Source: Tetragenococcus halophilus subsp. halophilus DSM 20339 (lineage in GTDB: Bacteria > Bacillota > Bacilli > Lactobacillales > Enterococcaceae). From it: a stretch of DNA of 64,000 bases. Under the pieces are notes generated by a model that saw only the letters and a list, made by a program, of their open reading frames with translations, made no database searches and was not told where the DNA came from. A program made the position numbers and the translations under genes. The stretch lies in assembly GCF_003841405.1 (NCBI RefSeq), contig NZ_PXYA01000001.1, forward strand, positions 992,001-1,056,000, given 5' to 3'. This document shows, in pieces, positions 1 to 64,000 of this stretch (positions within the stretch are counted from its first letter, which is position 1; every line of letters starts with the position of its first letter).

Positions 1-1
1 C

Positions 2-379
2 GCTGGTTCCAATTGGGTGATCGGTATTAACAAAACAAAATCTAAAGATGAAACACAAGCAGCGGTTGAATTTTTGAATTTCTTATATACAAGCGAAAAA
101 GGAAAAGAAATCGTCTCTGACGAATTTCAATTAGTTCCGCCGACAAAAGATGTGGATATTGATGACATTTCTGCACCAGTCTCTCGCCAATTATATCAAG
201 AAGTTTTAGACGATACAGCTGCGCCTATGACTTACAAACAAGAGCCTTATGGTTTTTTACGAGCCTCCTTAGCGCCTAATTTCCAAAAATATCTCGCCGG
301 TCAGCTTTCCTGGGAAGAATTAACAAAGCGAACCTCAGCTGATTTCAAACAAATGAGACAAGTGCAAACTGTTGATTAA
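2..379 (+). CDS. Sugar ABC transporter substrate-binding protein, C-terminal part (5' end outside window)
   Basis: The reading frame is open from the left edge (AGSNWVIGINK) to a stop at 379, so only about the last 125 residues are present. The motif pattern (a residue run SNWVIG, then KDETQAAVEFLNFL and a C-terminal helix ending in FKQMRQ) is typical of the C-terminal lobe of extracellular solute-binding proteins of family 1, which capture mono- or oligosaccharides at the cell surface and hand them to a membrane permease pair. Two MalF/MalG-type permease genes follow immediately, which supports the call. An ATPase is not visible in this window, so a shared MsmK-like ATPase elsewhere is likely. 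Substrate cannot be read from this fragment. Confidence 0.85.
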   Translation, partial: AGSNWVIGINKTKSKDETQAAVEFLNFLYTSEKGKEIVSDEFQLVPPTKDVDIDDISAPVSRQLYQEVLDDTAAPMTYKQEPYGFLRASLAPNFQKYLAGQLSWEELTKRTSADFKQMRQVQTVD

Positions 380-407
380 CTCATTATTTTTGCAGGAGAT
401 GATGTCA

Positions 408-1276
408 ATGAACCATTACAAGCACATGAAAAAAACTTATTGGCTTTTTTTAGCACCCGTGTTAATTACTTTATTTCTCGTTATCGTTCTGCCATTTATT
501 TACGGTATTTATACCTCATTTACCAATTCTAATGGCTTAACGATGTCCTTTATTGGCCTGACAAACTATAAACAGTTATTTAGCGATCAACGCTTTTTAG
601 AGAGTATGAATATTACCTTTTGGTTTTCGATTTTTTCAGTTATTTTAGTCAACATTATCGGACTAGGTCTTGGCTTATTAGTAACAACGATTCAGGGGAA
701 ATTTGCCACCTTTTTACGAACCACTTTCTTTGTTCCTAATTTAATCGGTGGTGTCATTTTAGGATTTATCTGGCAATTTATTTTCATCCAAGCTTTTTCT
801 GCTATTGGAAGTACAACTGGTATCCCTTTTTTTGACAACTGGCTAGCAACTAGCGTTTCTGGCTTTTGGGCACTAGTCATTGTCTTTGTATGGCAAATGA
901 GCGGCTATGTCATGCTGATTTATATTTCATTTTTAACTTCAATTAGTCAAACCGTACTTGATTCAGCCAAAATGGATGGTGCCAATGCTTGGCAAATGTT
1001 TTGGTATATCAAATTTCCGACAGTAGCTCCCGCTTTTACTATTAGTCTATTTTAACATTAACAAATGCTTTTCGACTTTACGACTTAAACTTAACTTTAA
1101 CAAATGGTGGGCCTTTTGGTTCCACAGAAATGTTAGCAATGAACATTTATAACACAGCTTTTCAAGAATATAGCCAAGGATATGCCCAAGCAAAGGGTGT
1201 AATATTCTTTATTATTGTAACGATCGTAACAGTGATTCAATTGAATTTAACTAGAAAGCGAGAGATGGATATATGA
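408..1276 (+). pseudogene. Sugar ABC transporter permease (MalF-type), frameshifted
   Basis: The first frame starts at ATG 408 (AGGAGA at 394-399) and encodes hydrophobic membrane segments and an EAA-type loop (SAKMDGANAWQMFWYIKFP) that docks to the ATPase. It then hits TAA at 1053-1055. The correct family sequence continues one frame over, from about 1052: LTLTNAFRLYDLNLTLTNGG and onward to TGA 1274-1276, overlapping the next start by 4 bases as expected for a paired permease. The break lies in a T run (four T at 1050-1053 where five would keep the frame). One lost T therefore removes the last roughly 70 residues. It could be a real null mutation or a sequencing error in a homopolymer. Everything after the break is otherwise intact, so the lesion is recent or artefactual. 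Confidence 0.85.
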
Positions 1277-2100
1277 AAAAACAACTCGATTTCAATAAAT
1301 TACTAGTTATTATTTTAGCTATCGTATTATCACTTAGTTGGTTATATCCTTTCTTTTTAATTTTCATTAATTCATTTAAAACACGTACCGAGATTTTGTC
1401 TAACGTTATTGGTTTACCTGAAGAAATCACACTTGCTAACTACCCCAATGCATTTCAGGCTATGAATTATGTATCAGGTTTTGGCAATTCAGTGATTATC
1501 ACTGTGGCTAGTGTAGGTTTAACAGTATTATTTAGCGCCATGGCGGCTTATGTATTGCATCGTCGCGACTCAAAATTAAGCACCTTCATTTACTACTTTT
1601 GTGGGGTTACAATGTTGATCCCCTTTCAAGCGATCATGATTCCTTTAATCAACCTTTTTGGACAAATCAATTTATTGAACCGTACAGGCTTAACTATCAT
1701 GAATATTGGCTTTTCGGTCAGTTTATCGGTTTATCTTTATTACGGCGCTATGCGTAGTATTTCAACGGATTTGGATGATGCAGCAAACATTGACGGCGCA
1801 AATCGTATAAGTATTTTCTTTCGCGTAATCTTACCCATTTTAAAACCTACCACTGTAACTGTTATTATTTTAAATGGAATGAAAATATGGAACGACTATC
1901 TATTACCTTCATTAGTGGTTAATCAGCAGGGAATGCGTACATTACCGTTAGAATTATATTCATTTTTCGGTGAATTCACCACGCAGTGGGAACTAGCATT
2001 AACCGGCTTATTATTGGCGATTATTCCAGTGATTCTCCTCTTCATTTCTTTACAAAAATACTTTATTGCTGGGATAAGCGAGGGTTCTTTAAAAATGTAG
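1273..2100 (+). CDS. Carbohydrate ABC transporter permease (MalG-type)
   Basis: A 275-residue polytopic membrane protein, the usual length for the second permease of CUT1 sugar importers. It begins with a membrane segment after a short charged N-terminus, and the cytoplasmic EAA loop is visible as LDDAANIDGANRISIFFRV followed by ILPILKP at about residues 165-190. The C-terminus ends with the typical AGISEGSLKM-like tail. Its ATG overlaps the stop of the preceding permease (ATGA), indicating translational coupling. It would form a heterodimeric channel with the upstream protein, so the frameshift there probably disables the system unless corrected. Substrate is not determinable; the nearby gal genes hint at a galactoside but that is inference. 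Confidence 0.9.
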   Translation: MKKQLDFNKLLVIILAIVLSLSWLYPFFLIFINSFKTRTEILSNVIGLPEEITLANYPNAFQAMNYVSGFGNSVIITVASVGLTVLFSAMAAYVLHRRDSKLSTFIYYFCGVTMLIPFQAIMIPLINLFGQINLLNRTGLTIMNIGFSVSLSVYLYYGAMRSISTDLDDAANIDGANRISIFFRVILPILKPTTVTVIILNGMKIWNDYLLPSLVVNQQGMRTLPLELYSFFGEFTTQWELALTGLLLAIIPVILLFISLQKYFIAGISEGSLKM

Positions 2101-2129
2101 TCACTAGTATCGAATAGTTTTTACTTAAA

Positions 2130-2177
2130 AATAGCGCTAATAAACAAAATTTATCAAATTTGCTTATTAACGCTATT
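2130..2177. terminator. Bidirectional intrinsic terminator
   Basis: AATAGCG at 2130-2136 pairs with CGCTATT at 2171-2177, and TAATAA at 2138-2143 pairs with TTATTA at 2164-2169, with one C/A mismatch between. Read leftward the stem is followed by TTTTT. It lies between the convergent permease and acetyltransferase genes. Confidence 0.7.
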
Positions 2178-2220
2178 ACTAACTTATTACGGTTTTTATT
2201 TTGTCATGATTTTCGATTAA

Positions 2221-2781
2221 TTAGTTAATTGTCTTTATTACTTTGCAGGGAGATCCATAAGCTAAGACATTTTCCGGAATGTTTTGGGTAACCAAACTAG
2301 CCGCACCGATGATAGAGTTTTTCCCTATATGAGTCCCAGGCAGTATAATAGCGCCTGCACCGATCCAAACATTTTCTTCTATTGTTACTGGTAAATTGTA
2401 TTGCGCATTATTTCTTCTTAATGAAGAATCAAGAGGATGAGTACCTGTGATGATTGTTACATTAGGACCAATCATTGTATCATCATGAATTTCGATCCGA
2501 GTGTCGTCAACTAATGTTAGGTTGAAATTAGCATAGACATTATCTCCTAGAAATGTATTTTTCCCCCAATTCGCGTGAAGCGGTTGTTCAATATAGGTAT
2601 TTGCCCCGATTTCACCAAATAGTTTTTCCAGGTATTCTCTTCTTTTCTGTGATTTCTCTGGTTCTAATTGATTGAAAGAATGAAGAATCATACTGTATTT
2701 TAAGCTTTCCTCTTCAATCTCTGCATTCTCATAATAAATTTCTCCAGAATTCATTCGTCTTTTTATTTCATTTGTGTCCAC
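2221..2781 (-). CDS. Maltose/galactoside O-acetyltransferase family protein (hexapeptide repeat)
   Basis: The 186-residue product has the layout of the Maa/LacA sugar O-acetyltransferase family: a short helical N-terminal domain (residues 1-55) followed by left-handed beta-helix hexapeptide repeats (for example IGPNVTIITGTHPLD and VWIGAGAIILPGTHIG), with the conserved active-site histidine in the TGTHPLD motif. The family moves acetyl groups from acetyl-CoA to a sugar hydroxyl in the cytoplasm. The start is GTG at 2781 with GAGGTG six bases upstream. It is monocistronic, between two terminators, downstream of galR. Whether it prefers maltose, galactosides or another acceptor cannot be told. 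Confidence 0.85.
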   Translation of the reverse strand: MDTNEIKRRMNSGEIYYENAEIEEESLKYSMILHSFNQLEPEKSQKRREYLEKLFGEIGANTYIEQPLHANWGKNTFLGDNVYANFNLTLVDDTRIEIHDDTMIGPNVTIITGTHPLDSSLRRNNAQYNLPVTIEENVWIGAGAIILPGTHIGKNSIIGAASLVTQNIPENVLAYGSPCKVIKTIN

Positions 2782-2840
2782 CTATTTCACCTCATAACAC
2801 TACATAAAAAAGTTTCAAACTATGCTATTATTTTTTCTTA

Positions 2841-2880
2841 AAAATACCTAGTAATCATTGTGCGATCACTAGGTGTTTTT
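2841..2880 (-). terminator. Terminator of the gal operon
   Basis: ACCTAGT at 2846-2852 pairs perfectly with ACTAGGT at 2868-2874, with flanking A and T runs on both sides. It sits four bases past the galR stop. Confidence 0.85.
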
Positions 2881-2883
2881 CGT

Positions 2884-5392
<2,509 letters not shown>

Positions 5393-5396
<4 letters not shown>

Positions 5397-6394
5397 TCCG
5401 CTTCCTCCTCTTCATATCCATTTGCATGATTTACATGCCAATTCCAAGCAGTTTCGATAATTTTTTTCACACTAGTATATTGTGGCTGCCAACCTAAAAT
5501 TCTTTTAGCTTTGTCACTAGCAGCAACTAAAGTAGCAGGATCACCTGCACGTCTAGGGGCCACTTTAGCCGGAATTTGTTTGTTTGTTACTTCTCTAGCC
5601 GCTTCTAGCATTTGTTTTACAGAATAACCTGAATTACTTCCTAGGTTAAAGATATTACTTGGATTTCCCGCTCTTAAGTATTCCAAAGCTAAAATGTGAG
5701 CTGCTATCAAATCTTCTACATGGACATAATCTCTCACACAAGTTCCATCTGCAGTGTCATAGTCATCACCAAAAATGGCTAATTGCTCTCTTTGTCCTAA
5801 AGCTACTTCTAAAATAATAGGAATCAAGTGCGTCTCTGGTCGATGATCTTCTCCGATAGAAGCATCTTTTTTAGCTCCAGCAACGTTAAAATAACGCAAG
5901 GCAACAAATTTTATTCCATAGGCTTCATCACACCAGCGCATCATTTTTTCCATCATTAATTTACTTTCTCCGTAAGGATTTTTAGGATTAGCTGGGGTTT
6001 CTTCAGTAATCGGATCTTCTTCTGGTTCTCCATAAGTTGCTGCTGTTGAAGAAAAGACAATATTTTTCACATTAAATTCTTGCATAACTTCTAATACTAT
6101 TTCAGTTCCTGAAACATTATTATTAAAATATTTTAACGGATCTTCTACAGATTCACCTACCAAAGAACTAGCAGCAAAATGAATGACTCCTTCAATATCT
6201 TCTTTTGCAAATACTTCGCTGACAAAAGCTTTATCGCGGATATCTCCTTGATAAAAGTGAGCTTCAGGGTGAATTGCAGCTTGATGTCCTGTTAATAAAT
6301 TATCAATAACAGCCACTTTATACTCCTGGTTAATTAACTGATCAACGGCGTGCGAGCCAATATAACCCGCGCCGCCTAATACTAAAATTGTCAT
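5393..6394 (-). CDS. galE: UDP-glucose 4-epimerase
   Basis: Interconverts UDP-galactose and UDP-glucose, regenerating the UDP-glucose used by GalT and supplying UDP-galactose for wall polymers. It is an extended SDR: NAD-binding GGAGYIGSH at residues 7-15, the SSTAATYG region near 115-122 and the catalytic YGESK (Y141, K145). At 333 residues it has the normal length. It lies 51 bases after galK and overlaps galT by 4 bases, in operon order galK-galE-galT-galR. Confidence 0.97.
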
Positions 6395-6445
6395 ACGATT
6401 CTCTCCTTAAATTGGTCATTTTCTATAAATATTATCTGTTTCATT

Positions 6446-7606
6446 TTATAGCTTTCTAGCGCCATCATCAATACTCGCTTGATAAATATCGGTTGCGTAT
6501 CCAATATTATCCAAATATGTCTGAGAAACATCTTTTACAAAGTCTTGCCAGAATGTTTTTTTCACCAGAGCAATGGCACAACCCCCAAAACCAGCACCAG
6601 TCATTCGCGCCCCTAAGACAGCAGGATGTTGTTGCGCCACAAACACTAGCGTATCCAGTTCTTTTCCTGTCACTTCATAGTCATTTTGTAACGAAGTATG
6701 AGAAGCATTCAACAATTCTCCAAACTCAACCAGGTCCCCTTTTTCTAAGGCTATTTTTGCTTTTTTGGTTCGTTCATTTTCTGTCACTGCATGTTTTGCA
6801 CGCTTAAATAATATCTCATCTTCAATCAAAGCTGCATTGGCCACAAGGTCTTTGTTTTCCAGTTCTCCTAATGATTGAATCGATAATTCCTTTTGTAAAT
6901 ATTGTAAAGCTTGTTCGCATTCTTTACGGCGCTCGTTATATTTTGAATCTGCTAATTTTCGTGATTTATTCGTATTCATAATTGCAATGACATATTCCCC
7001 AAATTCAGCTGGAACCACTTCATAATCCAAGGTATTAGTATCTAGCAATAAAGCATGATCTGACTGTCCCATCCCTACAGCAAACTGATCCATAATACCT
7101 GAATTTACTCCAATAAATTGATTCTCTGTTTTTTGTCCTAACTTGACTAAATCGAGTGTAGTAATAGATAACTCAAATAAATCTTGTAGGATAACACCCA
7201 TTAACAATTCAATTGAAGCTGAAGAAGAAAGTCCAGCACTATTAGGTATATTGCCATAAAAAGCAATATCTAAACCTGAATTAATAGAAAAACCTGCTTC
7301 TTTTAAGAAAAATAGCATGCCTTTAGGATAGTTTGCCCAATCATCTATTTCTTTATAAGTTAAATCTCCTAAGGTAAACTCAATTATTCCCTTTTCAGAA
7401 AAATTTTCCGAATAGAGTCGAACTAAACGATCCTCACGTTTTCTAACTGCAGCATATGTACCTAGCGTAATTGGTACTGGAAATACATAACCGCCATTAT
7501 AATCTGTATGTTCACCAATTAAGTTTACCCTGCCTGGGGCAAAGTAAGTCCCTTGTGCCGGATGATCAAAAATTTCAGAAAATACTTTTTTTACTTTGTT
7601 TTCCAT
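6446..7606 (-). CDS. galK: Galactokinase
   Basis: Phosphorylates galactose at C1 with ATP, the first Leloir step. GHMP-kinase motifs are clear: the galactokinase signature GRVNLIGEHTDYNGG at residues 25-39, the phosphate-binding GLSSSAS at 125-131, the catalytic-base region SGIMDQFAVG, and the C-terminal TGAGFGGCAIALV. Its 386 residues match the family. It is the first gene of the gal operon. An AAAGGAGC ribosome binding site precedes ATG 7606, and a good promoter with candidate operator sites lies about 75-100 bases upstream. Confidence 0.97.
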   Translation of the reverse strand: MENKVKKVFSEIFDHPAQGTYFAPGRVNLIGEHTDYNGGYVFPVPITLGTYAAVRKREDRLVRLYSENFSEKGIIEFTLGDLTYKEIDDWANYPKGMLFFLKEAGFSINSGLDIAFYGNIPNSAGLSSSASIELLMGVILQDLFELSITTLDLVKLGQKTENQFIGVNSGIMDQFAVGMGQSDHALLLDTNTLDYEVVPAEFGEYVIAIMNTNKSRKLADSKYNERRKECEQALQYLQKELSIQSLGELENKDLVANAALIEDEILFKRAKHAVTENERTKKAKIALEKGDLVEFGELLNASHTSLQNDYEVTGKELDTLVFVAQQHPAVLGARMTGAGFGGCAIALVKKTFWQDFVKDVSQTYLDNIGYATDIYQASIDDGARKL

Positions 7607-7667
7607 ATTTTTCGCTCCTTTAAAATAAATACATAAATTACTTTAAACTAAGCCTTAGAAATAATTT

Positions 7668-7708
7668 TTTAGTAAAACTATTATAAAACATTTAGTAAAT
7701 AATTTCAA
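7668..7708 (-). promoter_or_regulatory. galK promoter with two candidate GalR sites
   Basis: On the minus strand TTGAAA (7703-7708) is followed 17 bases later by TATAAT (7680-7685), a near-consensus sigma-A promoter. The nonamer TTTAGTAAA occurs twice on the plus strand, at 7691-7699 inside the spacer and at 7668-7676 just past the -10, 23 bases apart, about two helical turns. A LacI-family repressor bound there would block RNA polymerase. Promoter seen directly; assignment to GalR is inferred from the linked galR gene. Confidence 0.75.
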
Positions 7709-7881
7709 TTTATTATTAAAATGCTTTCATATTGAATTCTGTTAACTAAATTTTGAAACAGTCTTTTATTATAATAAAACTAAAAGACAAAAGTTTCTTT
7801 AACAAATATAAGTATATCTCTTTTCAAATCTAGTCATTTCATTCATAATAAAGATAAGATAAATAAATGAGGTGAAAAATA

Positions 7882-8049
7882 ATGAAGAAGTTTACTCTTG
7901 GATTTATTGTAGGTTCTTTAGCGACTACTGCCGCAACTGCTTGTTTAGTACAATCAGTAAAAAAACAAGTGATTGAACCAATCGAAGAAAAAGAAGCGAT
8001 GATTGATGAAAATCGCAAAAAAGCACGTCGTAAAAGTTTTGCTAGATAA
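7882..8049 (+). CDS. DUF3042 family small membrane-anchored protein
   Basis: A 55-residue protein starting MKKFTLGFIVGS, with GAGGTG at 7869-7874. Residues about 5-25 form a hydrophobic segment, followed by a charged helix (IEPIEEKEAMIDENRKKA) and a basic C-terminus. This is the layout of the DUF3042 family common in Lactobacillales; the function is unknown. It stands alone, divergent from galK, and ends in a strong terminator. Confidence 0.85.
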   Translation: MKKFTLGFIVGSLATTAATACLVQSVKKQVIEPIEEKEAMIDENRKKARRKSFAR

Positions 8050-8054
8050 AAAAG

Positions 8055-8124
8055 ATAAGACCTTATGTATGAACTTTTTAAAGCAATTGAAAAGTTCGAT
8101 ATACATAAGGTCTTATTTTTTTTA
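8055..8124. terminator. Strong bidirectional terminator
   Basis: A 16-bp perfect stem (8055-8070 with 8101-8116), extended by an inner GAACTTTT/AAAAGTTC stem, followed by a T run on the plus strand. It serves the DUF3042 gene and the convergent rhodanese operon. Confidence 0.9.
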
Positions 8125-8523
8125 GGTTACTTTCTTAGACTTTTTCTTACCTTCCCAGCCGTTAAATCCTTCTTTTAAGATGTAGATATCTTTATAGCCA
8201 TTCTTACGTAATTTATTCGCAGCTCGTACGCTTAGTGTTTTTCCAGTATCATATAAATAAACTGGTTGATCTTTACGAATAGATCCTATTGAATTATTCA
8301 ACAAAGTATAAGGAATATTTCTGGCACCTAGAATATGGTTGCCGTCAAATTCTTTTTTCTCACGAACGTCAATGACTTGCGCCTTTCTCATTCCTTGACG
8401 AAATGTCTCTTGATCAATGACCTTTGCTGAACGCTTTCCTTGTATATAAAAATATAACCAATTAATCCCCATAGCAATTAATATAGCAGCTAAAATAAGC
8501 GTCAAAGTTTGCAAAAAATTCAT
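8122..8523 (-). CDS. Membrane-anchored rhodanese-like domain protein without the catalytic cysteine
   Basis: The 133-residue protein has one N-terminal membrane segment (about residues 5-28) and a single rhodanese domain (DQETFRQGMRKAQVIDVREK, then HILGARNIPY). At the active loop, where sulfurtransferases have a cysteine, the sequence is VYLYDTGKTLSVRAANKL: no cysteine. So sulfur transfer is unlikely and a structural or binding role is more plausible. It is the last gene of the glucokinase cluster, the position of yqhL-type genes in Bacillus-like genomes. Confidence 0.85.
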   Translation of the reverse strand: MNFLQTLTLILAAILIAMGINWLYFYIQGKRSAKVIDQETFRQGMRKAQVIDVREKKEFDGNHILGARNIPYTLLNNSIGSIRKDQPVYLYDTGKTLSVRAANKLRKNGYKDIYILKEGFNGWEGKKKSKKVT

Positions 8524-8537
8524 GTTCTGTCACCTTT

Positions 8538-9506
8538 CTAATCTTTTAGTTTCAAAGCTAACGAAGCCGCGCCAATAATTCCAGCATCGTTACCTAACTG
8601 TGCTAATTTAATTCTTGTACTTTCTCTTACTTGTGGAAATGTAAATTCTTTAAAATAGTTTACCACTTTTGTACGCAAAAATTCACCGGCAGCAGATACT
8701 CCACCGCCAAGTATTAAAGAAGACGGATTTAACAGATTACCGATATTACCACATGCTAAACCTAAATAATAACAAATATGATCTACAACCATCATTGCTA
8801 ACCGGTCATCTTCTTCGGCTAATTCAAAAATGTCTTTACTTGTAATTTCTTCGCCATTATCCAACCGTTGTTTTAATACAGAAGTACCAGCATACTCTTC
8901 AGCTAATTTACGCGCAATCCGCACAATTCCTGTAGCACTAGCAATAGTTTCAAGACAACCTTTTTTACCACAAGTACACTCAAAACCATCAGGATCTACG
9001 GTAATATGCCCAATTTCACCAGCACATCCAGCAATTCCATGTAAAAGTTCACCTTCCATAACGATACCGCCACCAACGCCAGTTCCTAATGTTATAAAAA
9101 CCACATCGGGCTCATTATCACCAGCTCCTTTCCAGCGTTCACCTAGCGCTGCAACATTAGCATCATTATCTAGTGTAAAAGAAATTCCTGTTTCTTTTTC
9201 AATTTGTTCTTTGACAGGTTGAGTTGTCTTCCAGTTTAAATTATAAGCACCAATAACTGTTCCTTTTTTTCGGTCAACACTACCTGGTGTCCCCATACCA
9301 ATACCAATAAAATCTTTAGGCTGCATATCATATAAATTCAAATGATAATTAATTGATGCAATAATATCAGGAACAATATGCGAACCTTCATCTAAAGTGT
9401 TCGTTTGAATACTCCATTTTTGCTGAATCTCACCTTCAGTTGTCAAAATAGCAAATTTGACAGTCGTACCACCTAAATCGATTCCCATAATTTTTTCTTC
9501 AGCCAT
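8538..9506 (-). CDS. glcK: Glucokinase (ROK family)
   Basis: Phosphorylates cytosolic glucose to glucose-6-phosphate, for example glucose released from non-PTS sugars. It is a ROK-family protein: ATP-binding DLGGTT at residues 10-15, the catalytic DNDAN region near 113-117, and the zinc-binding CTCGKKGCLE at 177-186 with H167 before it. It lacks an N-terminal DNA-binding domain, so it is a kinase and not a ROK repressor. The ATG follows the yqgQ stop directly. The order rhomboid-yqgQ-glcK-rhodanese is conserved in Firmicutes. Confidence 0.95.
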   Translation of the reverse strand: MAEEKIMGIDLGGTTVKFAILTTEGEIQQKWSIQTNTLDEGSHIVPDIIASINYHLNLYDMQPKDFIGIGMGTPGSVDRKKGTVIGAYNLNWKTTQPVKEQIEKETGISFTLDNDANVAALGERWKGAGDNEPDVVFITLGTGVGGGIVMEGELLHGIAGCAGEIGHITVDPDGFECTCGKKGCLETIASATGIVRIARKLAEEYAGTSVLKQRLDNGEEITSKDIFELAEEDDRLAMMVVDHICYYLGLACGNIGNLLNPSSLILGGGVSAAGEFLRTKVVNYFKEFTFPQVRESTRIKLAQLGNDAGIIGAASLALKLKD

Positions 9507-9713
9507 TCAATTACCCCCCCAGCTTTCTTCAATTCGATGTTCTCTTATTAATATATTTCTAGCTTTTAGGTAAGTTTCTTGATCTATCAGTCGTGCTTCA
9601 AAGAGCTTTTTGAGTTCAATACTCATCAGTTCGATATCATAGATCCGCTTGCCTACATATACAAATATGCCAAAACGTTTTAATAATTGTTGCACGTCAT
9701 ATAAACTATCCAT
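9507..9713 (-). CDS. yqgQ: YqgQ family protein (DUF910)
   Basis: A 68-residue protein beginning MDSLYDVQQLLKRFG, matching the small helical YqgQ family found next to glucokinase. The function is not established. The start has AGGAAG seven bases upstream, and its stop is adjacent to the glcK start, so the two are co-translated. Confidence 0.88.
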   Translation of the reverse strand: MDSLYDVQQLLKRFGIFVYVGKRIYDIELMSIELKKLFEARLIDQETYLKARNILIREHRIEESWGGN

Positions 9714-9731
9714 ATATACACTTCCTAAATA

Positions 9732-10418
9732 TTATACTAGTAATTGATATTTTTTAAAACCATAGAACAAACAAAAGCCTAGTAAAAATACTAGCGCAAT
9801 ACCCGAAATTATGCGAACATGGATTGAATAATCACGTAAGCGTTGGGGTAAACCAAATAAGTTACCCAACAACGCGCCGCCAAGTAAACCTCCAACGTGT
9901 CCCCAAATGTCTATCGAACGATCAAATAGACTAAAAAGCAAACTAATTCCAATGAATAAAGTAAATTGCCGTACTAGAACTTGGATGGCATAATTATTTT
10001 TGTAGTGCACACCTAAAACAACAAAAGCACCAAATAAACCAAATAGTGCTGTGCTGGAACCGGCCGATTGTACCCCTGGTGAATTAAAAGCAAAGCTTAA
10101 CAAGTTTCCTGCAGCTCCACTGAGAAGATAAATGAAAAAGTAACGCATATGGCCATACATAGCTTCTAAGCGCTGCCCCATAAAATATAGCACAATTGAA
10201 TTTACAGCAAAATGCATTAACCCGTAATGTATAAATATAGGCGTGATAAATCGCCAATATTGCGAATAATACACTACAAAGGGACCAAACATCGCACCTT
10301 GTGATTCAATTAGCCCGGGAAAAAGATAGGAAATGATAAACACCAATATCTGTATGCCCAAAAAGAAGTAGGTAATAATCGGTTGATTAAGCCACCGACG
10401 AAGTTGAATATTATTCAT
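9732..10418 (-). CDS. Rhomboid family intramembrane serine protease
   Basis: Six or so hydrophobic segments and the rhomboid catalytic features are visible: an HFAVNS motif in an early helix, the serine in AGSSTALFG, and the histidine in DIWGHVGG, giving a Ser-His dyad for cleavage inside the membrane. Related to B. subtilis GluP (YqgP) but lacking its long N-terminal and TPR extensions. I start at ATG 10418 because AAGGGAG lies eight bases upstream; the frame continues to 10436 without a ribosome binding site. The start overlaps the end of the cyclo-ligase gene by 8 bases. Confidence 0.9.
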   Translation of the reverse strand: MNNIQLRRWLNQPIITYFFLGIQILVFIISYLFPGLIESQGAMFGPFVVYYSQYWRFITPIFIHYGLMHFAVNSIVLYFMGQRLEAMYGHMRYFFIYLLSGAAGNLLSFAFNSPGVQSAGSSTALFGLFGAFVVLGVHYKNNYAIQVLVRQFTLFIGISLLFSLFDRSIDIWGHVGGLLGGALLGNLFGLPQRLRDYSIHVRIISGIALVFLLGFCLFYGFKKYQLLV

Positions 10419-10977
10419 AGACATAACTCCCTTCAAGAGTGTCAGTATAAATGCGCGTCACTGCTTGGTCAAACTCTTCTGCTTGCCAATCATCATTTAG
10501 CTGTTCAGAAAAGGCCAAACCACACGTTTTGCCAGAAAAATCTTCCAAAAAACGATCATAGTAACCTTTACCAAAACCAATACGATAGCCTTTCTTCGAA
10601 AATATCAATCCAGGAACCAATATTAAATCAATATCTTTTTTTGCTATAACTAAGTTATTCATAGGCTCTTCAATCCCAAAATCAGATAACTGATAAGTTG
10701 TATTTTCATCTACTTCATAAAAATTTAACTGACGTTCAGGTAAGGTTTTAGGTACTACTATTTTTTTCCCCTGACTTAAAGCTTTTTTCATAATAGGTTC
10801 AGTATTGAGTTCAAACGACTGCGCGCGGACCATCCCAATTGTTTGAGCCTCTTTCCATAATTTAGAATGGAACAAAAGTGTGGTAATTTGTTGTTCCTTT
10901 TTTCGTTTCTTATCTATATGTTTAGCTAACTCTTCTAATTGTTTTTTTCCTTCTTGTCGTAGTATGCTTTTATCCAT
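10411..10977 (-). CDS. 5-formyltetrahydrofolate cyclo-ligase
   Basis: Converts 5-formyl-THF to 5,10-methenyl-THF using ATP, in folate salvage. The family signature GFGKGYYDRFL and the preceding LILVPGLIFSKKGYRIG are present. I place the start at ATG 10977 with GGAG eight bases upstream; the upstream GTG at 10986 overlaps that site. About 188 residues, the normal length. It is the first gene of the five-gene cluster running to the rhodanese gene, divergent from rpmG; the 214-base intergenic region must carry both promoters. Confidence 0.92.
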   Translation of the reverse strand: MDKSILRQEGKKQLEELAKHIDKKRKKEQQITTLLFHSKLWKEAQTIGMVRAQSFELNTEPIMKKALSQGKKIVVPKTLPERQLNFYEVDENTTYQLSDFGIEEPMNNLVIAKKDIDLILVPGLIFSKKGYRIGFGKGYYDRFLEDFSGKTCGLAFSEQLNDDWQAEEFDQAVTRIYTDTLEGSYVYE

Positions 10978-11191
10978 TGTTTCCACTCCAATATCTCAAA
11001 ATTATTCTACTTGTTTAAGACAATATGTTTCTATTCTACCATGTTCAAATAGATACAGATATACAAAATTTTGCGTCAAGCAAACTTACTTAACATTTTT
11101 ATCTAAAATTCTAGAATTTTACCTACAAACATGATATGATAGTTAAGTCCAAAAAAATGGAGTATCTAGTTATTTATAGGAGGGAAATGTC

Positions 11192-11341
11192 ATGCGTGTA
11201 AACATTACATTAGAATGCACTTCATGCAAAGAACGCAATTATTTAACAAGTAAAAACAAACGCAATAATCCAGACCGTTTGGAAAAGAAAAAATATTGCC
11301 CACGTGAAAGAAAAGTTACTTTGCATCGCGAAACAAAATAA
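11192..11341 (+). CDS. rpmG: 50S ribosomal protein L33
   Basis: A 49-residue basic protein ([19 protein letters not shown]... ending VTLHRETK) with GGAGGGAAA upstream of ATG 11192. It keeps CTSC and one more cysteine (KKYCPRERK), but the fourth zinc-ligand cysteine is Glu. So it is an incomplete zinc-ribbon paralogue of L33. A TATGAT at 11135-11140 is a possible -10; no clear -35 is seen. Confidence 0.95.
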
Positions 11342-11353
11342 AAAAACATTCAT

Positions 11354-11394
11354 CTGCTAAATAATCACTCCTGGTTATTTAGCAGTTTTTTTTT
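11354..11394 (+). terminator. rpmG terminator
   Basis: CTGCTAAATAA (11354-11364) pairs perfectly with TTATTTAGCAG (11375-11385), then nine T. Confidence 0.93.
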
Positions 11395-11537
11395 AATATA
11401 GATAACTAGTACGTAATATTTTTCCTCTAATACAACAGTGATTTTCTATTTCTATGCCTATTGCTTCTCATTCAACATTAACTGGATATATTTAACAAAA
11501 GTAATAAACCCTTATGGATATTTCATATTTTTATGTA

Positions 11538-11570
11538 ATAAAAAAAGCCTTACCCGAAGATAAGACTTTA
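11538..11570 (-). terminator. Terminator with UUCG tetraloop
   Basis: On the minus strand AAGTCTTATC, a TTCG loop and GGTAAGGCTT form a stem (two G-U pairs) followed by seven T. It ends the LysM/Apf gene. Confidence 0.9.
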
Positions 11571-11592
11571 AAATGATTATTTATTCGACTTA

Positions 11593-12165
11593 TTAGTACC
11601 AGCCATTTGCTTGCCAGAAAGTTTTAGCAGCATCCCAGCCACCATAACGACTGTTAACATATTGATCAGCAACTTTTTCTTGGTTTGCTGGAGAGTGGTC
11701 ACCATTCAAGTAAGATGAATCCAGTTGATATTTACCAATGTAACGTCCATTAGTAGCTGAGTAGGAATTACTAGATTCTTTATTTGCAATCCAAGCTTTT
11801 GCAGAAGATGATTCTCCTGAAGATTGTTTTGAACTTGATGTTTGTTTAGGTGCAGCTTGTTGTTTAGGCGCTGATTCTTGCTTAGGAGCTTCTTGTTGTA
11901 CAGGAGCTTCATTGCTAGAAGAACCATCTGTTGCAATGGTTAATTGAGTCCCTACAAAAATCATATTTGAGTTTTCAATATCATTGTCTTCTGCAATTTT
12001 ATTCACTAAACTGTTGTCACCAGCAAACTTCATTGAAATTTTTGATAATGAATCGTTTGGTTTAACAGTGTAAGTTTCGTCTGCATTTACATCGCTTGCG
12101 CCAAATGCTAATGTTGCTCCTGCTGCCAATACTGTACTAAAAACTAAAGTCTTACTAAATTTCAT
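11593..12165 (-). CDS. Secreted LysM / Apf-like cell-wall protein (putative transglycosylase-type C-terminus)
   Basis: 190 residues: a signal peptide (1-28, hydrophobic core then DVNA/DE), a LysM domain (about 31-78, YTVKPNDSLSKISMKF) for peptidoglycan binding, a Gln/Pro/Ser/Lys-rich linker (about 80-120), and a C-terminal module starting AKAWIANKESSNSY with NGRYIGKYQLDSSYLNG and ending FWQANGWY. That module resembles the aggregation-promoting-factor / resuscitation-factor-like lysozyme-fold domains of lactobacilli and enterococci. The glutamate in NKESS would be the catalytic acid if active. Expected at the cell wall or in the medium; monocistronic. Confidence 0.85.
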   Translation of the reverse strand: MKFSKTLVFSTVLAAGATLAFGASDVNADETYTVKPNDSLSKISMKFAGDNSLVNKIAEDNDIENSNMIFVGTQLTIATDGSSSNEAPVQQEAPKQESAPKQQAAPKQTSSSKQSSGESSSAKAWIANKESSNSYSATNGRYIGKYQLDSSYLNGDHSPANQEKVADQYVNSRYGGWDAAKTFWQANGWY

Positions 12166-12518
12166 TTTTCATTGTCCTCCAAAATTTTTTTAATTAATGT
12201 TGTGCTTTGCGCTACAATTGATAATTTACCATTGATTTGTATTTCATGTGTAAAAAAATCGTAACAATTCATTACAATTTGTTAAAAAAGATGACAAAAA
12301 CTATAAATTAAAAAATAACTATGTTATTTTTACCGAACTGTTTTCAACAATTATAATTCAATAAAACGCTAATTAATTAATGTTTTTATAAAAAAATCTT
12401 AAAGGAATTTTATTTTAATTTATATATTTTATATTATATTTCTTGTAACATTAATCATAAAAAAAGTTTCAAAAAAATGTTTTTTTACTATCTTTTTGAA
12501 ACTTTTTTTATTGCATTA
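12166..12518 (-). other. AT-rich intergenic region
   Basis: About 350 bases without a gene. It holds the ribosome binding site of the LysM gene (GGAGGACAATG on the minus strand), very AT-rich sequence that must contain its promoter, a TGTAAT-N4-TGTTAC motif on the minus strand around 12262-12277, and at its right end the terminator of the nuclease gene. No ORF or RNA structure beyond that is convincing. Confidence 0.5.
12459..12509 (-). terminator. Terminator of the nuclease gene
   Basis: A run AAAAAAAGTTTCAAAAA (12459-12475) is the perfect complement of TTTTTGAAACTTTTTTT (12493-12509), giving a 17-bp stem with a T run. Confidence 0.88.
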
Positions 12519-13283
12519 CTATGAATCTTTTTTAGAAGTACCTGTTTCATAATTAATTTGGTAGCTATCTTGTATATTGTAGATATAAACATTAAATTGA
12601 AGTTGATCATCTTCGATACTTTGTGCTTCCATCTCAATTCCTCTAGGTACCAGATCATTTTCTTTAAATAAAGGTGTTACGCGATAACGAACATGATGTT
12701 GCGTTTCTTTTAAATAATCTGCTACTTCTTTCTCATATTCTCTCATTGGCCCTTGATTCATTTGTTGGGTACCGGTAAATAAATTTTTCCAGTTATCGTC
12801 TTCTCCTGTTAGCTGAAAACCAATGAGATGCGAGCGATTATACAACCACTGTCCGCCAGCGATTTTCTTTTGCTTCCAACCTGAAGGATAGACTTCTGAA
12901 ATATCGCCCCGCTCTTGTTCAGGCATCATTTTCTTATGTAGCATAGCGTTTGCTGGTCCAACTCGGTTCATCCTATCTAAATTAGAAAAACTTTGCCAAG
13001 CGCCTTCTTCTAGCGACAACTCTTCTTCAGTAAAAAATGGTTGATCTTTATTTAAAGTAACAAGCTCGTCTTCTCCATTATATTCAGGTAAATTCTCTAA
13101 TTGCGAATAATCAGCCGTGTTATTTTGCGTTTCAAATGCTTCAACTACGGAACCAAAATCGTTAAAATCAATCTTTGACAAGTCAACATTGCCAGCAGTT
13201 GCCGTAAATAATAGAAGAAGCACTAGCGAGCTAAGCAGTGCTTTAACTGTTTTAGGTCTTGTTTTTTTCCGTTTGTATGCCAT
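12519..13283 (-). CDS. Secreted DNA/RNA non-specific endonuclease (EndA/DNase-like)
   Basis: 254 residues with a basic N-terminus and one hydrophobic segment (about 13-32) acting as signal anchor or signal peptide. The nuclease domain carries the beta-beta-alpha metal motif: the catalytic histidine in YNRSHLIGFQL (family pattern DRGH, here NRSH) and the metal-binding asparagine in NLFTGTQQMNQGPM. It resembles streptococcal-type DNA-entry nucleases. Likely roles are extracellular DNA degradation or nutrient recovery; no competence genes are adjacent, so an uptake role is not supported here. Confidence 0.88.
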   Translation of the reverse strand: MAYKRKKTRPKTVKALLSSLVLLLLFTATAGNVDLSKIDFNDFGSVVEAFETQNNTADYSQLENLPEYNGEDELVTLNKDQPFFTEEELSLEEGAWQSFSNLDRMNRVGPANAMLHKKMMPEQERGDISEVYPSGWKQKKIAGGQWLYNRSHLIGFQLTGEDDNWKNLFTGTQQMNQGPMREYEKEVADYLKETQHHVRYRVTPLFKENDLVPRGIEMEAQSIEDDQLQFNVYIYNIQDSYQINYETGTSKKDS

Positions 13284-13327
13284 TTTTGTTCTCTTTCAAT
13301 TAACATAATATATTTTACAAAGAAACA

Positions 13328-13353
13328 GCGAGGATCTATTGATAGATTCTCGC
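13328..13353 (-). terminator. Hairpin, weak terminator candidate
   Basis: GCGAG-G-ATCTAT and ATAGAT-T-CTCGC face each other with a two-base loop, just past the stop at 13366. No T run follows, so termination is uncertain. Confidence 0.4.
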
Positions 13354-13365
13354 CATTTAAAGTAC

Positions 13366-13821
13366 TTAAACTAAATAATCACTGTAGATATCATCCACTG
13401 TATTTTCAGGATCAATGACAACATAAAGATTTTTTGTCGTTTCACTGACTTTTGTTGTTTGATTTACATTGTCTAATCCTTCTTCATCTTTATCCTTATA
13501 TGGGAAATATACTGTATCAGGTTCGCCGTTTTGATATACAATTCGCATATATTCAATATCTTCATATTTTAATGCGCGAGAAAACATTCCCATTTCTAGG
13601 CCACCTAAGTTGATATCAGAAGTCGCAACATGATCTCCTTCTTGGTAAACCTCCATTTTAAAAGCAGCACAAGGATGAATTTCTACAAAATCACTACCGT
13701 TAATTCTCCCATAACTAGTCGTTACTTGCTTGATCCATAAATCTCCGATGTGCCGACGATCGATCGTCCAAGTTTCGCCATTACGAAAGAATAATTTTAA
13801 AGCTTTCATTTGTCTTGCCAT
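13366..13821 (-). CDS. Conserved hypothetical protein, cytoplasmic
   Basis: About 151 residues, acidic at the C-terminus, with no signal peptide or membrane segment. It reads as a small beta-rich domain (LKLFFRNGETWTIDRRHIGD, FVEIHPCAAFKMEVY, YMRIVYQNGEPDTVYFPY) followed by a linker and an acidic tail. I start at ATG 13821, eight bases after GGGAGGA; a TTG two codons upstream is the alternative. I do not recognise the family. It stands between the secreted nuclease and cca as a separate unit. Confidence 0.7.
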   Translation of the reverse strand: MARQMKALKLFFRNGETWTIDRRHIGDLWIKQVTTSYGRINGSDFVEIHPCAAFKMEVYQEGDHVATSDINLGGLEMGMFSRALKYEDIEYMRIVYQNGEPDTVYFPYKDKDEEGLDNVNQTTKVSETTKNLYVVIDPENTVDDIYSDYLV

Positions 13822-13950
13822 TTCCAAATCCTCCCTTATCTTGTTTGTTAATAATCTTACAATCTAAGTTTAGCACAAAGCTCAGTCAAGGTAAATACAG
13901 CGGTTAAGACTAGACGTTTATCTAAAACTAGTCTTTTACTTGATTCATTA

Positions 13951-15159
13951 CTATTTTTCCATTTTTTCTTTAGCTAAATGTAATAATTCTTCTTTTGTGT
14001 TTGAAACATGACGGTGTAAGACAGCACTTTCTAGATAAGTTAACTGCTCTTTCAACCAACTTCCCGGTTTTTTAGCAAAATAATTCATCAAGTCATTTCC
14101 ATTAACAGCTAAATCCTTTAAAGAATGAATCGCTAGCATGTGATAATCAGCTTGTACTTTTGCAAGATCTGCTGTCAAACCATAAAATGGAAGTAATTCC
14201 TCTACCAAGATAGCATAGTTTTCACCTAACTCGTATAACAAATCAACTGAAAAGTTTGCTTTTTTTCGAGCTTGTAAGCCATAAAACACCGCTTGAACGG
14301 TTTTAATTAATTCATTTGAGCATTTCCAGCTTTTCAAAAAAGGACGGATATCTTTTTCTTCCATAGCTAATTGGTCGATCAACAAAACCCAAGCTTGGCT
14401 CTCATTTTTTATAACTTTTTCTGGTAATTTGGAAAAAGCCAACAGTCTTTCGCCCATACCTGCTAAACCAGGACAATATTCGAAACATTGACTTTTGACA
14501 AGAGCTTGTAAACCTTTTTTTCTGTAGTCTCCTAGTAAAAACTTTACAAATTCTACATTAATACGTTCAACAGATATTTTTTTTAATAGTTGATGGTTTT
14601 CTTTAATGGCAGTAAAAGTTTCGTTTTCTAAATCAAACCCTAATTGGCTGACAAAGCGCAACCCCCGCATCATACGTAAAGCATCTTCAAAAAAGCGCTC
14701 GTGAGGATCGCCCACTGCTCGTAAAACATGCTGGTCTAAGTCTTTTAGACCAGCAAATAAATCAATGATTTCACCATTTTCTCTGATAGCAAAAGCATTA
14801 ATAGTAAAATCACGACGTTTCAAATCTTCTTTTAACGAACGAACAAATTCAACATGGTCTGGACGACGAAAATCTTGATAAGCTGATTCTGTTCTAAAAG
14901 TTGTGATTTCATATTGTCCTGCTTTTTCTAACACCAAAACTGTCCCGTGTTCGATTCCTACGTCAATTGTCTTAGGAAAAATTTGTTTAATTTCGGCCGG
15001 AAAAGCACTTGTTGCGATATCAACGTCATGAATGGGCTGATTTAATAAAACATCACGCACACTACCACCCACAAAATAAGCTTCATGTCCCGCTTTTTCG
15101 ATCTTTTTTAGAATCGGTAATGCTTGTTGATACTCAGTTGGAATTTCTCTTAGTTTCAT
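13951..15159 (-). CDS. cca: CCA tRNA nucleotidyltransferase
   Basis: Adds or repairs the 3' CCA end of tRNAs. The class II polymerase motifs are plain: GGSVRDVLL at residues 32-40, then HDVDIATSA with the catalytic aspartates, RRDFTINAFAI, and EDALRMMRGLRF. Length (402 residues) matches the Bacillus/Enterococcus enzymes without an HD domain. It follows the MazG-like gene by 24 bases, a linkage also seen in Bacillus (ypjD region). Confidence 0.96.
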   Translation of the reverse strand: MKLREIPTEYQQALPILKKIEKAGHEAYFVGGSVRDVLLNQPIHDVDIATSAFPAEIKQIFPKTIDVGIEHGTVLVLEKAGQYEITTFRTESAYQDFRRPDHVEFVRSLKEDLKRRDFTINAFAIRENGEIIDLFAGLKDLDQHVLRAVGDPHERFFEDALRMMRGLRFVSQLGFDLENETFTAIKENHQLLKKISVERINVEFVKFLLGDYRKKGLQALVKSQCFEYCPGLAGMGERLLAFSKLPEKVIKNESQAWVLLIDQLAMEEKDIRPFLKSWKCSNELIKTVQAVFYGLQARKKANFSVDLLYELGENYAILVEELLPFYGLTADLAKVQADYHMLAIHSLKDLAVNGNDLMNYFAKKPGSWLKEQLTYLESAVLHRHVSNTKEELLHLAKEKMEK

Positions 15160-15183
15160 TTCTTAGCCCTTTCCTACATACTT

Positions 15184-15525
15184 TCATTCTTGTTTTTCAT
15201 CTTTTCTTTCAAAACGATTATGATCTCGATGATTGAATTTTGCCATATTTTTTTCAAACACTTCAGTTAAATCAACATCTAATGAATTTGCCATAATCAT
15301 TGTAACAAATAATATATCGCCCAATTCTTCTTCGACAGTATTCGGTGCTTCCGAAAGCTTTTTTTGCTTTTGGCCATAATAATGGTTCACTTCTCTGGCC
15401 AGTTCACCAACCTCTTCAGTAAGACGCGCCATTTGCGCTAAAGGGGTAAAATAACCTGACTTGAATTGTTGGATATATTGATCTACTTCTTTTTGCATAG
15501 CTGTTAAAGTGTAATTATCAGACAA
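15184..15525 (-). CDS. MazG-like nucleotide pyrophosphohydrolase (YpjD family)
   Basis: 113 residues with the all-alpha NTP-pyrophosphatase pattern: LTEEVGELAREV and EEELGDILFVTMIMAN, in which the acidic residues bind magnesium. Such proteins hydrolyse (d)NTPs to the monophosphate and PPi, probably as house cleaning. The start is TTG 15525 with AGGAGG seven bases upstream. Co-transcribed with cca. Confidence 0.9.
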   Translation of the reverse strand: MSDNYTLTAMQKEVDQYIQQFKSGYFTPLAQMARLTEEVGELAREVNHYYGQKQKKLSEAPNTVEEELGDILFVTMIMANSLDVDLTEVFEKNMAKFNHRDHNRFERKDEKQE

Positions 15526-15610
15526 TGGAAGGCCTCCTTTTAATGTTTTCTTTTCTATTTTAGCAAAAGTACTTTAAAATTCCTAGAAAAGGAAAGTCTA
15601 TCAAAATACA

Positions 15611-15655
15611 AAAAAAGCTCATTCCCACCTTTTATCCAGCGTGACAAGAGCTTTA
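15611..15655 (-). terminator. Terminator of the TPR-ypiB operon
   Basis: AAAGCTC and GAGCTTT form the stem base, with a large loop and seven T on the minus strand, right after the ypiB stop. Confidence 0.7.
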
Positions 15656-15659
15656 TTTG

Positions 15660-17490
<1,831 letters not shown>

Positions 17491-17499
17491 ATATTCTCC

Positions 17500-18537
17500 T
17501 CAAATCTTTGAAATAATTTTCTGATAACGTTCTACCGCCCTTATCATTGTCTTTTCATTAGCAAAACAAGAAGCACCAGTTTCCCCAATTTCCGATAGAA
17601 CGGACAGTTTCTGATCTTCTTGTAACGTAAGTACATTTTCTAAATATTCACTAATCGACAACTGTTCAGGCAACTCAATGGGATACCCAAGTTTTTTTAA
17701 CCAAACCATAAAATTTTCTACTCGAAAAGTCGAGTCATTAATTTCTAAATTCCAAAATAATTGCAAAAGCAAGCCTAAAAAGCGTTTCATATAAGCCGAC
17801 AGTAGATGTCCATTTTCCGTTAAATAAAAAGCTTTTTCAAATATAGTGCCATAAGAAGTTATGGCTAAAGCCTGCGTTTCATATAATCTTGTCATATGTT
17901 CAACAAAAGCCATAAAAGAGGCAGTATGTAATTGTTTTTGTGACGGAAAATTTTTAAACAATTGATGTAAAAATGCATAACCACTAACTAAGCCAGCTTG
18001 AATAAACATTTGTAAATCAACCAGTTTCCCATCATTTTGTTTTTGCATAATCGTTTGATCTAAAAAAATATGTGTTGGTAAATTTTTTTGTTGTAACAAC
18101 TCATTATAAGGCTCTTTACAAATCATTTTATTTTCGACCAATGCACTGAAAAAAGAGCGAAAAGATGGTGGAATAACCCAAAATTCTCCCGACAACATTA
18201 CGGTACGCTGTAAAAAGCCAGTTAATTGTACAACGCCTTCATTACCAAAAGCAATGAAAAGGTATCTTTCTGATGAAGGAAACCTACCTAAAAACTGCAA
18301 GAATTCCGTCATTTCTTCTAAATGATTACAATATAGCTGATTGCGTGCAATATACCAATCAATATCATTTGTAGGAAATGCCTGCTGAATCTTTTGAAAG
18401 AATTGATCATAATAACGTTGATTGGTTAAAATAATCACATGCCTATTATCTGGCAGTACATCATCGATACTCCTTGCAAGAGGCTTGCCATAAGTGATCT
18501 GTGTGGTTAAATCTTGTCTTTGGTAGGTTAATTGCAT
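17500..18537 (-). CDS. Degenerate 3-dehydroquinate synthase-like protein
   Basis: 345 residues, ATG preceded by GGGGAAG. The central part (92-140) lines up with AroB: FIAFGNEGVVQLTGFLQRT for the nucleotide-binding GGGVxGDxxGF segment, and WVIPPSF followed by LVENKMICK for the PTTLLA...GGK segment. The nucleotide-loop aspartate and the usual metal-binding histidines are not recognisable, so catalysis is improbable. It leads an operon with the TPR protein and YpiB and not with aromatic-pathway genes. I infer a repurposed fold. The homology is my reading of motifs and could be wrong. Confidence 0.6.
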   Translation of the reverse strand: MQLTYQRQDLTTQITYGKPLARSIDDVLPDNRHVIILTNQRYYDQFFQKIQQAFPTNDIDWYIARNQLYCNHLEEMTEFLQFLGRFPSSERYLFIAFGNEGVVQLTGFLQRTVMLSGEFWVIPPSFRSFFSALVENKMICKEPYNELLQQKNLPTHIFLDQTIMQKQNDGKLVDLQMFIQAGLVSGYAFLHQLFKNFPSQKQLHTASFMAFVEHMTRLYETQALAITSYGTIFEKAFYLTENGHLLSAYMKRFLGLLLQLFWNLEINDSTFRVENFMVWLKKLGYPIELPEQLSISEYLENVLTLQEDQKLSVLSEIGETGASCFANEKTMIRAVERYQKIISKI

Positions 18538-18729
18538 AGGTCTTCCCCGCCTTTGTTTACGTATATTTATTATATCACGAATATAGTTCGTTTGAGAAAT
18601 TTCATCATTTAAACAAAAAGGCAGGGAAACTTAGATAAAAAAGGTACACCTTCATTTTCTTAATTGATGGACAAAAGCCAAAGTTTTACCCTTTTTTTGG
18701 CAGGACTTGAGTCTGCAAATTTGGTTAAC

Positions 18730-18760
18730 AAAAAGACCCTTGAGAGATCAAGGGTCTTTT
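18730..18760 (-). terminator. hup terminator
   Basis: AAAAGACCCTTGA (18732-18744) and TCAAGGGTCTTTT (18748-18760) form a 13-bp perfect stem with a GAGA loop, just past the hup stop. Confidence 0.92.
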
Positions 18761-18772
18761 AAGATACAAGTT

Positions 18773-19048
18773 TTATTTTACAGCGTCTTTTAAAGCTTTA
18801 CCAGGTTTGAATGCTGGTACTTTGCTTGCTGGGATTTTAATTTCTTCACCAGTTTGTGGGTTACGTCCTTTGCGTTCTGCGCGAGAACGTACTTCGAAGT
18901 TACCAAAACCGATCAATTGAACTTTTTCGCCGCTAGCTAGAGAATCTTGAATCGTTGTGAACACAGCATCAACTGCTGCAGTTGCGTCCTTTTTAGTCAA
19001 ATCAGTCGCTTCTGCAACTTTTTCGATTAATTCTGCTTTATTTGCCAT
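18773..19048 (-). CDS. hup: DNA-binding protein HU
   Basis: 91 residues: [20 protein letters not shown], then [18 protein letters not shown] and [20 protein letters not shown], the complete HU fold with DNA-bending arm. It forms dimers that compact the nucleoid. The start is ATG 19048 behind GGAGGTGAT; the frame extends upstream to 19102 without coding sense. A 9-7-9 inverted repeat lies about 80-100 bases upstream. Confidence 0.97.
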
Positions 19049-19127
19049 GGATGGAATCACCTCCTGAAAATATAATGATGTTTCGGTATAAATCACGTTC
19101 ATTTGAATAACTCAAAATCCCGTGACA

Positions 19128-19152
19128 AATATTGATATATTCGATCAATATT
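19128..19152. repeat. Perfect 9-7-9 inverted repeat upstream of hup
   Basis: AATATTGAT (19128-19136) and ATCAATATT (19144-19152) are exact complements with a seven-base spacer. It lies between hup and der, in the probable 5' leader or promoter of hup. It has no T run, so it is not a terminator; an operator or an mRNA 5' stem is possible. Confidence 0.55.
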
Positions 19153-19287
19153 CTGTTATAAAGTTATCATAAGAACCTTTTAATATCAAGGATTTTCGCC
19201 ATTTTGAGGCTATTTTTTTCTTTTTTTGCTATTTATTTAGAAAAAAAGATATTCTTTTGCCAAAAGCCAAAAACTGTGGTAGAATCT

Positions 19288-20598
19288 TTACTTTCTCTTA
19301 CGTGGAATAATCCGTATAGGGGTTCCTTCAAATTCAAATGCTCGACGAATTTGATTTTCTAAAAAGCGAGCATAAGAAAAATGCATCAGATTTTCATCGT
19401 TCACAAAAACCACAAAAGTTGGTGGCTTCACTGCCACTTGTGTTGCATAAAAGATTTTCAAACGCCTACCTTTATCAGTGGGTGTTGGATTAATTGCTAC
19501 AGCATCCATAATGACGTCATTTAAGATAGACGACGGGACACGAAGGTTCTGATTCATCCCGACGCGTTCAATTAAATCAGGAAGCTGATTTAATCTTTGC
19601 TTTGTTTCTGCTGAGACAAAGATAATTGGCGCATAATCTAGATATAAAAATTCATTTCGAATCTTTTCTTCAAATTTCTGCATGGTATCCGTTTTTTTCT
19701 TTAATAAATCCCATTTATTTACGACAATTATAATCGCACGGCCTGCTTCGTGCGCATAGCCAGCAACCTTCTTGTCCTGTTCTCGTATCCCTTCTTCTGC
19801 ATTTAAGACCATTAAAACCACATCTGAACGATCAATAGCTGTCATCGCACGCATTACACTGTATTTTTCTGTTTTTTCATAAACTTTTCCGCGTTTACGC
19901 ATGCCAGCAGTATCTATCATAGTGAATTCTTGGCCACTTTCGCTGACAAAGCGAGTATCAACCGTATCACGCGTTGTCCCTTCGATCTCTGAAACAATAA
20001 CGCGATTTTCCCCTAATAACGCATTGATCAAAGAAGATTTCCCCACATTTGGTCGACCAATTAAACTAAAATAAATCATTGATTCATCTTTGTTGCTTTC
20101 TTCTTCAGGAAAATACTTGACAACTTCATCTAAAACATCGCCCAAACCAATACCATGACTACCTGAAATTGGATAGGGATCTCCTAGCCCTAAGGTATAA
20201 AAATCAAAAACATCGTTACGCAGTTCAGGATTATCTGCTTTGTTAACTGCTAATACTACTGGTGTATTACTTTGATATAAAATACGCGCTACTGTTTCAT
20301 CTGCATCTGTTACCCCTTCACGAACGCTCGTGACAAAAAGGATGACATCAGCTTCTTCAATAGCAATCTCTGCTTGGTGTTTAATTTGATCTTTAAACGG
20401 TTCATCGCTTAAATCAATACCACCTGTATCGATAATGTTAAATTCCTGGTTTAGCCACTCACCTTTTGTATAAATACGATCTCGAGTTACGCCTGGTGTA
20501 TCTTCTACTATCGAAATACGTTCTCCAGCAATTCGGTTAAAAATTGTTGACTTTCCAACATTTGGTCGGCCAACAATCGCTATCGTTGGATTTGCCAT
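19288..20598 (-). CDS. der: Ribosome biogenesis GTPase Der (EngA)
   Basis: Two tandem GTPase domains are visible, with P-loops GRPNVGKST near the N-terminus and GRPNVGKSS around residue 180, each followed by DTxG (DTGGID, DTAGMR) and NKxD (NKADN, NKWDL), then a C-terminal KH-like domain ending IRIIPRKRK. Needed for 50S assembly. I start at [10 protein letters not shown] (20598) with GGAGGG upstream; the frame runs on to 20655 without a ribosome binding site. The rpsA-der-hup order matches other Firmicutes. Confidence 0.96.
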
Positions 20599-20778
20599 TT
20601 TCTTCCCTCCATCTTGAACTGCACAACGAATTTTGTATACGAAAATAGCTAGCACTTATAGCCGAAACGATAAAAATACGCAACTTCCTTTTTCGTTATG
20701 CGATAACTTTTTTAACTTAACCAGTGTACCCAATGAAACTTAAAGTTGCAAGCATTCTTAAATATTTCATTTTTTCAT

Positions 20779-20808
20779 AAAAAAAAGACTGTTTAAAACA
20801 GCCTTTTT
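20779..20808 (-). terminator. rpsA terminator
   Basis: GGCTGTTT and AAACAGTC form a stem on the minus strand, followed by a T run. Confidence 0.85.
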
Positions 20809-20823
20809 ATAAGAGCGTGATAG

Positions 20824-22041
20824 CTACTCTTCTTCGTCATCCTTTAATGTTTCACCCAAAATATCGCCCATAGTAAATCCTGATCCATCTTCAGTGTCTT
20901 GATAATCTTCAGGTTCAGGTTCATATGATTCTTCTGTTTCTTCCGGTTTTTCTTCCAGTGCCTTAATGCTTAAAGCAATACGGTGTTCTTCAGGGTTAAC
21001 ATCTAAGACTTTCACTTGGATTTGATCGCCTTCTGATAACACTTCATGCGGTGTCGCAATATGCTTATGCGAAATTTGCGAAATATGAACTAAGCCTTCT
21101 ACGCCTGGGAATACTTCGACAAAAGCACCAAAACTTGTTAAACGTTTTACAGTGCCTTCTAAAACAGCTCCTTTAGGTGCTTTTTCTTCAATATCAGTCC
21201 AAGGACCAGGTAATGTATCTTTAATGGATAAAGAAACACGTTCGGTCGTTGGATCGACTGATAGAACTGCTACATTCACCTTATCGCCAACACTCAACAC
21301 ATCACTAGGTTTACCCACATGTGAGTGTGAAATTTCAGAAACATGAACTAAGCCATCAATGCCACCTAGATCGATAAAGGCGCCAAAATCAGTTAAGCGA
21401 GCCACTGTCCCTTCGATGACATCACCTTCTGAAATAGAAGCAAGTAGTTCTGCTTTCTTCTGTTCTTTTTCTTCTTCGACAATCGCCTTATGTGATAAAA
21501 TCAAGCGATTTTCTGAAGGTTCAATTTCGATAATTTTGAATTCTAATGTTTTTCCTTTATATTCATTAAAATCGTCAACAAAGTAGTCTTCAACCATAGA
21601 AGCTGGCACAAAACCACGTACACCTACGTCAACAACAAGACCACCTTTAACAACGTTTGTTACTGGGGCTTCAATTGTTTCACCATTTTGGTATTTTTCT
21701 TCAATTTCTTCCCAAACCTTTTTCGCATCAAGACGACGTTTGGAAAGTAAATAACTACCATTTTCCTTGTCTTTTCCAATGGATGAAATAACGACAAGAT
21801 CAAGCACATCTCCAACTTTTACTACCTCATTGATGTCTTCGACAGGTAAAGTCGATAATTCCTTAGCAGGAACTACACCTTCAACACCTGTACCTTCAAT
21901 TCCGATGATCGCTTGTCTATCTTCTAAAGCAAGCACTTCACCTTTTACAATGTCCCCAACTTTTACATCGTGAACAGCATTTAACGCATCTTCCATCGTT
22001 CCACCGTTTTCTTCAAAGTTATTATTTTCAAATTCTGTCAT
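20824..22041 (-). CDS. rpsA: 30S ribosomal protein S1 homologue
   Basis: 405 residues containing four S1 RNA-binding domains (roughly 25-95, 112-180, 199-270, 285-355), the third and fourth with the classical ARLTDFGAFIDLGGIDGLVH and FGAFVEVFPGVEGLVHISQI. This four-domain form (YpfD type) is shorter than the six-domain E. coli S1. The acidic C-terminus (PEPEDYQDTEDGSG) is typical of lactic acid bacteria. The start has GGAGGACATAAGTT upstream. It follows cmk and the lipoprotein gene in the same direction. Confidence 0.95.
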   Translation of the reverse strand: MTEFENNNFEENGGTMEDALNAVHDVKVGDIVKGEVLALEDRQAIIGIEGTGVEGVVPAKELSTLPVEDINEVVKVGDVLDLVVISSIGKDKENGSYLLSKRRLDAKKVWEEIEEKYQNGETIEAPVTNVVKGGLVVDVGVRGFVPASMVEDYFVDDFNEYKGKTLEFKIIEIEPSENRLILSHKAIVEEEKEQKKAELLASISEGDVIEGTVARLTDFGAFIDLGGIDGLVHVSEISHSHVGKPSDVLSVGDKVNVAVLSVDPTTERVSLSIKDTLPGPWTDIEEKAPKGAVLEGTVKRLTSFGAFVEVFPGVEGLVHISQISHKHIATPHEVLSEGDQIQVKVLDVNPEEHRIALSIKALEEKPEETEESYEPEPEDYQDTEDGSGFTMGDILGETLKDDEEE

Positions 22042-22216
22042 AACTTATGTCCTCCTAACCAACGATTTAAAAAACACTTCACTCTTTAGTCTATGCTATA
22101 ATAATAAAAAAATAAAGCGATTTCTGTATATTTTTATTGAAAGTCTGAATTTACATTTCACAGGCTTCTTACAAATTAATCACATCATTTATCTGAAATA
22201 ATTTTATCACTTATAA

Positions 22217-22621
22217 CTATTCCATTTTATCGTAAGTAAAGACAACTTGATCGTTATCTTCTAGCGTGGTTTCATCAGCGCCAGTATTGACCATTTCATC
22301 ATTGATAGTGTATGTCCAATACATGTTTTCGCCCTCATCTTGTTCGATGTCTTCAATTGTTGTAATCATACCACTATCTTCTTCAATATCAAAATTATCT
22401 TGCATAACTTCCATGAGTGTTTCATCTGTTGTTGTCTCTATTTCTTTTTCATCGACCGTTTGATCTTCATCTTCGATCTCAACTGTCGCGGTAATTTCTT
22501 CTTGTGCTTGGCTTGTTTGGCTTGTGGCTTCACTTGTGTCAGCTGCATCTTGTTCGTTTGAACAACCAACGATAAACAAAGCACTGAAAAAAGCAATACC
22601 TGCGACAAACTTTTTCTTCAT
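22217..22621 (-). CDS. DUF4430-type small lipoprotein
   Basis: 134 residues: lipoprotein signal with lipobox IVGC (Cys20), an acidic Ser/Thr/Gln linker, then a compact domain (about 45-134) resembling DUF4430, the transcobalamin-like C-terminal fold ([14 protein letters not shown] and [20 protein letters not shown], with the usual MYWTYTING-like core). Expected on the outer face of the membrane. Its start overlaps the cmk stop by 4 bases, so it is co-translated with a kinase it has no obvious link to. Substrate or ligand unknown. Confidence 0.82.
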
Positions 22622-23304
22622 CCAAATTCCCCCTTACACTTTTTTTCTTTTACCACGCTTTTGATCGCCGTCACCACTTCATCGATGGACATCCCAGTTG
22701 TATCAACTAAAATGGCATCTTCAGCTTGTCTCAATGGAGAAGCGTTGCGGTGTGAATCAGTATAATCACGTTGTTCAATTTCTTTTTTTAAGGTTTCAAA
22801 ATCACTTTCTATTCCTTTGGATTGGTTCTCCTTATAGCGCCTTTTTGCTCGCTCACGAGCTGAAGCAACTAAAAAAATTTTTACCTCAGCCTCTGGAAGG
22901 ACCGTTGTGCCAATATCTCTTCCATCCATCACCACACCCCCTGGTTTAGCAATCTCTTGTTGTGCTTTAACTAAATGAGCGCGGACGCTAGGAAAAGCTG
23001 AAACCTCAGAAACATTATTGGTTACTTCAGGTTCACGAATCGCTTTTGTAATATCTTGACCATTTGCAAATACTAGTTGTCCGTATTCTGTTTGCTTAAA
23101 AGTAATTGGATAATTTTTAATTAATTCAACCAGGGCCATTTCATCTGTAAAAGATACTTGATATTTTAAAGCCAAATAAGTAACACTGCGGTACATCGCC
23201 CCTGTATCCGTATAAATAAACCCAAAATCTCGTGCGATAATTTTAGCAACTGTACTTTTTCCAGAAGATGCTGGACCGTCAATAGCTATATTGATTTCAT
23301 GCAT
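22618..23304 (-). CDS. cmk: Cytidylate kinase
   Basis: Phosphorylates CMP and dCMP. P-loop [12 protein letters not shown] at residues 9-20, then DTGAMYRS, the [15 protein letters not shown] segment and the lid arginines in ERAKRRYKE. 228 residues is the standard length. Start behind GGAGAAACGAC. It lies upstream of the lipoprotein gene and rpsA in the Firmicutes cmk-rpsA-der arrangement. Confidence 0.97.
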
Positions 23305-23353
23305 GTCGTTTCTCCTCGCCTAAACTTGAAAATTTTAAAGTTTATAGATAGAT

Positions 23354-23380
23354 AAAAAAACCGCATGAGCGGCTTTTTTA
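23354..23380 (-). terminator. Terminator overlapping the LysM gene stop
   Basis: AAAAAACCGC-ATGA-GCGGCTTTTTT: 10-bp stem with a four-base loop and flanking T run; its upstream arm touches the stop codon at 23378-23380. Confidence 0.9.
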
Positions 23381-24142
23381 TCTAGTTCTTAACTCTTGTC
23401 CAGGATTTATATGGAAATTACTTGGATCCATCCCGTTTAATTCGGCAAGTTCTTCTACGCTCATTCCATTTCTTTCAGCTACTTGTTGTAATCCATCCCC
23501 AGATTGAACTGTCGCATAACCTTCGCCGCCTTCTTGATCATCTTGTTGGCCTTGTTGATCTTGATCTTGGCCTTGGTCTTGTTGACCTTGTCCTTGATTT
23601 TGAGCTTGTTGACCTTGTCCTTGGCCCTGTTGACCTTGTCCTTGATTTTGATCTTGTTGATTTTGACCTTCTTGCCCTTGGCCTTGTTGCCCTTGATCTT
23701 GCGCGGCTTGTTGGTCATCTTCTGCAGCTTGTTGTTGATCTTGATTCCCAGCTGCTTGTTGGTCATCTTCAGCAACTTGCTCATCTTCGTTTTCTTCTGG
23801 CTCTTCAGAAGAACTTTCCTCAGTGGAACTACTTTCTGTCGAAGACTCTTCTGTAGTTGTTGATGTCGTTGACTCAGTTGTACTTGTCGAAGTCTGTTCG
23901 GTGTTAGCAACAGTTTCAGTATCATTATTACGACTCATCACCCATAAACCAGCAACAGTTGGTACAGCAATAATTAAAACCAATAAAACGACAACAATCG
24001 TTAAAAAGCCGCTACTTCCTTTCTTTTGTTGACGTTGTTGAGAACGCGATGAATTTTCATCCTCATTTTCTGTATCATAGATGGGTTGTTCCCATGGTTC
24101 TTGCCCTTGTGATTCTTTATTTCTTCTATCTCTTCTACTCAC
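23378..24142 (-). CDS. LysM-containing surface-associated protein (SAG1386/EF1546 family)
   Basis: About 254 residues: a basic cytoplasmic N-terminus, one membrane helix (LTIVVVLLVLIIAVPTVAGL), a Ser/Thr/Glu-rich stretch, a long Gln/Gly/Asp/Asn repeat region, and a C-terminal LysM domain (YATVQSGDGLQQVAERNG to NPGQELRTR). The layout fits the lactic acid bacterial SAG1386/EF1546 family, anchored in the membrane with LysM reaching peptidoglycan. I prefer GTG 24142 as start, since GGGAGG lies nine bases upstream; the frame also runs to 24163. It sits between recQ and cmk, as in Enterococcus. Confidence 0.85.
   Translation of the reverse strand: MSRRDRRNKESQGQEPWEQPIYDTENEDENSSRSQQRQQKKGSSGFLTIVVVLLVLIIAVPTVAGLWVMSRNNDTETVANTEQTSTSTTESTTSTTTEESSTESSSTEESSSEEPEENEDEQVAEDDQQAAGNQDQQQAAEDDQQAAQDQGQQGQGQEGQNQQDQNQGQGQQGQGQGQQAQNQGQGQQDQGQDQDQQGQQDDQEGGEGYATVQSGDGLQQVAERNGMSVEELAELNGMDPSNFHINPGQELRTR
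23520..23730 (-). repeat. Low-complexity coding repeat (QGQ/DQ-rich)
   Basis: Imperfect short repeats built on CAAGG(A/C)CAAGG units encode strings such as QGQGQQGQGQGQQAQNQGQ in the LysM protein. Long spurious open frames occur on other frames here because of the repeat bias. Confidence 0.8.
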
Positions 24143-24198
24143 TTTAAATGACCTCCCACTCACTATCTTTCCGCTGTATTATACCATATGTTGTCTCT

Positions 24199-25611
24199 TT
24201 ATGTCTTCCTAAATTGTTGTGAATTTTCTTCTTTAAACATTTTTAGTAAAATTTCTTGCCAGTGTGTTTTATTTACCGAAAAACAGTATTCCTTTTTATC
24301 ATCAATTACTTCTTTTATTCCATGAAAATCACAACACCTTTCAGGAATTTTTGTTAATGTTTCTCCAAAATAACTCAATAAAAATTCTCGCCTACAGCCA
24401 TCAAAATAAATATAATCAAGCATTTGTTTAAGTTTTTTCTGCTTTTCTGTTTCGTTTTGTCTCAATTGTGTAAGAAAACTATCTTGGTCTGAAACTTTAA
24501 TTTGTTGTAACCATTTTTCTTGCAGCTCGGTTAATTTGCTCAGTAATTGCTGATCTAAATAAAATTCAAAAAATTGACGCTCTTGTTGTGCTTGTTGCTG
24601 CATAAAATGATGAATTTTTTCATCTTTTTCTTGATATAAAAGAACTGCGTTGCTAGGTTTTTGATCGCGACCACTTCTACCAATCTCTTGCATATAATTT
24701 TCTAAGCTATCAGGTAGTTCATAATGAATCACTAAACGAATATCAGATTTATCAACGCCCATACCAAACGCATTTGTACAGACTAAGATTTGTAGCTGAT
24801 CATTAATAAATTGTTCCTGCAGAAGTCTTCTCTGGCTGCTATCCAATCCACCATGATAGTAGCCGATAATATAATCGTTTTTTAAGCGATCATAGACTTC
24901 CTCTACTTTTTTTCTTGTTGCGCAATAAATAAGTACTGAACCGTAAGCTTTATCCAGCAGTTTTTTCAAATCCGTCAATTTTGCCTGTGTATGTATGACA
25001 GACAAGGAGACATTAGGACGATCGACAGAATAGCAGTGTTCTACAGTATTTTTACTTAACAATAAGTTTTTTATTTCTGTTTTTACCTCATCAGTAGCTG
25101 TTGCTGTCAAAGCTAGCGTCACAGGGTTATGTAGACGTTTTTTAGCTTGTTTTAAATTCCTATATTCAGGTCGAAAATCAATTCCCCACTGCGAAATGCA
25201 ATGGGCCTCGTCAACAACAAATAAAGCAATATGATAAAGTTGTAATTTTGATAATATTTTTTCCTGCATAAGCATTTCCGGGCTTAAAAAAACAAATTTA
25301 TAACTAGAAAAATGGTCCAATACATACATTTTCTCTTGTTCATTCAAATTACCATTTAAAAGCACGCCTCGTTTTTCACCATTTCTTTGTAAAGAAGCCA
25401 GTTGATCTTCCATCAAAGAAATTAAAGGAGTAACGATCAGTACTGTGCCCTCTCTTAAATATGCAGGCAGCTGATAACAAAGGCTCTTTCCTGTACCAGT
25501 TGGAAGTATAGCTAAACTGTCGTTTCCTTCTAGTAATGAATTTATCGTTTCTTTTTGACCAGGACGAAAACTTTTATAGCGAAAGTAACGATATAATGTT
25601 TCTTCTAACAT
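24199..25611 (-). CDS. recQ: RecQ family ATP-dependent DNA helicase (short form)
   Basis: About 470 residues. Helicase motifs: FRPGQKETI, Walker [36 protein letters not shown], and motif [12 protein letters not shown] reduced zinc region follows ([13 protein letters not shown] then ERCCDFH), and no HRDC domain, so it is like RecS of Bacillus. Start uncertain: ATG 25611 ([10 protein letters not shown]) begins just before the YpbB stop with GGAGG 14 bases upstream; ATG 25632 lacks a site. It overlaps ypbB. Confidence 0.92.
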
Positions 25612-26615
25612 AGTGATTCTTTTTTCCTCCATATTTGATAGAGTCGAATTTCCAAAAAACTTGCATTAAAGTCCCCTTTTAATTCTTTAAAGGGATAAGC
25701 AAAAGAATTTATGGGCAATTTTTCTAACTCTTTTTGAGTTTTTTGTGAGAAAAAGTTGGAAAAAGGAAAGGCTGAATCTGCTAGCGCCCATTCTATCAGA
25801 TGATCTTGAATCGTACCTTTTTTTAATTTTCGCTGTTGCATCACTTTATCAAGAGACCATCCTTGCTGAATTAACTTGCGAGTTTTTAACATACTTTGGT
25901 TATAATTTTGCAAAAGAAAAGGACGTAAAAACTTATATAATAAATACTCTGGATGCTTAATCATTTGAGCTAAAAAATGATGGATCGCTGCCGATTTATA
26001 TAGATCCAACCATGGATATTGTGTGTATTTATCCGCCACTAATTGAAAAAAGGCCGCCCCTTCTTGCTGGTAACCTGAAAGTGTTTGTGCTAATAAATCC
26101 GCATGTTCTTCTGATAAAACTTCTAGTATTTCTGCTGTTTCCTGATACAAAGTATCAGCTAAATTGCCATTATACTGGTGAATGACTGTCCGAACTCTTT
26201 GCGTATAAATAGGCGCGTTTTCTAGAGGAACATAGTTTGTTTCTTTTCCCAAAAATGATACCGCCTGTAATAGAAAACGTACAGAACGCCAGCATACTTC
26301 TTCTTTTCTTCCAAATTTAAAAAAATTCAATGGTTGAAAAGCAGGCGTTTGTAACAAATTAGACGAATACAAATTTTTTACTAGACTTATTTGCTGCTTT
26401 TCTTCTTTTATGTAGCCTTGTTTATTTATTTTTGCTAATATTTGGTAAAATTCTTCTTCTTTTAAACTAGGAAAGACTGAAAAAAAAGGCAAAAGGTCGT
26501 GAAAATAAGCATAACATAAGACAGAAGTCGTGTGTTTTCCCACTAACAGCTGGTAAAGAGTAGTTTTTTTCAACTTGTTATCTGCTATAAACAACGATAA
26601 AATAAATTCATCCAT
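25605..26615 (-). CDS. YpbB-like helix-turn-helix protein, RecQ operon partner
   Basis: About 336 residues. The C-terminal segment ([20 protein letters not shown], then [16 protein letters not shown]) has the HTH typical of YpbB proteins that precede recQ in Firmicutes. The rest is helical and unclassified. I start at ATG 26615 behind CTGGAGGATTAT; the frame extends to 26642 but that overlaps the ferredoxin start region. Role unknown; coupling to recQ by overlap suggests DNA-related function. Confidence 0.82.
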
Positions 26616-26642
26616 ATAATCCTCCAGAAAGAATGTGAGCAA

Positions 26643-26858
26643 ATGTCACGATTATGTAAAATTGTCCCAGAACGCTGCATCGCTTGCGGCTTATGCGCCT
26701 TATACGCACCAGAAGTTTTTGATTATGATGATAACGGTGTTGTCTTGTTTTCTCAAGAGCCCAAAGCCTATCAACAGTTTATCGCTGTTAAAGATCAAGA
26801 AGATGTCATTAAAGCTTATAAGCGATGCCCAGTAAGAGCAATTTTGTTAGAAAAATAA
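26643..26858 (+). CDS. fer: Ferredoxin (single 4Fe-4S)
   Basis: 71 residues. Cysteine ligands CIACGLC (residues 12-18) and CP at KRCPVRAI near the C-terminus bind one 4Fe-4S cluster, as in Bacillus-type ferredoxins. Acts as a low-potential electron carrier. It diverges from ypbB with only 27 bases between the start codons, as in other Firmicutes where fer lies next to ypbB-recQ. It ends in a good terminator. Confidence 0.92.
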   Translation: MSRLCKIVPERCIACGLCALYAPEVFDYDDNGVVLFSQEPKAYQQFIAVKDQEDVIKAYKRCPVRAILLEK

Positions 26859-26935
26859 TCCTATATCTATTATACACAAAATTTTCTTCTCTGAAATAAA
26901 GTCAAAGTAAATTTTCCTTTAGTTATTTATTTTTT

Positions 26936-26957
26936 AAGGGGGTGTCTCCCTTTTTTA
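26936..26957 (+). terminator. Ferredoxin terminator
   Basis: AAGGGGG (26936-26942) pairs with CTCCCTT (26946-26952; one G-U) with a TGT loop and following T run. Confidence 0.8.
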
Positions 26958-27009
26958 GTAATACCTTCTTTCTCTACTCATTATGAAACAAGTTGATAAT
27001 AGATAGAAA

Positions 27010-27044
27010 TAGCCAGCTAAACATTGTTTTTGTTTAACTGGCTA
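27010..27044 (-). terminator. ribU terminator hairpin
   Basis: AGCCAGCTAAACA (27011-27023) and TGTTTAACTGGCT (27031-27043) form a 13-bp stem with one mismatch, 22 bases past the ribU stop. The following T run is weak. Confidence 0.7.
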
Positions 27045-27065
27045 GTTAGTTTTATAAGATTTTTT

Positions 27066-27668
27066 CTATTTAATGGTTGAGGAATGAGGCGTTGAATGAT
27101 TTTGTTTTCTACTGATCCATGGGAGTAACTTAGCGTGCAGAACTAAGAATACAGCACTTACCAGTCCACCTTTTACTAAATTAAATGGTAAAATTCCTAA
27201 CACTACATAATTTGCCAATGGCATACCCAGCATTTCATCTACTGATAATTGGAAAAACCTCAAGTATAAAGGTGTAATAACAAAGTAGTTAGCAACACTC
27301 ATAAACAAGGTCATGGAAAGTATACCTAAAAGGGTTCCTGAAATTTTGTTTCGTAAGTTTGCTCCTTTATTAAAGAAGTAATAAACTGGCAGACAATAAA
27401 CAGTTGTTGCTAAAAAGCTAGCAACATCCCCTACAATATTTTGTGGCGCAAGACCAGTTGTGATAAGGTGCAAAAACGAGCGAAGAAAAGCAGTCAAGAT
27501 TCCACTAACCGGTCCAAATAAAAGCATACTCAAAATCACTGGGATATCACTAAAATCTATCTTTAAAAATCCAAAAGCTGGCATAACTGGAAACGCAATA
27601 TATTGTAACACCAAACCCATTGCTGCAAACATCGCTACTGTCACCATTTTTCGAGCGTTACTGTGCAT
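27066..27668 (-). CDS. ribU: Riboflavin ECF transporter S component
   Basis: Binds riboflavin in the membrane and works with the shared EcfAA'T module (not in this window). About six membrane helices in 200 residues, and the RibU-like start KMVTVAMFAAMGLVLQYIAF with LKIDFSDIPVIL shortly after, matching the riboflavin-specific family. The call is made firm by the FMN riboswitch directly upstream. A strong AGGAGG precedes the ATG. Confidence 0.94.
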   Translation of the reverse strand: MHSNARKMVTVAMFAAMGLVLQYIAFPVMPAFGFLKIDFSDIPVILSMLLFGPVSGILTAFLRSFLHLITTGLAPQNIVGDVASFLATTVYCLPVYYFFNKGANLRNKISGTLLGILSMTLFMSVANYFVITPLYLRFFQLSVDEMLGMPLANYVVLGILPFNLVKGGLVSAVFLVLHAKLLPWISRKQNHSTPHSSTIK

Positions 27669-27730
27669 ATAAATCCTCCTATTTCAAGGATTCATCTTCA
27701 ATCGAACCTATTGGTTTTTATATTGTTAAT

Positions 27731-27772
27731 AAAAAAATACTCTATTTTCCCAAGGGAGAATAGAGTATTTGT
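27731..27772 (-). terminator. Expression-platform terminator of the FMN riboswitch
   Basis: On the minus strand AATACTCTATTCTCCC and GGGAAAATAGAGTATT form a long stem with a short loop and seven T, between aptamer and ribU. The 3' end of the aptamer carries GATAGAG, which can pair with CTCTATT of this stem as an antiterminator. Confidence 0.88.
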
Positions 27773-27804
27773 ACTAACAAAAGTCAGCTAAACCAAATAT
27801 GCTC

Positions 27805-27928
27805 TATCTTCTTTATCCAGACTGTACTGTCGGTATCGGATTTGCACCGATTCAACCACTTGTAACAAGCAGTTCGTGGACTTTTACCACCGGTCGGGAA
27901 TTGCACCCTGCCCCTGAAGACGAACCTT
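27805..27928 (-). ncRNA. FMN riboswitch (RFN element)
   Basis: The minus strand shows the RFN core GGGGCAGGGTG...AATTCCCGACCGGTGGT...AGTCCACGA, later GAATCGGTGCAAATCCGA and a closing P1 strand GAAGAT that pairs with the 5' GTCTTC. It precedes ribU with a terminator between, so ligand binding should switch off transcription of riboflavin uptake. Confidence 0.95.
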
Positions 27929-27975
27929 TATTATTTTTTTCAACTTCATTATACATGAACGAACAATAATTTCAA

Positions 27976-28698
27976 CTATTTTATTTTTGTTTCTTCAATT
28001 AAACGATTAACATCATTTTTATTCAATTCGCGATATTTTCCAACTTGTAAGTTTTCTAGTGTCAGATGTCCATAACGTTCACGCTTTAATTTTTCAACTG
28101 GAAAACCACAAGCTTTTAGCATATTTTTTACTTGGTGATTGCGACCTTCATGAATGGTCAATTGAACAATACTCGTTTGTGCTTTTTTATCACTTGATAA
28201 AATTTCAAATTTTGCTGGAGCTAATGTTTTCCCCTCGATATGCATTTTTTTGCTAAGAGGTGATAGTTTTTTGTTTGTTGCAATGCCACTTACTTTAGCA
28301 ATATAGACTTTGTCTATCTCATATTTGGGATGCATTAACTTTTGAGAAAAATCACCGTCATTTGTCAAAAGCAACAATCCAGAAGTATTATAGTCCAAGC
28401 GGCCAACCGGATAAATCCGTTCTTTTACTTCTGTAAAATAATCTGTGACAACCGTACGATTTTTATCATCTGAAGCCGCAGAAATAACGCCCCGTGGTTT
28501 ATAAAACATAAAGTAAACAGGTTCTTCTTGGTAGATAGGTACTTGATCAACTTCAACTTGATCTTTTTTAGCTACCTGAACCCCCAACTCTTTGACCACT
28601 TCTCCGTTAACTTTCACACGCCCTTGTGTGATATATTCCTCTGCTTTTCTTCTAGAAGCAATACCAGCATGGGCAATCACTTTTTGTAATCGTTGCAT
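27976..28698 (-). CDS. rluB: Pseudouridine synthase RluB family
   Basis: 240 residues: an N-terminal S4 domain (MQRLQKVIAHAGIASRRKAE) and the RsuA/RluB catalytic core with PVGRLDYNTSGLLLLTNDG, where the aspartate in GRLD is catalytic, and EGRNHQVKNML. Modifies 23S rRNA. It is directly after scpB, with its ribosome binding site inside the scpB end (GGAGATAGTTAA). Confidence 0.95.
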   Translation of the reverse strand: MQRLQKVIAHAGIASRRKAEEYITQGRVKVNGEVVKELGVQVAKKDQVEVDQVPIYQEEPVYFMFYKPRGVISAASDDKNRTVVTDYFTEVKERIYPVGRLDYNTSGLLLLTNDGDFSQKLMHPKYEIDKVYIAKVSGIATNKKLSPLSKKMHIEGKTLAPAKFEILSSDKKAQTSIVQLTIHEGRNHQVKNMLKACGFPVEKLKRERYGHLTLENLQVGKYRELNKNDVNRLIEETKIK

Positions 28699-29289
28699 TT
28701 AACTATCTCCTTTTTCTTCTGTTGGTTCTTCGTAACGATCGGCATATAAATCAAGTGGTATATCAGCTGATAACTCTTCTTCCATCGCTTGAATATCTGG
28801 TAATTCTTCCATAGATTTTAATCCAAAATAATCCATAAAATATTCCGTAGTTCCATACAAAATAGCCCTACCAGGACCTTCTACCCGTCCTTTTTCTTCA
28901 ATTAGACGATTGGTTGCTAATTTTTGTACAGATCCAGAAGATTGCACACCTCTTATATCATCTACTTCCATGCGAGTAATAGGTTGTTTATAAGCAATAA
29001 TCGACAAAGTTTCAAGTGCTGCCTGGGAAAGGCGATTGGCTATCGGAGATTTAGCATATTCTTTTAAAATTGGCGCATACTCTTTTTTAGCCGTTAAAAC
29101 AAAATGATTCCCTAGCTCAAGAACGTTTAAGGAAGAACTGCGATCATCTTGATATTTTTCATTTAATGTCTGAATTAACTGATAGACTTTAGCCGCAGGC
29201 TGATTAATCAGAAAACTCAGTTCTTCTAAACGTACCCCTTCATCACCTGCTGCAAAAAGCAAGGCTTCTAATTTCCCCATGTTATCCAT
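28699..29289 (-). CDS. scpB: Segregation and condensation protein B
   Basis: 196 residues with the winged-helix pair of ScpB (KLEALLFAAGDEGVRLEELS, SIIAYKQPITRMEVDDIRG, GRAILYGTTEYFMDYFGL). With ScpA and SMC forms the bacterial condensin. The start at 29289 overlaps the scpA stop; an ATG three codons later is possible. Confidence 0.96.
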   Translation of the reverse strand: MDNMGKLEALLFAAGDEGVRLEELSFLINQPAAKVYQLIQTLNEKYQDDRSSSLNVLELGNHFVLTAKKEYAPILKEYAKSPIANRLSQAALETLSIIAYKQPITRMEVDDIRGVQSSGSVQKLATNRLIEEKGRVEGPGRAILYGTTEYFMDYFGLKSMEELPDIQAMEEELSADIPLDLYADRYEEPTEEKGDS

Positions 29290-30049
29290 TTAAACGCTCT
29301 CCTTCATCTTCATACACTGGATAAAGCAGGATGTCTTTGTAATTAACATTTTGCGTCACATTAACTTTTCGGCTCTTAACTAATTCTAATAATGCAATAA
29401 ATGTTACCACAATTTCACTGGTTTCAAAATTATCCATAAAGCTATCCAGCAAACAACCGCCACGCGCATTTTTTCGCTGATAAAGTTGTGTCTCGATTGT
29501 ACGTATTTTTTCATCAATACTCGTTTCATCAGCAGCGATCGTTGTTTTTAGCACTTTTCTTTTTTTCTTTTTTTCTAACATAGATTGAAAAGCTAGATAT
29601 AAATCGATCGTATTAAATTGATTTGCCTCAAGCGATGTATCCTCGTCTTTATATTCATCCATATCCATGGGTTCTTTGGTAAAGTAATGACTTCGTTCTT
29701 CAGCTTTTTCAAAAAGTTCCCCTGCTGCATATTTGTATTTTCGATATTCTAGTAATTGCGCAACTAAGTTTTCTCGAGGATCTTCTTCATAAGTATCCTC
29801 ATCATCATCTAGTTCTTGTTTGGGCAAAAGCATCTGACTTTTGATAGACATTAATGTAGCTGCCATCACAAGATAATCTCCTGCCACTTCCAGTTGCGAA
29901 CTTTCCATTGCATGAATATAGTTCATATACTGATCAGTAACTTGTGCAATCGGAATATCGTAAATATCTATTTCTAATGTTTTAATCAAATGTAATAATA
30001 GATCCAAAGGTCCCTCAAATACATCCAATTTCACTTTAATCTCTTCCAT
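29282..30049 (-). CDS. scpA: Segregation and condensation protein A
   Basis: 255 residues, kleisin subunit: MEEIKVKLDVFEGPLDLLLH at the N-terminus that binds SMC, and a C-terminal winged helix (VVTFIALLELVKSRKVNVTQ). GGAGCAATC lies before ATG 30049. Order xerD-scpA-scpB-rluB is the Firmicutes standard. Confidence 0.96.
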   Translation of the reverse strand: MEEIKVKLDVFEGPLDLLLHLIKTLEIDIYDIPIAQVTDQYMNYIHAMESSQLEVAGDYLVMAATLMSIKSQMLLPKQELDDDEDTYEEDPRENLVAQLLEYRKYKYAAGELFEKAEERSHYFTKEPMDMDEYKDEDTSLEANQFNTIDLYLAFQSMLEKKKKRKVLKTTIAADETSIDEKIRTIETQLYQRKNARGGCLLDSFMDNFETSEIVVTFIALLELVKSRKVNVTQNVNYKDILLYPVYEDEGERLNG

Positions 30050-30087
30050 GATTGCTCCTCATCCGTTATCTTTATACATTTAACTAT

Positions 30088-30978
30088 TTAAGCACGGGGA
30101 AAATATTGTTTGTACACATCAGTCATTCGTTTTTTGGTGATATGTGTATAGATCTGGGTTGTGGAAATATCCGCATGACCTAAAAGTTCTTGAACGGTCC
30201 GAAGATCTGCACCATTTTCCAACAAATGAGTAGCAAAACTATGGCGCAAAGTATGGGGCGTAACATTTTTCATAATCCCTGCCTTTAAGACCAAGGCTTT
30301 TAAGTTTTTCCAAATCCCTTGACGAGAAAGACTTGTTCCATGCCCATTCACAAATAAGTATTCCTCTTCAGGATGTTTTTGGCACAATATTGGCCGTGCT
30401 TCTTCCAAGTAAGTTTCCAACCAATGAATCGCCATATCACCTAAGGGGACAATTCGCTCCTTATCGCCTTTTCCTGTAGTCTGCATTAATCCCATGGCCA
30501 AGTGCAAATCATTTAATTTCAAACCAATTAATTCACTTACACGTAGTCCTGTTGCATACATTACTTCTAAAATTGTACGATCCCTGATACCTAGTACTTT
30601 TTTAGTGTCAGGTGTCTCAATTAAACGTTCCACTTCACTAAGGCTTAGTGTATCAGGTAGTTTCTGTGTTTTTTTAGGTGAATCAATATGTTGCATCGGA
30701 TCATGATCAGTATAGCGCTCTTGTCTAAGAAATTGATGGAAACGCCGTAAGCTTGTTACCATACGAGTTAGAGTCGCTGCAGATTTTTTTTCATTTTGTA
30801 AAAGCTGTAAAAAAGAAACAATCGTATAACGATCCACATTCTGCCAATCCGTAATTTCTTTTTCATGTAAAAATGCAAGATACTGCTCTAAATCTCGCTG
30901 ATAACTCTTCCTAGTATTACTAGAAAGACCTCGTTCGATCAAAAGGTAGTGTAAATAATCTGTTACTTGTTCATCCAT
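30088..30978 (-). CDS. xerD: Site-specific tyrosine recombinase XerD
   Basis: 296 residues. N-terminal SAM-like DNA-binding domain, then the catalytic set: Arg in ATGLRVSELIGL, His/Arg in HTLRHSFATHLL, His in LLGHADISTTQ and the nucleophile Tyr in QIYTHI. Resolves chromosome dimers at dif with XerC or XerS-type partners and FtsK. The start has AAGGTGGG upstream. It heads the scp operon. Confidence 0.94.
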   Translation of the reverse strand: MDEQVTDYLHYLLIERGLSSNTRKSYQRDLEQYLAFLHEKEITDWQNVDRYTIVSFLQLLQNEKKSAATLTRMVTSLRRFHQFLRQERYTDHDPMQHIDSPKKTQKLPDTLSLSEVERLIETPDTKKVLGIRDRTILEVMYATGLRVSELIGLKLNDLHLAMGLMQTTGKGDKERIVPLGDMAIHWLETYLEEARPILCQKHPEEEYLFVNGHGTSLSRQGIWKNLKALVLKAGIMKNVTPHTLRHSFATHLLENGADLRTVQELLGHADISTTQIYTHITKKRMTDVYKQYFPRA

Positions 30979-31123
30979 TGATTTCCCACCTTCTCAGTTT
31001 GCTTTTGAATTATCTCACAAAACAAAGCGAAACTGCAATCAATTTAGCAAAAAATTATCACTTTATATGTTTCATCTTCAAATAAAATTACATTAGACAT
31101 AAATCTTATTCTAAAATAAAGGA

Positions 31124-31200
31124 CACTACGCCTCGCTTTCGCTCGCCCTAGTACTGTTCATCATCTACTTTTAGCTCCCCTTGGTCGCTAAATCGTAGTG
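31124..31200. repeat. 77-bp element bounded by CACTACG/CGTAGTG
   Basis: A GC-richer stretch in an AT-rich gap between xerD and fur starts with CACTACG and ends with its complement CGTAGTG; inside it is CCTCGCTTTCGCTCG. It has no ORF. It may be a small dispersed repeat or a remnant. Confidence 0.4.
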
Positions 31201-31208
31201 ATTCACAG

Positions 31209-31243
31209 CAAAAAAGAAAGCTGAATGTCAGCTTTCTTTGGCT
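31209..31243 (-). terminator. fur terminator containing the stop codon
   Basis: AAAGAAAGCTGA (31213-31224) and TCAGCTTTCTTT (31228-31239) form a 12-bp stem with a three-base loop, T run following on the minus strand. The fur stop (31228-31230) lies inside the stem. Confidence 0.9.
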
Positions 31244-31686
31244 TTATTTTGACAGTTTTGACATATTCCGTGAAAAGTAAGGCGATGATCTTTTACAACA
31301 AAATGAAAATTCTTTTCAACAATTTCTTCCACATTCCCTAATAGATCTTCATTAATTTCCTCAATATTTCCACATTCAAGGCAGAGCAAGTGGTGATGAA
31401 AATGTTTAGCTCCTTCTTTTCTAAGATCATAACGCGCAACCCCATCGTCAAAACTAATTTTATCTACGATCTTTAGATCAACTAAGATATCTAGTGTTCG
31501 ATATACCGTAGCTAAACCGATATCTGAATTTTTTTGTTTAACAAAGAAAAAGATTTCTTCTGCTGATAAATGATCTTTTTCATTTTCTAACAAAACAAGT
31601 AAAGTCGCTTCTCTTTGCGGTGTCAGTTTAAATCCTGATTCATGAAGTTGTTTTTTGGTCTTTTTCAATGTTTCTACGGTACTCAT
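31228..31686 (-). CDS. fur: Ferric uptake regulator, Fur
   Basis: About 152 residues: winged helix (GFKLTPQREATLLVLLENE, GLATVYRTLDILVDL), then the metal region HFHHHLLCLECG and C-terminal CQNCQ structural zinc site. The motifs agree with Bacillus Fur (KDHRLTFHGIC) better than PerR or Zur. Represses iron acquisition genes when iron is plentiful. I start at ATG 31686 behind GGAGG; GTG 31698 overlaps that site. A perfect Per-box-like palindrome lies just upstream. Confidence 0.92.
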   Translation of the reverse strand: MSTVETLKKTKKQLHESGFKLTPQREATLLVLLENEKDHLSAEEIFFFVKQKNSDIGLATVYRTLDILVDLKIVDKISFDDGVARYDLRKEGAKHFHHHLLCLECGNIEEINEDLLGNVEEIVEKNFHFVVKDHRLTFHGICQNCQNKAKES

Positions 31687-31701
31687 AATAACCTCCACTA
31701 T

Positions 31702-31716
31702 TTATAATTATTATAA
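31702..31716. promoter_or_regulatory. Per/Fur box upstream of fur
   Basis: TTATAATTATTATAA is a perfect 7-1-7 inverted repeat identical to the Bacillus Per-box consensus (TTATAATnATTATAA) and two bases per arm from the Fur box. It lies 16 bases before the fur start and overlaps the TATAAT-like -10 candidate. Confidence 0.75.
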
Positions 31717-31786
31717 TCTAAAAATAGAATAGCTAGTGAAACTTTAAAATAAGTATAAAATAGAAAGAGAAAATAAACAAGCGTTC

Positions 31787-32650
31787 TCAATTAGAATTTT
31801 GTACCATTTTTGTTAGACCCTCTTCTTGCACAATTAAACCTTGTTTCATCAAATGTCCTAACGCACGTTTAAATTGTGCTTTACTAATACCAAATAATTG
31901 CTTAATATCTTCTGGAGGCGTTTTGTTTGTATAAGGCATTTCTTGTCCAGGTCTTTGTTTTAAATAAGCATATATCATCGCCGCATCATCAGGAATCGCT
32001 TCGTAGGCTCTAGGTTTTAACGAGATATTTAATACACCATCTGGTCGCACACCAATGACCCGCCCTGAAACATGTTCTCCTAAACGAGGTTCCATATATC
32101 TTTCAGAAGGATGAACAAAGCCTATATAATAATCATCTGTTAGCAGATAAGTACCCACAATTTTGGGACGATAAACTGTACCTGAAATATCTTTATTATG
32201 CATATTTTCATTCGCTATTTTTTTCAATGATTGAAAATTCTTATCCTCTGCTAAAGATGCCCAAATACGCTCTTTTTTATCAACAACTAAAGCAATCATC
32301 AAACGATCACCTTTTTTTGGCCATAGCTCGTGCATTGTAGGAAGTTCATCTAAAGAAACAGCAATATCCTTGTCAGGTAAGCCAATATCAACAAACACCC
32401 CTAAATTACGACGCACATCAGTCACTGGCGCAAAAGCGTAGTGACCCTTTCTAATTTTAGGGATTTCAGTAGTAAAAGAAGCTTCCTTTTTTTGATTCAA
32501 ATAACCAAAACCCTCAACTGCTTCTCCTAAAGCGTGGTTTCCTTCTTCTTTATTTAACTTAAAAGTTTGACCGTTTTTTTGGACAAAGTAATGATGATCA
32601 TTTTCATCAGTAACGATCCCAGTAAAGACAGTTGCAAGTAATTCATTCAT
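31787..32650 (-). CDS. cvfB: CvfB-like S1 RNA-binding protein
   Basis: 287 residues with S1-type domains (for example LGVFVDIGLPDKDIAVSLDE and YIGFVHPSERYMEPRLGEHV) and a C-terminal winged helix (FGISKAQFKRALGHLMKQGL), the CvfB/YitL layout. In staphylococci CvfB affects virulence gene expression through RNA binding; here the target is unknown. AAAGGAGAAA precedes the ATG. Confidence 0.92.
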   Translation of the reverse strand: MNELLATVFTGIVTDENDHHYFVQKNGQTFKLNKEEGNHALGEAVEGFGYLNQKKEASFTTEIPKIRKGHYAFAPVTDVRRNLGVFVDIGLPDKDIAVSLDELPTMHELWPKKGDRLMIALVVDKKERIWASLAEDKNFQSLKKIANENMHNKDISGTVYRPKIVGTYLLTDDYYIGFVHPSERYMEPRLGEHVSGRVIGVRPDGVLNISLKPRAYEAIPDDAAMIYAYLKQRPGQEMPYTNKTPPEDIKQLFGISKAQFKRALGHLMKQGLIVQEEGLTKMVQNSN

Positions 32651-32665
32651 AAAATTTTTTCTCCT

Positions 32666-32989
32666 TTAAACAAAAAAACGAATAAGTGCTATTGCTATAA
32701 TACCTGTGACAACGATTTTCATCAAATCTTTTGTATAAATTCCCACAATTAGAGCAGGGATACATGCAATTGTTTCTTGAATATTTAATATAGGCGCTTT
32801 ACCTGTTGGGACACTTAATAAGTTTTGAACGAGTAAAGCCGCCAAGATACACAATGGTAGATAATCAAGAAACAAACGAAATTTTTCTGGAAATTGCATT
32901 TTTTTAGCAAAAGCAAAGGGTAAAATTCGAGGTATCCAGGTAACGACAAAACAACCTAGCATCAAATACAAATATTCAATACTTATCAT
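32666..32989 (-). CDS. azlD: AzlD family branched-chain amino acid export subunit
   Basis: 107 residues, four hydrophobic segments, with the WIPRILPFAFAKKMQFP start typical of AzlD. Acts with AzlC in export of branched-chain amino acids or analogues. Its start overlaps the azlC stop by 14 bases, so they are coupled. Confidence 0.9.
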   Translation of the reverse strand: MISIEYLYLMLGCFVVTWIPRILPFAFAKKMQFPEKFRLFLDYLPLCILAALLVQNLLSVPTGKAPILNIQETIACIPALIVGIYTKDLMKIVVTGIIAIALIRFFV

Positions 32990-33683
32990 GTGTTATCACC
33001 CCCACCAAGCAGCCTACAAGAGCCGAAACAATCACTGCAATTTCAGGAGTTGTCAGCCACATCAATATATATAATACTAGAATAACACTCAGTAGAACAA
33101 GCAAAGTTTGTCTAGTTTTAGTTTTTAATGGTAGTTCCACTTGAAATAAAAAAAGCCCTAAAAACATTGCCACCAAAGCAAAGTCTAATCCAAAAATCTC
33201 TGGTTCCGGGATAAAGTTTCCTAATAGACCTCCCAATACTGTTGCGACAATCCACGTCAAATAAGCACAAATATTTAATCCATTTGTCCAAGCAACACTT
33301 ACTTTTCCCATTCTTTTTAATGCCATTGTCAAAACACCATAAGATTCATCTGTTAGTAATGTACCGATGCCTACATTTTCCAATAATGAAGCTTGACGAA
33401 AATAAGGAGCCACCGAAAGACTCATCAAAAAATGACGAAGATTTACTAAAAAGACCGTAGCAATAATGGAAGTAATAGGGGCTTGAATCGCTATTAAACC
33501 ACAAATGATAAATTGAGCACTGCCAGCATAAACAATGACAGACATTAAAAAAATAGCAAAAACAGATAAACCAACACCTTTACCCACAACACCTAAAGCA
33601 AATCCGATCCCCAGATAGCCCAAAATCGTAGGTACACAAGCTTTCATCCCATCTACAAACGTTTCATATTTCACTTCTTCCAT
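32976..33683 (-). CDS. azlC: AzlC family branched-chain amino acid permease
   Basis: 235 residues, multiple membrane helices, family features GYLGIGFALGVVGKGVG, YAGSAQFI and LTDESYGVL. Together with AzlD it forms a branched-chain amino acid exporter. A promoter of good quality is at 33723-33751. Confidence 0.9.
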   Translation of the reverse strand: MEEVKYETFVDGMKACVPTILGYLGIGFALGVVGKGVGLSVFAIFLMSVIVYAGSAQFIICGLIAIQAPITSIIATVFLVNLRHFLMSLSVAPYFRQASLLENVGIGTLLTDESYGVLTMALKRMGKVSVAWTNGLNICAYLTWIVATVLGGLLGNFIPEPEIFGLDFALVAMFLGLFLFQVELPLKTKTRQTLLVLLSVILVLYILMWLTTPEIAVIVSALVGCLVGVITHDKY

Positions 33684-33722
33684 AAAAATGCCCTTTCTAG
33701 TTTTACCCTTTATTTTCTTAAC

Positions 33723-33751
33723 ATCATATCGAAACTAAAGAGGATAAACAA
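33723..33751 (-). promoter_or_regulatory. azlCD promoter
   Basis: TTGTTT (33746-33751) and TATGAT (33723-33728) with a 17-base spacer on the minus strand, 40 bases before azlC. Confidence 0.6.
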
Positions 33752-33888
33752 GAGGGTTTCTGCTTATTTTCATTAAGTGAAGAACAAATAATTATAATAC
33801 GTTAAAAGGACCTCGCTGATAGCCTACCGTTTTCATTTTATATGAGACATTGCCGCTTATTCAACATAGCTTTCCTATTTTTATAAAA

Positions 33889-33929
33889 AAAAGACTTTTA
33901 AAAGCCTGATAAGCTTTTAAAAGTCTTTA
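33889..33929 (-). terminator. rpoD terminator
   Basis: AAAGACTTTTAAAAGC and GCTTTTAAAAGTCTTT form a 16-bp perfect stem with T run. Confidence 0.92.
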
Positions 33930-33933
33930 CTTA

Positions 33934-35040
33934 TTATTCTAGAAAATCTTTCAACTGTTTTGAACGAGATGGATGACGTAATTTACGTAAAGCTTTTGCT
34001 TCGATTTGACGAATTCTTTCGCGTGTTACGCCAAATACTCTGCCTACTTCTTCTAATGTACGTGTACGTCCATCATCAATACCAAAACGCAAACGCAAAA
34101 CATTTTCTTCTCGGTCGGTTAACATATCTAAAACGTCTTCCAATTGTTCTTTTAACAACTCATATGCCGCATGGTCAGAAGGGCTTGTTGCTTCTTGGTC
34201 TTCGATAAAATCTCCCAAGTGAGAATCGTCTTCTTCACCAATTGGTGTTTCCAAGGAAACTGGTTCTTGAGCAATTTTTAGTATTTCTCGAACTTTTTCC
34301 GTTGGCAAATCCATTTCCGCGCCAATTTCTTCTGGTGTGGGTTCGCGACCTAAGTCTTGTAATAATTGACGTTGAATACGGATCAATTTATTGATCGTTT
34401 CTACCATATGGACTGGAATACGAATTGTTCTTGCTTGATCCGCGATTGCTCGTGTAATAGCTTGACGAATCCACCAAGTTGCATAGGTTGAAAATTTAAA
34501 TCCTTTACGATAATCAAATTTTTCTACAGCTTTCATCAAGCCCATGTTACCTTCTTGTATCAAATCAAGAAATTGCATGCCACGTCCTATATAACGTTTT
34601 GCAATACTAACGACTAAACGAAGGTTGGCTTCTGCTAAGCGTTGTTTTGCTTCTTGATCGCCTTCTTCGATTTTTAGGGCTAGATCAACTTCTTCTTCAG
34701 CTGTTAATAATGAAACACGGCCAATTTCTTTCAAGTACATACGAACAGGGTCATTAATTTTTACACCTGTGGGAGCTGATAGATCATCTCTAGGTTTTTC
34801 TTTTTCCACTTTTTCAGTAGTTTTTAAGCTTCGTAATGAAGGTTCACCATTTTCGTCTACTACACTGATTCCTGCATCTTCTACTTGTTGAATCAGTTTA
34901 TCCATACCTTCAGCGCCCAATGAATAAGGAGTAGCTAAGGCATTAGATAATTCATCATAAACGACTTGTCCCTTTGTTTTGTTTTGTTTAATAAAATCCT
35001 TAACCGCTGTTTCGTATTTAACTTTTGTTTCTTCTGCCAT
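33934..35040 (-). CDS. rpoD: Primary RNA polymerase sigma factor, sigma-A
   Basis: 368 residues. Region 1.2 ([17 protein letters not shown]), region 2 ([39 protein letters not shown]), region 3 and region 4 ([20 protein letters not shown]) are all complete. Housekeeping sigma factor recognising TTGACA/TATAAT promoters like those found in this window. Co-transcribed with dnaG upstream (24-base gap), the standard Firmicutes macromolecular-synthesis arrangement. Confidence 0.97.
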
Positions 35041-35064
35041 AAAAGAAGTCCTCCTTCGATGCTG

Positions 35065-36900
35065 CTACTTGGCTTGCTTTAACTTTTTAGTAAGATTGAT
35101 AATTTCAACCGCTAAATCTAATTCTAATTGTTGATTACCTTTTTGGCTAGCTTCTTGCTGTCTAATTCTTTTGTCTTTAATTTCTTCTACCAGACTTGAT
35201 GACTGTATAACTGTCAGTAAGTCTTCAAATTCTTGTTGACTTCCTTCTTCTGGCACATCTAAACTGGCGATTGTACTAACAATATTGCGCAAACGCTGAT
35301 CATCTTTTAGAAAATCCAAAAACTTTGCTAGAACAAATTCACCTTCGCTTTCTATATAAGCATCAAAAAGCATATATAACTCTTGATAAATTTCGTGAAC
35401 AAATGTGACTTGCGCCTGTTTAAAACGCTGATTAAGTGTTTCATCATTAAACAAACGATATAGTAATAATTCCTCTGCTTTTTGTACTTGCGTCTTTTTT
35501 TGTGAACTTTGAGACGCTTCTTGCACAGGAGGAACATCTGCTTGCTTAGGTGTTTGTTTTTTACTTCTTTGTTGTTGCCTTAAATCACGTAACTGCTGTT
35601 GTAAAGTCTCTCTAGAAATCTGAAACTCCGTAGACAACTGTGTTAAATATCGGTCTTGCTCAATCAAAGAATCTACATTTAATAAGTCATGGAGTAATTC
35701 TTGTACATAGTCAACTTGTTCTTTTTCGTTTGACATATTTTTATTCATACGTCGATAACGCATTTTAAAAGAAAATACAGTTTCTTTTCCATGCTCAAGT
35801 AACTTCATAAAAGCCTCTTGCCCATATTTTTTTACATATTCATCTGGGTCAAGTTTTTCTGGAACACTTATCACTGATAGATCAATGTGACTTGATTCTT
35901 GTAAATGACCAATCGCTCGATCTGTTGCAGCAACACCGGCTTCATCACCGTCATAACAAAGAACTAGCTCTTGCGCAAGTCGGGTCACTGCAGCAATTTG
36001 CTCATTTGTTAAACTAGTTCCCATTGAAGCAATCCCGTTTGTTGCTCCTGAACGATAAGCTGCGAGTACATCCATAAAACCTTCAAACAAGTAAACTGTG
36101 CCGTTTTTACGTATACTACTACGTGCCTTATCAAAGTTAAATAAAATTTCACGTTTGTTAAACAGCGTTGTTTCAGGTGAATTTAAATACTTTGGCTGTT
36201 CTTTATCATCAAAATCTTCAGTTGCAAAAAAACGCCCCGAAAACCCAACAGTCTTTCCTTGATAATTGCGAATAGGAAACATAATTCGCTGATAAAAACG
36301 ATCGGCTAAATCTCCATTTTCGCGTTCTACAAATAACCCAGTTTCAGGGAAAGCCTCCGTATTTAATGACTCATTTTGAAAAACACGAGACAAAAAATCA
36401 CGTTGATTAGGAGCAAAACCGATATTAAATTCTTCTATTAACTGATCATCCAAGCCTCTTTTATGCAAATAATCGAGCGCCGCTTCACCTGCAGCAGTAT
36501 TTACCAACATATGATGATAAACTTCAGCTGCTTTTTCATGCATTTGAATCAATTGTTGTTGCTTGGAATTTACCTCATTTTCACCTGAAACATCTTGATA
36601 CTTTTCCGCAACTTCAATACCTTCTAATTCAGCCACTTTTATGACTGATTCAACAAAAGAAAGACCTTCAATCTCTTGAATAAAAGAAAAAACATTACCA
36701 CCACGACCGCAACCAAAACAATAATAAAACTGCTTATCCTCAGCAACAGAAAACGATGGCGTTTTTTCATTATGAAACGGACAAAGCCCCGAGTAATTTT
36801 TACTGCCAGATTTTTTCAGTTGCACATATTGTCCAATAACATCAACGACATTCGTTTTTTCACGGACGTCATCAATCACTTGTTGCGGAATTCTCGCCAC
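35065..36900 (-). CDS. dnaG: DNA primase
   Basis: 611 residues. N-terminal zinc finger CPFHNEK...YYCFGCGRGGN (about 41-68), Toprim catalytic core (LFEGFMDVLAA, CYDGDEAG), and a divergent C-terminal helicase-binding domain. Makes RNA primers at the fork. ATG 36900 preceded by AGGAGGTGAG. Promoter region lies in the 165-base gap to the left-reading DUF368 gene. Confidence 0.97.
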   Translation of the reverse strand: MARIPQQVIDDVREKTNVVDVIGQYVQLKKSGSKNYSGLCPFHNEKTPSFSVAEDKQFYYCFGCGRGGNVFSFIQEIEGLSFVESVIKVAELEGIEVAEKYQDVSGENEVNSKQQQLIQMHEKAAEVYHHMLVNTAAGEAALDYLHKRGLDDQLIEEFNIGFAPNQRDFLSRVFQNESLNTEAFPETGLFVERENGDLADRFYQRIMFPIRNYQGKTVGFSGRFFATEDFDDKEQPKYLNSPETTLFNKREILFNFDKARSSIRKNGTVYLFEGFMDVLAAYRSGATNGIASMGTSLTNEQIAAVTRLAQELVLCYDGDEAGVAATDRAIGHLQESSHIDLSVISVPEKLDPDEYVKKYGQEAFMKLLEHGKETVFSFKMRYRRMNKNMSNEKEQVDYVQELLHDLLNVDSLIEQDRYLTQLSTEFQISRETLQQQLRDLRQQQRSKKQTPKQADVPPVQEASQSSQKKTQVQKAEELLLYRLFNDETLNQRFKQAQVTFVHEIYQELYMLFDAYIESEGEFVLAKFLDFLKDDQRLRNIVSTIASLDVPEEGSQQEFEDLLTVIQSSSLVEEIKDKRIRQQEASQKGNQQLELDLAVEIINLTKKLKQAK

Positions 36901-36943
36901 ATTTACTCACCTCCTATAGAAATCGATGAGCTGTTCTATCGGT

Positions 36944-36980
36944 AAAAAATCGCACCAACATTATATCAGTGCGATTAAAA
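36944..36980 (-). terminator. Terminator of the DUF368 operon
   Basis: AATCGCAC (36948-36955) and GTGCGATT (36969-36976), T run on the minus strand, located between DUF368 and dnaG. Confidence 0.82.
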
Positions 36981-37065
36981 AATAGACAGTTTTCTACATG
37001 TACTATTATATCATATTCTCCACATTTTACAAATCTTTTGCTCACAGTTGCTAGCTTGATTTCAA

Positions 37066-37911
37066 CTATTTATACCGCTCTTCTAACCGACTCATCCAAG
37101 CACCCAAAGCTGCTCCCAACACTAGCATTAATACACAAGCGCCATAGTCTAAAACACCAAAATCATTATAATCTGTGGGTATAATCATAATCGTGGAAGC
37201 AAAAACGACACCCATAATAAAGTGAAACAGCTGTGGGTAAGCTTTACTAAATATATAATCAATCACCTTAGATAAACTCAAAACAGTGATAACACCACCA
37301 ATGCCAATAGGAATAATGACGCTAAGGTCTAAAGTTTTAAAACCATCTGCCATCGCTTTATACATACCCATGTAAATAAGAAAGTTGGACGGACTTAAAC
37401 CAGGGACAATTACGCCTAAAGCAATCAGAAAACCTGCAAGCATCCAGGTCCATGTGTTTTGCGGAACTTCTGTAAATAAACTAGCACCTTTCCATAAAAA
37501 GATAGTTGCTGCTATAAAACTAATGGTTAAGATAATAATTTCTCGCTTAGAACGTCCCTTTTTTCCTGCTTCATTCCATAGAGCTGGGACGGTTCCGACG
37601 ATGCAACCAACAAAAAACCATAAAATAATACTTGCATAACTACCTAATAAAAAACTAACGGCAAAAGATAAGATAAATATTCCAGTAAGTCCACCTAAAC
37701 CAACGGGAAGAAAAAATAAAACATTTTCTTTGAAATTTCTTGTAATATGAGCTAAAAAACCAATAATTCGTTCATAAATACCAAATATTGCGGCTAAAGC
37801 ACCACCAGAAACACCTGGTAAAATAAAACCAGAGCCAATAAACATTCCTTTAACAAAACGTAAAATCCAGTCTTTAGTACCGAATTGCGCTGGCCGAGTT
37901 TCATTTTTCAT
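37066..37911 (-). CDS. DUF368 family membrane protein
   Basis: 281 residues with about eight membrane helices. The start FVKGMFIGSGFILPGVSGGA and the internal repeat GFLIALGVIVPGLSPSNFL give the two PGxSG/PGLSPS half motifs of DUF368, a family of inner-membrane proteins recently discussed as polyprenyl-phosphate flippases in other bacteria. A role in undecaprenyl-phosphate recycling would fit a cell-wall context, but the neighbours do not prove it. Confidence 0.88.
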   Translation of the reverse strand: MKNETRPAQFGTKDWILRFVKGMFIGSGFILPGVSGGALAAIFGIYERIIGFLAHITRNFKENVLFFLPVGLGGLTGIFILSFAVSFLLGSYASIILWFFVGCIVGTVPALWNEAGKKGRSKREIIILTISFIAATIFLWKGASLFTEVPQNTWTWMLAGFLIALGVIVPGLSPSNFLIYMGMYKAMADGFKTLDLSVIIPIGIGGVITVLSLSKVIDYIFSKAYPQLFHFIMGVVFASTIMIIPTDYNDFGVLDYGACVLMLVLGAALGAWMSRLEERYK

Positions 37912-37939
37912 TAGCTTTTTCTCCTGTTTCTAATTGATT

Positions 37940-38569
37940 TTAAAATAAAAAGTCAGTTTGTTTTATTTTTTTCTCATTGTCTTTTACCAGTTCTGAGTAA
38001 AAGAAGTTCCCTCCGTTATGATATAAGTAACCACCATTGTAAAACACAGAATGTAAACTTAAATAGCGGTATCTTGTTTGTGAGGTATTTCCAAGTTGAG
38101 GTGATAGCGTATCTTTTGAATATTGTTCTGCAAGTTCCAAGCTGTGTTTCTTCCCATTTTCCGCCACATAATCAATATAATCTAAACCAAAATTATAGGC
38201 TTGCACAGCAGTCCACAAATCACAACCTTTAGCATCTGCTTTTTCAATCGCTTCTGCTAAAAAAGCCACGCCTTGTTCAATACTTTCTTGTGATTCATCA
38301 ATTTGATTAGGATAGCCGCTTTTACTTTCAGAACTTTGCATAGGATCATCATGTTCACCTTTGGTTTCTGTAAAAATGATTCCCAGTACTAAATCCTTAT
38401 GCTGTGGAATATTTTCTTTTTGTACCGCTTTTGCGACTTGACCTTCATATTGATGTACCTGTTTTAAAATTTGATAATTTCTATAGAAATAATAACCACC
38501 CAGGGTAAGTATTATTATCGAAATCAACAATAGTACTTTTTTCAATATCGACTTCTGCTTTTTTTTCAT
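37940..38569 (-). CDS. Membrane-anchored lysozyme-like protein
   Basis: About 209 residues: basic start, one membrane helix (KVLLLISIIILTLGGYYFY), and a phage-type lysozyme-like domain with the catalytic glutamate in LGIIFTETKG and a following YNFGLDYIDYV segment, as in CwlT-type proteins. Likely cuts peptidoglycan at the outer face of the membrane. I start at ATG 38569; the upstream TTG lies in the ribosome binding region. It is 28 bases from DUF368 and read in the same direction. Confidence 0.85.
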   Translation of the reverse strand: MKKKQKSILKKVLLLISIIILTLGGYYFYRNYQILKQVHQYEGQVAKAVQKENIPQHKDLVLGIIFTETKGEHDDPMQSSESKSGYPNQIDESQESIEQGVAFLAEAIEKADAKGCDLWTAVQAYNFGLDYIDYVAENGKKHSLELAEQYSKDTLSPQLGNTSQTRYRYLSLHSVFYNGGYLYHNGGNFFYSELVKDNEKKIKQTDFLF

Positions 38570-38769
38570 GAATTTGTCATCCAACCCTTTTTAAGATCAA
38601 AACTTAGCCTACTATTTCTTGAAAAAACTGTCTATAAAACAAGCGTAAAAAATATAATCTTTAATAAAAAGTAAGCTTTCTTTGAATTCCTTTAACATTT
38701 GTTTGGTTGGACTTTCTTTGTCATTAATTTATAACACTTTGCTGTAATAAAATCTCTAATTTCAGTGTA

Positions 38770-39402
38770 TTAACGATTCTCAATTGGCGTATTAGCAAAT
38801 GCTTCAATAATTGGAATAAGTGCTAGTTTTAATTTATATTTTCTTTTTAAAGCAGTTTCGATTGTATACTCATTTTCACTTTGCGTTGAAATTGTTGCTA
38901 AAAGGCGAGATTCAGTTTTCGTTTGTTCTTTAACTTCATAGCGATCGTCAGTTGTTTCTACATAGAAGTTAGTGTAACTTGCCACTTCATCTTCGAAAGC
39001 ACTTAAGGTCATTTGATCTTTTGTTTCTGTTTCATTTTCAGTTACAACACTATCATTTTGCGTAATTGTTTCGTTAACAGAAGTCCAATGGCTAGCAACT
39101 TCTTGCGCTAAATTATCACTAAAAAGTTCTCCTAAATCTTTTTCTCCGTTTTGGATTCGTTGAACCATATTCGTGAAATTTTCATCTAAAGATAAATTTA
39201 TTTCTTTGTTTCGCGCATCCTCATCTAAATCTAAGCGTCGAACAATCAATACATTCGGACGATCTGTTTGCGTAAATGCTTTTACTTTGAAACCATACTT
39301 AGCAGTAACCTTTTCTTGCATTTTATGAAATAGGTTAGACTGTATAGATTTAAAAGACGGTTGAAATTGTTGTTGTAATTTGGCTAATTTTTTCTTTTTC
39401 AT
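38770..39402 (-). CDS. Hypothetical protein, unknown family
   Basis: 210 residues, AAAGGGGAACATT before ATG 39402. Basic N-terminal helix (KKKKLAKLQQQF), then a mixed alpha/beta domain (FKVKAFTQTDRPNVLIVRRL) and an acidic middle. No membrane segment or signal peptide, so cytoplasmic. I do not recognise it. It diverges from the nucleoid-associated protein gene, with a 200-base gap. Confidence 0.6.
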   Translation of the reverse strand: MKKKKLAKLQQQFQPSFKSIQSNLFHKMQEKVTAKYGFKVKAFTQTDRPNVLIVRRLDLDEDARNKEINLSLDENFTNMVQRIQNGEKDLGELFSDNLAQEVASHWTSVNETITQNDSVVTENETETKDQMTLSAFEDEVASYTNFYVETTDDRYEVKEQTKTESRLLATISTQSENEYTIETALKRKYKLKLALIPIIEAFANTPIENR

Positions 39403-39545
39403 AATGTTCCCCTTTCAAAAATACTATTTGATTATAAGAAAAAAAGACCACATTGAACAGAGACTTTTGAAAAAAAGTTTTGAAAATATTCAATTAAAAC
39501 CATTTCATAACTAAGAAGTAGATTTGCTTTAGCAATTTGTCTTTC

Positions 39546-39575
39546 TTTACAGGTAATTTTTTTGTACACTATAAA
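39546..39575 (+). promoter_or_regulatory. Promoter of the nucleoid-associated protein gene
   Basis: TTTACA (39546-39551) and TATAAA (39570-39575) with an 18-base spacer. Transcription would begin near 39582, downstream of the possible ATG at 39576, which favours ATG 39603 as the start. Confidence 0.6.
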
Positions 39576-39602
39576 ATGGAAAATGAAAGGAAGACATCAC
39601 TT

Positions 39603-40607
39603 ATGGATATTTATTTAAAACAAGCAATCATGCATATTATTGATAGAAAGTCAGGCGATCCTGTCTTTTCTCAAGTAGAATTAGATCTAAGCACGGAATA
39701 CATTCGAGATTATTTGATCAAAAAAATACAAAAATTAACCAGTTCTCAAACAAAAACAGGAACTTTAGCAGAAGATTCAGAAATTGCACAATTAAGTCAA
39801 CAAGCTGAGGAAAATTTCATCAGTTTTAGCGAATCTTTTGTAACTCGCTGGTATGAAAGCTATCAACAAAGTGAGGACGCACCTGACAGTGATGTCTTTG
39901 TCGTGTTATATGAACTTGATACTACAATGTACATTGCTTTTTTGAAAGTTAAATATACTGAAGGTTATACGCATTACGTTGATACTAACGAACACGGTAT
40001 TCAAAATGATCTCATTATTAACCGAGCAATACTAGCAGGCAAAGCGCAAAAAGCGGACGAAGGGATCACGATCAATCTAACAGATTTAACTTATGAGCTC
40101 GTTGAGAAAAAATATACTTTTTCCGGTGAGAAAATGAATTACTTTTCTAATAAAGTCATTGAATCCCAACCTGCCCCTTCTTTAGAAGACAATGTTAAAG
40201 TTATTAAAAAAACGGCCGAAGAAATCGGCGAAAAATTCAATACCCCAAGCTATGATCTAGTAGCAGACGTTAAAGAGGCTGTTTATGATACAATCGAAGA
40301 ACATGGACAAATCGATACAAAACAAGTAGCCGAACAAGTTTTTAAAGACAATGTTACAGCGAGAATGTCTTTTGAAGAAGAAGTTGAAGAACAAGGACTT
40401 AGCAGTCAAACACCAATGATGCGTGAAGTACGTGAAGTCTCTGAGAAAAAATATGGCAAGCAAAAATTAAAACTCTCCAATGGTATTGAACTGGTTGTTC
40501 CACTTGATGTATATCGAGATCCTGAACTTATTGAATTTATTAACAATCCAGATGGCACAATTTCTGTTACGATTAAAAACGTGGAAGAAATTATTAATCG
40601 TATGTAG
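39603..40607 (+). CDS. Nucleoid-associated protein (NdpA/YejK family-like)
   Basis: About 334 residues beginning MDIYLKQAIMHIIDRKSGDP. The N-terminal layout (a short helix, then VFSQVELDLS and later YIAFLKVKYTEGYTHYVDT) agrees with the 37-kDa nucleoid-associated protein family, which binds DNA in Gram-negatives; in Firmicutes the role is unproven. ATG 39603 follows an AAGGAAG. Directly downstream lies the 41-bp tandem repeat array. No phage or defence genes nearby. Confidence 0.75.
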   Translation: MDIYLKQAIMHIIDRKSGDPVFSQVELDLSTEYIRDYLIKKIQKLTSSQTKTGTLAEDSEIAQLSQQAEENFISFSESFVTRWYESYQQSEDAPDSDVFVVLYELDTTMYIAFLKVKYTEGYTHYVDTNEHGIQNDLIINRAILAGKAQKADEGITINLTDLTYELVEKKYTFSGEKMNYFSNKVIESQPAPSLEDNVKVIKKTAEEIGEKFNTPSYDLVADVKEAVYDTIEEHGQIDTKQVAEQVFKDNVTARMSFEEEVEEQGLSSQTPMMREVREVSEKKYGKQKLKLSNGIELVVPLDVYRDPELIEFINNPDGTISVTIKNVEEIINRM

Positions 40608-40739
40608 TGCTCTTTAAAAGATGAAAGGTTAGACTGTTTTAGAGGGAGAACTTATCGTTTTATTGAATAACCTTTTCGTTAACCAATATCATATTATTGA
40701 TTAGTGCTTTTCTATTTCGTTCTTCAATAACGAATTATT

Positions 40740-40940
40740 GGTGGCAACTTTTGTGATGTGCCTTCAATCTATAAATTATCGGTGGCAACTCTTACGATGT
40801 CCCTCCAATCTATAAATTATCGGTGCCAACTCTTACGATGTCCCTCCAATCTATAAATTATTGGTGGCAACTCTTACGATGTCCCTCCAATCTATAAATT
40901 ATCGGTGCCAACTCTTACGATGTCCCTCCAATCTATAAAA
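40740..40940. repeat. 41-bp tandem repeat array (about 4.8 copies)
   Basis: Copies begin at 40740, 40781, 40822, 40863 and 40904, each 41 bases, starting GGTGGCAACTC or GGTGCCAACTC and ending CTATAAATTATC/T. Copy 1 is the most diverged; copies 2-4 differ at single bases. The joint ATTGGTGG...CCTCCAAT within each period is a near palindrome. The 359-base gap 40608-40966 between convergent genes otherwise holds only the mvaE terminator. Confidence 0.92.
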
Positions 40941-40968
40941 AATCCGAAAGCAAACACTTTCGGATTTT
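40938..40968 (-). terminator. mvaE terminator
   Basis: AAAATCCGAAAG and CTTTCGGATTTT form a 12-bp stem with a six-base loop. Confidence 0.9.
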
Positions 40969-43393
40969 ATCTATTTCTCAGTTCTTGTAAAATTTTTCGA
41001 GCATTTTCTTCGTTCATTTGTTGTCTTTTCAGTCGGTTAGCTACTTTTTGGACTTCGGAATCTTTCGCCCCAACGCTTAGCGCTAAGGTGCGTGCTTGTA
41101 AAGCCATGTGCCCTTTTTGAATGCCTTCAGTAACCAAGGCTTTAAGAGCAGCTAAATTTTGGGCTAATCCAACAGAAGCAATAACTTCAGCCAATTCTTT
41201 TGCGTCATTTACATCCAATATTTGCAGTGCTGCTTGGGCTTTAGGTAAAACTTTCGTTGCACCTCCAGCAGTAGCTACAGCAAGTGGCAGTTCAATGCTA
41301 CCTTTAAGTTGATTATCTACAATCTCCCACTGGCTTAATCCCTGATATTTTCCATTTTTTGCCGCATACGCATGAACAGCGCTATTTACACTTCGGGTGT
41401 CATTTCCGGTTGCAAGAACCACAGCATCGATACCATTCATAATTCCCTTGTTATGTGTAGCTGCGCGAAAAGGGTCAATTTGTGCAAAGTTTGAAGCAGC
41501 AGCAATCTTTTCAGCTATCTTTTCTCCTTTTTCAGCATCGCCTTTTCCTAAGCTAGCAAATGAAATATAACATTCAGCACTTACTAAAGCATCAGTAGCA
41601 TAGTTACTTAAAATACTAAATAAAATTTCTTCAGAAAACCATTGGCGAAAAAGCGTGGCCACAGCCTCTAACATTGTATTTAGCATATTTGCTCCCATGG
41701 CATCTTGAGTATCTACAATTAAATCCACACTTAAAAAATTGGGATCTTCCGCAAACTCACGAACTACAACTCTTTTCACTCCACCACCACGTTTCACGAT
41801 AGAAGGATAAGATTGTTCCGCAGTAGAAATAATCTCTGCTTCATTTTTTTCGATTTGTTCAATAACAGTGCTCTTATCTGTGACATTCATTAAAACAATT
41901 TGTCCACGGATTTCCTTTTTCTTCATTACAGCGGTAAAACCACCTGAACTTTTAGCCATTTGTACACCATTGTTACAAGCCGCTACTACCGAGGGTTCTT
42001 CGGTTGCCATAGGAACAAAATAATCTTTTTGGTTAACAGACATATTGGAAACTAGTCCCATAGGAAGTGAAATTTCACTCATTTGATTTTCCGTTAAATT
42101 GCCCGCAATACTTTCTGGCAAAACGGTTCTTTCTAGTTCATCAACGGTTTTACTAGTTATTTTATTATGAGAGACTAAGAAATCTAGTCTTTCTTTTCTC
42201 GTTAGTTGATAAAACTTATGAGATTTATTAGCTTTAGGTCGTTCAATTAAAGCCGCCAGTCCAAGACCTCCACCTACACATAATGACACCACAGCATAAC
42301 GGCCATCCACACGTTCTAACTGATGACAAGCTGTTGTAATAATACGAGCACCGCTAGCTCCAATCGCATGTCCTATAGAAATCCCACTTCCACAAACATT
42401 GACTTTATCTTCAGGTATCTCTAATTCTTGTTCCACAGCAATAGAAGAGGATGCGAAAGCTTCGTTGATCTCAAAAAGATCGATATTTTCTATTGCTAAT
42501 GCATTTCTTTCTAACAACTGACGAATAGCTTTGATAGGAGAAATTCCCATAACTTTAGGATCAACTCCTACTTCCACCACATCTTTAAGAACCGCTAAAT
42601 AGGAAAGATCATTTGCTAAAGCAAAATTTTTGGAAGCAAGAAGTACAGCTGACGCTCCATCATTAATCGTAGAAGCATTCCCCGCTGTTACTGTTCCTTC
42701 TTTCTTAAATACCGTTTTTAATTTTGCTAGTTTTTCCAGAGAAGTGTCTTTTCTCACACCTTCATCTTTATCTACCATTTTTCCAGCGATATCAAGAGGC
42801 AGTATTTCATTAGAAAAATACCCTTTTTCCTGAGCATTAGCAGCTCTTTCTTGTGAACGTAGCGCAAATGCATCCTGCATTTTTCTTGTGATATTAAATT
42901 TTTCTGCTACATTTTCAGCAGTAAGACCCATATGTTGGCCACTAAAAACATCGGTTAAACCATCAGAAAGCATGACTGGTTTAGGTTGTGAATATGTATC
43001 TTCTTGTTGGTTATAATAGCTTAAATAAGGCGCCTGACTCATACTTTCAGTACCTCCAGCTAATACCACTTCTGCTTCATCTAATAAAATAGCTTGTGAA
43101 GCTAGCGAAATGGCCTTCATTCCCGAGCCACAAACTTCATTAATCGTAGAGGCATATACACTTTCCGATAATCCACTATTTAAGGTAATTTGTCTGGCTG
43201 GGTTTTGCCCGCTTCCTGCTTGTAACACATTGCCAAAAATAACTTGCTTGATTGCAGCAGCCGCTTTTTTGTTATTATTTATAAGTTTTTTAGACACAGC
43301 TGCCCCCAGGTCTACAGCTGATAATTGACTTAAAGATCCTTGGTATTTACCAACAGGCGTTCTCAAAGCATCAATAATTACAACATCTTTCAC
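40967..43393 (-). CDS. mvaE: Bifunctional acetyl-CoA acetyltransferase / HMG-CoA reductase
   Basis: 808 residues, a fusion as in enterococci. Residues 1-390 are a thiolase: nucleophile Cys88 in NEVCGSGMKAI, NEAFASSS and the second cysteine in CVGGGLGLAALIE. From about 400 a class II HMG-CoA reductase follows: PMGLVSNMSVNQKDYFVP, catalytic Glu in ATEEPSVVAACNNG, HNKGIMNGID and a C-terminal QKGHMALQARTL. Makes mevalonate for isoprenoids. Start GTG 43393 with GGAGGTGACGAT; the frame extends upstream but not convincingly. Diverges from mvaS. Confidence 0.96.
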   Translation of the reverse strand: MKDVVIIDALRTPVGKYQGSLSQLSAVDLGAAVSKKLINNNKKAAAAIKQVIFGNVLQAGSGQNPARQITLNSGLSESVYASTINEVCGSGMKAISLASQAILLDEAEVVLAGGTESMSQAPYLSYYNQQEDTYSQPKPVMLSDGLTDVFSGQHMGLTAENVAEKFNITRKMQDAFALRSQERAANAQEKGYFSNEILPLDIAGKMVDKDEGVRKDTSLEKLAKLKTVFKKEGTVTAGNASTINDGASAVLLASKNFALANDLSYLAVLKDVVEVGVDPKVMGISPIKAIRQLLERNALAIENIDLFEINEAFASSSIAVEQELEIPEDKVNVCGSGISIGHAIGASGARIITTACHQLERVDGRYAVVSLCVGGGLGLAALIERPKANKSHKFYQLTRKERLDFLVSHNKITSKTVDELERTVLPESIAGNLTENQMSEISLPMGLVSNMSVNQKDYFVPMATEEPSVVAACNNGVQMAKSSGGFTAVMKKKEIRGQIVLMNVTDKSTVIEQIEKNEAEIISTAEQSYPSIVKRGGGVKRVVVREFAEDPNFLSVDLIVDTQDAMGANMLNTMLEAVATLFRQWFSEEILFSILSNYATDALVSAECYISFASLGKGDAEKGEKIAEKIAAASNFAQIDPFRAATHNKGIMNGIDAVVLATGNDTRSVNSAVHAYAAKNGKYQGLSQWEIVDNQLKGSIELPLAVATAGGATKVLPKAQAALQILDVNDAKELAEVIASVGLAQNLAALKALVTEGIQKGHMALQARTLALSVGAKDSEVQKVANRLKRQQMNEENARKILQELRNR

Positions 43394-43417
43394 ATCGTCA
43401 CCTCCAAAATGAACTAT

Positions 43418-43480
43418 AGCATTCTTTGTTAAAAAAACAAATAGTTCTTTTAGAGTCTTATAAACTACTGAGCATTCTTT
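43418..43480. repeat. Repeated AGCATTCTTT motif in the mvaE/mvaS divergent region
   Basis: AGCATTCTTT occurs at 43418-43427 (followed by GTTAAA) and again at 43471-43480 (followed by AACAAA). Possible shared operator of the divergent mevalonate genes. Near the first copy the minus strand has TTGTTT-N16-TATAGT, a candidate mvaE promoter. Confidence 0.35.
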
Positions 43481-43572
43481 AACAAACTTTAAATTATACA
43501 TCTAAACTATCTAAATTCATATAAAGTGTGTTAAATTTATTATTATATAGATAACACAAAGGAGAAGCAAAG

Positions 43573-44724
43573 ATGAACGTTGGTATTGATAAACTTAATT
43601 TTTTTATCCCCTCTTATTACATTGACATGACTGAACTTGCGAATGCGCGAGGAGTCGATCCAGCCAAATTTCATATTGGTATTGGCCAAGACCAAATGGC
43701 TATAAACCCTAAAACACAAGATATTGTTACTTTTGCTGCAAATGCAGCCCAGCATATTTTAAATGCTGATGATTTAGCTCAAATCGATATGATTATTGTA
43801 GCTACTGAATCTGGAATCGATGAATCTAAGGCTTCAGCGGTCATACTGCATCGTCTTTTAGGTATTCAACCATTTGCTCGTTCATTTGAAATTAAAGAAG
43901 CATGCTATGGAGCAACAGCGGGTCTACAATTTGCCAAAGAACATGTTAGCCTACATCCCGATAAAAAAGTACTAGTCATTGCCAGTGATATCGCAAAATA
44001 TGGTCTGGCTTCTGGAGGAGAACCAACACAAGGCGCTGGTGCTGTAGCAATGTTAGTAAGTGCGCAACCTAAAATTTTAGCTTTTGAAAATGATAATGTC
44101 ATGTTGACTCAAGATATTTATGACTTTTGGCGTCCTATCGGTTATGATTTCCCATTAGTAGACGGACCGCTTTCAAATGAAACTTATATCCAATCTTTTC
44201 AGAAAGTTTGGAAGGAAAATATTCGAAAAAATCATGCTTTACTTTCTGACTATGCAGCTCTTGTTTTCCATATTCCTTATACAAAAATGGGAAAAAAAGC
44301 TTTAAGTTCCATCTTAGAAGATGTTTCTGAAGAGGAAAAGAAACGTTTGCTTACACGTTATGAACAAAGCACAACTTATAGTAGAAAAACGGGCAATATG
44401 TATACTGGTTCACTGTATCTCGGACTGATATCCCTTTTAGAAAATGAGCAAAATCTACAAGCAAATGAACGGATTGGACTATTCAGTTATGGGTCGGGTT
44501 CAGTCGCAGAGTTTTTTAGTATGCGTTTGGTTGAAGGTTATCAACAACATTTGTTATCTGATTTGCATAAAAAACAATTTGACCAGCGGACAAAATTGTC
44601 GATTGAAGAGTATGAGTCGATGTTTTCTGATCAATTAAATATAGAAACTGATAATGAATTTAATGATCAAACGCCTTATAGTATCGTCAAAACGAACAAT
44701 ACAATTCGTTACTACTACGAATAA
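43573..44724 (+). CDS. mvaS: Hydroxymethylglutaryl-CoA synthase
   Basis: 383 residues. Thiolase-fold enzyme: Glu79 in VATESGID, the acyl-accepting Cys111 in KEACYGATAGLQFA, and the histidine in VFHIPYTKMG. Condenses acetyl-CoA with acetoacetyl-CoA from MvaE to give HMG-CoA. GGAGAAGC precedes ATG. Strong terminator follows. Confidence 0.97.
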   Translation: MNVGIDKLNFFIPSYYIDMTELANARGVDPAKFHIGIGQDQMAINPKTQDIVTFAANAAQHILNADDLAQIDMIIVATESGIDESKASAVILHRLLGIQPFARSFEIKEACYGATAGLQFAKEHVSLHPDKKVLVIASDIAKYGLASGGEPTQGAGAVAMLVSAQPKILAFENDNVMLTQDIYDFWRPIGYDFPLVDGPLSNETYIQSFQKVWKENIRKNHALLSDYAALVFHIPYTKMGKKALSSILEDVSEEEKKRLLTRYEQSTTYSRKTGNMYTGSLYLGLISLLENEQNLQANERIGLFSYGSGSVAEFFSMRLVEGYQQHLLSDLHKKQFDQRTKLSIEEYESMFSDQLNIETDNEFNDQTPYSIVKTNNTIRYYYE

Positions 44725-44773
44725 AAAAGGAAGCTTCTTTTAAAGGCAATGGCCTAGAAAGAAGCTTCCTTTT
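44725..44773. terminator. Bidirectional terminator after mvaS
   Basis: AAAAGGAAGCTTCTTT (44725-44740) and AAAGAAGCTTCCTTTT (44758-44773), a 16-bp perfect stem between convergent genes. Confidence 0.92.
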
Positions 44774-44790
44774 AACTTTAATTAAACATT

Positions 44791-45165
44791 TTAATCTTTC
44801 GGGATAAGCCGCACCGTTGCTTGGCGAGCTCGTTCATTAATCATAGGTGGTAAATAAGGACTACCTTCGTATTTTTGACGGTAACCTTCATCTACTTCAT
44901 CATTCGTTTCTTTATCTGTAGGAAATTCAAAACGCACATCTTTTTCTACACCACCTACAGAAATATGCCCTTCTCCTGCTCTTTTGGCTGATTGATACCA
45001 GCGTGCAGAAGTGCCAGCATATCCGCGACAATATAGATCATCTCCAGCTTGAGCGATCCAAATCCAAGTAGGTTTGTGCATTGACCCGTCTACATTAGGA
45101 ATCGATATATAGAGATTATCATCTTTAAAAATAGCTTCTAATTCTTCTTTTGTCCAAGCACTCAT
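44791..45165 (-). CDS. DUF2255 family protein
   Basis: 124 residues beginning MSAWTKEELEAIFKDDNLYI. The middle (PTWIWIAQAGDDLYCRGYAG) and ARWYQSAKRAGEGHI give the small beta-barrel pattern of DUF2255, seen as a flavin-reductase-like split barrel in many genomes. No biochemical function known. It is 29 bases after an aldo/keto reductase gene and likely co-transcribed. Confidence 0.82.
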   Translation of the reverse strand: MSAWTKEELEAIFKDDNLYISIPNVDGSMHKPTWIWIAQAGDDLYCRGYAGTSARWYQSAKRAGEGHISVGGVEKDVRFEFPTDKETNDEVDEGYRQKYEGSPYLPPMINERARQATVRLIPKD

Positions 45166-45194
45166 AAAAAAGCTCCTTTCAAATGAAAAATCAA

Positions 45195-46064
45195 TTAGTC
45201 TTGATCTTGTTCAAATACTGGAAAACCGCTGGAATCGCCATAGTCTTTAATACGATCCATTTGTTTTAGTTTGTTTAGGTCTTCTGCAGAAATTTCAAAG
45301 TCTAAATCAGCATTACTGCGAATATGATCCGGATTTTCTGACTTAGGTAGAGGTAATAGGCCTAATTGTAAGCAATAGCGAATACTCAATTGCGCTGCGC
45401 TCGTATTGTATTTTTCGGCCATATCTTTAATTTCTTGGTTATTTAATATTTCTCCATGAGCTACTGGAGAGTAAGCTTCTACTAGAATATCGTTTTTTTG
45501 ACAATATTCGATTAAATTAAAAGGAGTATTGCTTACGTGTGCAAGAACTTGGTTGACCATTGGTTTTACCGTACCATTTTCTAAAATGTTTTCTACATCT
45601 TCTTGATCAAAATTTGAAACCCCAATAGCACGTATCTTACCATCATTGTAGGCTTCTTCCATTGCACGCCAAGCTGCTAAGTTACCTTCAAAGTAATGTT
45701 CTCCCTTTTTAAAATCACTCCAAGGTTGTGGACTATGAATAATCATCATATCTATATAATCCACGCCCATTCTTTCTAGTGATTGATTAATGGCTTCTAC
45801 AGCTTCATCATAGTTTTTAATTTCAGCTGCTAATTTTGTTGTGACAAAAATATCTTCACGCGCTACGCCTGAATTACGAATCCCTTCGCCTACACCATGT
45901 TCATTTTCATAAGCTTGGGCCGTATCGATATGACGATAACCAGCATTAATTGCATCTTTTACCGGTTCTACCACCTTGTCATCGTCTACTAACCAAGTAC
46001 CAAAGCCAATTTTAGGAATTTTCACTCCATTAGATAAAGTATATTCTTCTGTTAAAACGCTCAT
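45195..46064 (-). CDS. Aldo/keto reductase
   Basis: 289 residues, NADPH-dependent reductase fold. Catalytic tetrad visible: Asp and Tyr in DTAQAYENE, Lys in TTKLAAE, His in IIHSPQPW. C-terminal KSENPDHIRSNADL binds the cofactor phosphate. Substrate not knowable; related to 2,5-diketo-D-gluconate reductases. A MerR gene upstream in the same direction may control it. Confidence 0.92.
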   Translation of the reverse strand: MSVLTEEYTLSNGVKIPKIGFGTWLVDDDKVVEPVKDAINAGYRHIDTAQAYENEHGVGEGIRNSGVAREDIFVTTKLAAEIKNYDEAVEAINQSLERMGVDYIDMMIIHSPQPWSDFKKGEHYFEGNLAAWRAMEEAYNDGKIRAIGVSNFDQEDVENILENGTVKPMVNQVLAHVSNTPFNLIEYCQKNDILVEAYSPVAHGEILNNQEIKDMAEKYNTSAAQLSIRYCLQLGLLPLPKSENPDHIRSNADLDFEISAEDLNKLKQMDRIKDYGDSSGFPVFEQDQD

Positions 46065-46177
46065 TTTGTGTTTCTCCTTTCATAATGCATCATAATTTTA
46101 TAGTTTTCATCTTATAGCTATTTTGAAAAAGAGTTTCTTGTCACCTCCTTTAAAGGAAAAATTACTCGAACTAACAA

Positions 46178-46549
46178 TTAAAAACAGCCTTCCGACTGAA
46201 AAAATTTCCCATTATCATAATCTTCAATTTTTTGATCTAAACGTTTTAAAGTATTGCCCATTTCCAAATACTTTTTTTCTAAACTATCACGTTCTGCAAC
46301 CAAAATATCTTTTCTTTCCTCAATTGTTTCATTTCCCAATTGATAAAGAGAAGTATATTTGCTAAGCGAGTCTACGGATAGCCCAGCATCACGCATACAT
46401 TTAATGAATTCAATCCAATTTAAATCCGTTTGGCTATATGTCCGTACATTATTTTTACGTTCGATAGGAGGGATTAGTCCCACTCGCTCATAATATCTTA
46501 AGGTAACTGTTGTCACACCAATTTGTTCAGCAACTTCGGAAATCTTCAT
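46178..46549 (-). CDS. MerR family transcriptional regulator
   Basis: 123 residues. Winged HTH MKISEVAEQIGVTTVTLRYY followed by ERVGLIPPIERKNNVRTYSQ, a coiled-coil dimer helix (RKDILVAERDSLEKKYLEMG) and a short tail with one cysteine (EGCF). No metal-binding cysteine pair, so it resembles aldehyde or redox responsive MerR proteins next to aldo/keto reductases. CTGACA-N17-TAAAAT upstream, within 46550-46725, is a possible promoter. Confidence 0.88.
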   Translation of the reverse strand: MKISEVAEQIGVTTVTLRYYERVGLIPPIERKNNVRTYSQTDLNWIEFIKCMRDAGLSVDSLSKYTSLYQLGNETIEERKDILVAERDSLEKKYLEMGNTLKRLDQKIEDYDNGKFFQSEGCF

Positions 46550-46725
46550 TCCTTTGCCCCCTGTTTTGTTTAACTAAAATCATCCTTTAACTTAGTCATG
46601 GCCTAGTACTGAACTTATTGTAGTCGCAGTTTTTTATGCTAGATATTTCTCACTTTCAATTTTATCAGTATCTAGGGTATATGTCAGTTTATTCGAATTT
46701 ACATCGTATAGTTTTTAAACAACTC

Positions 46726-47793
46726 TTACTCTGTAAGTTCTACTCTGACCAGCCGATCATCTTCTTGATCCCCACTGCCACGACCATCTAAGTTATTAGT
46801 AATAAAGTACAAATCGTCATCTTCAATATAAGTATCACGAATTCGTCCAAAGTCTGAAACAAGCGTTTGTACTTCCTCATTTTCTAAATCAAATTCTAAT
46901 ACTGCGCTTCCTCGTAAAGCAGCAACATACAAATTTTCCTCATGATAGGTCACTCCAGAAGGCGCCCATGTCTCATCTTCACCTGAAGTAAATAATGGGG
47001 AAACCATGCCTTCTTGTTCTTCTTCTCCTTCGATTTGCGGCCAACCATAATTTTCTCCCGCCTCAATTAAATTGATCTCATCATTTGCATCATCACCATG
47101 TTCACTAGCGTACATTTGTCCATCGTCTGACCAGGTAATTCCTTGTGAATTACGATGACCATAGCTATAAACATAGGAATCGTCGAAGGGATTGTCTTCT
47201 GGGATTGTTCCATCGAGATTTAGACGTAAAATTTTCCCACCTAGCGAGTCAGTATCTTGAGCGATTTCAGGGTCCGCTGCGTCCCCGGTGGTAGCATAAA
47301 GTTGATCATCAGGACCTATTTTTAACCGACCTCCGTGATGATAAGGACCACTAGGAATTTCATCTAACAGTATCTCCTCTTCTTGCCACTGATCATCAGA
47401 TAGTTGTAGGCGTACAATACGGTTAAATTGCTCCGCTTCATTTTCATAAGTATAGTAGGCATAGGCTTCGTTTGTTTGAGAAAAATCAGGACTTAGTACA
47501 AAACCAAGTAATCCTGCTTCAGAAGCTGTCGATACCTCTTCATCAAGATCCACTTGTTGTCGGTTAAGATCACCGTCTTCTAACTGCACAATGGTTCCTT
47601 CTCGTTCGGTCATGTAAAAGGTATCGTCCTCTTTTTCAATCGACCAAGGGATTTCTAAATTCTCCGCTAAAACTTCTGTACTCTCAGCTGTTTGTGAATT
47701 TTCTGTCATCTCGTTTTCTTGGCTTGTCTCATTTGTTGAACAACTAGCAAATAAAAAAGTGAGAGGTAAAAAGGCGGCCATGTTCTTTTTCAT
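46726..47793 (-). CDS. PQQ-type sugar dehydrogenase-like lipoprotein (GSDH family)
   Basis: 355 residues. Lipoprotein signal MKKNMAAFLPLTFLFASC, an acidic linker, then a six-bladed beta-propeller of the glucose/sorbosone dehydrogenase family (LEIPWSIEK, HHGGRLKIGPDDQLYATTGD, YSYGHRNSQGI, MYASEHGDDANDEINLIEAG, YGWPQIEG). Such proteins oxidise sugars with PQQ in some bacteria, but PQQ synthesis is not expected here, so the substrate and cofactor are uncertain. Surface anchored. Confidence 0.88.
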   Translation of the reverse strand: MKKNMAAFLPLTFLFASCSTNETSQENEMTENSQTAESTEVLAENLEIPWSIEKEDDTFYMTEREGTIVQLEDGDLNRQQVDLDEEVSTASEAGLLGFVLSPDFSQTNEAYAYYTYENEAEQFNRIVRLQLSDDQWQEEEILLDEIPSGPYHHGGRLKIGPDDQLYATTGDAADPEIAQDTDSLGGKILRLNLDGTIPEDNPFDDSYVYSYGHRNSQGITWSDDGQMYASEHGDDANDEINLIEAGENYGWPQIEGEEEQEGMVSPLFTSGEDETWAPSGVTYHEENLYVAALRGSAVLEFDLENEEVQTLVSDFGRIRDTYIEDDDLYFITNNLDGRGSGDQEDDRLVRVELTE

Positions 47794-47806
47794 ATTTGAC
47801 TCACTC

Positions 47807-48529
47807 CTAAGAGTTATTGACTTTGTAACGTAGCCAAACAGTGCTTTCTTCCAACTGCCGAACTTCTATTAATGAAAAAGATATCGGTTGAATAGTTGAA
47901 AGAGGTTTTCTAGCCATAAATAACGTCTGCATATCTGGATCACCATCTGCGATCGGTGCTTTAACGATACTCACCTCATCTATCAGGCCATTTTGTAAAT
48001 AAGCCCAATTTAAAGTACCGCCTCCACCAATCATTACACGTTGCAACCCAAACAATGTCATTAATTTATGCAACACAAGCGGTTGGTCTAAAGTGTCCTC
48101 TCCAGCGATAATATAAGAGATCTCCATTCGTCTTAAAAAATCTTTATAAGCATTGCTAGCTTGCTCCGTTAAAACTTCGATAACGTGTGAGTCACGGTTT
48201 CCATAGTGAACAAAATTTTGCTGCCAGCCTAATTTACCAGAAGGATCAATTGAAATATAATACATTGAAGCATCACCTTTTGCAATAAAGTCTCCTTCAG
48301 GAACTGGCGCCACCTCTTCGTTTAATTCAGGTTTACGATAATGTGTGGTATTATCATCTGTTGTAATTCGTCCGTTTAAGTATCCTTGAATGTTGAAAAC
48401 TTGCTTGTCCGGATCAAGTGCTAATTCTTGATATTGTTGACTTGCTGAACGGAATTCCGGCAAGTCCATTGCGTTAATTTTTCCATCTAAAGAGGTGTGA
48501 GTGTGAATAATAACATAAGGTTTTTGCAA
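47807..48529 (-). CDS. RibD C-terminal-type reductase (dihydrofolate reductase fold)
   Basis: 240 residues. The start YVIIHTHTSLDGKINAMDLP and the later RVMIGGGGTLNWAYLQNGLI carry the RibD C-terminal/DHFR-like NADPH-binding pattern. Probable reductase of unknown substrate; no other riboflavin genes are linked. Thirteen bases from the lipoprotein gene. Confidence 0.85.
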   Translation of the reverse strand: MQKPYVIIHTHTSLDGKINAMDLPEFRSASQQYQELALDPDKQVFNIQGYLNGRITTDDNTTHYRKPELNEEVAPVPEGDFIAKGDASMYYISIDPSGKLGWQQNFVHYGNRDSHVIEVLTEQASNAYKDFLRRMEISYIIAGEDTLDQPLVLHKLMTLFGLQRVMIGGGGTLNWAYLQNGLIDEVSIVKAPIADGDPDMQTLFMARKPLSTIQPISFSLIEVRQLEESTVWLRYKVNNS

Positions 48530-48564
48530 AATAATTCTCCTTTTTTAACATCTACTGCTGATGA

Positions 48565-49416
48565 CTACCATAAGGCTAAGGGTTGCTTTTCGGTTGGCTT
48601 TTCAAATACATTGTCTAATTGTTCTAATTCTGGAGTTGTGAATTGAATTTGAGCTGCCTTAATATTATCTAATACATGCGCGTCGTTACTAGACTTAGGA
48701 ATGGCAATGGTATTTCCATCACGAATACTCCAAGCTAGTAAGATTTGTTGTAACCTTACTTGATGGGTTTCTGCAAGCTCTTCTAAGACTTGACTTTGCC
48801 CTTCATTAAATTGTTGCAAACTGTTTTTGATAATAGGCGAGTAAGCAATCATCGGTAACTGCTGCTCTCTCATATAGGGAAGCAAGCCATATTCACTTCC
48901 ACGATCGATCAAATTATATTTAATTTGATTTGTCACACAGTTTTTCCCATTAGGCAATGAAAGCAAGTCTTCCATATCTGGTGTATCAAAATTAGAAACG
49001 CCCCAGGCTTTAATTTTTCCCGCCTTTTTCATTTTTTCCATTACTTCTACTGTTTCTTCTAACGGAACAGGACTTTTCCAATGAAGCAAGTACAGATCTA
49101 AATAATCAACTTGTAATCTTTTAAGGGACTTTTCAAGACTTTTAGGCAATTGTTTTTTTGAAGCATTCCCGGGAGATACTTTTGAAACCAAATAAAAAGA
49201 GTCACGAGCATAATCTTTAATCGCTTGACCTACAATTTTTTCAGAAGCACCGCTTCCATACATTTCTGCCGTATCAATGACTTGCGCGCCTGCTTGTAAG
49301 CCTTGTTGTAAAGCTTCAATTTCTTGTTCTTCTTCTGAAGGTGAGTTCCCTATATTCCAAGTTCCTAAACCGATGGGAAAAACTGAGGTTCCAGCGATTT
49401 TTATGTTTTTAGTCAT
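48565..49416 (-). CDS. Aldo/keto reductase
   Basis: 283 residues, second paralogue of the region. DTAEMYGSG (catalytic Asp/Tyr), LVSKVSPG (Lys) and LLHWKSP (His) plus the C-terminal PKSSNDAHVLDN cofactor segment. Reads in the same direction as the RibD-like gene, 35 bases upstream of it. Substrate unknown. Confidence 0.92.
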   Translation of the reverse strand: MTKNIKIAGTSVFPIGLGTWNIGNSPSEEEQEIEALQQGLQAGAQVIDTAEMYGSGASEKIVGQAIKDYARDSFYLVSKVSPGNASKKQLPKSLEKSLKRLQVDYLDLYLLHWKSPVPLEETVEVMEKMKKAGKIKAWGVSNFDTPDMEDLLSLPNGKNCVTNQIKYNLIDRGSEYGLLPYMREQQLPMIAYSPIIKNSLQQFNEGQSQVLEELAETHQVRLQQILLAWSIRDGNTIAIPKSSNDAHVLDNIKAAQIQFTTPELEQLDNVFEKPTEKQPLALW

Positions 49417-49428
49417 ACATCAAGCCTC

Positions 49429-49785
49429 CTACTTTTGATCCTCTTCAATGCGAACAGTAACTCCTTTTCTTCCTAAAACCTCCTGCAAATTTTCCGGATG
49501 ATCGAGTGTCCCTAAACGAGTATATGAATAAGAAGTAGAAAAGTTTTTGTAAAATAAAACTAAGGTATCTGACCCAAAAAACATCAAGTCTCCTTTTTTA
49601 ATGTTTCCTACTCGCTCACTTTTTACTGGAAACCTCTCGGAAAAGCTATAAAACTTTTCGCTACCATTTAATTCACTCATGTCTATCGTTAAAGGTAACT
49701 GTTCCTTAAATCTATCAGTTAAAACACTATCTAGTAAGGTTGCCGAAAAAGTTGTATTATTTACCGTTAATAAGATTTTGTTCAT
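49429..49785 (-). CDS. Cyclophilin-like fold protein, cytoplasmic copy
   Basis: 118 residues with the small cyclophilin-like beta-barrel (PF18050-type): FSATLLDSVLTDRFKEQLPL near the N-terminus and FYKNFSTSYSYTRLGTLDHP in the second half. Without a signal peptide, unlike its neighbour of about 40 percent similar core. 12 bases from the aldo/keto reductase, so co-transcribed with it. Function unknown. Confidence 0.82.
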   Translation of the reverse strand: MNKILLTVNNTTFSATLLDSVLTDRFKEQLPLTIDMSELNGSEKFYSFSERFPVKSERVGNIKKGDLMFFGSDTLVLFYKNFSTSYSYTRLGTLDHPENLQEVLGRKGVTVRIEEDQK

Positions 49786-49816
49786 GGATAAATCCTCCTA
49801 TGTTTTTAACCACCAT

Positions 49817-50320
49817 TTATTCTTCATCAAGCTGGAAATGTACTGTTGCACTATCACTACCCACTGTTTCTGCTAAATCTTCAGGATCGTCTAAGGTTCC
49901 TAGCCTTGTGTATGAATAACTAGTAGAAAAACTATCATAAAAAAGAACTACTGTATTTGGACCATATAACATTAAATCCCCCGTTTGAATGGAATCAACA
50001 GATTGCTCATTAGTTGGTAATGAATCTTCTAATTGATATTCTTTTTCATTACTATTAAAGTCATCCATCGTAATATCTAATGGCAACAATTCTTTGAACG
50101 CTTCTGTCGTTTCATTATCATAAAGCGTTGCTTGAAATTCTTCATCATTGATAGTGACAGTCATTTTATCTCCCGATGCTTCGTCTTCTGTTGTTTCACT
50201 TGTAGCTGCTTGATTATTTCCACTACTTTGGTTATTGGACGAAGAGTTATTGGAATCATTGGAAGCACAAGCGCCTAGGAAAAACAAGGGGAATAAGAAC
50301 AACCATAAAAATTTTTTCAT
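49817..50320 (-). CDS. Cyclophilin-like fold lipoprotein
   Basis: About 167 residues: MKKFLWLFLFPLFFLGAC lipobox, Asn/Ser-rich linker, then the same core as the downstream protein (FQATLYDNETTEAFKELLPL and SFSTSYSYTRLGTLDDPEDL). The start is ATG 50320 behind AAAGGA; the frame extends to 50368 without sense. A duplication placed one copy outside and one inside the membrane. Confidence 0.85.
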   Translation of the reverse strand: MKKFLWLFLFPLFFLGACASNDSNNSSSNNQSSGNNQAATSETTEDEASGDKMTVTINDEEFQATLYDNETTEAFKELLPLDITMDDFNSNEKEYQLEDSLPTNEQSVDSIQTGDLMLYGPNTVVLFYDSFSTSYSYTRLGTLDDPEDLAETVGSDSATVHFQLDEE

Positions 50321-50473
50321 AGGATAAATTCCTTTCCAAAAATTTAACAAACATCTTCTCATATGCATCTTTTTATAATTTCATCCTACAGCTTCACCTG
50401 AACTTTAAGTCAAGTATAAAAAAAGAAATCCTTAGTTATTGGATTGATTCTTGATAAACAACTACAACACTAA

Positions 50474-51220
50474 TTATAGTTGTTGATTTGTTGGTCGGAT
50501 GATCACTTCATTGAGTCCTACATCTTCTTCTTCGTTAATAGCAAACGCAATTAAACGCGCCACCGCGTCTGGGGAGATGGCATTTTCACTTAATTGGTCA
50601 AATTGAGCTCTAATTTCTGGATCAGCAATAGAATGGGTAAATTCAGTATCGATAGAGCCAGGAGAAACACTTATTACACGAACATTTTTCCCAATTTCTG
50701 CTTCTTCTTGTCGCAAGCCTTCTGTTAGTGCCTTAACAGCATATTTCGTTGCACTGTAAACGGCACCGCCAGGCATTACACTATGCGCACCAATAGAAGA
50801 AATATTTATAATATGACCCGTTTCTTGTTCATGCATAATGGGTAAAACTGCGCCAATGCCATAAAGCATTCCTTTTAGATTCGTATCGATTCCTTTATCC
50901 CATTCTTTATAATTATTTTCGTACAAATAAGACTGTGGCATAACCCCTGCGCAATTGATCATTACATCCACACGATTAAAATATTCTATTGCCTTATCTA
51001 CTAAATTTTGCACATCTTCACGCTTTGTAACATCTACTACGGTGGTCACGACTTCTCCATGATTTTCTTCAATCTCTTGCGCAACAGCTTGTAAACGATC
51101 TTCTCGAATATCTCCTAGAATCACTTTTGCACCTTGGTTTGCCAGATATATAGCGTTTGCTTTTCCCATGCCACTTGAAGCCCCTGTGATCACGATAACC
51201 TTATTTTTTATATTATCCAT
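50474..51220 (-). CDS. SDR family NAD(P)-dependent oxidoreductase
   Basis: 248 residues. Cofactor motif TGASSGMGKANA, NCAG, catalytic Ser in INISSIG and YSATK (Tyr-X3-Lys), followed by SPGSIDTEF. A classical short-chain dehydrogenase; substrate unknown. It stands alone between the cyclophilin-like genes and the aminotransferase remnant. Confidence 0.92.
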   Translation of the reverse strand: MDNIKNKVIVITGASSGMGKANAIYLANQGAKVILGDIREDRLQAVAQEIEENHGEVVTTVVDVTKREDVQNLVDKAIEYFNRVDVMINCAGVMPQSYLYENNYKEWDKGIDTNLKGMLYGIGAVLPIMHEQETGHIINISSIGAHSVMPGGAVYSATKYAVKALTEGLRQEEAEIGKNVRVISVSPGSIDTEFTHSIADPEIRAQFDQLSENAISPDAVARLIAFAINEEEDVGLNEVIIRPTNQQL

Positions 51221-51383
51221 TTACACCACACTCCTTGAAAATAGTCTAATTTTTAGTACTCTCCATCATAAATTAGCTTTTTTGAAATATCAAATACCTA
51301 TGTTAAATGCTTGCTATACATAAAGGACATACTAGAATGGCAAAAAAATATTATTACAAAAAAATGATCTTCTTCTTTTATTT

Positions 51384-51617
51384 TCAATTGATTGTTAATA
51401 CTTCTTTAACTACTTCATAAATAATATGTAACACTACTTCCAATTGCTCTTTTTCAATAGTTAGTGGGGGTAATAATTTTAATACCGTGTCTTGGCTTCC
51501 TACGCTTTCAATAATTAAGTTTCGTTCAAAGCATTCTTGTCGTACGCGTTCAGCTAACGTTGGATCAATAAAAGAAAAATCAATCCTCCAAATTATCCTT
51601 TACCACGCGACAAGCGT
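51384..51617 (-). pseudogene. Class III aminotransferase, C-terminal remnant
   Basis: The minus strand from about 51590 to a stop at 51384 reads DFSFIDPTLAERVRQECFER, then NLIIESVGSQDTVLKLLPPL and TIEKEQLEVVLHIIYEVVKE, the C-terminus of diaminobutyrate/GABA-type aminotransferases. Just upstream SRGKG is in another frame with one base missing before IIWRID, where IWGID would be expected. The front of the gene is absent and replaced by the terminator of the next gene. So it is a decayed fragment. The 438-base gap 51221-51658 holds this and no other gene. Confidence 0.8.
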
Positions 51618-51653
51618 AAAAAATACTCACAAACCAAAATGTGAGTATTTTTT
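51618..51653 (-). terminator. Terminator of the broken aldo/keto reductase
   Basis: AAAAAATACTCAC and GTGAGTATTTTTT, a 13-bp perfect stem. Confidence 0.92.
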
Positions 51654-51658
51654 GTCTA

Positions 51659-52525
51659 TTATTTATGAAAACGATAGCGATACATATCCATTAACCATTC
51701 CACTGTTTCAGGAGCACGATGATCAAAAAATAGGCTTTTACCGATGTCCAGCGTTTCAAGTTCACGCATTTCATCTTCTGTAAGGCTAAAGTCCCAGATG
51801 TTTATATTTTCCTGCATCCGCTCAGCATGAACAGACTTAGGTATAATCACAATATCTTTTTGTGTTAAAAACCGCAGCCCTATTTGTGCAGCCGTTTTCC
51901 CCTATTTTTCTCCAATACTTAACAAAACGGGATGGTGGAAGAAATTGTTTTTCCCTTCGGCTAAAGGTCCCCAAGATTCCATCTGTACCCCATATTGCTT
52001 CATAATTTTTCGCGCTTCTGGTTGTTGATAAAAAACATGGCTTTCCACCTGATTAACCATAGGTACTGTATCAGCAAAAGTAGACAAATCAATCAAACGA
52101 TCTGGGAAAAAGTTGGAAACACCAATAGCACGTATTTTCCCTTCACGATAAAATTCTTCTAAAGCGCGATAACCGCCATAATAATCTCCATAAGCTTGGT
52201 GCATAATTACTAAATCAATGTAATCAACTTGCAATTTTTCCAATGATTCATATAAAGATGCTTTCGTTTGTTCATAACCAGAATTGGTAAAGTCTACTTT
52301 TGTCGTAAGAAAGATGTCTTCTCGCTTAACATCACTTTCAATCATTGCTTCACCAACGGCACGTTCATTTTGATAAGCTTGTGCAGTATCAAGTAAACGA
52401 TAGCCTGTTTCTAACGCTTTTAAGACAACTTGCTTACATTCGCGGTTACTAATTTGATAAACCCCGAAGCCTTCTATTGGCATTTTTACACCATTATTTA
52501 AAGTAACTGTTGGTATATTCGTCAT
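51659..52525 (-). pseudogene. Aldo/keto reductase interrupted by an in-frame amber codon
   Basis: The N-terminal 207 residues (DTAQAYQNE, TTKVDFT, VIMHQAYGD) end at TAG 51902-51904. The same frame then continues without loss: GKTAAQIGLRFLTQKDIVII, PKSVHAERMQENINIWDFSL and on to 51659. The family has EKYGKTAAQ here, so a tyrosine codon TAC or TAT has become TAG by one base. No frame change or deletion. A translated product would lack the cofactor-binding C-terminus. Recent null allele, readthrough or a sequencing error. Confidence 0.88.
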
Positions 52526-52643
52526 AATCGTCCTCCTGTTTTTTTGATTATTTTATAAATTATCATAATTTTAGCTTAATACTTAACCCGAACGTTAAGT
52601 CAATTAAGTAATAACAAAAAATTAAAAATCTTTTTATAAAATG

Positions 52644-52680
52644 TAAAAATGACTGAGCTGACATTCTACTCAGTCATTTT
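52644..52680 (-). terminator. hxlA operon terminator
   Basis: AAAATGACTGAG and CTCAGTCATTTT, 12-bp perfect stem and T run on the minus strand. Confidence 0.9.
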
Positions 52681-52695
52681 ATATATTATTTTTAT

Positions 52696-53325
52696 TTATC
52701 TCGTTAACGTCGAATGGATCAAACTCGCTTCATATACTGGATCTGCGACATTTAAAATGCCACTACCTACAATAACAATATCAGGTTGAAGTGCAATATA
52801 ATCTTCTACTGTTTTACTATTAATGCCACCTGCTACTGCAATCTGTGCTTTTTTAACATATTTTTTCATCTCAATCAGATCTTCAATCGGTGTTCTACCT
52901 GCCTGTTGCTGATCTGCTCCAGTATGAACCGCAATAACATCCACGCCTAATTCTTCTAGTACTGGAATACGTGTAGCAAAGTCTTTTATACAGATCATAT
53001 CTACCATAACTTTGCGTCCTTGTTTTTTAGCTTGTTCTACACATCCGTTGATCGTTAAATCATCTGTAATTCCTAAAACAGTAACGTAATCAGCTCCTAC
53101 ATCATAGGCCAGTTGTGCTTCATAAGCTCCAGCGTCCATAATTTTAGCATCACATAAAATTTCTAATTCAGGAAATTTTCGCTTCATCTGCTCAACCGCT
53201 TTACGTCCTGCGTCAATTAAAAATGGTGTTCCTATTTCCACAATATCAATATACTGCTTTAGCTTATCTACTTGTGTTAATGCTTGTTCTAGACTTAATT
53301 CGTCAATGGCTAGTTGTAATTTCAT
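52696..53325 (-). CDS. hxlA: 3-hexulose-6-phosphate synthase
   Basis: 209 residues, OMP-decarboxylase-superfamily TIM barrel. MKLQLAIDELSLEQAL, the magnesium-site DAKIMDAGAYEA and VAGGINSKTV are diagnostic. Joins formaldehyde and ribulose-5-phosphate to D-arabino-3-hexulose-6-phosphate, or the reverse. Last gene of manA-hxlB-hxlA. Confidence 0.94.
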   Translation of the reverse strand: MKLQLAIDELSLEQALTQVDKLKQYIDIVEIGTPFLIDAGRKAVEQMKRKFPELEILCDAKIMDAGAYEAQLAYDVGADYVTVLGITDDLTINGCVEQAKKQGRKVMVDMICIKDFATRIPVLEELGVDVIAVHTGADQQQAGRTPIEDLIEMKKYVKKAQIAVAGGINSKTVEDYIALQPDIVIVGSGILNVADPVYEASLIHSTLTR

Positions 53326-53343
53326 ATAGCTCCTCCTCTTGTC

Positions 53344-53907
53344 TCATTCTAAATTTGCATGTTTTATAAAAGCTTTATCTGTATCAATTTTATTTTCTTT
53401 AGCTAATTCAACAATAAGGGTATCTCCTAAAACAAGTACAGCTTCTTCAAAAGTACTTCCGCCAGGTAAAATTCCTTTTTTATTTTCTTGGCTTGCTGGT
53501 AATTTATCTGTGTAAGCAGGAATTCGAACGACTTTGTCCGATAAATTAGCTAAAGTTGATTGTTCAAAAACGGTTAGTGTAGTAACCATACCATCGAAAT
53601 CTTTCGCTTTTGAGGCATTAGAAATCAATGAATTTGTTTCTCCTGAAGCACTTGCTAAAAGTAATAAGTCTCCTGAAAGAAAAGCTGGTGTTGTCACATC
53701 TCCTACTACATATACTTCAAACCCAATATGCATAAGACGCATTGCAAAACCTTTTAACATTAATAATGATCTGCCTGCGCCTGCAACAAAAATACGATTA
53801 CTTTTACGAATAACTGTAGTGAGTTCTTCTATTTGGCTTTTATTCATACGTTTTAGTGTATCAGCAAGTTCTATTGCTGCTTGATAAGCAGTATCTACCG
53901 AATTCAT
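53344..53907 (-). CDS. hxlB: 6-phospho-3-hexuloisomerase
   Basis: About 187 residues, single SIS domain: FVAGAGRSLLMLKGFAMRLM, then LASASGETNSL and GGSTFEEAVLVLGD. Converts 3-hexulose-6-phosphate to fructose-6-phosphate. ATG 53907 behind AGGAGG, one base after the manA stop. Upstream of hxlA by 18 bases. Confidence 0.94.
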   Translation of the reverse strand: MNSVDTAYQAAIELADTLKRMNKSQIEELTTVIRKSNRIFVAGAGRSLLMLKGFAMRLMHIGFEVYVVGDVTTPAFLSGDLLLLASASGETNSLISNASKAKDFDGMVTTLTVFEQSTLANLSDKVVRIPAYTDKLPASQENKKGILPGGSTFEEAVLVLGDTLIVELAKENKIDTDKAFIKHANLE

Positions 53908-53908
53908 T

Positions 53909-54865
53909 TTATTTGACCTCCTTTTCTTCATTTTTATAACTAGCAATAAAAGCATCAATATTTCCAGTGATTTTTAATTCACCGAGCCCTTCTGGCACAA
54001 GAATAGTTTCTCCCTTTTTTACCTTTGTGCCACTAATTTCCCCCTTACCTTCAACAATAGTAATAAAAGCAAAACGGTCAATTTCATAATATCCTTGTTC
54101 TTGCACTTTTGTCCTACTTAATGTATAAAGTCCCTGTTCGTCCCAGTAATCGGTAATTTCACAACCATCTTTTAAATAAGAATCATACCAAACAAATCCT
54201 TGTGATGTAACGGGTACAAGCACATTATCAACCACTTTATCAATGTGTAGCTCACGTTTTTGATCTGTTGTTGGTTCTACACGGTCATAATCAAATAGCC
54301 GATAAGTTAAATCTGCATTTCTTGAAATATTATAAGTTAAAACATCGCGTCCGATAGCGTGTAAAGTACCAGCAGGAATATCAATAAAATGATCTTTTTT
54401 GGCTGGTAAGTATTTCAGCAAATCTCCCCATTTTTTGTTATGAGCTAAATAAGCAAATTCTTCTTTTGTTTTTGCGTGATGACCAAATTCGATCTTCCCA
54501 TCTTCTGGTGTATCCAAAATAACCCATGCTTCTGGTTTTCCGCGGGAATTGTCATATTGTAAGGCATACGTATCATCTGGATGTAATTGCACCGATAAAT
54601 CTGCTAAAGGATCTAAAAGATTAACTCGAATAGGTAACTGTTCAGTATCACAGTTAAACCAATCAGGATAATCCTTATAAAGTGCCGATAACGTCATGTC
54701 CGTTCCTTCAACCGGACAATCCGCTCCATTAGGCAAAGCAACAACATTGTAAACCTCTCCCACTGGAAACACATCTGTTTCGTAATTAAATGTTTCCAAT
54801 ATACGTCTGCCGCCCCAAATTCTTGCTTCAAAAAAGGGAAGCACTTTTAAAATTTGTTTTTCCAT
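53909..54865 (-). CDS. manA: Mannose-6-phosphate isomerase, class I
   Basis: About 318 residues. Zinc-enzyme cupin features QLHPDD (metal-binding His) and the later PAGTLHAIGRDV and EGKGEISGTKVKKGE. Interconverts mannose-6-P and fructose-6-P. ATG 54865 after AAAGGA. First gene of the hxl operon and flanked by the AAAACAAAT sites that also face deoR. Confidence 0.93.
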   Translation of the reverse strand: MEKQILKVLPFFEARIWGGRRILETFNYETDVFPVGEVYNVVALPNGADCPVEGTDMTLSALYKDYPDWFNCDTEQLPIRVNLLDPLADLSVQLHPDDTYALQYDNSRGKPEAWVILDTPEDGKIEFGHHAKTKEEFAYLAHNKKWGDLLKYLPAKKDHFIDIPAGTLHAIGRDVLTYNISRNADLTYRLFDYDRVEPTTDQKRELHIDKVVDNVLVPVTSQGFVWYDSYLKDGCEITDYWDEQGLYTLSRTKVQEQGYYEIDRFAFITIVEGKGEISGTKVKKGETILVPEGLGELKITGNIDAFIASYKNEEKEVK

Positions 54866-54985
54866 AGAAAACAAATCCTTTCTGTTTGATTTCGTTTCTA
54901 TTTCAAATTATAAACAGTTGAATTTGTTTTTACAAGTATTTCCAAGAAAAAAATTGCTTTTCACCTGAATAAACCAAAAACAAAT
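54852..54985. promoter_or_regulatory. Inverted AAAACAAAT sites between manA and the DeoR gene
   Basis: ATTTGTTTT (54852-54860) and AAAACAAAT (54868-54876) form a perfect 9-7-9 inverted repeat at the manA start; a second ATTTGTTTT (54922-54930) and AAAACAAAT (54977-54985) lie 46 bases apart further out. Likely operators for the divergent DeoR protein. Confidence 0.65.
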
Positions 54986-54986
54986 A

Positions 54987-54995
54987 TGTTATACT
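54987..54995 (+). promoter_or_regulatory. Extended -10 promoter of the DeoR gene
   Basis: TGTTATACT (TGn plus TATACT) 25 bases before ATG 55020; no good -35. It directly abuts the last AAAACAAAT site. Confidence 0.55.
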
Positions 54996-55019
54996 GGAAT
55001 AAAAGTGAGGGATGTAACG

Positions 55020-55775
55020 ATGAAACTAACAAGTGATGAAAGGAAAAATCGTATTTTACATGAAGTCATTACAAAAAATAAAGTAGGTATAAACGCTTTA
55101 GCTGATGAATTTGGTGTTACTACTGAAACGATTCGTAAAGATGTTCATTTTTTACATAAAAAAAATATTATTTCTAAAAAGCATGGCTATGTCACTTTAG
55201 CGAATACGTTTTTCGAAAATGAATTTACTACAAAAGAAAACCAACAACTGACAGAAAAAATTCATTTAGCCGAGGCCGCATTGAAATTTATTCCTGAAAA
55301 TTCAGCTGTCTTTCTAGATACAAGTACCACTGTCTTACAATTAGCCAAATTGCTTATCATGAGAAGCGATCTAACAATTATTACCAATTCTTTGCGTATT
55401 GCGCAAGTTTTGTCTAATTCTGAAAACCAAGTTCTCCTTACCGGCGGTTCTTACCGAAAAAAAAGTAATTCTTATGTGGGAAATTGGGCATTAAATGCCA
55501 TCAGTTCATTAAATGTAGACGTCGCCTTTATTGGGTGTGACGGTTTTTCAGAAACTGGTCCTACGATTCGTTCCTATCAAGAATTGGAAATCAAAAAAGC
55601 AATTGCAGATCATAGTAAAAAGAATATTATCTTATGTGATAGTTCAAAAGTATTACAAGAAGGGCTATATACTTTCATTCCTTATGAAGAAATAGATATG
55701 ATCGTTACAGATAGGAAATTAGGAGAAAACGAAAGAGAGAAATTTCCGGAAGACATTTTTTTCTTTTCGAGTTGA
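55020..55775 (+). CDS. DeoR family transcriptional regulator of the manA-hxlBA operon
   Basis: About 251 residues. DeoR-type HTH (KVGINALADEFGVTTETIRK, residues about 18-38) and the sugar-phosphate sensing domain (FLDTSTTVLQLAKLL, GGSYRKKSNSYVG, FIGCDGFSETGPTIRS). The start is ATG 55020 behind GAGGG; GTG 55005 is less likely. Divergent from manA-hxlB-hxlA, with AAAACAAAT sites in between, so it probably represses them until a sugar phosphate binds. Confidence 0.9.
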   Translation: MKLTSDERKNRILHEVITKNKVGINALADEFGVTTETIRKDVHFLHKKNIISKKHGYVTLANTFFENEFTTKENQQLTEKIHLAEAALKFIPENSAVFLDTSTTVLQLAKLLIMRSDLTIITNSLRIAQVLSNSENQVLLTGGSYRKKSNSYVGNWALNAISSLNVDVAFIGCDGFSETGPTIRSYQELEIKKAIADHSKKNIILCDSSKVLQEGLYTFIPYEEIDMIVTDRKLGENEREKFPEDIFFFSS

Positions 55776-55820
55776 GTGAATTTTAGTGTAGTAAATTGTT
55801 CTTTTAGCTTATAACAAATC

Positions 55821-55875
55821 AAAAAAAGGGCCGGAAGATAAAATTTGTTTATATTTATCTTTCGGTCCTTTTTTT
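55821..55875. terminator. Convergent terminator
   Basis: A run of seven A and GGGCCGGAAGATAAA (55821-55842) pairs with TTTATCTTTCGGTCC plus seven T (55855-55876), with a few wobble pairs, between the deoR and lyase genes. Confidence 0.88.
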
Positions 55876-55876
55876 G

Positions 55877-57235
55877 TTATTCTAATGTAGCAACAACGGA
55901 TTGACATTTTTCTGCCATATCATGAGCTAACTTTGCTGAAAGACCGACGTAGTTTTCGGGTTTTAGCATTTCTAATAATTCTTCTTCTGTAAAAGACTGG
56001 CGAACGGTTTGATTGGCTAACAAAACTTCCCGATAGCTTTTCTCTGACGTTTCTGCTTCAATAGCTAATTCATAAATTAATTCATGTGCTTGGTCTTTTC
56101 CGATTCGATTAGCAAAGTACATCATAATATATTCGCTATTATCTATTCCTTGGTTAATATTGGCATTTTGCAACATTTGCTTTCTATTAACCGTCAAAGT
56201 ACGAGTTAATTCTTCCGCACGCATTAATATTTCTGTCATTAACTCTAATGATTCTGTTATCAGCCCATCAAATAACATATTACTCGTACTATCTGCTTCA
56301 AAAGGCCGCGCAGCAGAAGCGTAACCTGCTGAAGTTAAACTGTATAACTTTTGTGCGTTCGCGATAATCCCTTTAGATAACTTAGGATTAATTTTGTGTG
56401 GCATTGTACTGCTTCCAACAGTCCCTTTACTAAAACCTTCAGAAACTTCCGCAAATTCTTCAATAGAAGTTTGAAATACTTCTTCTGCAATTTTGTGGAG
56501 ATTATTTGCCAACAAAGCTAAACAATTAATATATTCAATTTTTTGAGAACTAATATTTCTTGAAGGAATTTCCATTGCAGGCATACCTAGAAGTTCTGCT
56601 ACTTTATTTTGTACCTGTATACCAACTTCTCCAGTGGAATTAAATGCACCTACAGCTCCGCCCATCATGGTAGTGAAAATTCTTTTTTCTACCTCTTGCA
56701 TACGTTCTAAAGACATCAATAATTCAGAAATCCAAGTCGCGACTTTATAACCGTAAGTAATCGGAATGGCATGTTTTCCATGGGTTCTTCCTGGCACTAC
56801 AGTATCTGCTTCTTTTTCAGCTAAGTCTGCTAAGTTTGCTAAAATATCTTTGACAAAAGATAAAAACCTTTCGTGTACCTTTTTAGCGGTCAAGTTTTGC
56901 GCCGTTTGTTGGATATTTTGCGTTGTTGCGCCGAAATGGATATATTTCCCTGTTTCTTTACCACATGCTAGTACAAAAACTTTTAAAAAGGGCACAAATC
57001 CATGTCCTACCTTTTGATAAATTTCATCCATTTTTTCGAAATCTAAGTTTTCTACTTTAGCTCGTTTAACAATTTTTTTTGCTTCTTCTTCAGGGATAAC
57101 TGCTAATTCGCCCTGTGCTTGTGCTAAAGCTGCTTCTATATCTAACCAAGATTGGTATTTCGCACGACTATTTAGCAGTTTCCTAATTCCTCTATCATCA
57201 AGTGTTTTACTTTTTGAATCATACAATGCACTCAT
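55877..57235 (-). CDS. Adenylosuccinate-lyase-superfamily enzyme of unknown substrate, PTS linked
   Basis: 452 residues. Fumarase/aspartase superfamily: His100 in YIHFGATTQNIQQTAQ, catalytic His152 in GRTHGKHAIPITYG, and the signature loop GSSTMPHKINP (274-284). PurB has TSxDVxDTA in the first region; here the ribose/phosphate-binding positions are TTQNIQQTA. So it is unlikely to be the purine enzyme and more likely a beta-elimination lyase that releases fumarate or a related acid. It follows a PTS permease gene after 8 bases. Substrate unknown. Confidence 0.85.
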   Translation of the reverse strand: MSALYDSKSKTLDDRGIRKLLNSRAKYQSWLDIEAALAQAQGELAVIPEEEAKKIVKRAKVENLDFEKMDEIYQKVGHGFVPFLKVFVLACGKETGKYIHFGATTQNIQQTAQNLTAKKVHERFLSFVKDILANLADLAEKEADTVVPGRTHGKHAIPITYGYKVATWISELLMSLERMQEVEKRIFTTMMGGAVGAFNSTGEVGIQVQNKVAELLGMPAMEIPSRNISSQKIEYINCLALLANNLHKIAEEVFQTSIEEFAEVSEGFSKGTVGSSTMPHKINPKLSKGIIANAQKLYSLTSAGYASAARPFEADSTSNMLFDGLITESLELMTEILMRAEELTRTLTVNRKQMLQNANINQGIDNSEYIMMYFANRIGKDQAHELIYELAIEAETSEKSYREVLLANQTVRQSFTEEELLEMLKPENYVGLSAKLAHDMAEKCQSVVATLE

Positions 57236-57243
57236 CTTTTCAC

Positions 57244-58806
57244 CTATTCTTTTTTCATTTCATCGTCGACAGCATTTCTAACGAATTCTACATAAGGACC
57301 AAATACAATATGAATATGATTTTTTTGTGGAAAAAAGACTCCGGATGCGCCAGATCCTTTTACCGCTTCTACATCCACTTGATCTTGATCTTTTAAGTCA
57401 ATTCTTAAGCGAGAGACACAATTATCGATATTTTTAATATTTTCTTTCCCACCTAGACCAGCAAGAACAACACCAGCCACTTCATCATACTTTTTCTCTG
57501 CTAATAATGTATTACTTTTTAACCCTTTTTCACGACCTAATGTTTCTAAATTAAATTTCCTAATCGCATATTTAAAAACAAAATAAAAGACCACGAAGTT
57601 AACTAATCCAAGTAGAACTAAATTTAACCAATTGGTGTTTTCATACATTAAACCAAAGATACCAAAATCAAAAATGGAGCCTCGAATGTAGCCGATACCT
57701 ACATTTAAAAAGTTAAGTGGAATCGTCATTACACCACATAATACAGCGTAAACAATAAATAGCTGTGGTGCAATAAATAAGAAAGAAAACTCTAAAGGTT
57801 CTGTAATATTACCTAGAAATGCGGTTAACACGACCGTTAATATGGCACCTTTGGCAAGTTTTTTATTGTCTTTAAATGCCGTATGATACATGGCCAAACC
57901 AATCGCTGGTACGCGAAACAAAGTAGTTAACATTTGCCCACTAGCTAGATATTTGAACAAGTCGGGCGCCATCCTCCAAGCAGGGTTGTCAGGACCTAAA
58001 TCAAATAATACTTTATTTGTCGCATTCAAAATTCCGATATATTGTTGACCATCAATCATATATACGCCACCAGCTTCGGTAAAACGTACGATAGAAGCTA
58101 AAACATGATGAAGACCAAATGGAATCAAAGCTCTATGAGCAAACCAATAAGCACCTACACCAAATACATCATTTAGAAATACTGGAGAGATAAACAGTAA
58201 GAACCTAGTAAACAACCCCCATATAATTGGAACAATTAGCCCAATCGGAATCATAAAGAAGAACGTAGCCATTGGAGGGAACTTCTTGCCTCCAAAAAAG
58301 GCAAAAGCTAAAGGAAGCTCTGTTTTATAGAATTTATCCGTACAATAAGCGGCAACTAAACCAGCAATAATACCTCCAGCTGCATCCAACTTAAGCGTTT
58401 GGATTCCTAATACAATACCTTGTCCTGCTTCAGCCATTGATTGTTCATCTACTAAGGCTCCTGTTAACGTTAAGTATACATTGACCACAATCAGTAAAGT
58501 AACATAACCTAAAACAGAGGAAAACACAGCAATCCCTTTGTCAACTTTTGACATCCCATAGGCGACCCCCATCGCAAACAGTAAAGGGATGTTATCAAAT
58601 ATTACGCCCGTGATAGACTGTAAACTATTTAAAATAGCTTGAACTGTTGAATTCCCTAACCACGAAACATTTTCGATCATATAGCTTTGGGTTAAAGCAC
58701 CCGTTAACCCCATTACCATACCAATAGGTGCCATTACACCAATAGGTAACAATAAAGAACGGCCAAATTTTTGTATTCCGTCTTTCATTTTCTCCTTCAC
58801 TTCCAT
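57244..58806 (-). CDS. PTS transporter subunit IIBC, glucose/maltose superfamily
   Basis: 520 residues. EIIC domain (about 1-415), with the GNITEPLEF motif at 332-340 and IPFGLHHVL, and a C-terminal EIIB domain (about 440-520) with the phosphorylated Cys463 in NIDNCVSRLRIDLKD. No EIIA, so a shared EIIA-Glc is needed. Imports and phosphorylates a substrate while the co-transcribed lyase acts on the product. The lyase and its PRD-like regulator suggest a specific unknown sugar derivative. Confidence 0.9.
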   Translation of the reverse strand: MEVKEKMKDGIQKFGRSLLLPIGVMAPIGMVMGLTGALTQSYMIENVSWLGNSTVQAILNSLQSITGVIFDNIPLLFAMGVAYGMSKVDKGIAVFSSVLGYVTLLIVVNVYLTLTGALVDEQSMAEAGQGIVLGIQTLKLDAAGGIIAGLVAAYCTDKFYKTELPLAFAFFGGKKFPPMATFFFMIPIGLIVPIIWGLFTRFLLFISPVFLNDVFGVGAYWFAHRALIPFGLHHVLASIVRFTEAGGVYMIDGQQYIGILNATNKVLFDLGPDNPAWRMAPDLFKYLASGQMLTTLFRVPAIGLAMYHTAFKDNKKLAKGAILTVVLTAFLGNITEPLEFSFLFIAPQLFIVYAVLCGVMTIPLNFLNVGIGYIRGSIFDFGIFGLMYENTNWLNLVLLGLVNFVVFYFVFKYAIRKFNLETLGREKGLKSNTLLAEKKYDEVAGVVLAGLGGKENIKNIDNCVSRLRIDLKDQDQVDVEAVKGSGASGVFFPQKNHIHIVFGPYVEFVRNAVDDEMKKE

Positions 58807-58839
58807 TTCCTTCTAATTTATGATAACTTCAGTTTAGTT

Positions 58840-58853
58840 AGAAATCGCTTTCG
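58840..58853. promoter_or_regulatory. cre-like site before the PTS gene
   Basis: AGAAATCGCTTTCG has the palindromic core GAAATCGCTTTC of CcpA sites (consensus TGnAAnCGnWnnCW), with mismatches at both outer bases. Lies 34-47 bases before the PTS start. Confidence 0.35.
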
Positions 58854-58944
58854 CTACAAGGTTCGTTTTTGTCTTTCCTGCGTTTCAATAAGGAACCATT
58901 AGCTACTTGCAAAAAATGCTATACTAAACTCAGGAGTTGATTTT

Positions 58945-60492
58945 ATGACAGTTAGTTCTTTTGCATTATATTTAGGAAATCGAATTCAAGAAGCCCAACA
59001 AATAACCCTTAATCAATTGTCCATTAAAACAGGGCGCTCTGTTGCTACTATTTGTCGAACAGTTCACTCCTTAAACGAATGTCTTCAACCGTCTTTACAA
59101 TTTGTAGTAACCGAATCAAAAATAATAAACCAAATGAGTTATGATGCGTTTGTTTCTTTTATTCAAGGTTTGTCCATTAATGATTTTTCTCCCGCTTGGA
59201 AAGAACGTCTCGAACTATTATACATTATTACTATGATCGATAATAAAGCCAATTTAACAAAGCTTTACCAAACTCTTGAAATTAGTCAATCAACAAAGAA
59301 AAAGGACCGTGCGACTTTTTCAAAAGAACTTGAAAAAGGTCAATTATCTCTTCTTTCTTTAAGAGGAAAAGGAGTCACTATCGTTGGTGACGAGCTTACT
59401 TTACGCATAAAAACTGCACAAATTCTAAGCCAGGTTATTGAACTTAACGAAGAGAATCAGATTATTTCTCGGCAAGCAAACAATCCAGTTCAGCAACTTA
59501 TATATCAATATGCAAAAAATCTCTTAAAAAAAGACAGCAATAAACAGCGTTTAAATAACTTATTACGTGAGTATCAATTATCTTTTAATTATACTTCAAT
59601 GAAATTTCTGTATGTCTATTATTTCATCAGCCTACATAGAACCGAAAATAATTATTTTATTACAAAAAAACATGCGTCTCCAGTAAAAATTCAAACTTTT
59701 TCTTTATTTAACCAAGCTGAAGAAAACTTTTCCTTTAGTAATGTCTTAGCAAGTCTAGATAACAATGGAGAAAACTTTTATCCAAAAGATGAACTTGTCA
59801 TTAGTATACGTAAACAATTTGTACAATATGTTGAAGAGCGTATTATTACTACCTTTTATTCTCGGGAAGAACTAGATCAAGAGATTGAACAGTATTTGTA
59901 CAAATGTCTTGTACGCAATTTTTTAGATTATGACTTTTATGACAATAAATTGGACGACGTAAAAAAAGAATTTTCTTTTTTATACCAGCTAGTGGACTAT
60001 TGTTACCAAGAGTATCTGCCAAGGGGTATCAAACTAGACCAATATCAGCTCAGTACGTTAACCTTACTTTTTAGAAATCATGTATTAAAAAACAAAATTG
60101 CTGGTAGAAATCTAAAAAAAGTTGTCGTTATTACAAATTCGGCCAAAGAAAAGGGAAATTTCTTTTCTCAACAATTGGTTTATTTTTTTGACACCAAAGT
60201 AATAGCTATTTTGAATATTAATGAAATCTACCAATTGAAAAATTTAAAGTACGATAATTTAATTACTTTTTCCAACCGGATCTCTACTATTTTAGACGAA
60301 AATGGTTTCTCAAACATTAAGGTAAATTATTACTTTCATTCAGAAGACATTGAATACTTAGCAAAACTAAACTTTTCTTATAACTTTCAAAGAAAAATAA
60401 TTACTGAACAGTTCGTAAACGAAATCAAAGAAATTTCAGCTGAGAACCTAACTAGCTATTTAAAAGAGCATTATGCTAATTTTTTTGTTTAA
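58945..60492 (+). CDS. BglG/Mga-like transcriptional regulator of the PTS-lyase operon
   Basis: 515 residues. N-terminal HTH (LNQLSIKTGRSVATICRTV, about 23-41), a second helical region, then long PRD-like helices and a C-terminal EIIB-like segment (VVVITNSAKEKGNFFSQQLV). This is the layout of PTS-regulated activators such as MtlR/LicR or Mga-like proteins. It diverges from the PTS-lyase pair with 138 bases between, so it is expected to control it. TGCTATACT near the start is a possible extended -10. Phosphorylation histidines not certain. Confidence 0.8.
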   Translation: MTVSSFALYLGNRIQEAQQITLNQLSIKTGRSVATICRTVHSLNECLQPSLQFVVTESKIINQMSYDAFVSFIQGLSINDFSPAWKERLELLYIITMIDNKANLTKLYQTLEISQSTKKKDRATFSKELEKGQLSLLSLRGKGVTIVGDELTLRIKTAQILSQVIELNEENQIISRQANNPVQQLIYQYAKNLLKKDSNKQRLNNLLREYQLSFNYTSMKFLYVYYFISLHRTENNYFITKKHASPVKIQTFSLFNQAEENFSFSNVLASLDNNGENFYPKDELVISIRKQFVQYVEERIITTFYSREELDQEIEQYLYKCLVRNFLDYDFYDNKLDDVKKEFSFLYQLVDYCYQEYLPRGIKLDQYQLSTLTLLFRNHVLKNKIAGRNLKKVVVITNSAKEKGNFFSQQLVYFFDTKVIAILNINEIYQLKNLKYDNLITFSNRISTILDENGFSNIKVNYYFHSEDIEYLAKLNFSYNFQRKIITEQFVNEIKEISAENLTSYLKEHYANFFV

Positions 60493-60534
60493 TCAATCAA
60501 ACTTTAGCGATGGGAAAAATATAAATATTAAAAC

Positions 60535-60571
60535 AAAGCAAGCTACACTTAATAAGCGCTAGGCTTGCTTT
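60535..60571. terminator. Convergent terminator hairpin
   Basis: AAAGCAAGC and GCTTGCTTT form the stem base, with an inner CTTAATAAG. It lies between the regulator and metQ. Confidence 0.6.
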
Positions 60572-60628
60572 GCTATTAATAAGATAGTGTTCAATTACTT
60601 TGCTAATTCAATCACAGTTAATCTTAAC

Positions 60629-61453
60629 TTACCAAACAGGTATACTTGAACCATCCGTTGTATCTGCAATCACTTCTTTAACTTCTTCGGTTTGGTAATA
60701 ATCTACGATCGTCTGATATACTTGATTGTCTGTTTCATCTTCCCGTGCTGCGATTACGTTATAATAAGGTTGAGAAGATTCTGCGACAGGTTCCAAGAAA
60801 ATAGCTTCTTCTGTTGGCGTAAAACCCGCATCTACTGCAACATTATTGTTGACACAAGCGATATCTACATCTCCTAATGAACGAATGGTCTGATTTGCAT
60901 CCAGCTCTTCAAACTGTAAATTTTTAGGGTTAGCCGTAATATCGTTTACCGTCGGCATATTCCCTTTTTCTTCATCCACTTCAATTAAGTCTGCTTCTTG
61001 TAACAATAATAACGCTCGGCTCTCATTGGAAACATCGTTAGGAATCGCTACAGTCGCCCCATCTTCTAAATCTTCTACATCATCCATTTTATCAGAAAAA
61101 ATACCTAATGGGTTCAACGTTGTATAAGCGATAGTTGTATTATTAAAACCTCCTTCTTCATTTACTTCATCCATAAAAATTTCCGTTAAAGAAGAGTGTA
61201 GGTCAATTGAACCGTCTTCTAAAGCTGTAATCGGACCACGATAATCTGTAAAGGTAACAATTTCTAAATCAATATTTTCATTTTCTTTGAGTTCATCCTG
61301 TACGTATTCCCAGGGTTCATTATTTTCACCTACAACACCTAACCTAACTGTTTGTGACTCTTCAGAATCACTTCCTGATCCGCAAGCACCTAATAAAGTT
61401 ACTGCTCCAATTGTTAAAAAACTTGTGACTACCTTTTTCCATCCCTTTTTCAT
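60629..61453 (-). CDS. metQ: MetQ/NlpA family methionine-binding lipoprotein
   Basis: 274 residues. Lipoprotein signal with lipobox LLGAC, then VRLGVVGENNEPWEYVQDEL, LHSSLTEIFMDEVNEEGGF and SNESRALLLLQEADLIEVDE, the NlpA fold that binds D/L-methionine. The typical partner genes metN and metI are not beside it: the next gene downstream is convergent. It must pair with a distant MetNI. Regulated by the T-box upstream. GGAGGAGAT precedes ATG. Confidence 0.92.
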   Translation of the reverse strand: MKKGWKKVVTSFLTIGAVTLLGACGSGSDSEESQTVRLGVVGENNEPWEYVQDELKENENIDLEIVTFTDYRGPITALEDGSIDLHSSLTEIFMDEVNEEGGFNNTTIAYTTLNPLGIFSDKMDDVEDLEDGATVAIPNDVSNESRALLLLQEADLIEVDEEKGNMPTVNDITANPKNLQFEELDANQTIRSLGDVDIACVNNNVAVDAGFTPTEEAIFLEPVAESSQPYYNVIAAREDETDNQVYQTIVDYYQTEEVKEVIADTTDGSSIPVW

Positions 61454-61477
61454 TCCATCTCCTCCTTTTTTTAGATA

Positions 61478-61746
61478 AAAAAAGTCCTTTTACCAGCAAT
61501 GAAATACTGATAAAAGGACGAATAATCGTGGTACCACCTTTTTTTAGAAGTTTCCTTCTCTTATGCCGACAAACCTGCTACTATCGGTGTCCTTTGTTAA
61601 CAGGTGGACTTAACCCGAAACTGCTTACTTATCAACAGTTCTTCTCAGAGACCATTTTCAACTCTTCCAACAAATCTTTTTCACCAACCAAGATCTCTCT
61701 AAATGTTTTTCAAATCTACTTTTCTCTTCGCAGAATTTTTATATTT
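61478..61746 (-). ncRNA. T-box leader, methionine specifier
   Basis: The minus strand has the stem I features (AGAGAGATCTTGGTTGGTG), specifier region GAAAATGGTCTCT with the codon ATG for methionine, the conserved AAGGTGGTACCACG antiterminator bulge, and a terminator made of CGTCCTTTTA and TAAAAGGAC with seven T before the metQ start. Uncharged tRNA-Met would turn on metQ. Confidence 0.93.
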
Positions 61747-61752
61747 TTCTGA

Positions 61753-61781
61753 AAATTACAGGAGATAAGTGGAATTGTCAA
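61753..61781 (-). promoter_or_regulatory. metQ T-box promoter
   Basis: TTGACA (61776-61781) and TAATTT (61753-61758) with a 17-base spacer on the minus strand. Fits transcription start near 61746, just ahead of stem I. Confidence 0.75.
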
Positions 61782-61846
61782 TAGAACATGAAAAAAATGA
61801 ACAAATTCATGCTATACTAACTTTATTATAGGAGGAGGTTATTACT

Positions 61847-62194
61847 ATGCCCATTTATACGAATTCTTTAGTTTCTAACGCGCCATTTTTATTTATTTCC
61901 GGACAAACCCCTGAAGAAAATAATAATATTCCAGATAGTATTCAAGATCAAACACATATTGTACTACAGAAGATTAATTCACTTATTGCAGAACATAATC
62001 TTGACTTAACGAATCTAGTAAAAGTGAATGTTTACATTACTGATGCTTCCTACCTACCTGATGTACGGTCTGTAGTGACTGAAATCTTTGGTGAAATAAA
62101 ACCAGCAGTGACATTGGTCGTTGTAGCTGGACTAATTAATGAGCAATTTAAAATAGAAATCGACGCAACGGCAAGTTTTGCTAAAGTCGAATAA
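61847..62194 (+). CDS. RidA family protein (arginine lost)
   Basis: 115 residues, RidA/YjgF fold: LFISGQTPEENNN, VKVNVYITDASYLPDVRSVV and KIEIDATASF. In RidA the segment PARSCVEV carries the arginine that holds the substrate carboxylate; here it is KPAVTLVVVAGL, with Val instead. Imine deaminase activity is therefore doubtful. TGCTATACT (61810-61818) is an extended -10, and GGAGGAGG precedes ATG. Confidence 0.88.
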   Translation: MPIYTNSLVSNAPFLFISGQTPEENNNIPDSIQDQTHIVLQKINSLIAEHNLDLTNLVKVNVYITDASYLPDVRSVVTEIFGEIKPAVTLVVVAGLINEQFKIEIDATASFAKVE

Positions 62195-62212
62195 TTTTTA
62201 TTTTAAAGAAAG

Positions 62213-62255
62213 AAACGACTTAGCTCCCTTCATTTTAGGAACAAAGTCGTTTTTC
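62213..62255 (+). terminator. Terminator of the RidA gene
   Basis: AAACGACTT (62213-62221) and AAGTCGTTT (62244-62252) with T run and a loop of about 20 bases. Confidence 0.75.
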
Positions 62256-62279
62256 TATTTGTCTTCTATAATTACATTT

Positions 62280-63182
62280 TTATTTGATAAACACTCCACA
62301 ATGATTCATTATTTCTTTTGTTTCCAACAAGCTTGCTTCTGCAATCCCTATATTGTTTTCTTTCATAAAAGATTGTACAGCTTGAAACCCTACAGCATAA
62401 CCAGCAAAGGGTGATAACCCTACAGGTTTATAGCCTTGTTTTACTGAAATTTTATCACCAAACATATAGCTACTAACTTCCGCAAATCCTTTAACATCTA
62501 ATGCATCTTTTATTACCTCAATAGAATAGTCTAAATCTTCTTTATCAAAGGAGGTGACCCAAGGCCCTAAAAACTCTGCTCCATAAAGCTCTTTAGCAAA
62601 TGACTCTGCTAATCCTTCTATAATTATATAGTCACCAACGGTTACATCGCCATGATTCCAGTCAAAATAAGAAAAGCGAATATTATGGTTAAACTCATGG
62701 GCAATGACAGCAGGAATTTTAGGGATATTATAGGAATTGGGATAAATAGACACCTGTATAAACCCCGGAATGCCACCAAATCCACAATAGTTTTTTTGTA
62801 ATTCAAGTTTCTTTGGATCGGCTATATACATTCCAAGTCTTAATTTATCAGCATTTATACTTAAATTATTTTCTTTCATAAAATAAATACAATCCTCCAA
62901 TGTATTATTGGCTGTTTCAAGCACTTGTATTTCTTTTAGCTTCTCTAAGGCTTTCTTCCCTGTGCCAGTTTCCGATACATCAAGATAACCCAACATATTA
63001 GTCGCCATGATTACATCATATCCATTCAGTTCTTTCGCCTCTAAAGGAACATTAATTGTTCCCCACATTTTTTCAAATGGTTTCATCATGGAATATCGAA
63101 AGTAATTCTGTCTATCTCTATCACTATTCATAGAAAACAACTGTTCATATTGTTTAATCGTATCTTCTACTAAAAATTTCAT
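62280..63182 (-). CDS. DUF2268 putative zinc protease-like protein
   Basis: 300 residues. HEFNH in IPAVIAHEFNHNIRFSYFDW is an HExxH zinc motif, followed by an acidic GLAESFAKELYG (third ligand candidate). This pattern defines DUF2268, putative Zn-dependent proteases. No signal peptide. Substrate unknown. Converges with the RidA gene. Confidence 0.85.
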   Translation of the reverse strand: MKFLVEDTIKQYEQLFSMNSDRDRQNYFRYSMMKPFEKMWGTINVPLEAKELNGYDVIMATNMLGYLDVSETGTGKKALEKLKEIQVLETANNTLEDCIYFMKENNLSINADKLRLGMYIADPKKLELQKNYCGFGGIPGFIQVSIYPNSYNIPKIPAVIAHEFNHNIRFSYFDWNHGDVTVGDYIIIEGLAESFAKELYGAEFLGPWVTSFDKEDLDYSIEVIKDALDVKGFAEVSSYMFGDKISVKQGYKPVGLSPFAGYAVGFQAVQSFMKENNIGIAEASLLETKEIMNHCGVFIK

Positions 63183-63272
63183 CGCTACCGCCCTCTTTTA
63201 TTTTGATTATAAATAAGAATTTCTTATCTAAAACTGTAAGGTATTACGCAGCGTTAAACTCAATAGTCAAAT

Positions 63273-63323
63273 AAAAAAAGAGATTTCACAAAGCGTTTTT
63301 TCAAAACGTTCGTAAAATCTCTT
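63273..63323 (-). terminator. Terminator of the DUF6440 gene
   Basis: AAGAGATTT and AAATCTCTT form the base and AACGTTTTG/AAAACG an inner stem, then seven T on the minus strand. Confidence 0.85.
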
Positions 63324-63356
63324 AGCAGTATTTAAAACTGACAATTATTAATCCTT

Positions 63357-63539
63357 TCATTCTTCTGTAAAAGACTCATCCACTAATGGTTTTCCATCTT
63401 TATCAACCATAACAGTCAGTCCCATACCATATCCTTCTTGATAGACTAAATACAAAACGCCTGTTTCATTATCACGTATAATTTTTTCCGCCGTTAATTT
63501 TCCTTGCTTATAAACTTCTTCAAATCGTTTTTCTGACAT
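63357..63539 (-). CDS. DUF6440 family small protein
   Basis: 60 residues beginning MSEKRFEEVYKQGKLTAEKI. The pattern DNETGVLYLVYQEGYGMGLT then DKDGKPLV matches DUF6440. No membrane segment; function unknown. Preceded by AAAGGAGGCAACGAT. Confidence 0.82.
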   Translation of the reverse strand: MSEKRFEEVYKQGKLTAEKIIRDNETGVLYLVYQEGYGMGLTVMVDKDGKPLVDESFTEE

Positions 63540-63760
63540 ATCGTTGCCTCCTTTCTTCTTACATCACTAATGATCCTTAGCAAATGTCTCGTTATGGACT
63601 AATCTTCTTATCCTTATTCTAACATTTTTATACATAAATAAGGAGAATTTCACAAAAAGCAGCGATCTTTCTTAAATGAAAAAAGTCTACACTTTCCTTC
63701 TTTTTCATTGGAACGAACAACATTTCTAACCTTAAAAACACAATAAATCAATTTTTAAAC

Positions 63761-63793
63761 AAAAAATAAGGACAACCTATCTTTGGCTGCCCT
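63761..63793 (-). terminator. Terminator after the glycyl radical enzyme
   Basis: GGGCAGCC and GGTTGTCC form an 8-bp stem (two G-U pairs) and a T-rich tail on the minus strand. Confidence 0.8.
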
Positions 63794-63804
63794 CATTGAA
63801 GCTT

Positions 63805-64000
63805 TTATACTGCATGTTCGGTTCGTTCAATAATATCATCTTGTGTTGCTTTTGATAACACATTGAAGAATGCAGAATAACCTGCTACCCGCACAATTAA
63901 ATCGCGGTGTTTTTCTGGATGTTTTTGCGCGTCAACCAATGTTTTTCTAGATACAACATTATATTGAATATGGTAGCCATTTAATTTATTAAAAAACGTT
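63805..64000 (-). CDS. Glycyl radical enzyme, C-terminal fragment (PflD / dehydratase-like)
   Basis: Only the last 64 residues are inside the window. They contain the glycine-radical loop [20 protein letters not shown], the glycine of which carries the radical, and an upstream [19 protein letters not shown]. The VAGYSAFF form fits the PflD/YbiW or glycerol-dehydratase-type group better than classic pyruvate formate-lyase (VSGYAV). An activase gene would be expected to the right, outside the window. Confidence 0.88.

Follow-up and report, generated by a model that had tools for sequence, protein, structure and literature searches.

A two-gene module, encoded in a window of 64,000 nucleotides (the whole stretch of Tetragenococcus halophilus DNA analysed), probably serves to import and phosphorylate an N-acetylhexosamine conjugated to a malate-like C4 acid through a PTS permease and to release fumarate from it through a neighbouring lyase, a reading to which we give somewhat better than even chances. 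It builds on gene order, conservation, companion genes and protein families, which were read directly from the sequences. As we infer phosphorylation of the conjugate, substrate and reaction, the permease would take up and phosphorylate at C6 an N-acetylhexosamine, most likely GlcNAc, bearing a malate-like four-carbon dicarboxylate, and the lyase would eliminate fumarate from the dicarboxylate, leaving GlcNAc-6-P, or GlcN-6-P should deacetylation come first. NagA/NagB would then pass the sugar to glycolysis, and fumarase and malic enzyme would convert fumarate to pyruvate. No description of such a PTS-lyase pathway was found in the open-licence literature searched (titles and abstract openings). 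The features concerned are:

55877..57235, minus strand: lyase (452 aa), aspartase/fumarase superfamily; proposed beta-elimination of fumarate from a PTS-phosphorylated sugar-C4-acid conjugate
57244..58806, minus strand: PTS IIBC permease (520 aa), glucose/MalX/NagE family, with EIIB Cys463
58840..58853, minus strand: candidate cre site (CGAAAGCGATTTCT) lying upstream of the PTS gene and differing at one base from the consensus used
58945..60492, plus strand: Mga-like transcription regulator (515 aa), divergent from the PTS-lyase pair

The operon in the window consists of the PTS and lyase genes only, with 8 bases between PTS stop and lyase start, and the arrangement that an earlier note on this DNA had described (a PTS IIBC gene with Cys463 this close to a PurB-like lyase, next to a divergent regulator) is all present in the sequence. 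That note had called the regulator both Mga-like and PRD-like; since Pfam reports a weak Mga helix-turn-helix alone (27.4 bits against a cut-off of 21.1) and no PRD domain, the former label is shown and the latter is not. A homologue on a Klebsiella plasmid, 29% identical, is annotated as PRD domain-containing. Of 80 related loci, 35 have a homologue of the regulator no more than 6 kb from the lyase. The stretch at 58840..58853 is a possible, if weak, candidate for a catabolite-repression (cre) site: 13 of its 14 bases are identical in T. solitarius (L021) and T. halophilus (L022), and cre-like sites in the whole window number 4 against 11.4 expected by chance.

Its PTS_EIIC and PTS_EIIB domains, the latter with the phosphorylatable Cys463, place the permease in the glucose superfamily of IIBC proteins, and glucose-family PTS phosphorylate their sugars at C6. 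This Cys is present in all 72 PTS proteins longer than 450 aa that adjoin the lyase (59 by sequence pattern, 13 seen among the pattern's misses). None of the named substrate subfamilies reaches its cut-off (MalX 380 of 632 bits, GlcB 333 of 592, NagE 307 of 553). That a PTS-phosphorylated conjugate is the likely substrate of the lyase, as had been proposed, we judge to be supported.

Comparison across genomes shows that the pair is conserved together. Relatives were chosen by the lyase alone, using two of its motifs, [VI]GHGFVPF and TTQNIQQ[TS], as search patterns, so that conservation of these motifs is partly by construction and relatives with neither are missed; 131 were found, of which 80 were kept and 51 left out. 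In 71 of the 80, spread over several phyla, the gene immediately upstream of the lyase is a PTS gene, and in five more a PTS fragment stands there; given that selection was by the lyase alone, this adjacency is above chance. On the tree, the lyases (85 rows) group in a single clade with SH-aLRT support of 99, and ABC-linked relatives fall outside it. In a phylum-wide sample searched with an E-value limit of 1e-120 and a maximum of four scored candidates per genome among the matches listed, only one of 398 genomes matched, namely the window genome itself, and the pair from Citrobacter had no megablast match in an E. coli collection, a near-match search that diverged copies would escape. The pair is conserved and mobile, and occurs in many unrelated bacteria.

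With Lyase_1 (131 bits against a cut-off of 27) and ADSL_C domains, the conserved GSSxMPxKxNP signature and the T-H motif, the lyase belongs to the aspartase/fumarase superfamily. TTQNIQQTA, GRTHG and GSSTMPHKINP are located in it as previously reported, and the catalytic THG and SSTMPxKxNP are retained in 85/85 aligned rows, whose selection had used two other motifs. Fold family, ADSL_C domain and the THG and SS-MPHK-NP motifs are shared with PurB, and public records annotate the gene as adenylosuccinate lyase family; that it is an adenylosuccinate lyase hitch-hiking next to a PTS is, however, highly improbable. The lyase scores 272.3 bits with the PurB model TIGR00928 (cut-off 326.2), the genome has a separate purB elsewhere, and the PTS-lyase pair stays together across phyla. 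Moreover, PurB binds AMP through an N-terminal RY, TSxDVxDTA and HERDxSHSS; these segments are changed in the lyase, which on alignment to the genome's own PurB lacks RY and HERDISHSS. We have rejected a PurB identity on score, second purB and AMP-site segments, in keeping with the earlier distinction from the housekeeping enzyme. The earlier note had compared TTQNIQQTA with PurB only; TTQ is common to the lyase, the solved fumarate lyase 3c8t, trans-aconitate decarboxylase and a 2SL-like protein (L013), and NIQQ is also found in an ABC-linked relative (L016).

The same superfamily includes S-(2-succino) lyase (2SL) of yxe-type operons, which releases fumarate from a succinyl conjugate (excerpt of PMC9706529). 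2SL activity means freeing fumarate from N-acetyl-S-(2-succino)cysteine. L013, from the same bacterial family and 32% identical to the window lyase, is a distant relative whose yxe-type operon matches the setting of 2SL genes. In contrast to the PTS-linked lyases with TTQNIQQ[TS], L013 reads TTQDIVDT and neighbours an MmgE/PrpD gene, a GNAT acetyltransferase and a solute-binding protein; the window lyase has a PTS upstream instead of the ABC transporter and acetyltransferase of yxe-type operons. 2SL membership was rejected by this context, by the motif and by tree placement apart from L013.

Larger operons (same-strand ORFs with gaps below 250 bases) add companion genes, whose clusters were named from representatives with further members checked, the naming covering part of all clusters. 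Fumarase occurs in 7/80 operons (FumC type in six, Fe-S fumarase alpha and beta in L093) and malic enzyme in four, each time with fumarase; all of them were individually checked. On the lyase tree, fumarase requires at least four changes, malic enzyme at least three and NagA at least five. These neighbours support the fumarate release that had been proposed. They also bear on an alternative in which the lyase, for example as a cycloisomerase or decarboxylase, makes no fumarate and has fumarase beside it by coincidence: trans-aconitate decarboxylase 1 and CMLE are among the closest solved sequences, and the lyase also matches the CMLE and XcbD models, with scores far short of the cut-offs, yet recurrence of fumarase and malic enzyme across the tree makes this improbable.

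The other product predicted earlier, an aminosugar phosphate, finds support in genes of GlcNAc-phosphate metabolism (NagA-like, ChbG-like or NagB) at 20 of the 80 loci: NagA-like deacetylases in 16, with a contig-end fragment in L086, ChbG types in four and NagB in L026. At five loci (L032, L038, L084, L092, L093) fumarate-side and N-acetyl-sugar enzymes occur together. Not all of these names clear the NCBIfam cut-offs, though the scores lie close to them: among the six complete operon NagA proteins that were scanned, L084, L093 and L097 score just over and L076, L091 and L098 just under, and the three ChbG types that were scanned fall below (195-220 of 227). Once ORFs under 150 aa and the lyase and PTS clusters are removed, NagA accounts for 16 of 140 ORFs within operons vs 0 of 751 elsewhere at the same 80 loci, malic enzyme for 4 vs 0 and fumarase for 7 vs 4, a contrast among related rows whose P values are a guide only. 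N-acetyl-sugar enzymes are absent from the operon at 60/80 loci and fumarase at 73/80, some loci (e.g. L071, L096) stopping at a contig end near the lyase. Besides nagA and nagB, the window genome has a malic-enzyme gene and a FumC-type lyase. Above its cut-off, nagA is found in 40/40 carrier genomes tested (the window's and 39 from the 80 loci) vs 69/149 genomes sampled from the window's phylum, a contrast that is confounded by ancestry and that may be slightly too large because scoring stopped at 12 first-look candidates per genome in the phylum sample and took in nearly all in carriers. The sample is confined to the window's phylum; the carriers include other phyla.

Companion genes thus favour an N-acetylhexosamine with a malate-like C4 acid over the Amadori compound of aspartate suggested in the earlier note. 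The latter, yielding fumarate and amino-deoxy-fructose phosphate, would suit the fumarase and malic-enzyme neighbours, and C-N lyases are frequent in the superfamily; as in the fra and frl Amadori systems, a sugar-amino-acid conjugate would be imported and then split intracellularly, though here by a lyase in place of a kinase, deglycase or amidase. The companions being enzymes of the N-acetylglucosamine-phosphate and alpha-glucoside kinds, and the identified neighbour clusters (part of all clusters) containing no deglycase, we consider fructosyl-aspartate a poor candidate.

A better-placed, still unlikely competitor is a sugar-C4-acid conjugate whose sugar is not acetylated, such as a plain alpha-glucoside of malate, which would yield glucose-6-P and fumarate. 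In Lactobacillaceae the lyase adjoins a different PTS that exceeds the alpha-glucoside model cut-off (L028, L075, L096), at loci that carry a GH4 gene with a CDMP motif and lack NagA; the L014 PTS is annotated as alpha-glucoside, and the window PTS scores best, if under cut-off, with MalX. This would, however, leave the N-acetyl-sugar genes at 20/80 loci unexplained. GH4 relatives of 6-phospho-alpha-glucosidases occur in 11/80 operons, and should these hydrolyse the glycoside proposed for the lyase, the latter would be superfluous. The solved proteins nearest to one of them (L086) are alpha, not beta, enzymes, which speaks against GlcNAc-asparagine or another glycoprotein glyco-amino acid being the substrate, with the lyase acting as ammonia lyase or on the amide side. 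Several carrier genera are gut- or animal-associated, but a single lyase would leave the sugar unreleased. GlcNAc-Asn is used as a bacterial substrate, yet by a route of MFS permease, glycosylasparaginase and sugar kinase (both from an excerpt of PMC6960285); we regard this option, too, as having little chance.

For the favoured N-acetylhexosamine conjugate, the architecture resembles MurP/MurQ, a PTS permease and MurNAc-6-P etherase with the regulator MurR. There, as is proposed here by analogy, a PTS IIBC neighbours an enzyme that, inside the cell, removes an acid from a phosphorylated sugar by elimination and leaves GlcNAc-6-P, and RpiR/MurR-type regulators are found within 6 kb in 37/80 relatives. 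The enzymes differ: MurQ is a SIS-fold lactyl-ether lyase, whereas the window enzyme is a Lyase_1 protein of the aspartase/fumarase superfamily and its acid would have four carbons.

GlcNAc-alpha-L-malate arises as the first intermediate when bacillithiol is made, and we know of no other natural GlcNAc-C4-acid glycoside. It is our lead candidate substrate; the lyase would split its PTS-phosphorylated form into GlcNAc-6-P and fumarate. The synthetic enzymes BshA-C are unrelated to the PTS-lyase module; what the two would share is the conjugate, GlcNAc-Mal and GlcN-Mal being intermediates of the synthesis (excerpt of PMC4101496). A simple motif screen, which can miss them, found no LmbE-type (BshB/Bca) ORFs beside the pair, and bshC matched in 10/40 carrier genomes, the window genome being without a match. 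These results neither support nor exclude the bacillithiol link, whose basis is chemical. Tentatively, and with less than even chances, we envisage a widespread mobile pathway for the bacillithiol core in which the PTS takes up GlcNAc-alpha-malate or GlcN-malate as the 6-phosphate, a new enzyme, a GlcNAc-6-P-malate lyase, cuts the glycoside on its aglycone side through beta-elimination to give GlcNAc-6-P and fumarate, and the NagA-like, ChbG-like and CDQP-type GH4 proteins of the operon serve as dedicated partners, among which the GH4 may be a 6-phospho-alpha-N-acetylglucosaminidase.

If true, the module would extend the repertoire of enzyme reactions by a new one and that of PTS nutrients by a new class, sugar-C4-acid conjugates, with a reach of the 80 loci kept, and probably more, across several phyla, and genes now labelled adenylosuccinate lyase would be re-labelled. 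Were the substrate GlcNAc-malate, bacteria would have a means of catabolising the bacillithiol core and of feeding on one another's redox thiol.

The PTS IIBC gene and the lyase gene of the aspartase/fumarase superfamily that follows it have this setting in the window:

55005-55775, strand opposite to the lyase: DeoR-type regulator gene, on the other flank of the lyase
55877-57235, minus strand: lyase gene, 8 bases after the PTS IIBC gene
57244-58806, minus strand: PTS IIBC gene, EIIB Cys463 present
58840-58853: cre-like site, one mismatch to the pattern used
58945-60492, divergent from the PTS IIBC and lyase genes: Mga-like regulator gene

Since the DeoR-type regulator gene lies on the opposite strand beyond the lyase, the operon (same-strand ORFs with gaps below 250 bases) consists of two genes in this 2.6 Mb genome. 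Cre-like sites are not rare (four in the window vs 11.4 expected by chance); the one here has 13 of 14 bases identical in T. solitarius and T. halophilus, and the lyase is 92% identical to that of T. solitarius L021 and 86% to that of T. halophilus L022. Separately, within 52696-55775 HxlA and HxlB (ribulose monophosphate enzymes, above NCBIfam cut-offs) form a single run on the minus strand with a ManA-like isomerase, diverging from the DeoR-type regulator, a set unusual for a lactic acid bacterium. A 207-aa ORF at 51902-52525 reads like an aldo-keto reductase and may be shortened, as the aldo-keto reductases adjoining the lyase in L021 and L022 have 288-295 aa.

One genome from each of 84,980 species was scanned with two lyase motifs; the 131 relatives that this yielded were cut to the best 80. 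A PTS gene lies immediately upstream of the lyase in 71 of these 80 loci and a PTS fragment takes its place in five more, at a contig end in L062, L081 and L093, split in L030 and beside ORFs that read like transposases in L039. The remaining loci are three of Lactobacillaceae (L028, L075, L096), whose lyase is accompanied by a different PTS, of alpha-glucoside type, and L068, whose lyase locus showed no PTS. The PTS-lyase pair is thus conserved, which bears out the earlier note, and, going by a literature search of open-licence papers, it is apparently undescribed as a catabolic system, as that note had supposed.

PurB identity is ruled out for the window lyase by its score (272 bits vs a cut-off of 326), by a separate PurB in the same genome, adjoined by a gene that reads like purK, and by absence of the N-terminal RY and HERDISHSS segments (aligned with that PurB), which we take to bind AMP. 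The lyase stays below the cut-off of every one of the 19 NCBIfam models it matched, and ArgH-like and FumC-like lyases are encoded in the genome as well. Its nearest solved relatives by sequence are 3c8t (an entry named fumarate lyase), trans-aconitate decarboxylase 1, PurB and CMLE. Positions that hardly vary among the module lyases but differ in each of six further homologues include K8, G77, G79, F80, K85, T256, K288, S316, N366 and D381; to judge from sequence, the three lysines among them would fit a phosphate site.

Larger operons of relatives bear on the products. Fumarase is found in seven of the 80 operons (FumC type in L031, L032, L038, L084, L087 and L092, a two-subunit Fe-S fumarase in L093) and malic enzyme in four (L038, L087, L092, L093). 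N-acetyl-sugar enzymes occur in 20 of the 80 loci: a NagA-like deacetylase in 16 operons, plus a contig-end fragment in L086, a ChbG-type deacetylase in four and NagB, above cut-off, upstream in L026. Fumarate and N-acetyl-sugar enzymes coincide in five loci (L032, L038, L084, L092, L093); GH4 enzymes are present in 11 of 80 operons and IIA-Glc in 17 of 80 loci. Three gene orders are:

L087: PTS, lyase, malic enzyme, FumC, RpiR
L092: PTS, lyase, ChbG, malic enzyme, FumC
L093: PTS (fragment), lyase, IIA, GH4, NagA, malic enzyme, fumarase alpha and beta

Given these neighbours, both products named in the earlier note, fumarate and an aminosugar phosphate, are probably right; its Amadori-type aspartate sugar as substrate finds no support in them. 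When the 140 operon ORFs were compared with the 751 ORFs of at least 150 aa elsewhere in the same 80 loci, NagA numbered 16 vs 0, malic enzyme 4 vs 0, fumarase 7 vs 4 (all four in Morganella), ChbG 4 vs 2 and GH4 11 vs 5. On the lyase tree (83 rows) NagA requires a minimum of five changes, fumarase four, and malic enzyme, ChbG and GH4 three each, so these associations seem to reflect repeated gain or loss. Companions are missing from most loci (60 of 80 operons have no N-acetyl-sugar enzyme, 73 no fumarase), in some because the contig ends.

From their motifs, the operon companion enzymes look specialised. The motifs H[LM]EGP, GH[ST], TH, HHR and [TS]DC are present in every one of the 16 NagA proteins from the operons, and 15 of these carry FSGM or YSGM (SAM in L098), with N[AG][ML] and TD[SA] at the corresponding places of the four solved NagA sequences aligned. 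Their shared letters, unlike those of the solved enzymes, mark a NagA-like subfamily tied to the module operon (L076 11821-13026 and 15 others). The GH4 motif is CDQP in Lachnospiraceae, other Clostridia, Erysipelotrichaceae and Photobacterium and CDMP in Lactobacillaceae and Shouchella; the L086 enzyme, the sole one compared, has 6-phospho-alpha-glucosidases as nearest solved relatives. The CDQP enzymes (L093 2226-3554, L086 10380-11714 and others) may represent a new 6-phospho-alpha-glycosidase specificity.

To our minds the evidence leans, on balance, towards a PTS that imports and phosphorylates an N-acetylhexosamine-C4-acid conjugate from which the lyase releases fumarate. The PTS would phosphorylate the incoming conjugate on its sugar; the lyase would hold the four-carbon dicarboxylate through T104-T105, S275-S276, K281 and N283, whose roles we presume from the superfamily, and remove a beta-carbon proton, the sugar oxygen being expelled with H152 as acid to give fumarate and free sugar phosphate. 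MurP/MurQ work by the same logic. With an O-linked malate a single lyase would suffice and GlcNAc-6-P would form directly. GlcNAc-alpha-L-malate is a chemical guess that fits three clues, namely N-acetylglucosamine, a C4 acid and an alpha-type GH4 companion. GlcNAc-Mal is a real metabolite, according to PMC4101496. Its linkage is of the alpha type.

A plain alpha-glucoside as substrate seems unlikely to us. Two results speak for it, and slightly against the N-acetylhexosamine conjugate. In the three Lactobacillaceae loci (L028, L075, L096) the PTS beside the lyase scores above the cut-off of an alpha-glucoside model, confirming its type, and several operon companions fall just below their cut-offs: six full-length NagA proteins from the operons were scanned, half of them just above and half just below the nagA cut-off, and the three ChbG-type proteins scanned were slightly below their own.

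If the conjugate yields GlcNAc-6-P or GlcN-6-P, carriers need nagA and nagB. Among 40 carrier genomes (the window genome plus 39 from the set of 80 loci) none was without a match to either; nagA exceeded its cut-off in all 40 and nagB in 35. Of 149 genomes sampled from the window's phylum, 69 had nagA, a comparison confounded by ancestry and slightly different search depth. Were the cell's own bacillithiol the substrate, carriers would be expected to synthesise it; a bshC match turned up in 10 of the 40 and none in the window genome, so in most carriers a bacillithiol-type substrate would need an outside source. A simple LmbE-motif screen found no bacillithiol-metabolism gene adjoining the pair, which is why the GlcNAc-malate step is a guess.

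On the lyase tree 85 module rows form one group (SH-aLRT 99, by a quick method with long outgroup branches), with Cereibacter and rhizobial relatives, homologue L020, the S-(2-succino) lyase-like L013 and PurB outside it. The Cereibacter relatives adjoin a dipeptide-type ABC transporter and the rhizobial ones a family-5 solute-binding protein. On a Cereibacter plasmid (L016 2111-9383) such a 44% relative forms a PTS-free cousin system, with a second lyase-family protein, a class II fumarase and TRAP genes in the vicinity. Two record labels deserve mention: L037, "Roseburia sp. 1XD42-34", has bshC and a lyase near Bacillaceae rows, so the organism name may be wrong, and the Proteus mirabilis record L017, listed as a plasmid but 4.08 Mb long, is probably a chromosome.

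Broken module copies occur in L012 (shortened lyase, regulator pieces) and in Enterococcus dispar (L030; PTS gene and regulator in pieces). Judged by their record titles, the carriers belong to Bacilli, Clostridia, Erysipelotrichaceae, Enterobacterales, Vibrio, Photobacterium and Pasteurella, with Tessaracoccus (L025) as the one actinobacterium, and a Klebsiella plasmid (L015) has the same three genes in identical layout. Of 105 genomes from the window's own family, nine gave a match at the limit applied, eight with this lyase (shortened in G057, locus L012) and one with L013; within the genus it is found in four of nine genomes listed, the window's included. From this patchy presence, the plasmid copy and the wide range of carriers, we conclude that the PTS-lyase pair is an accessory, mobile module.
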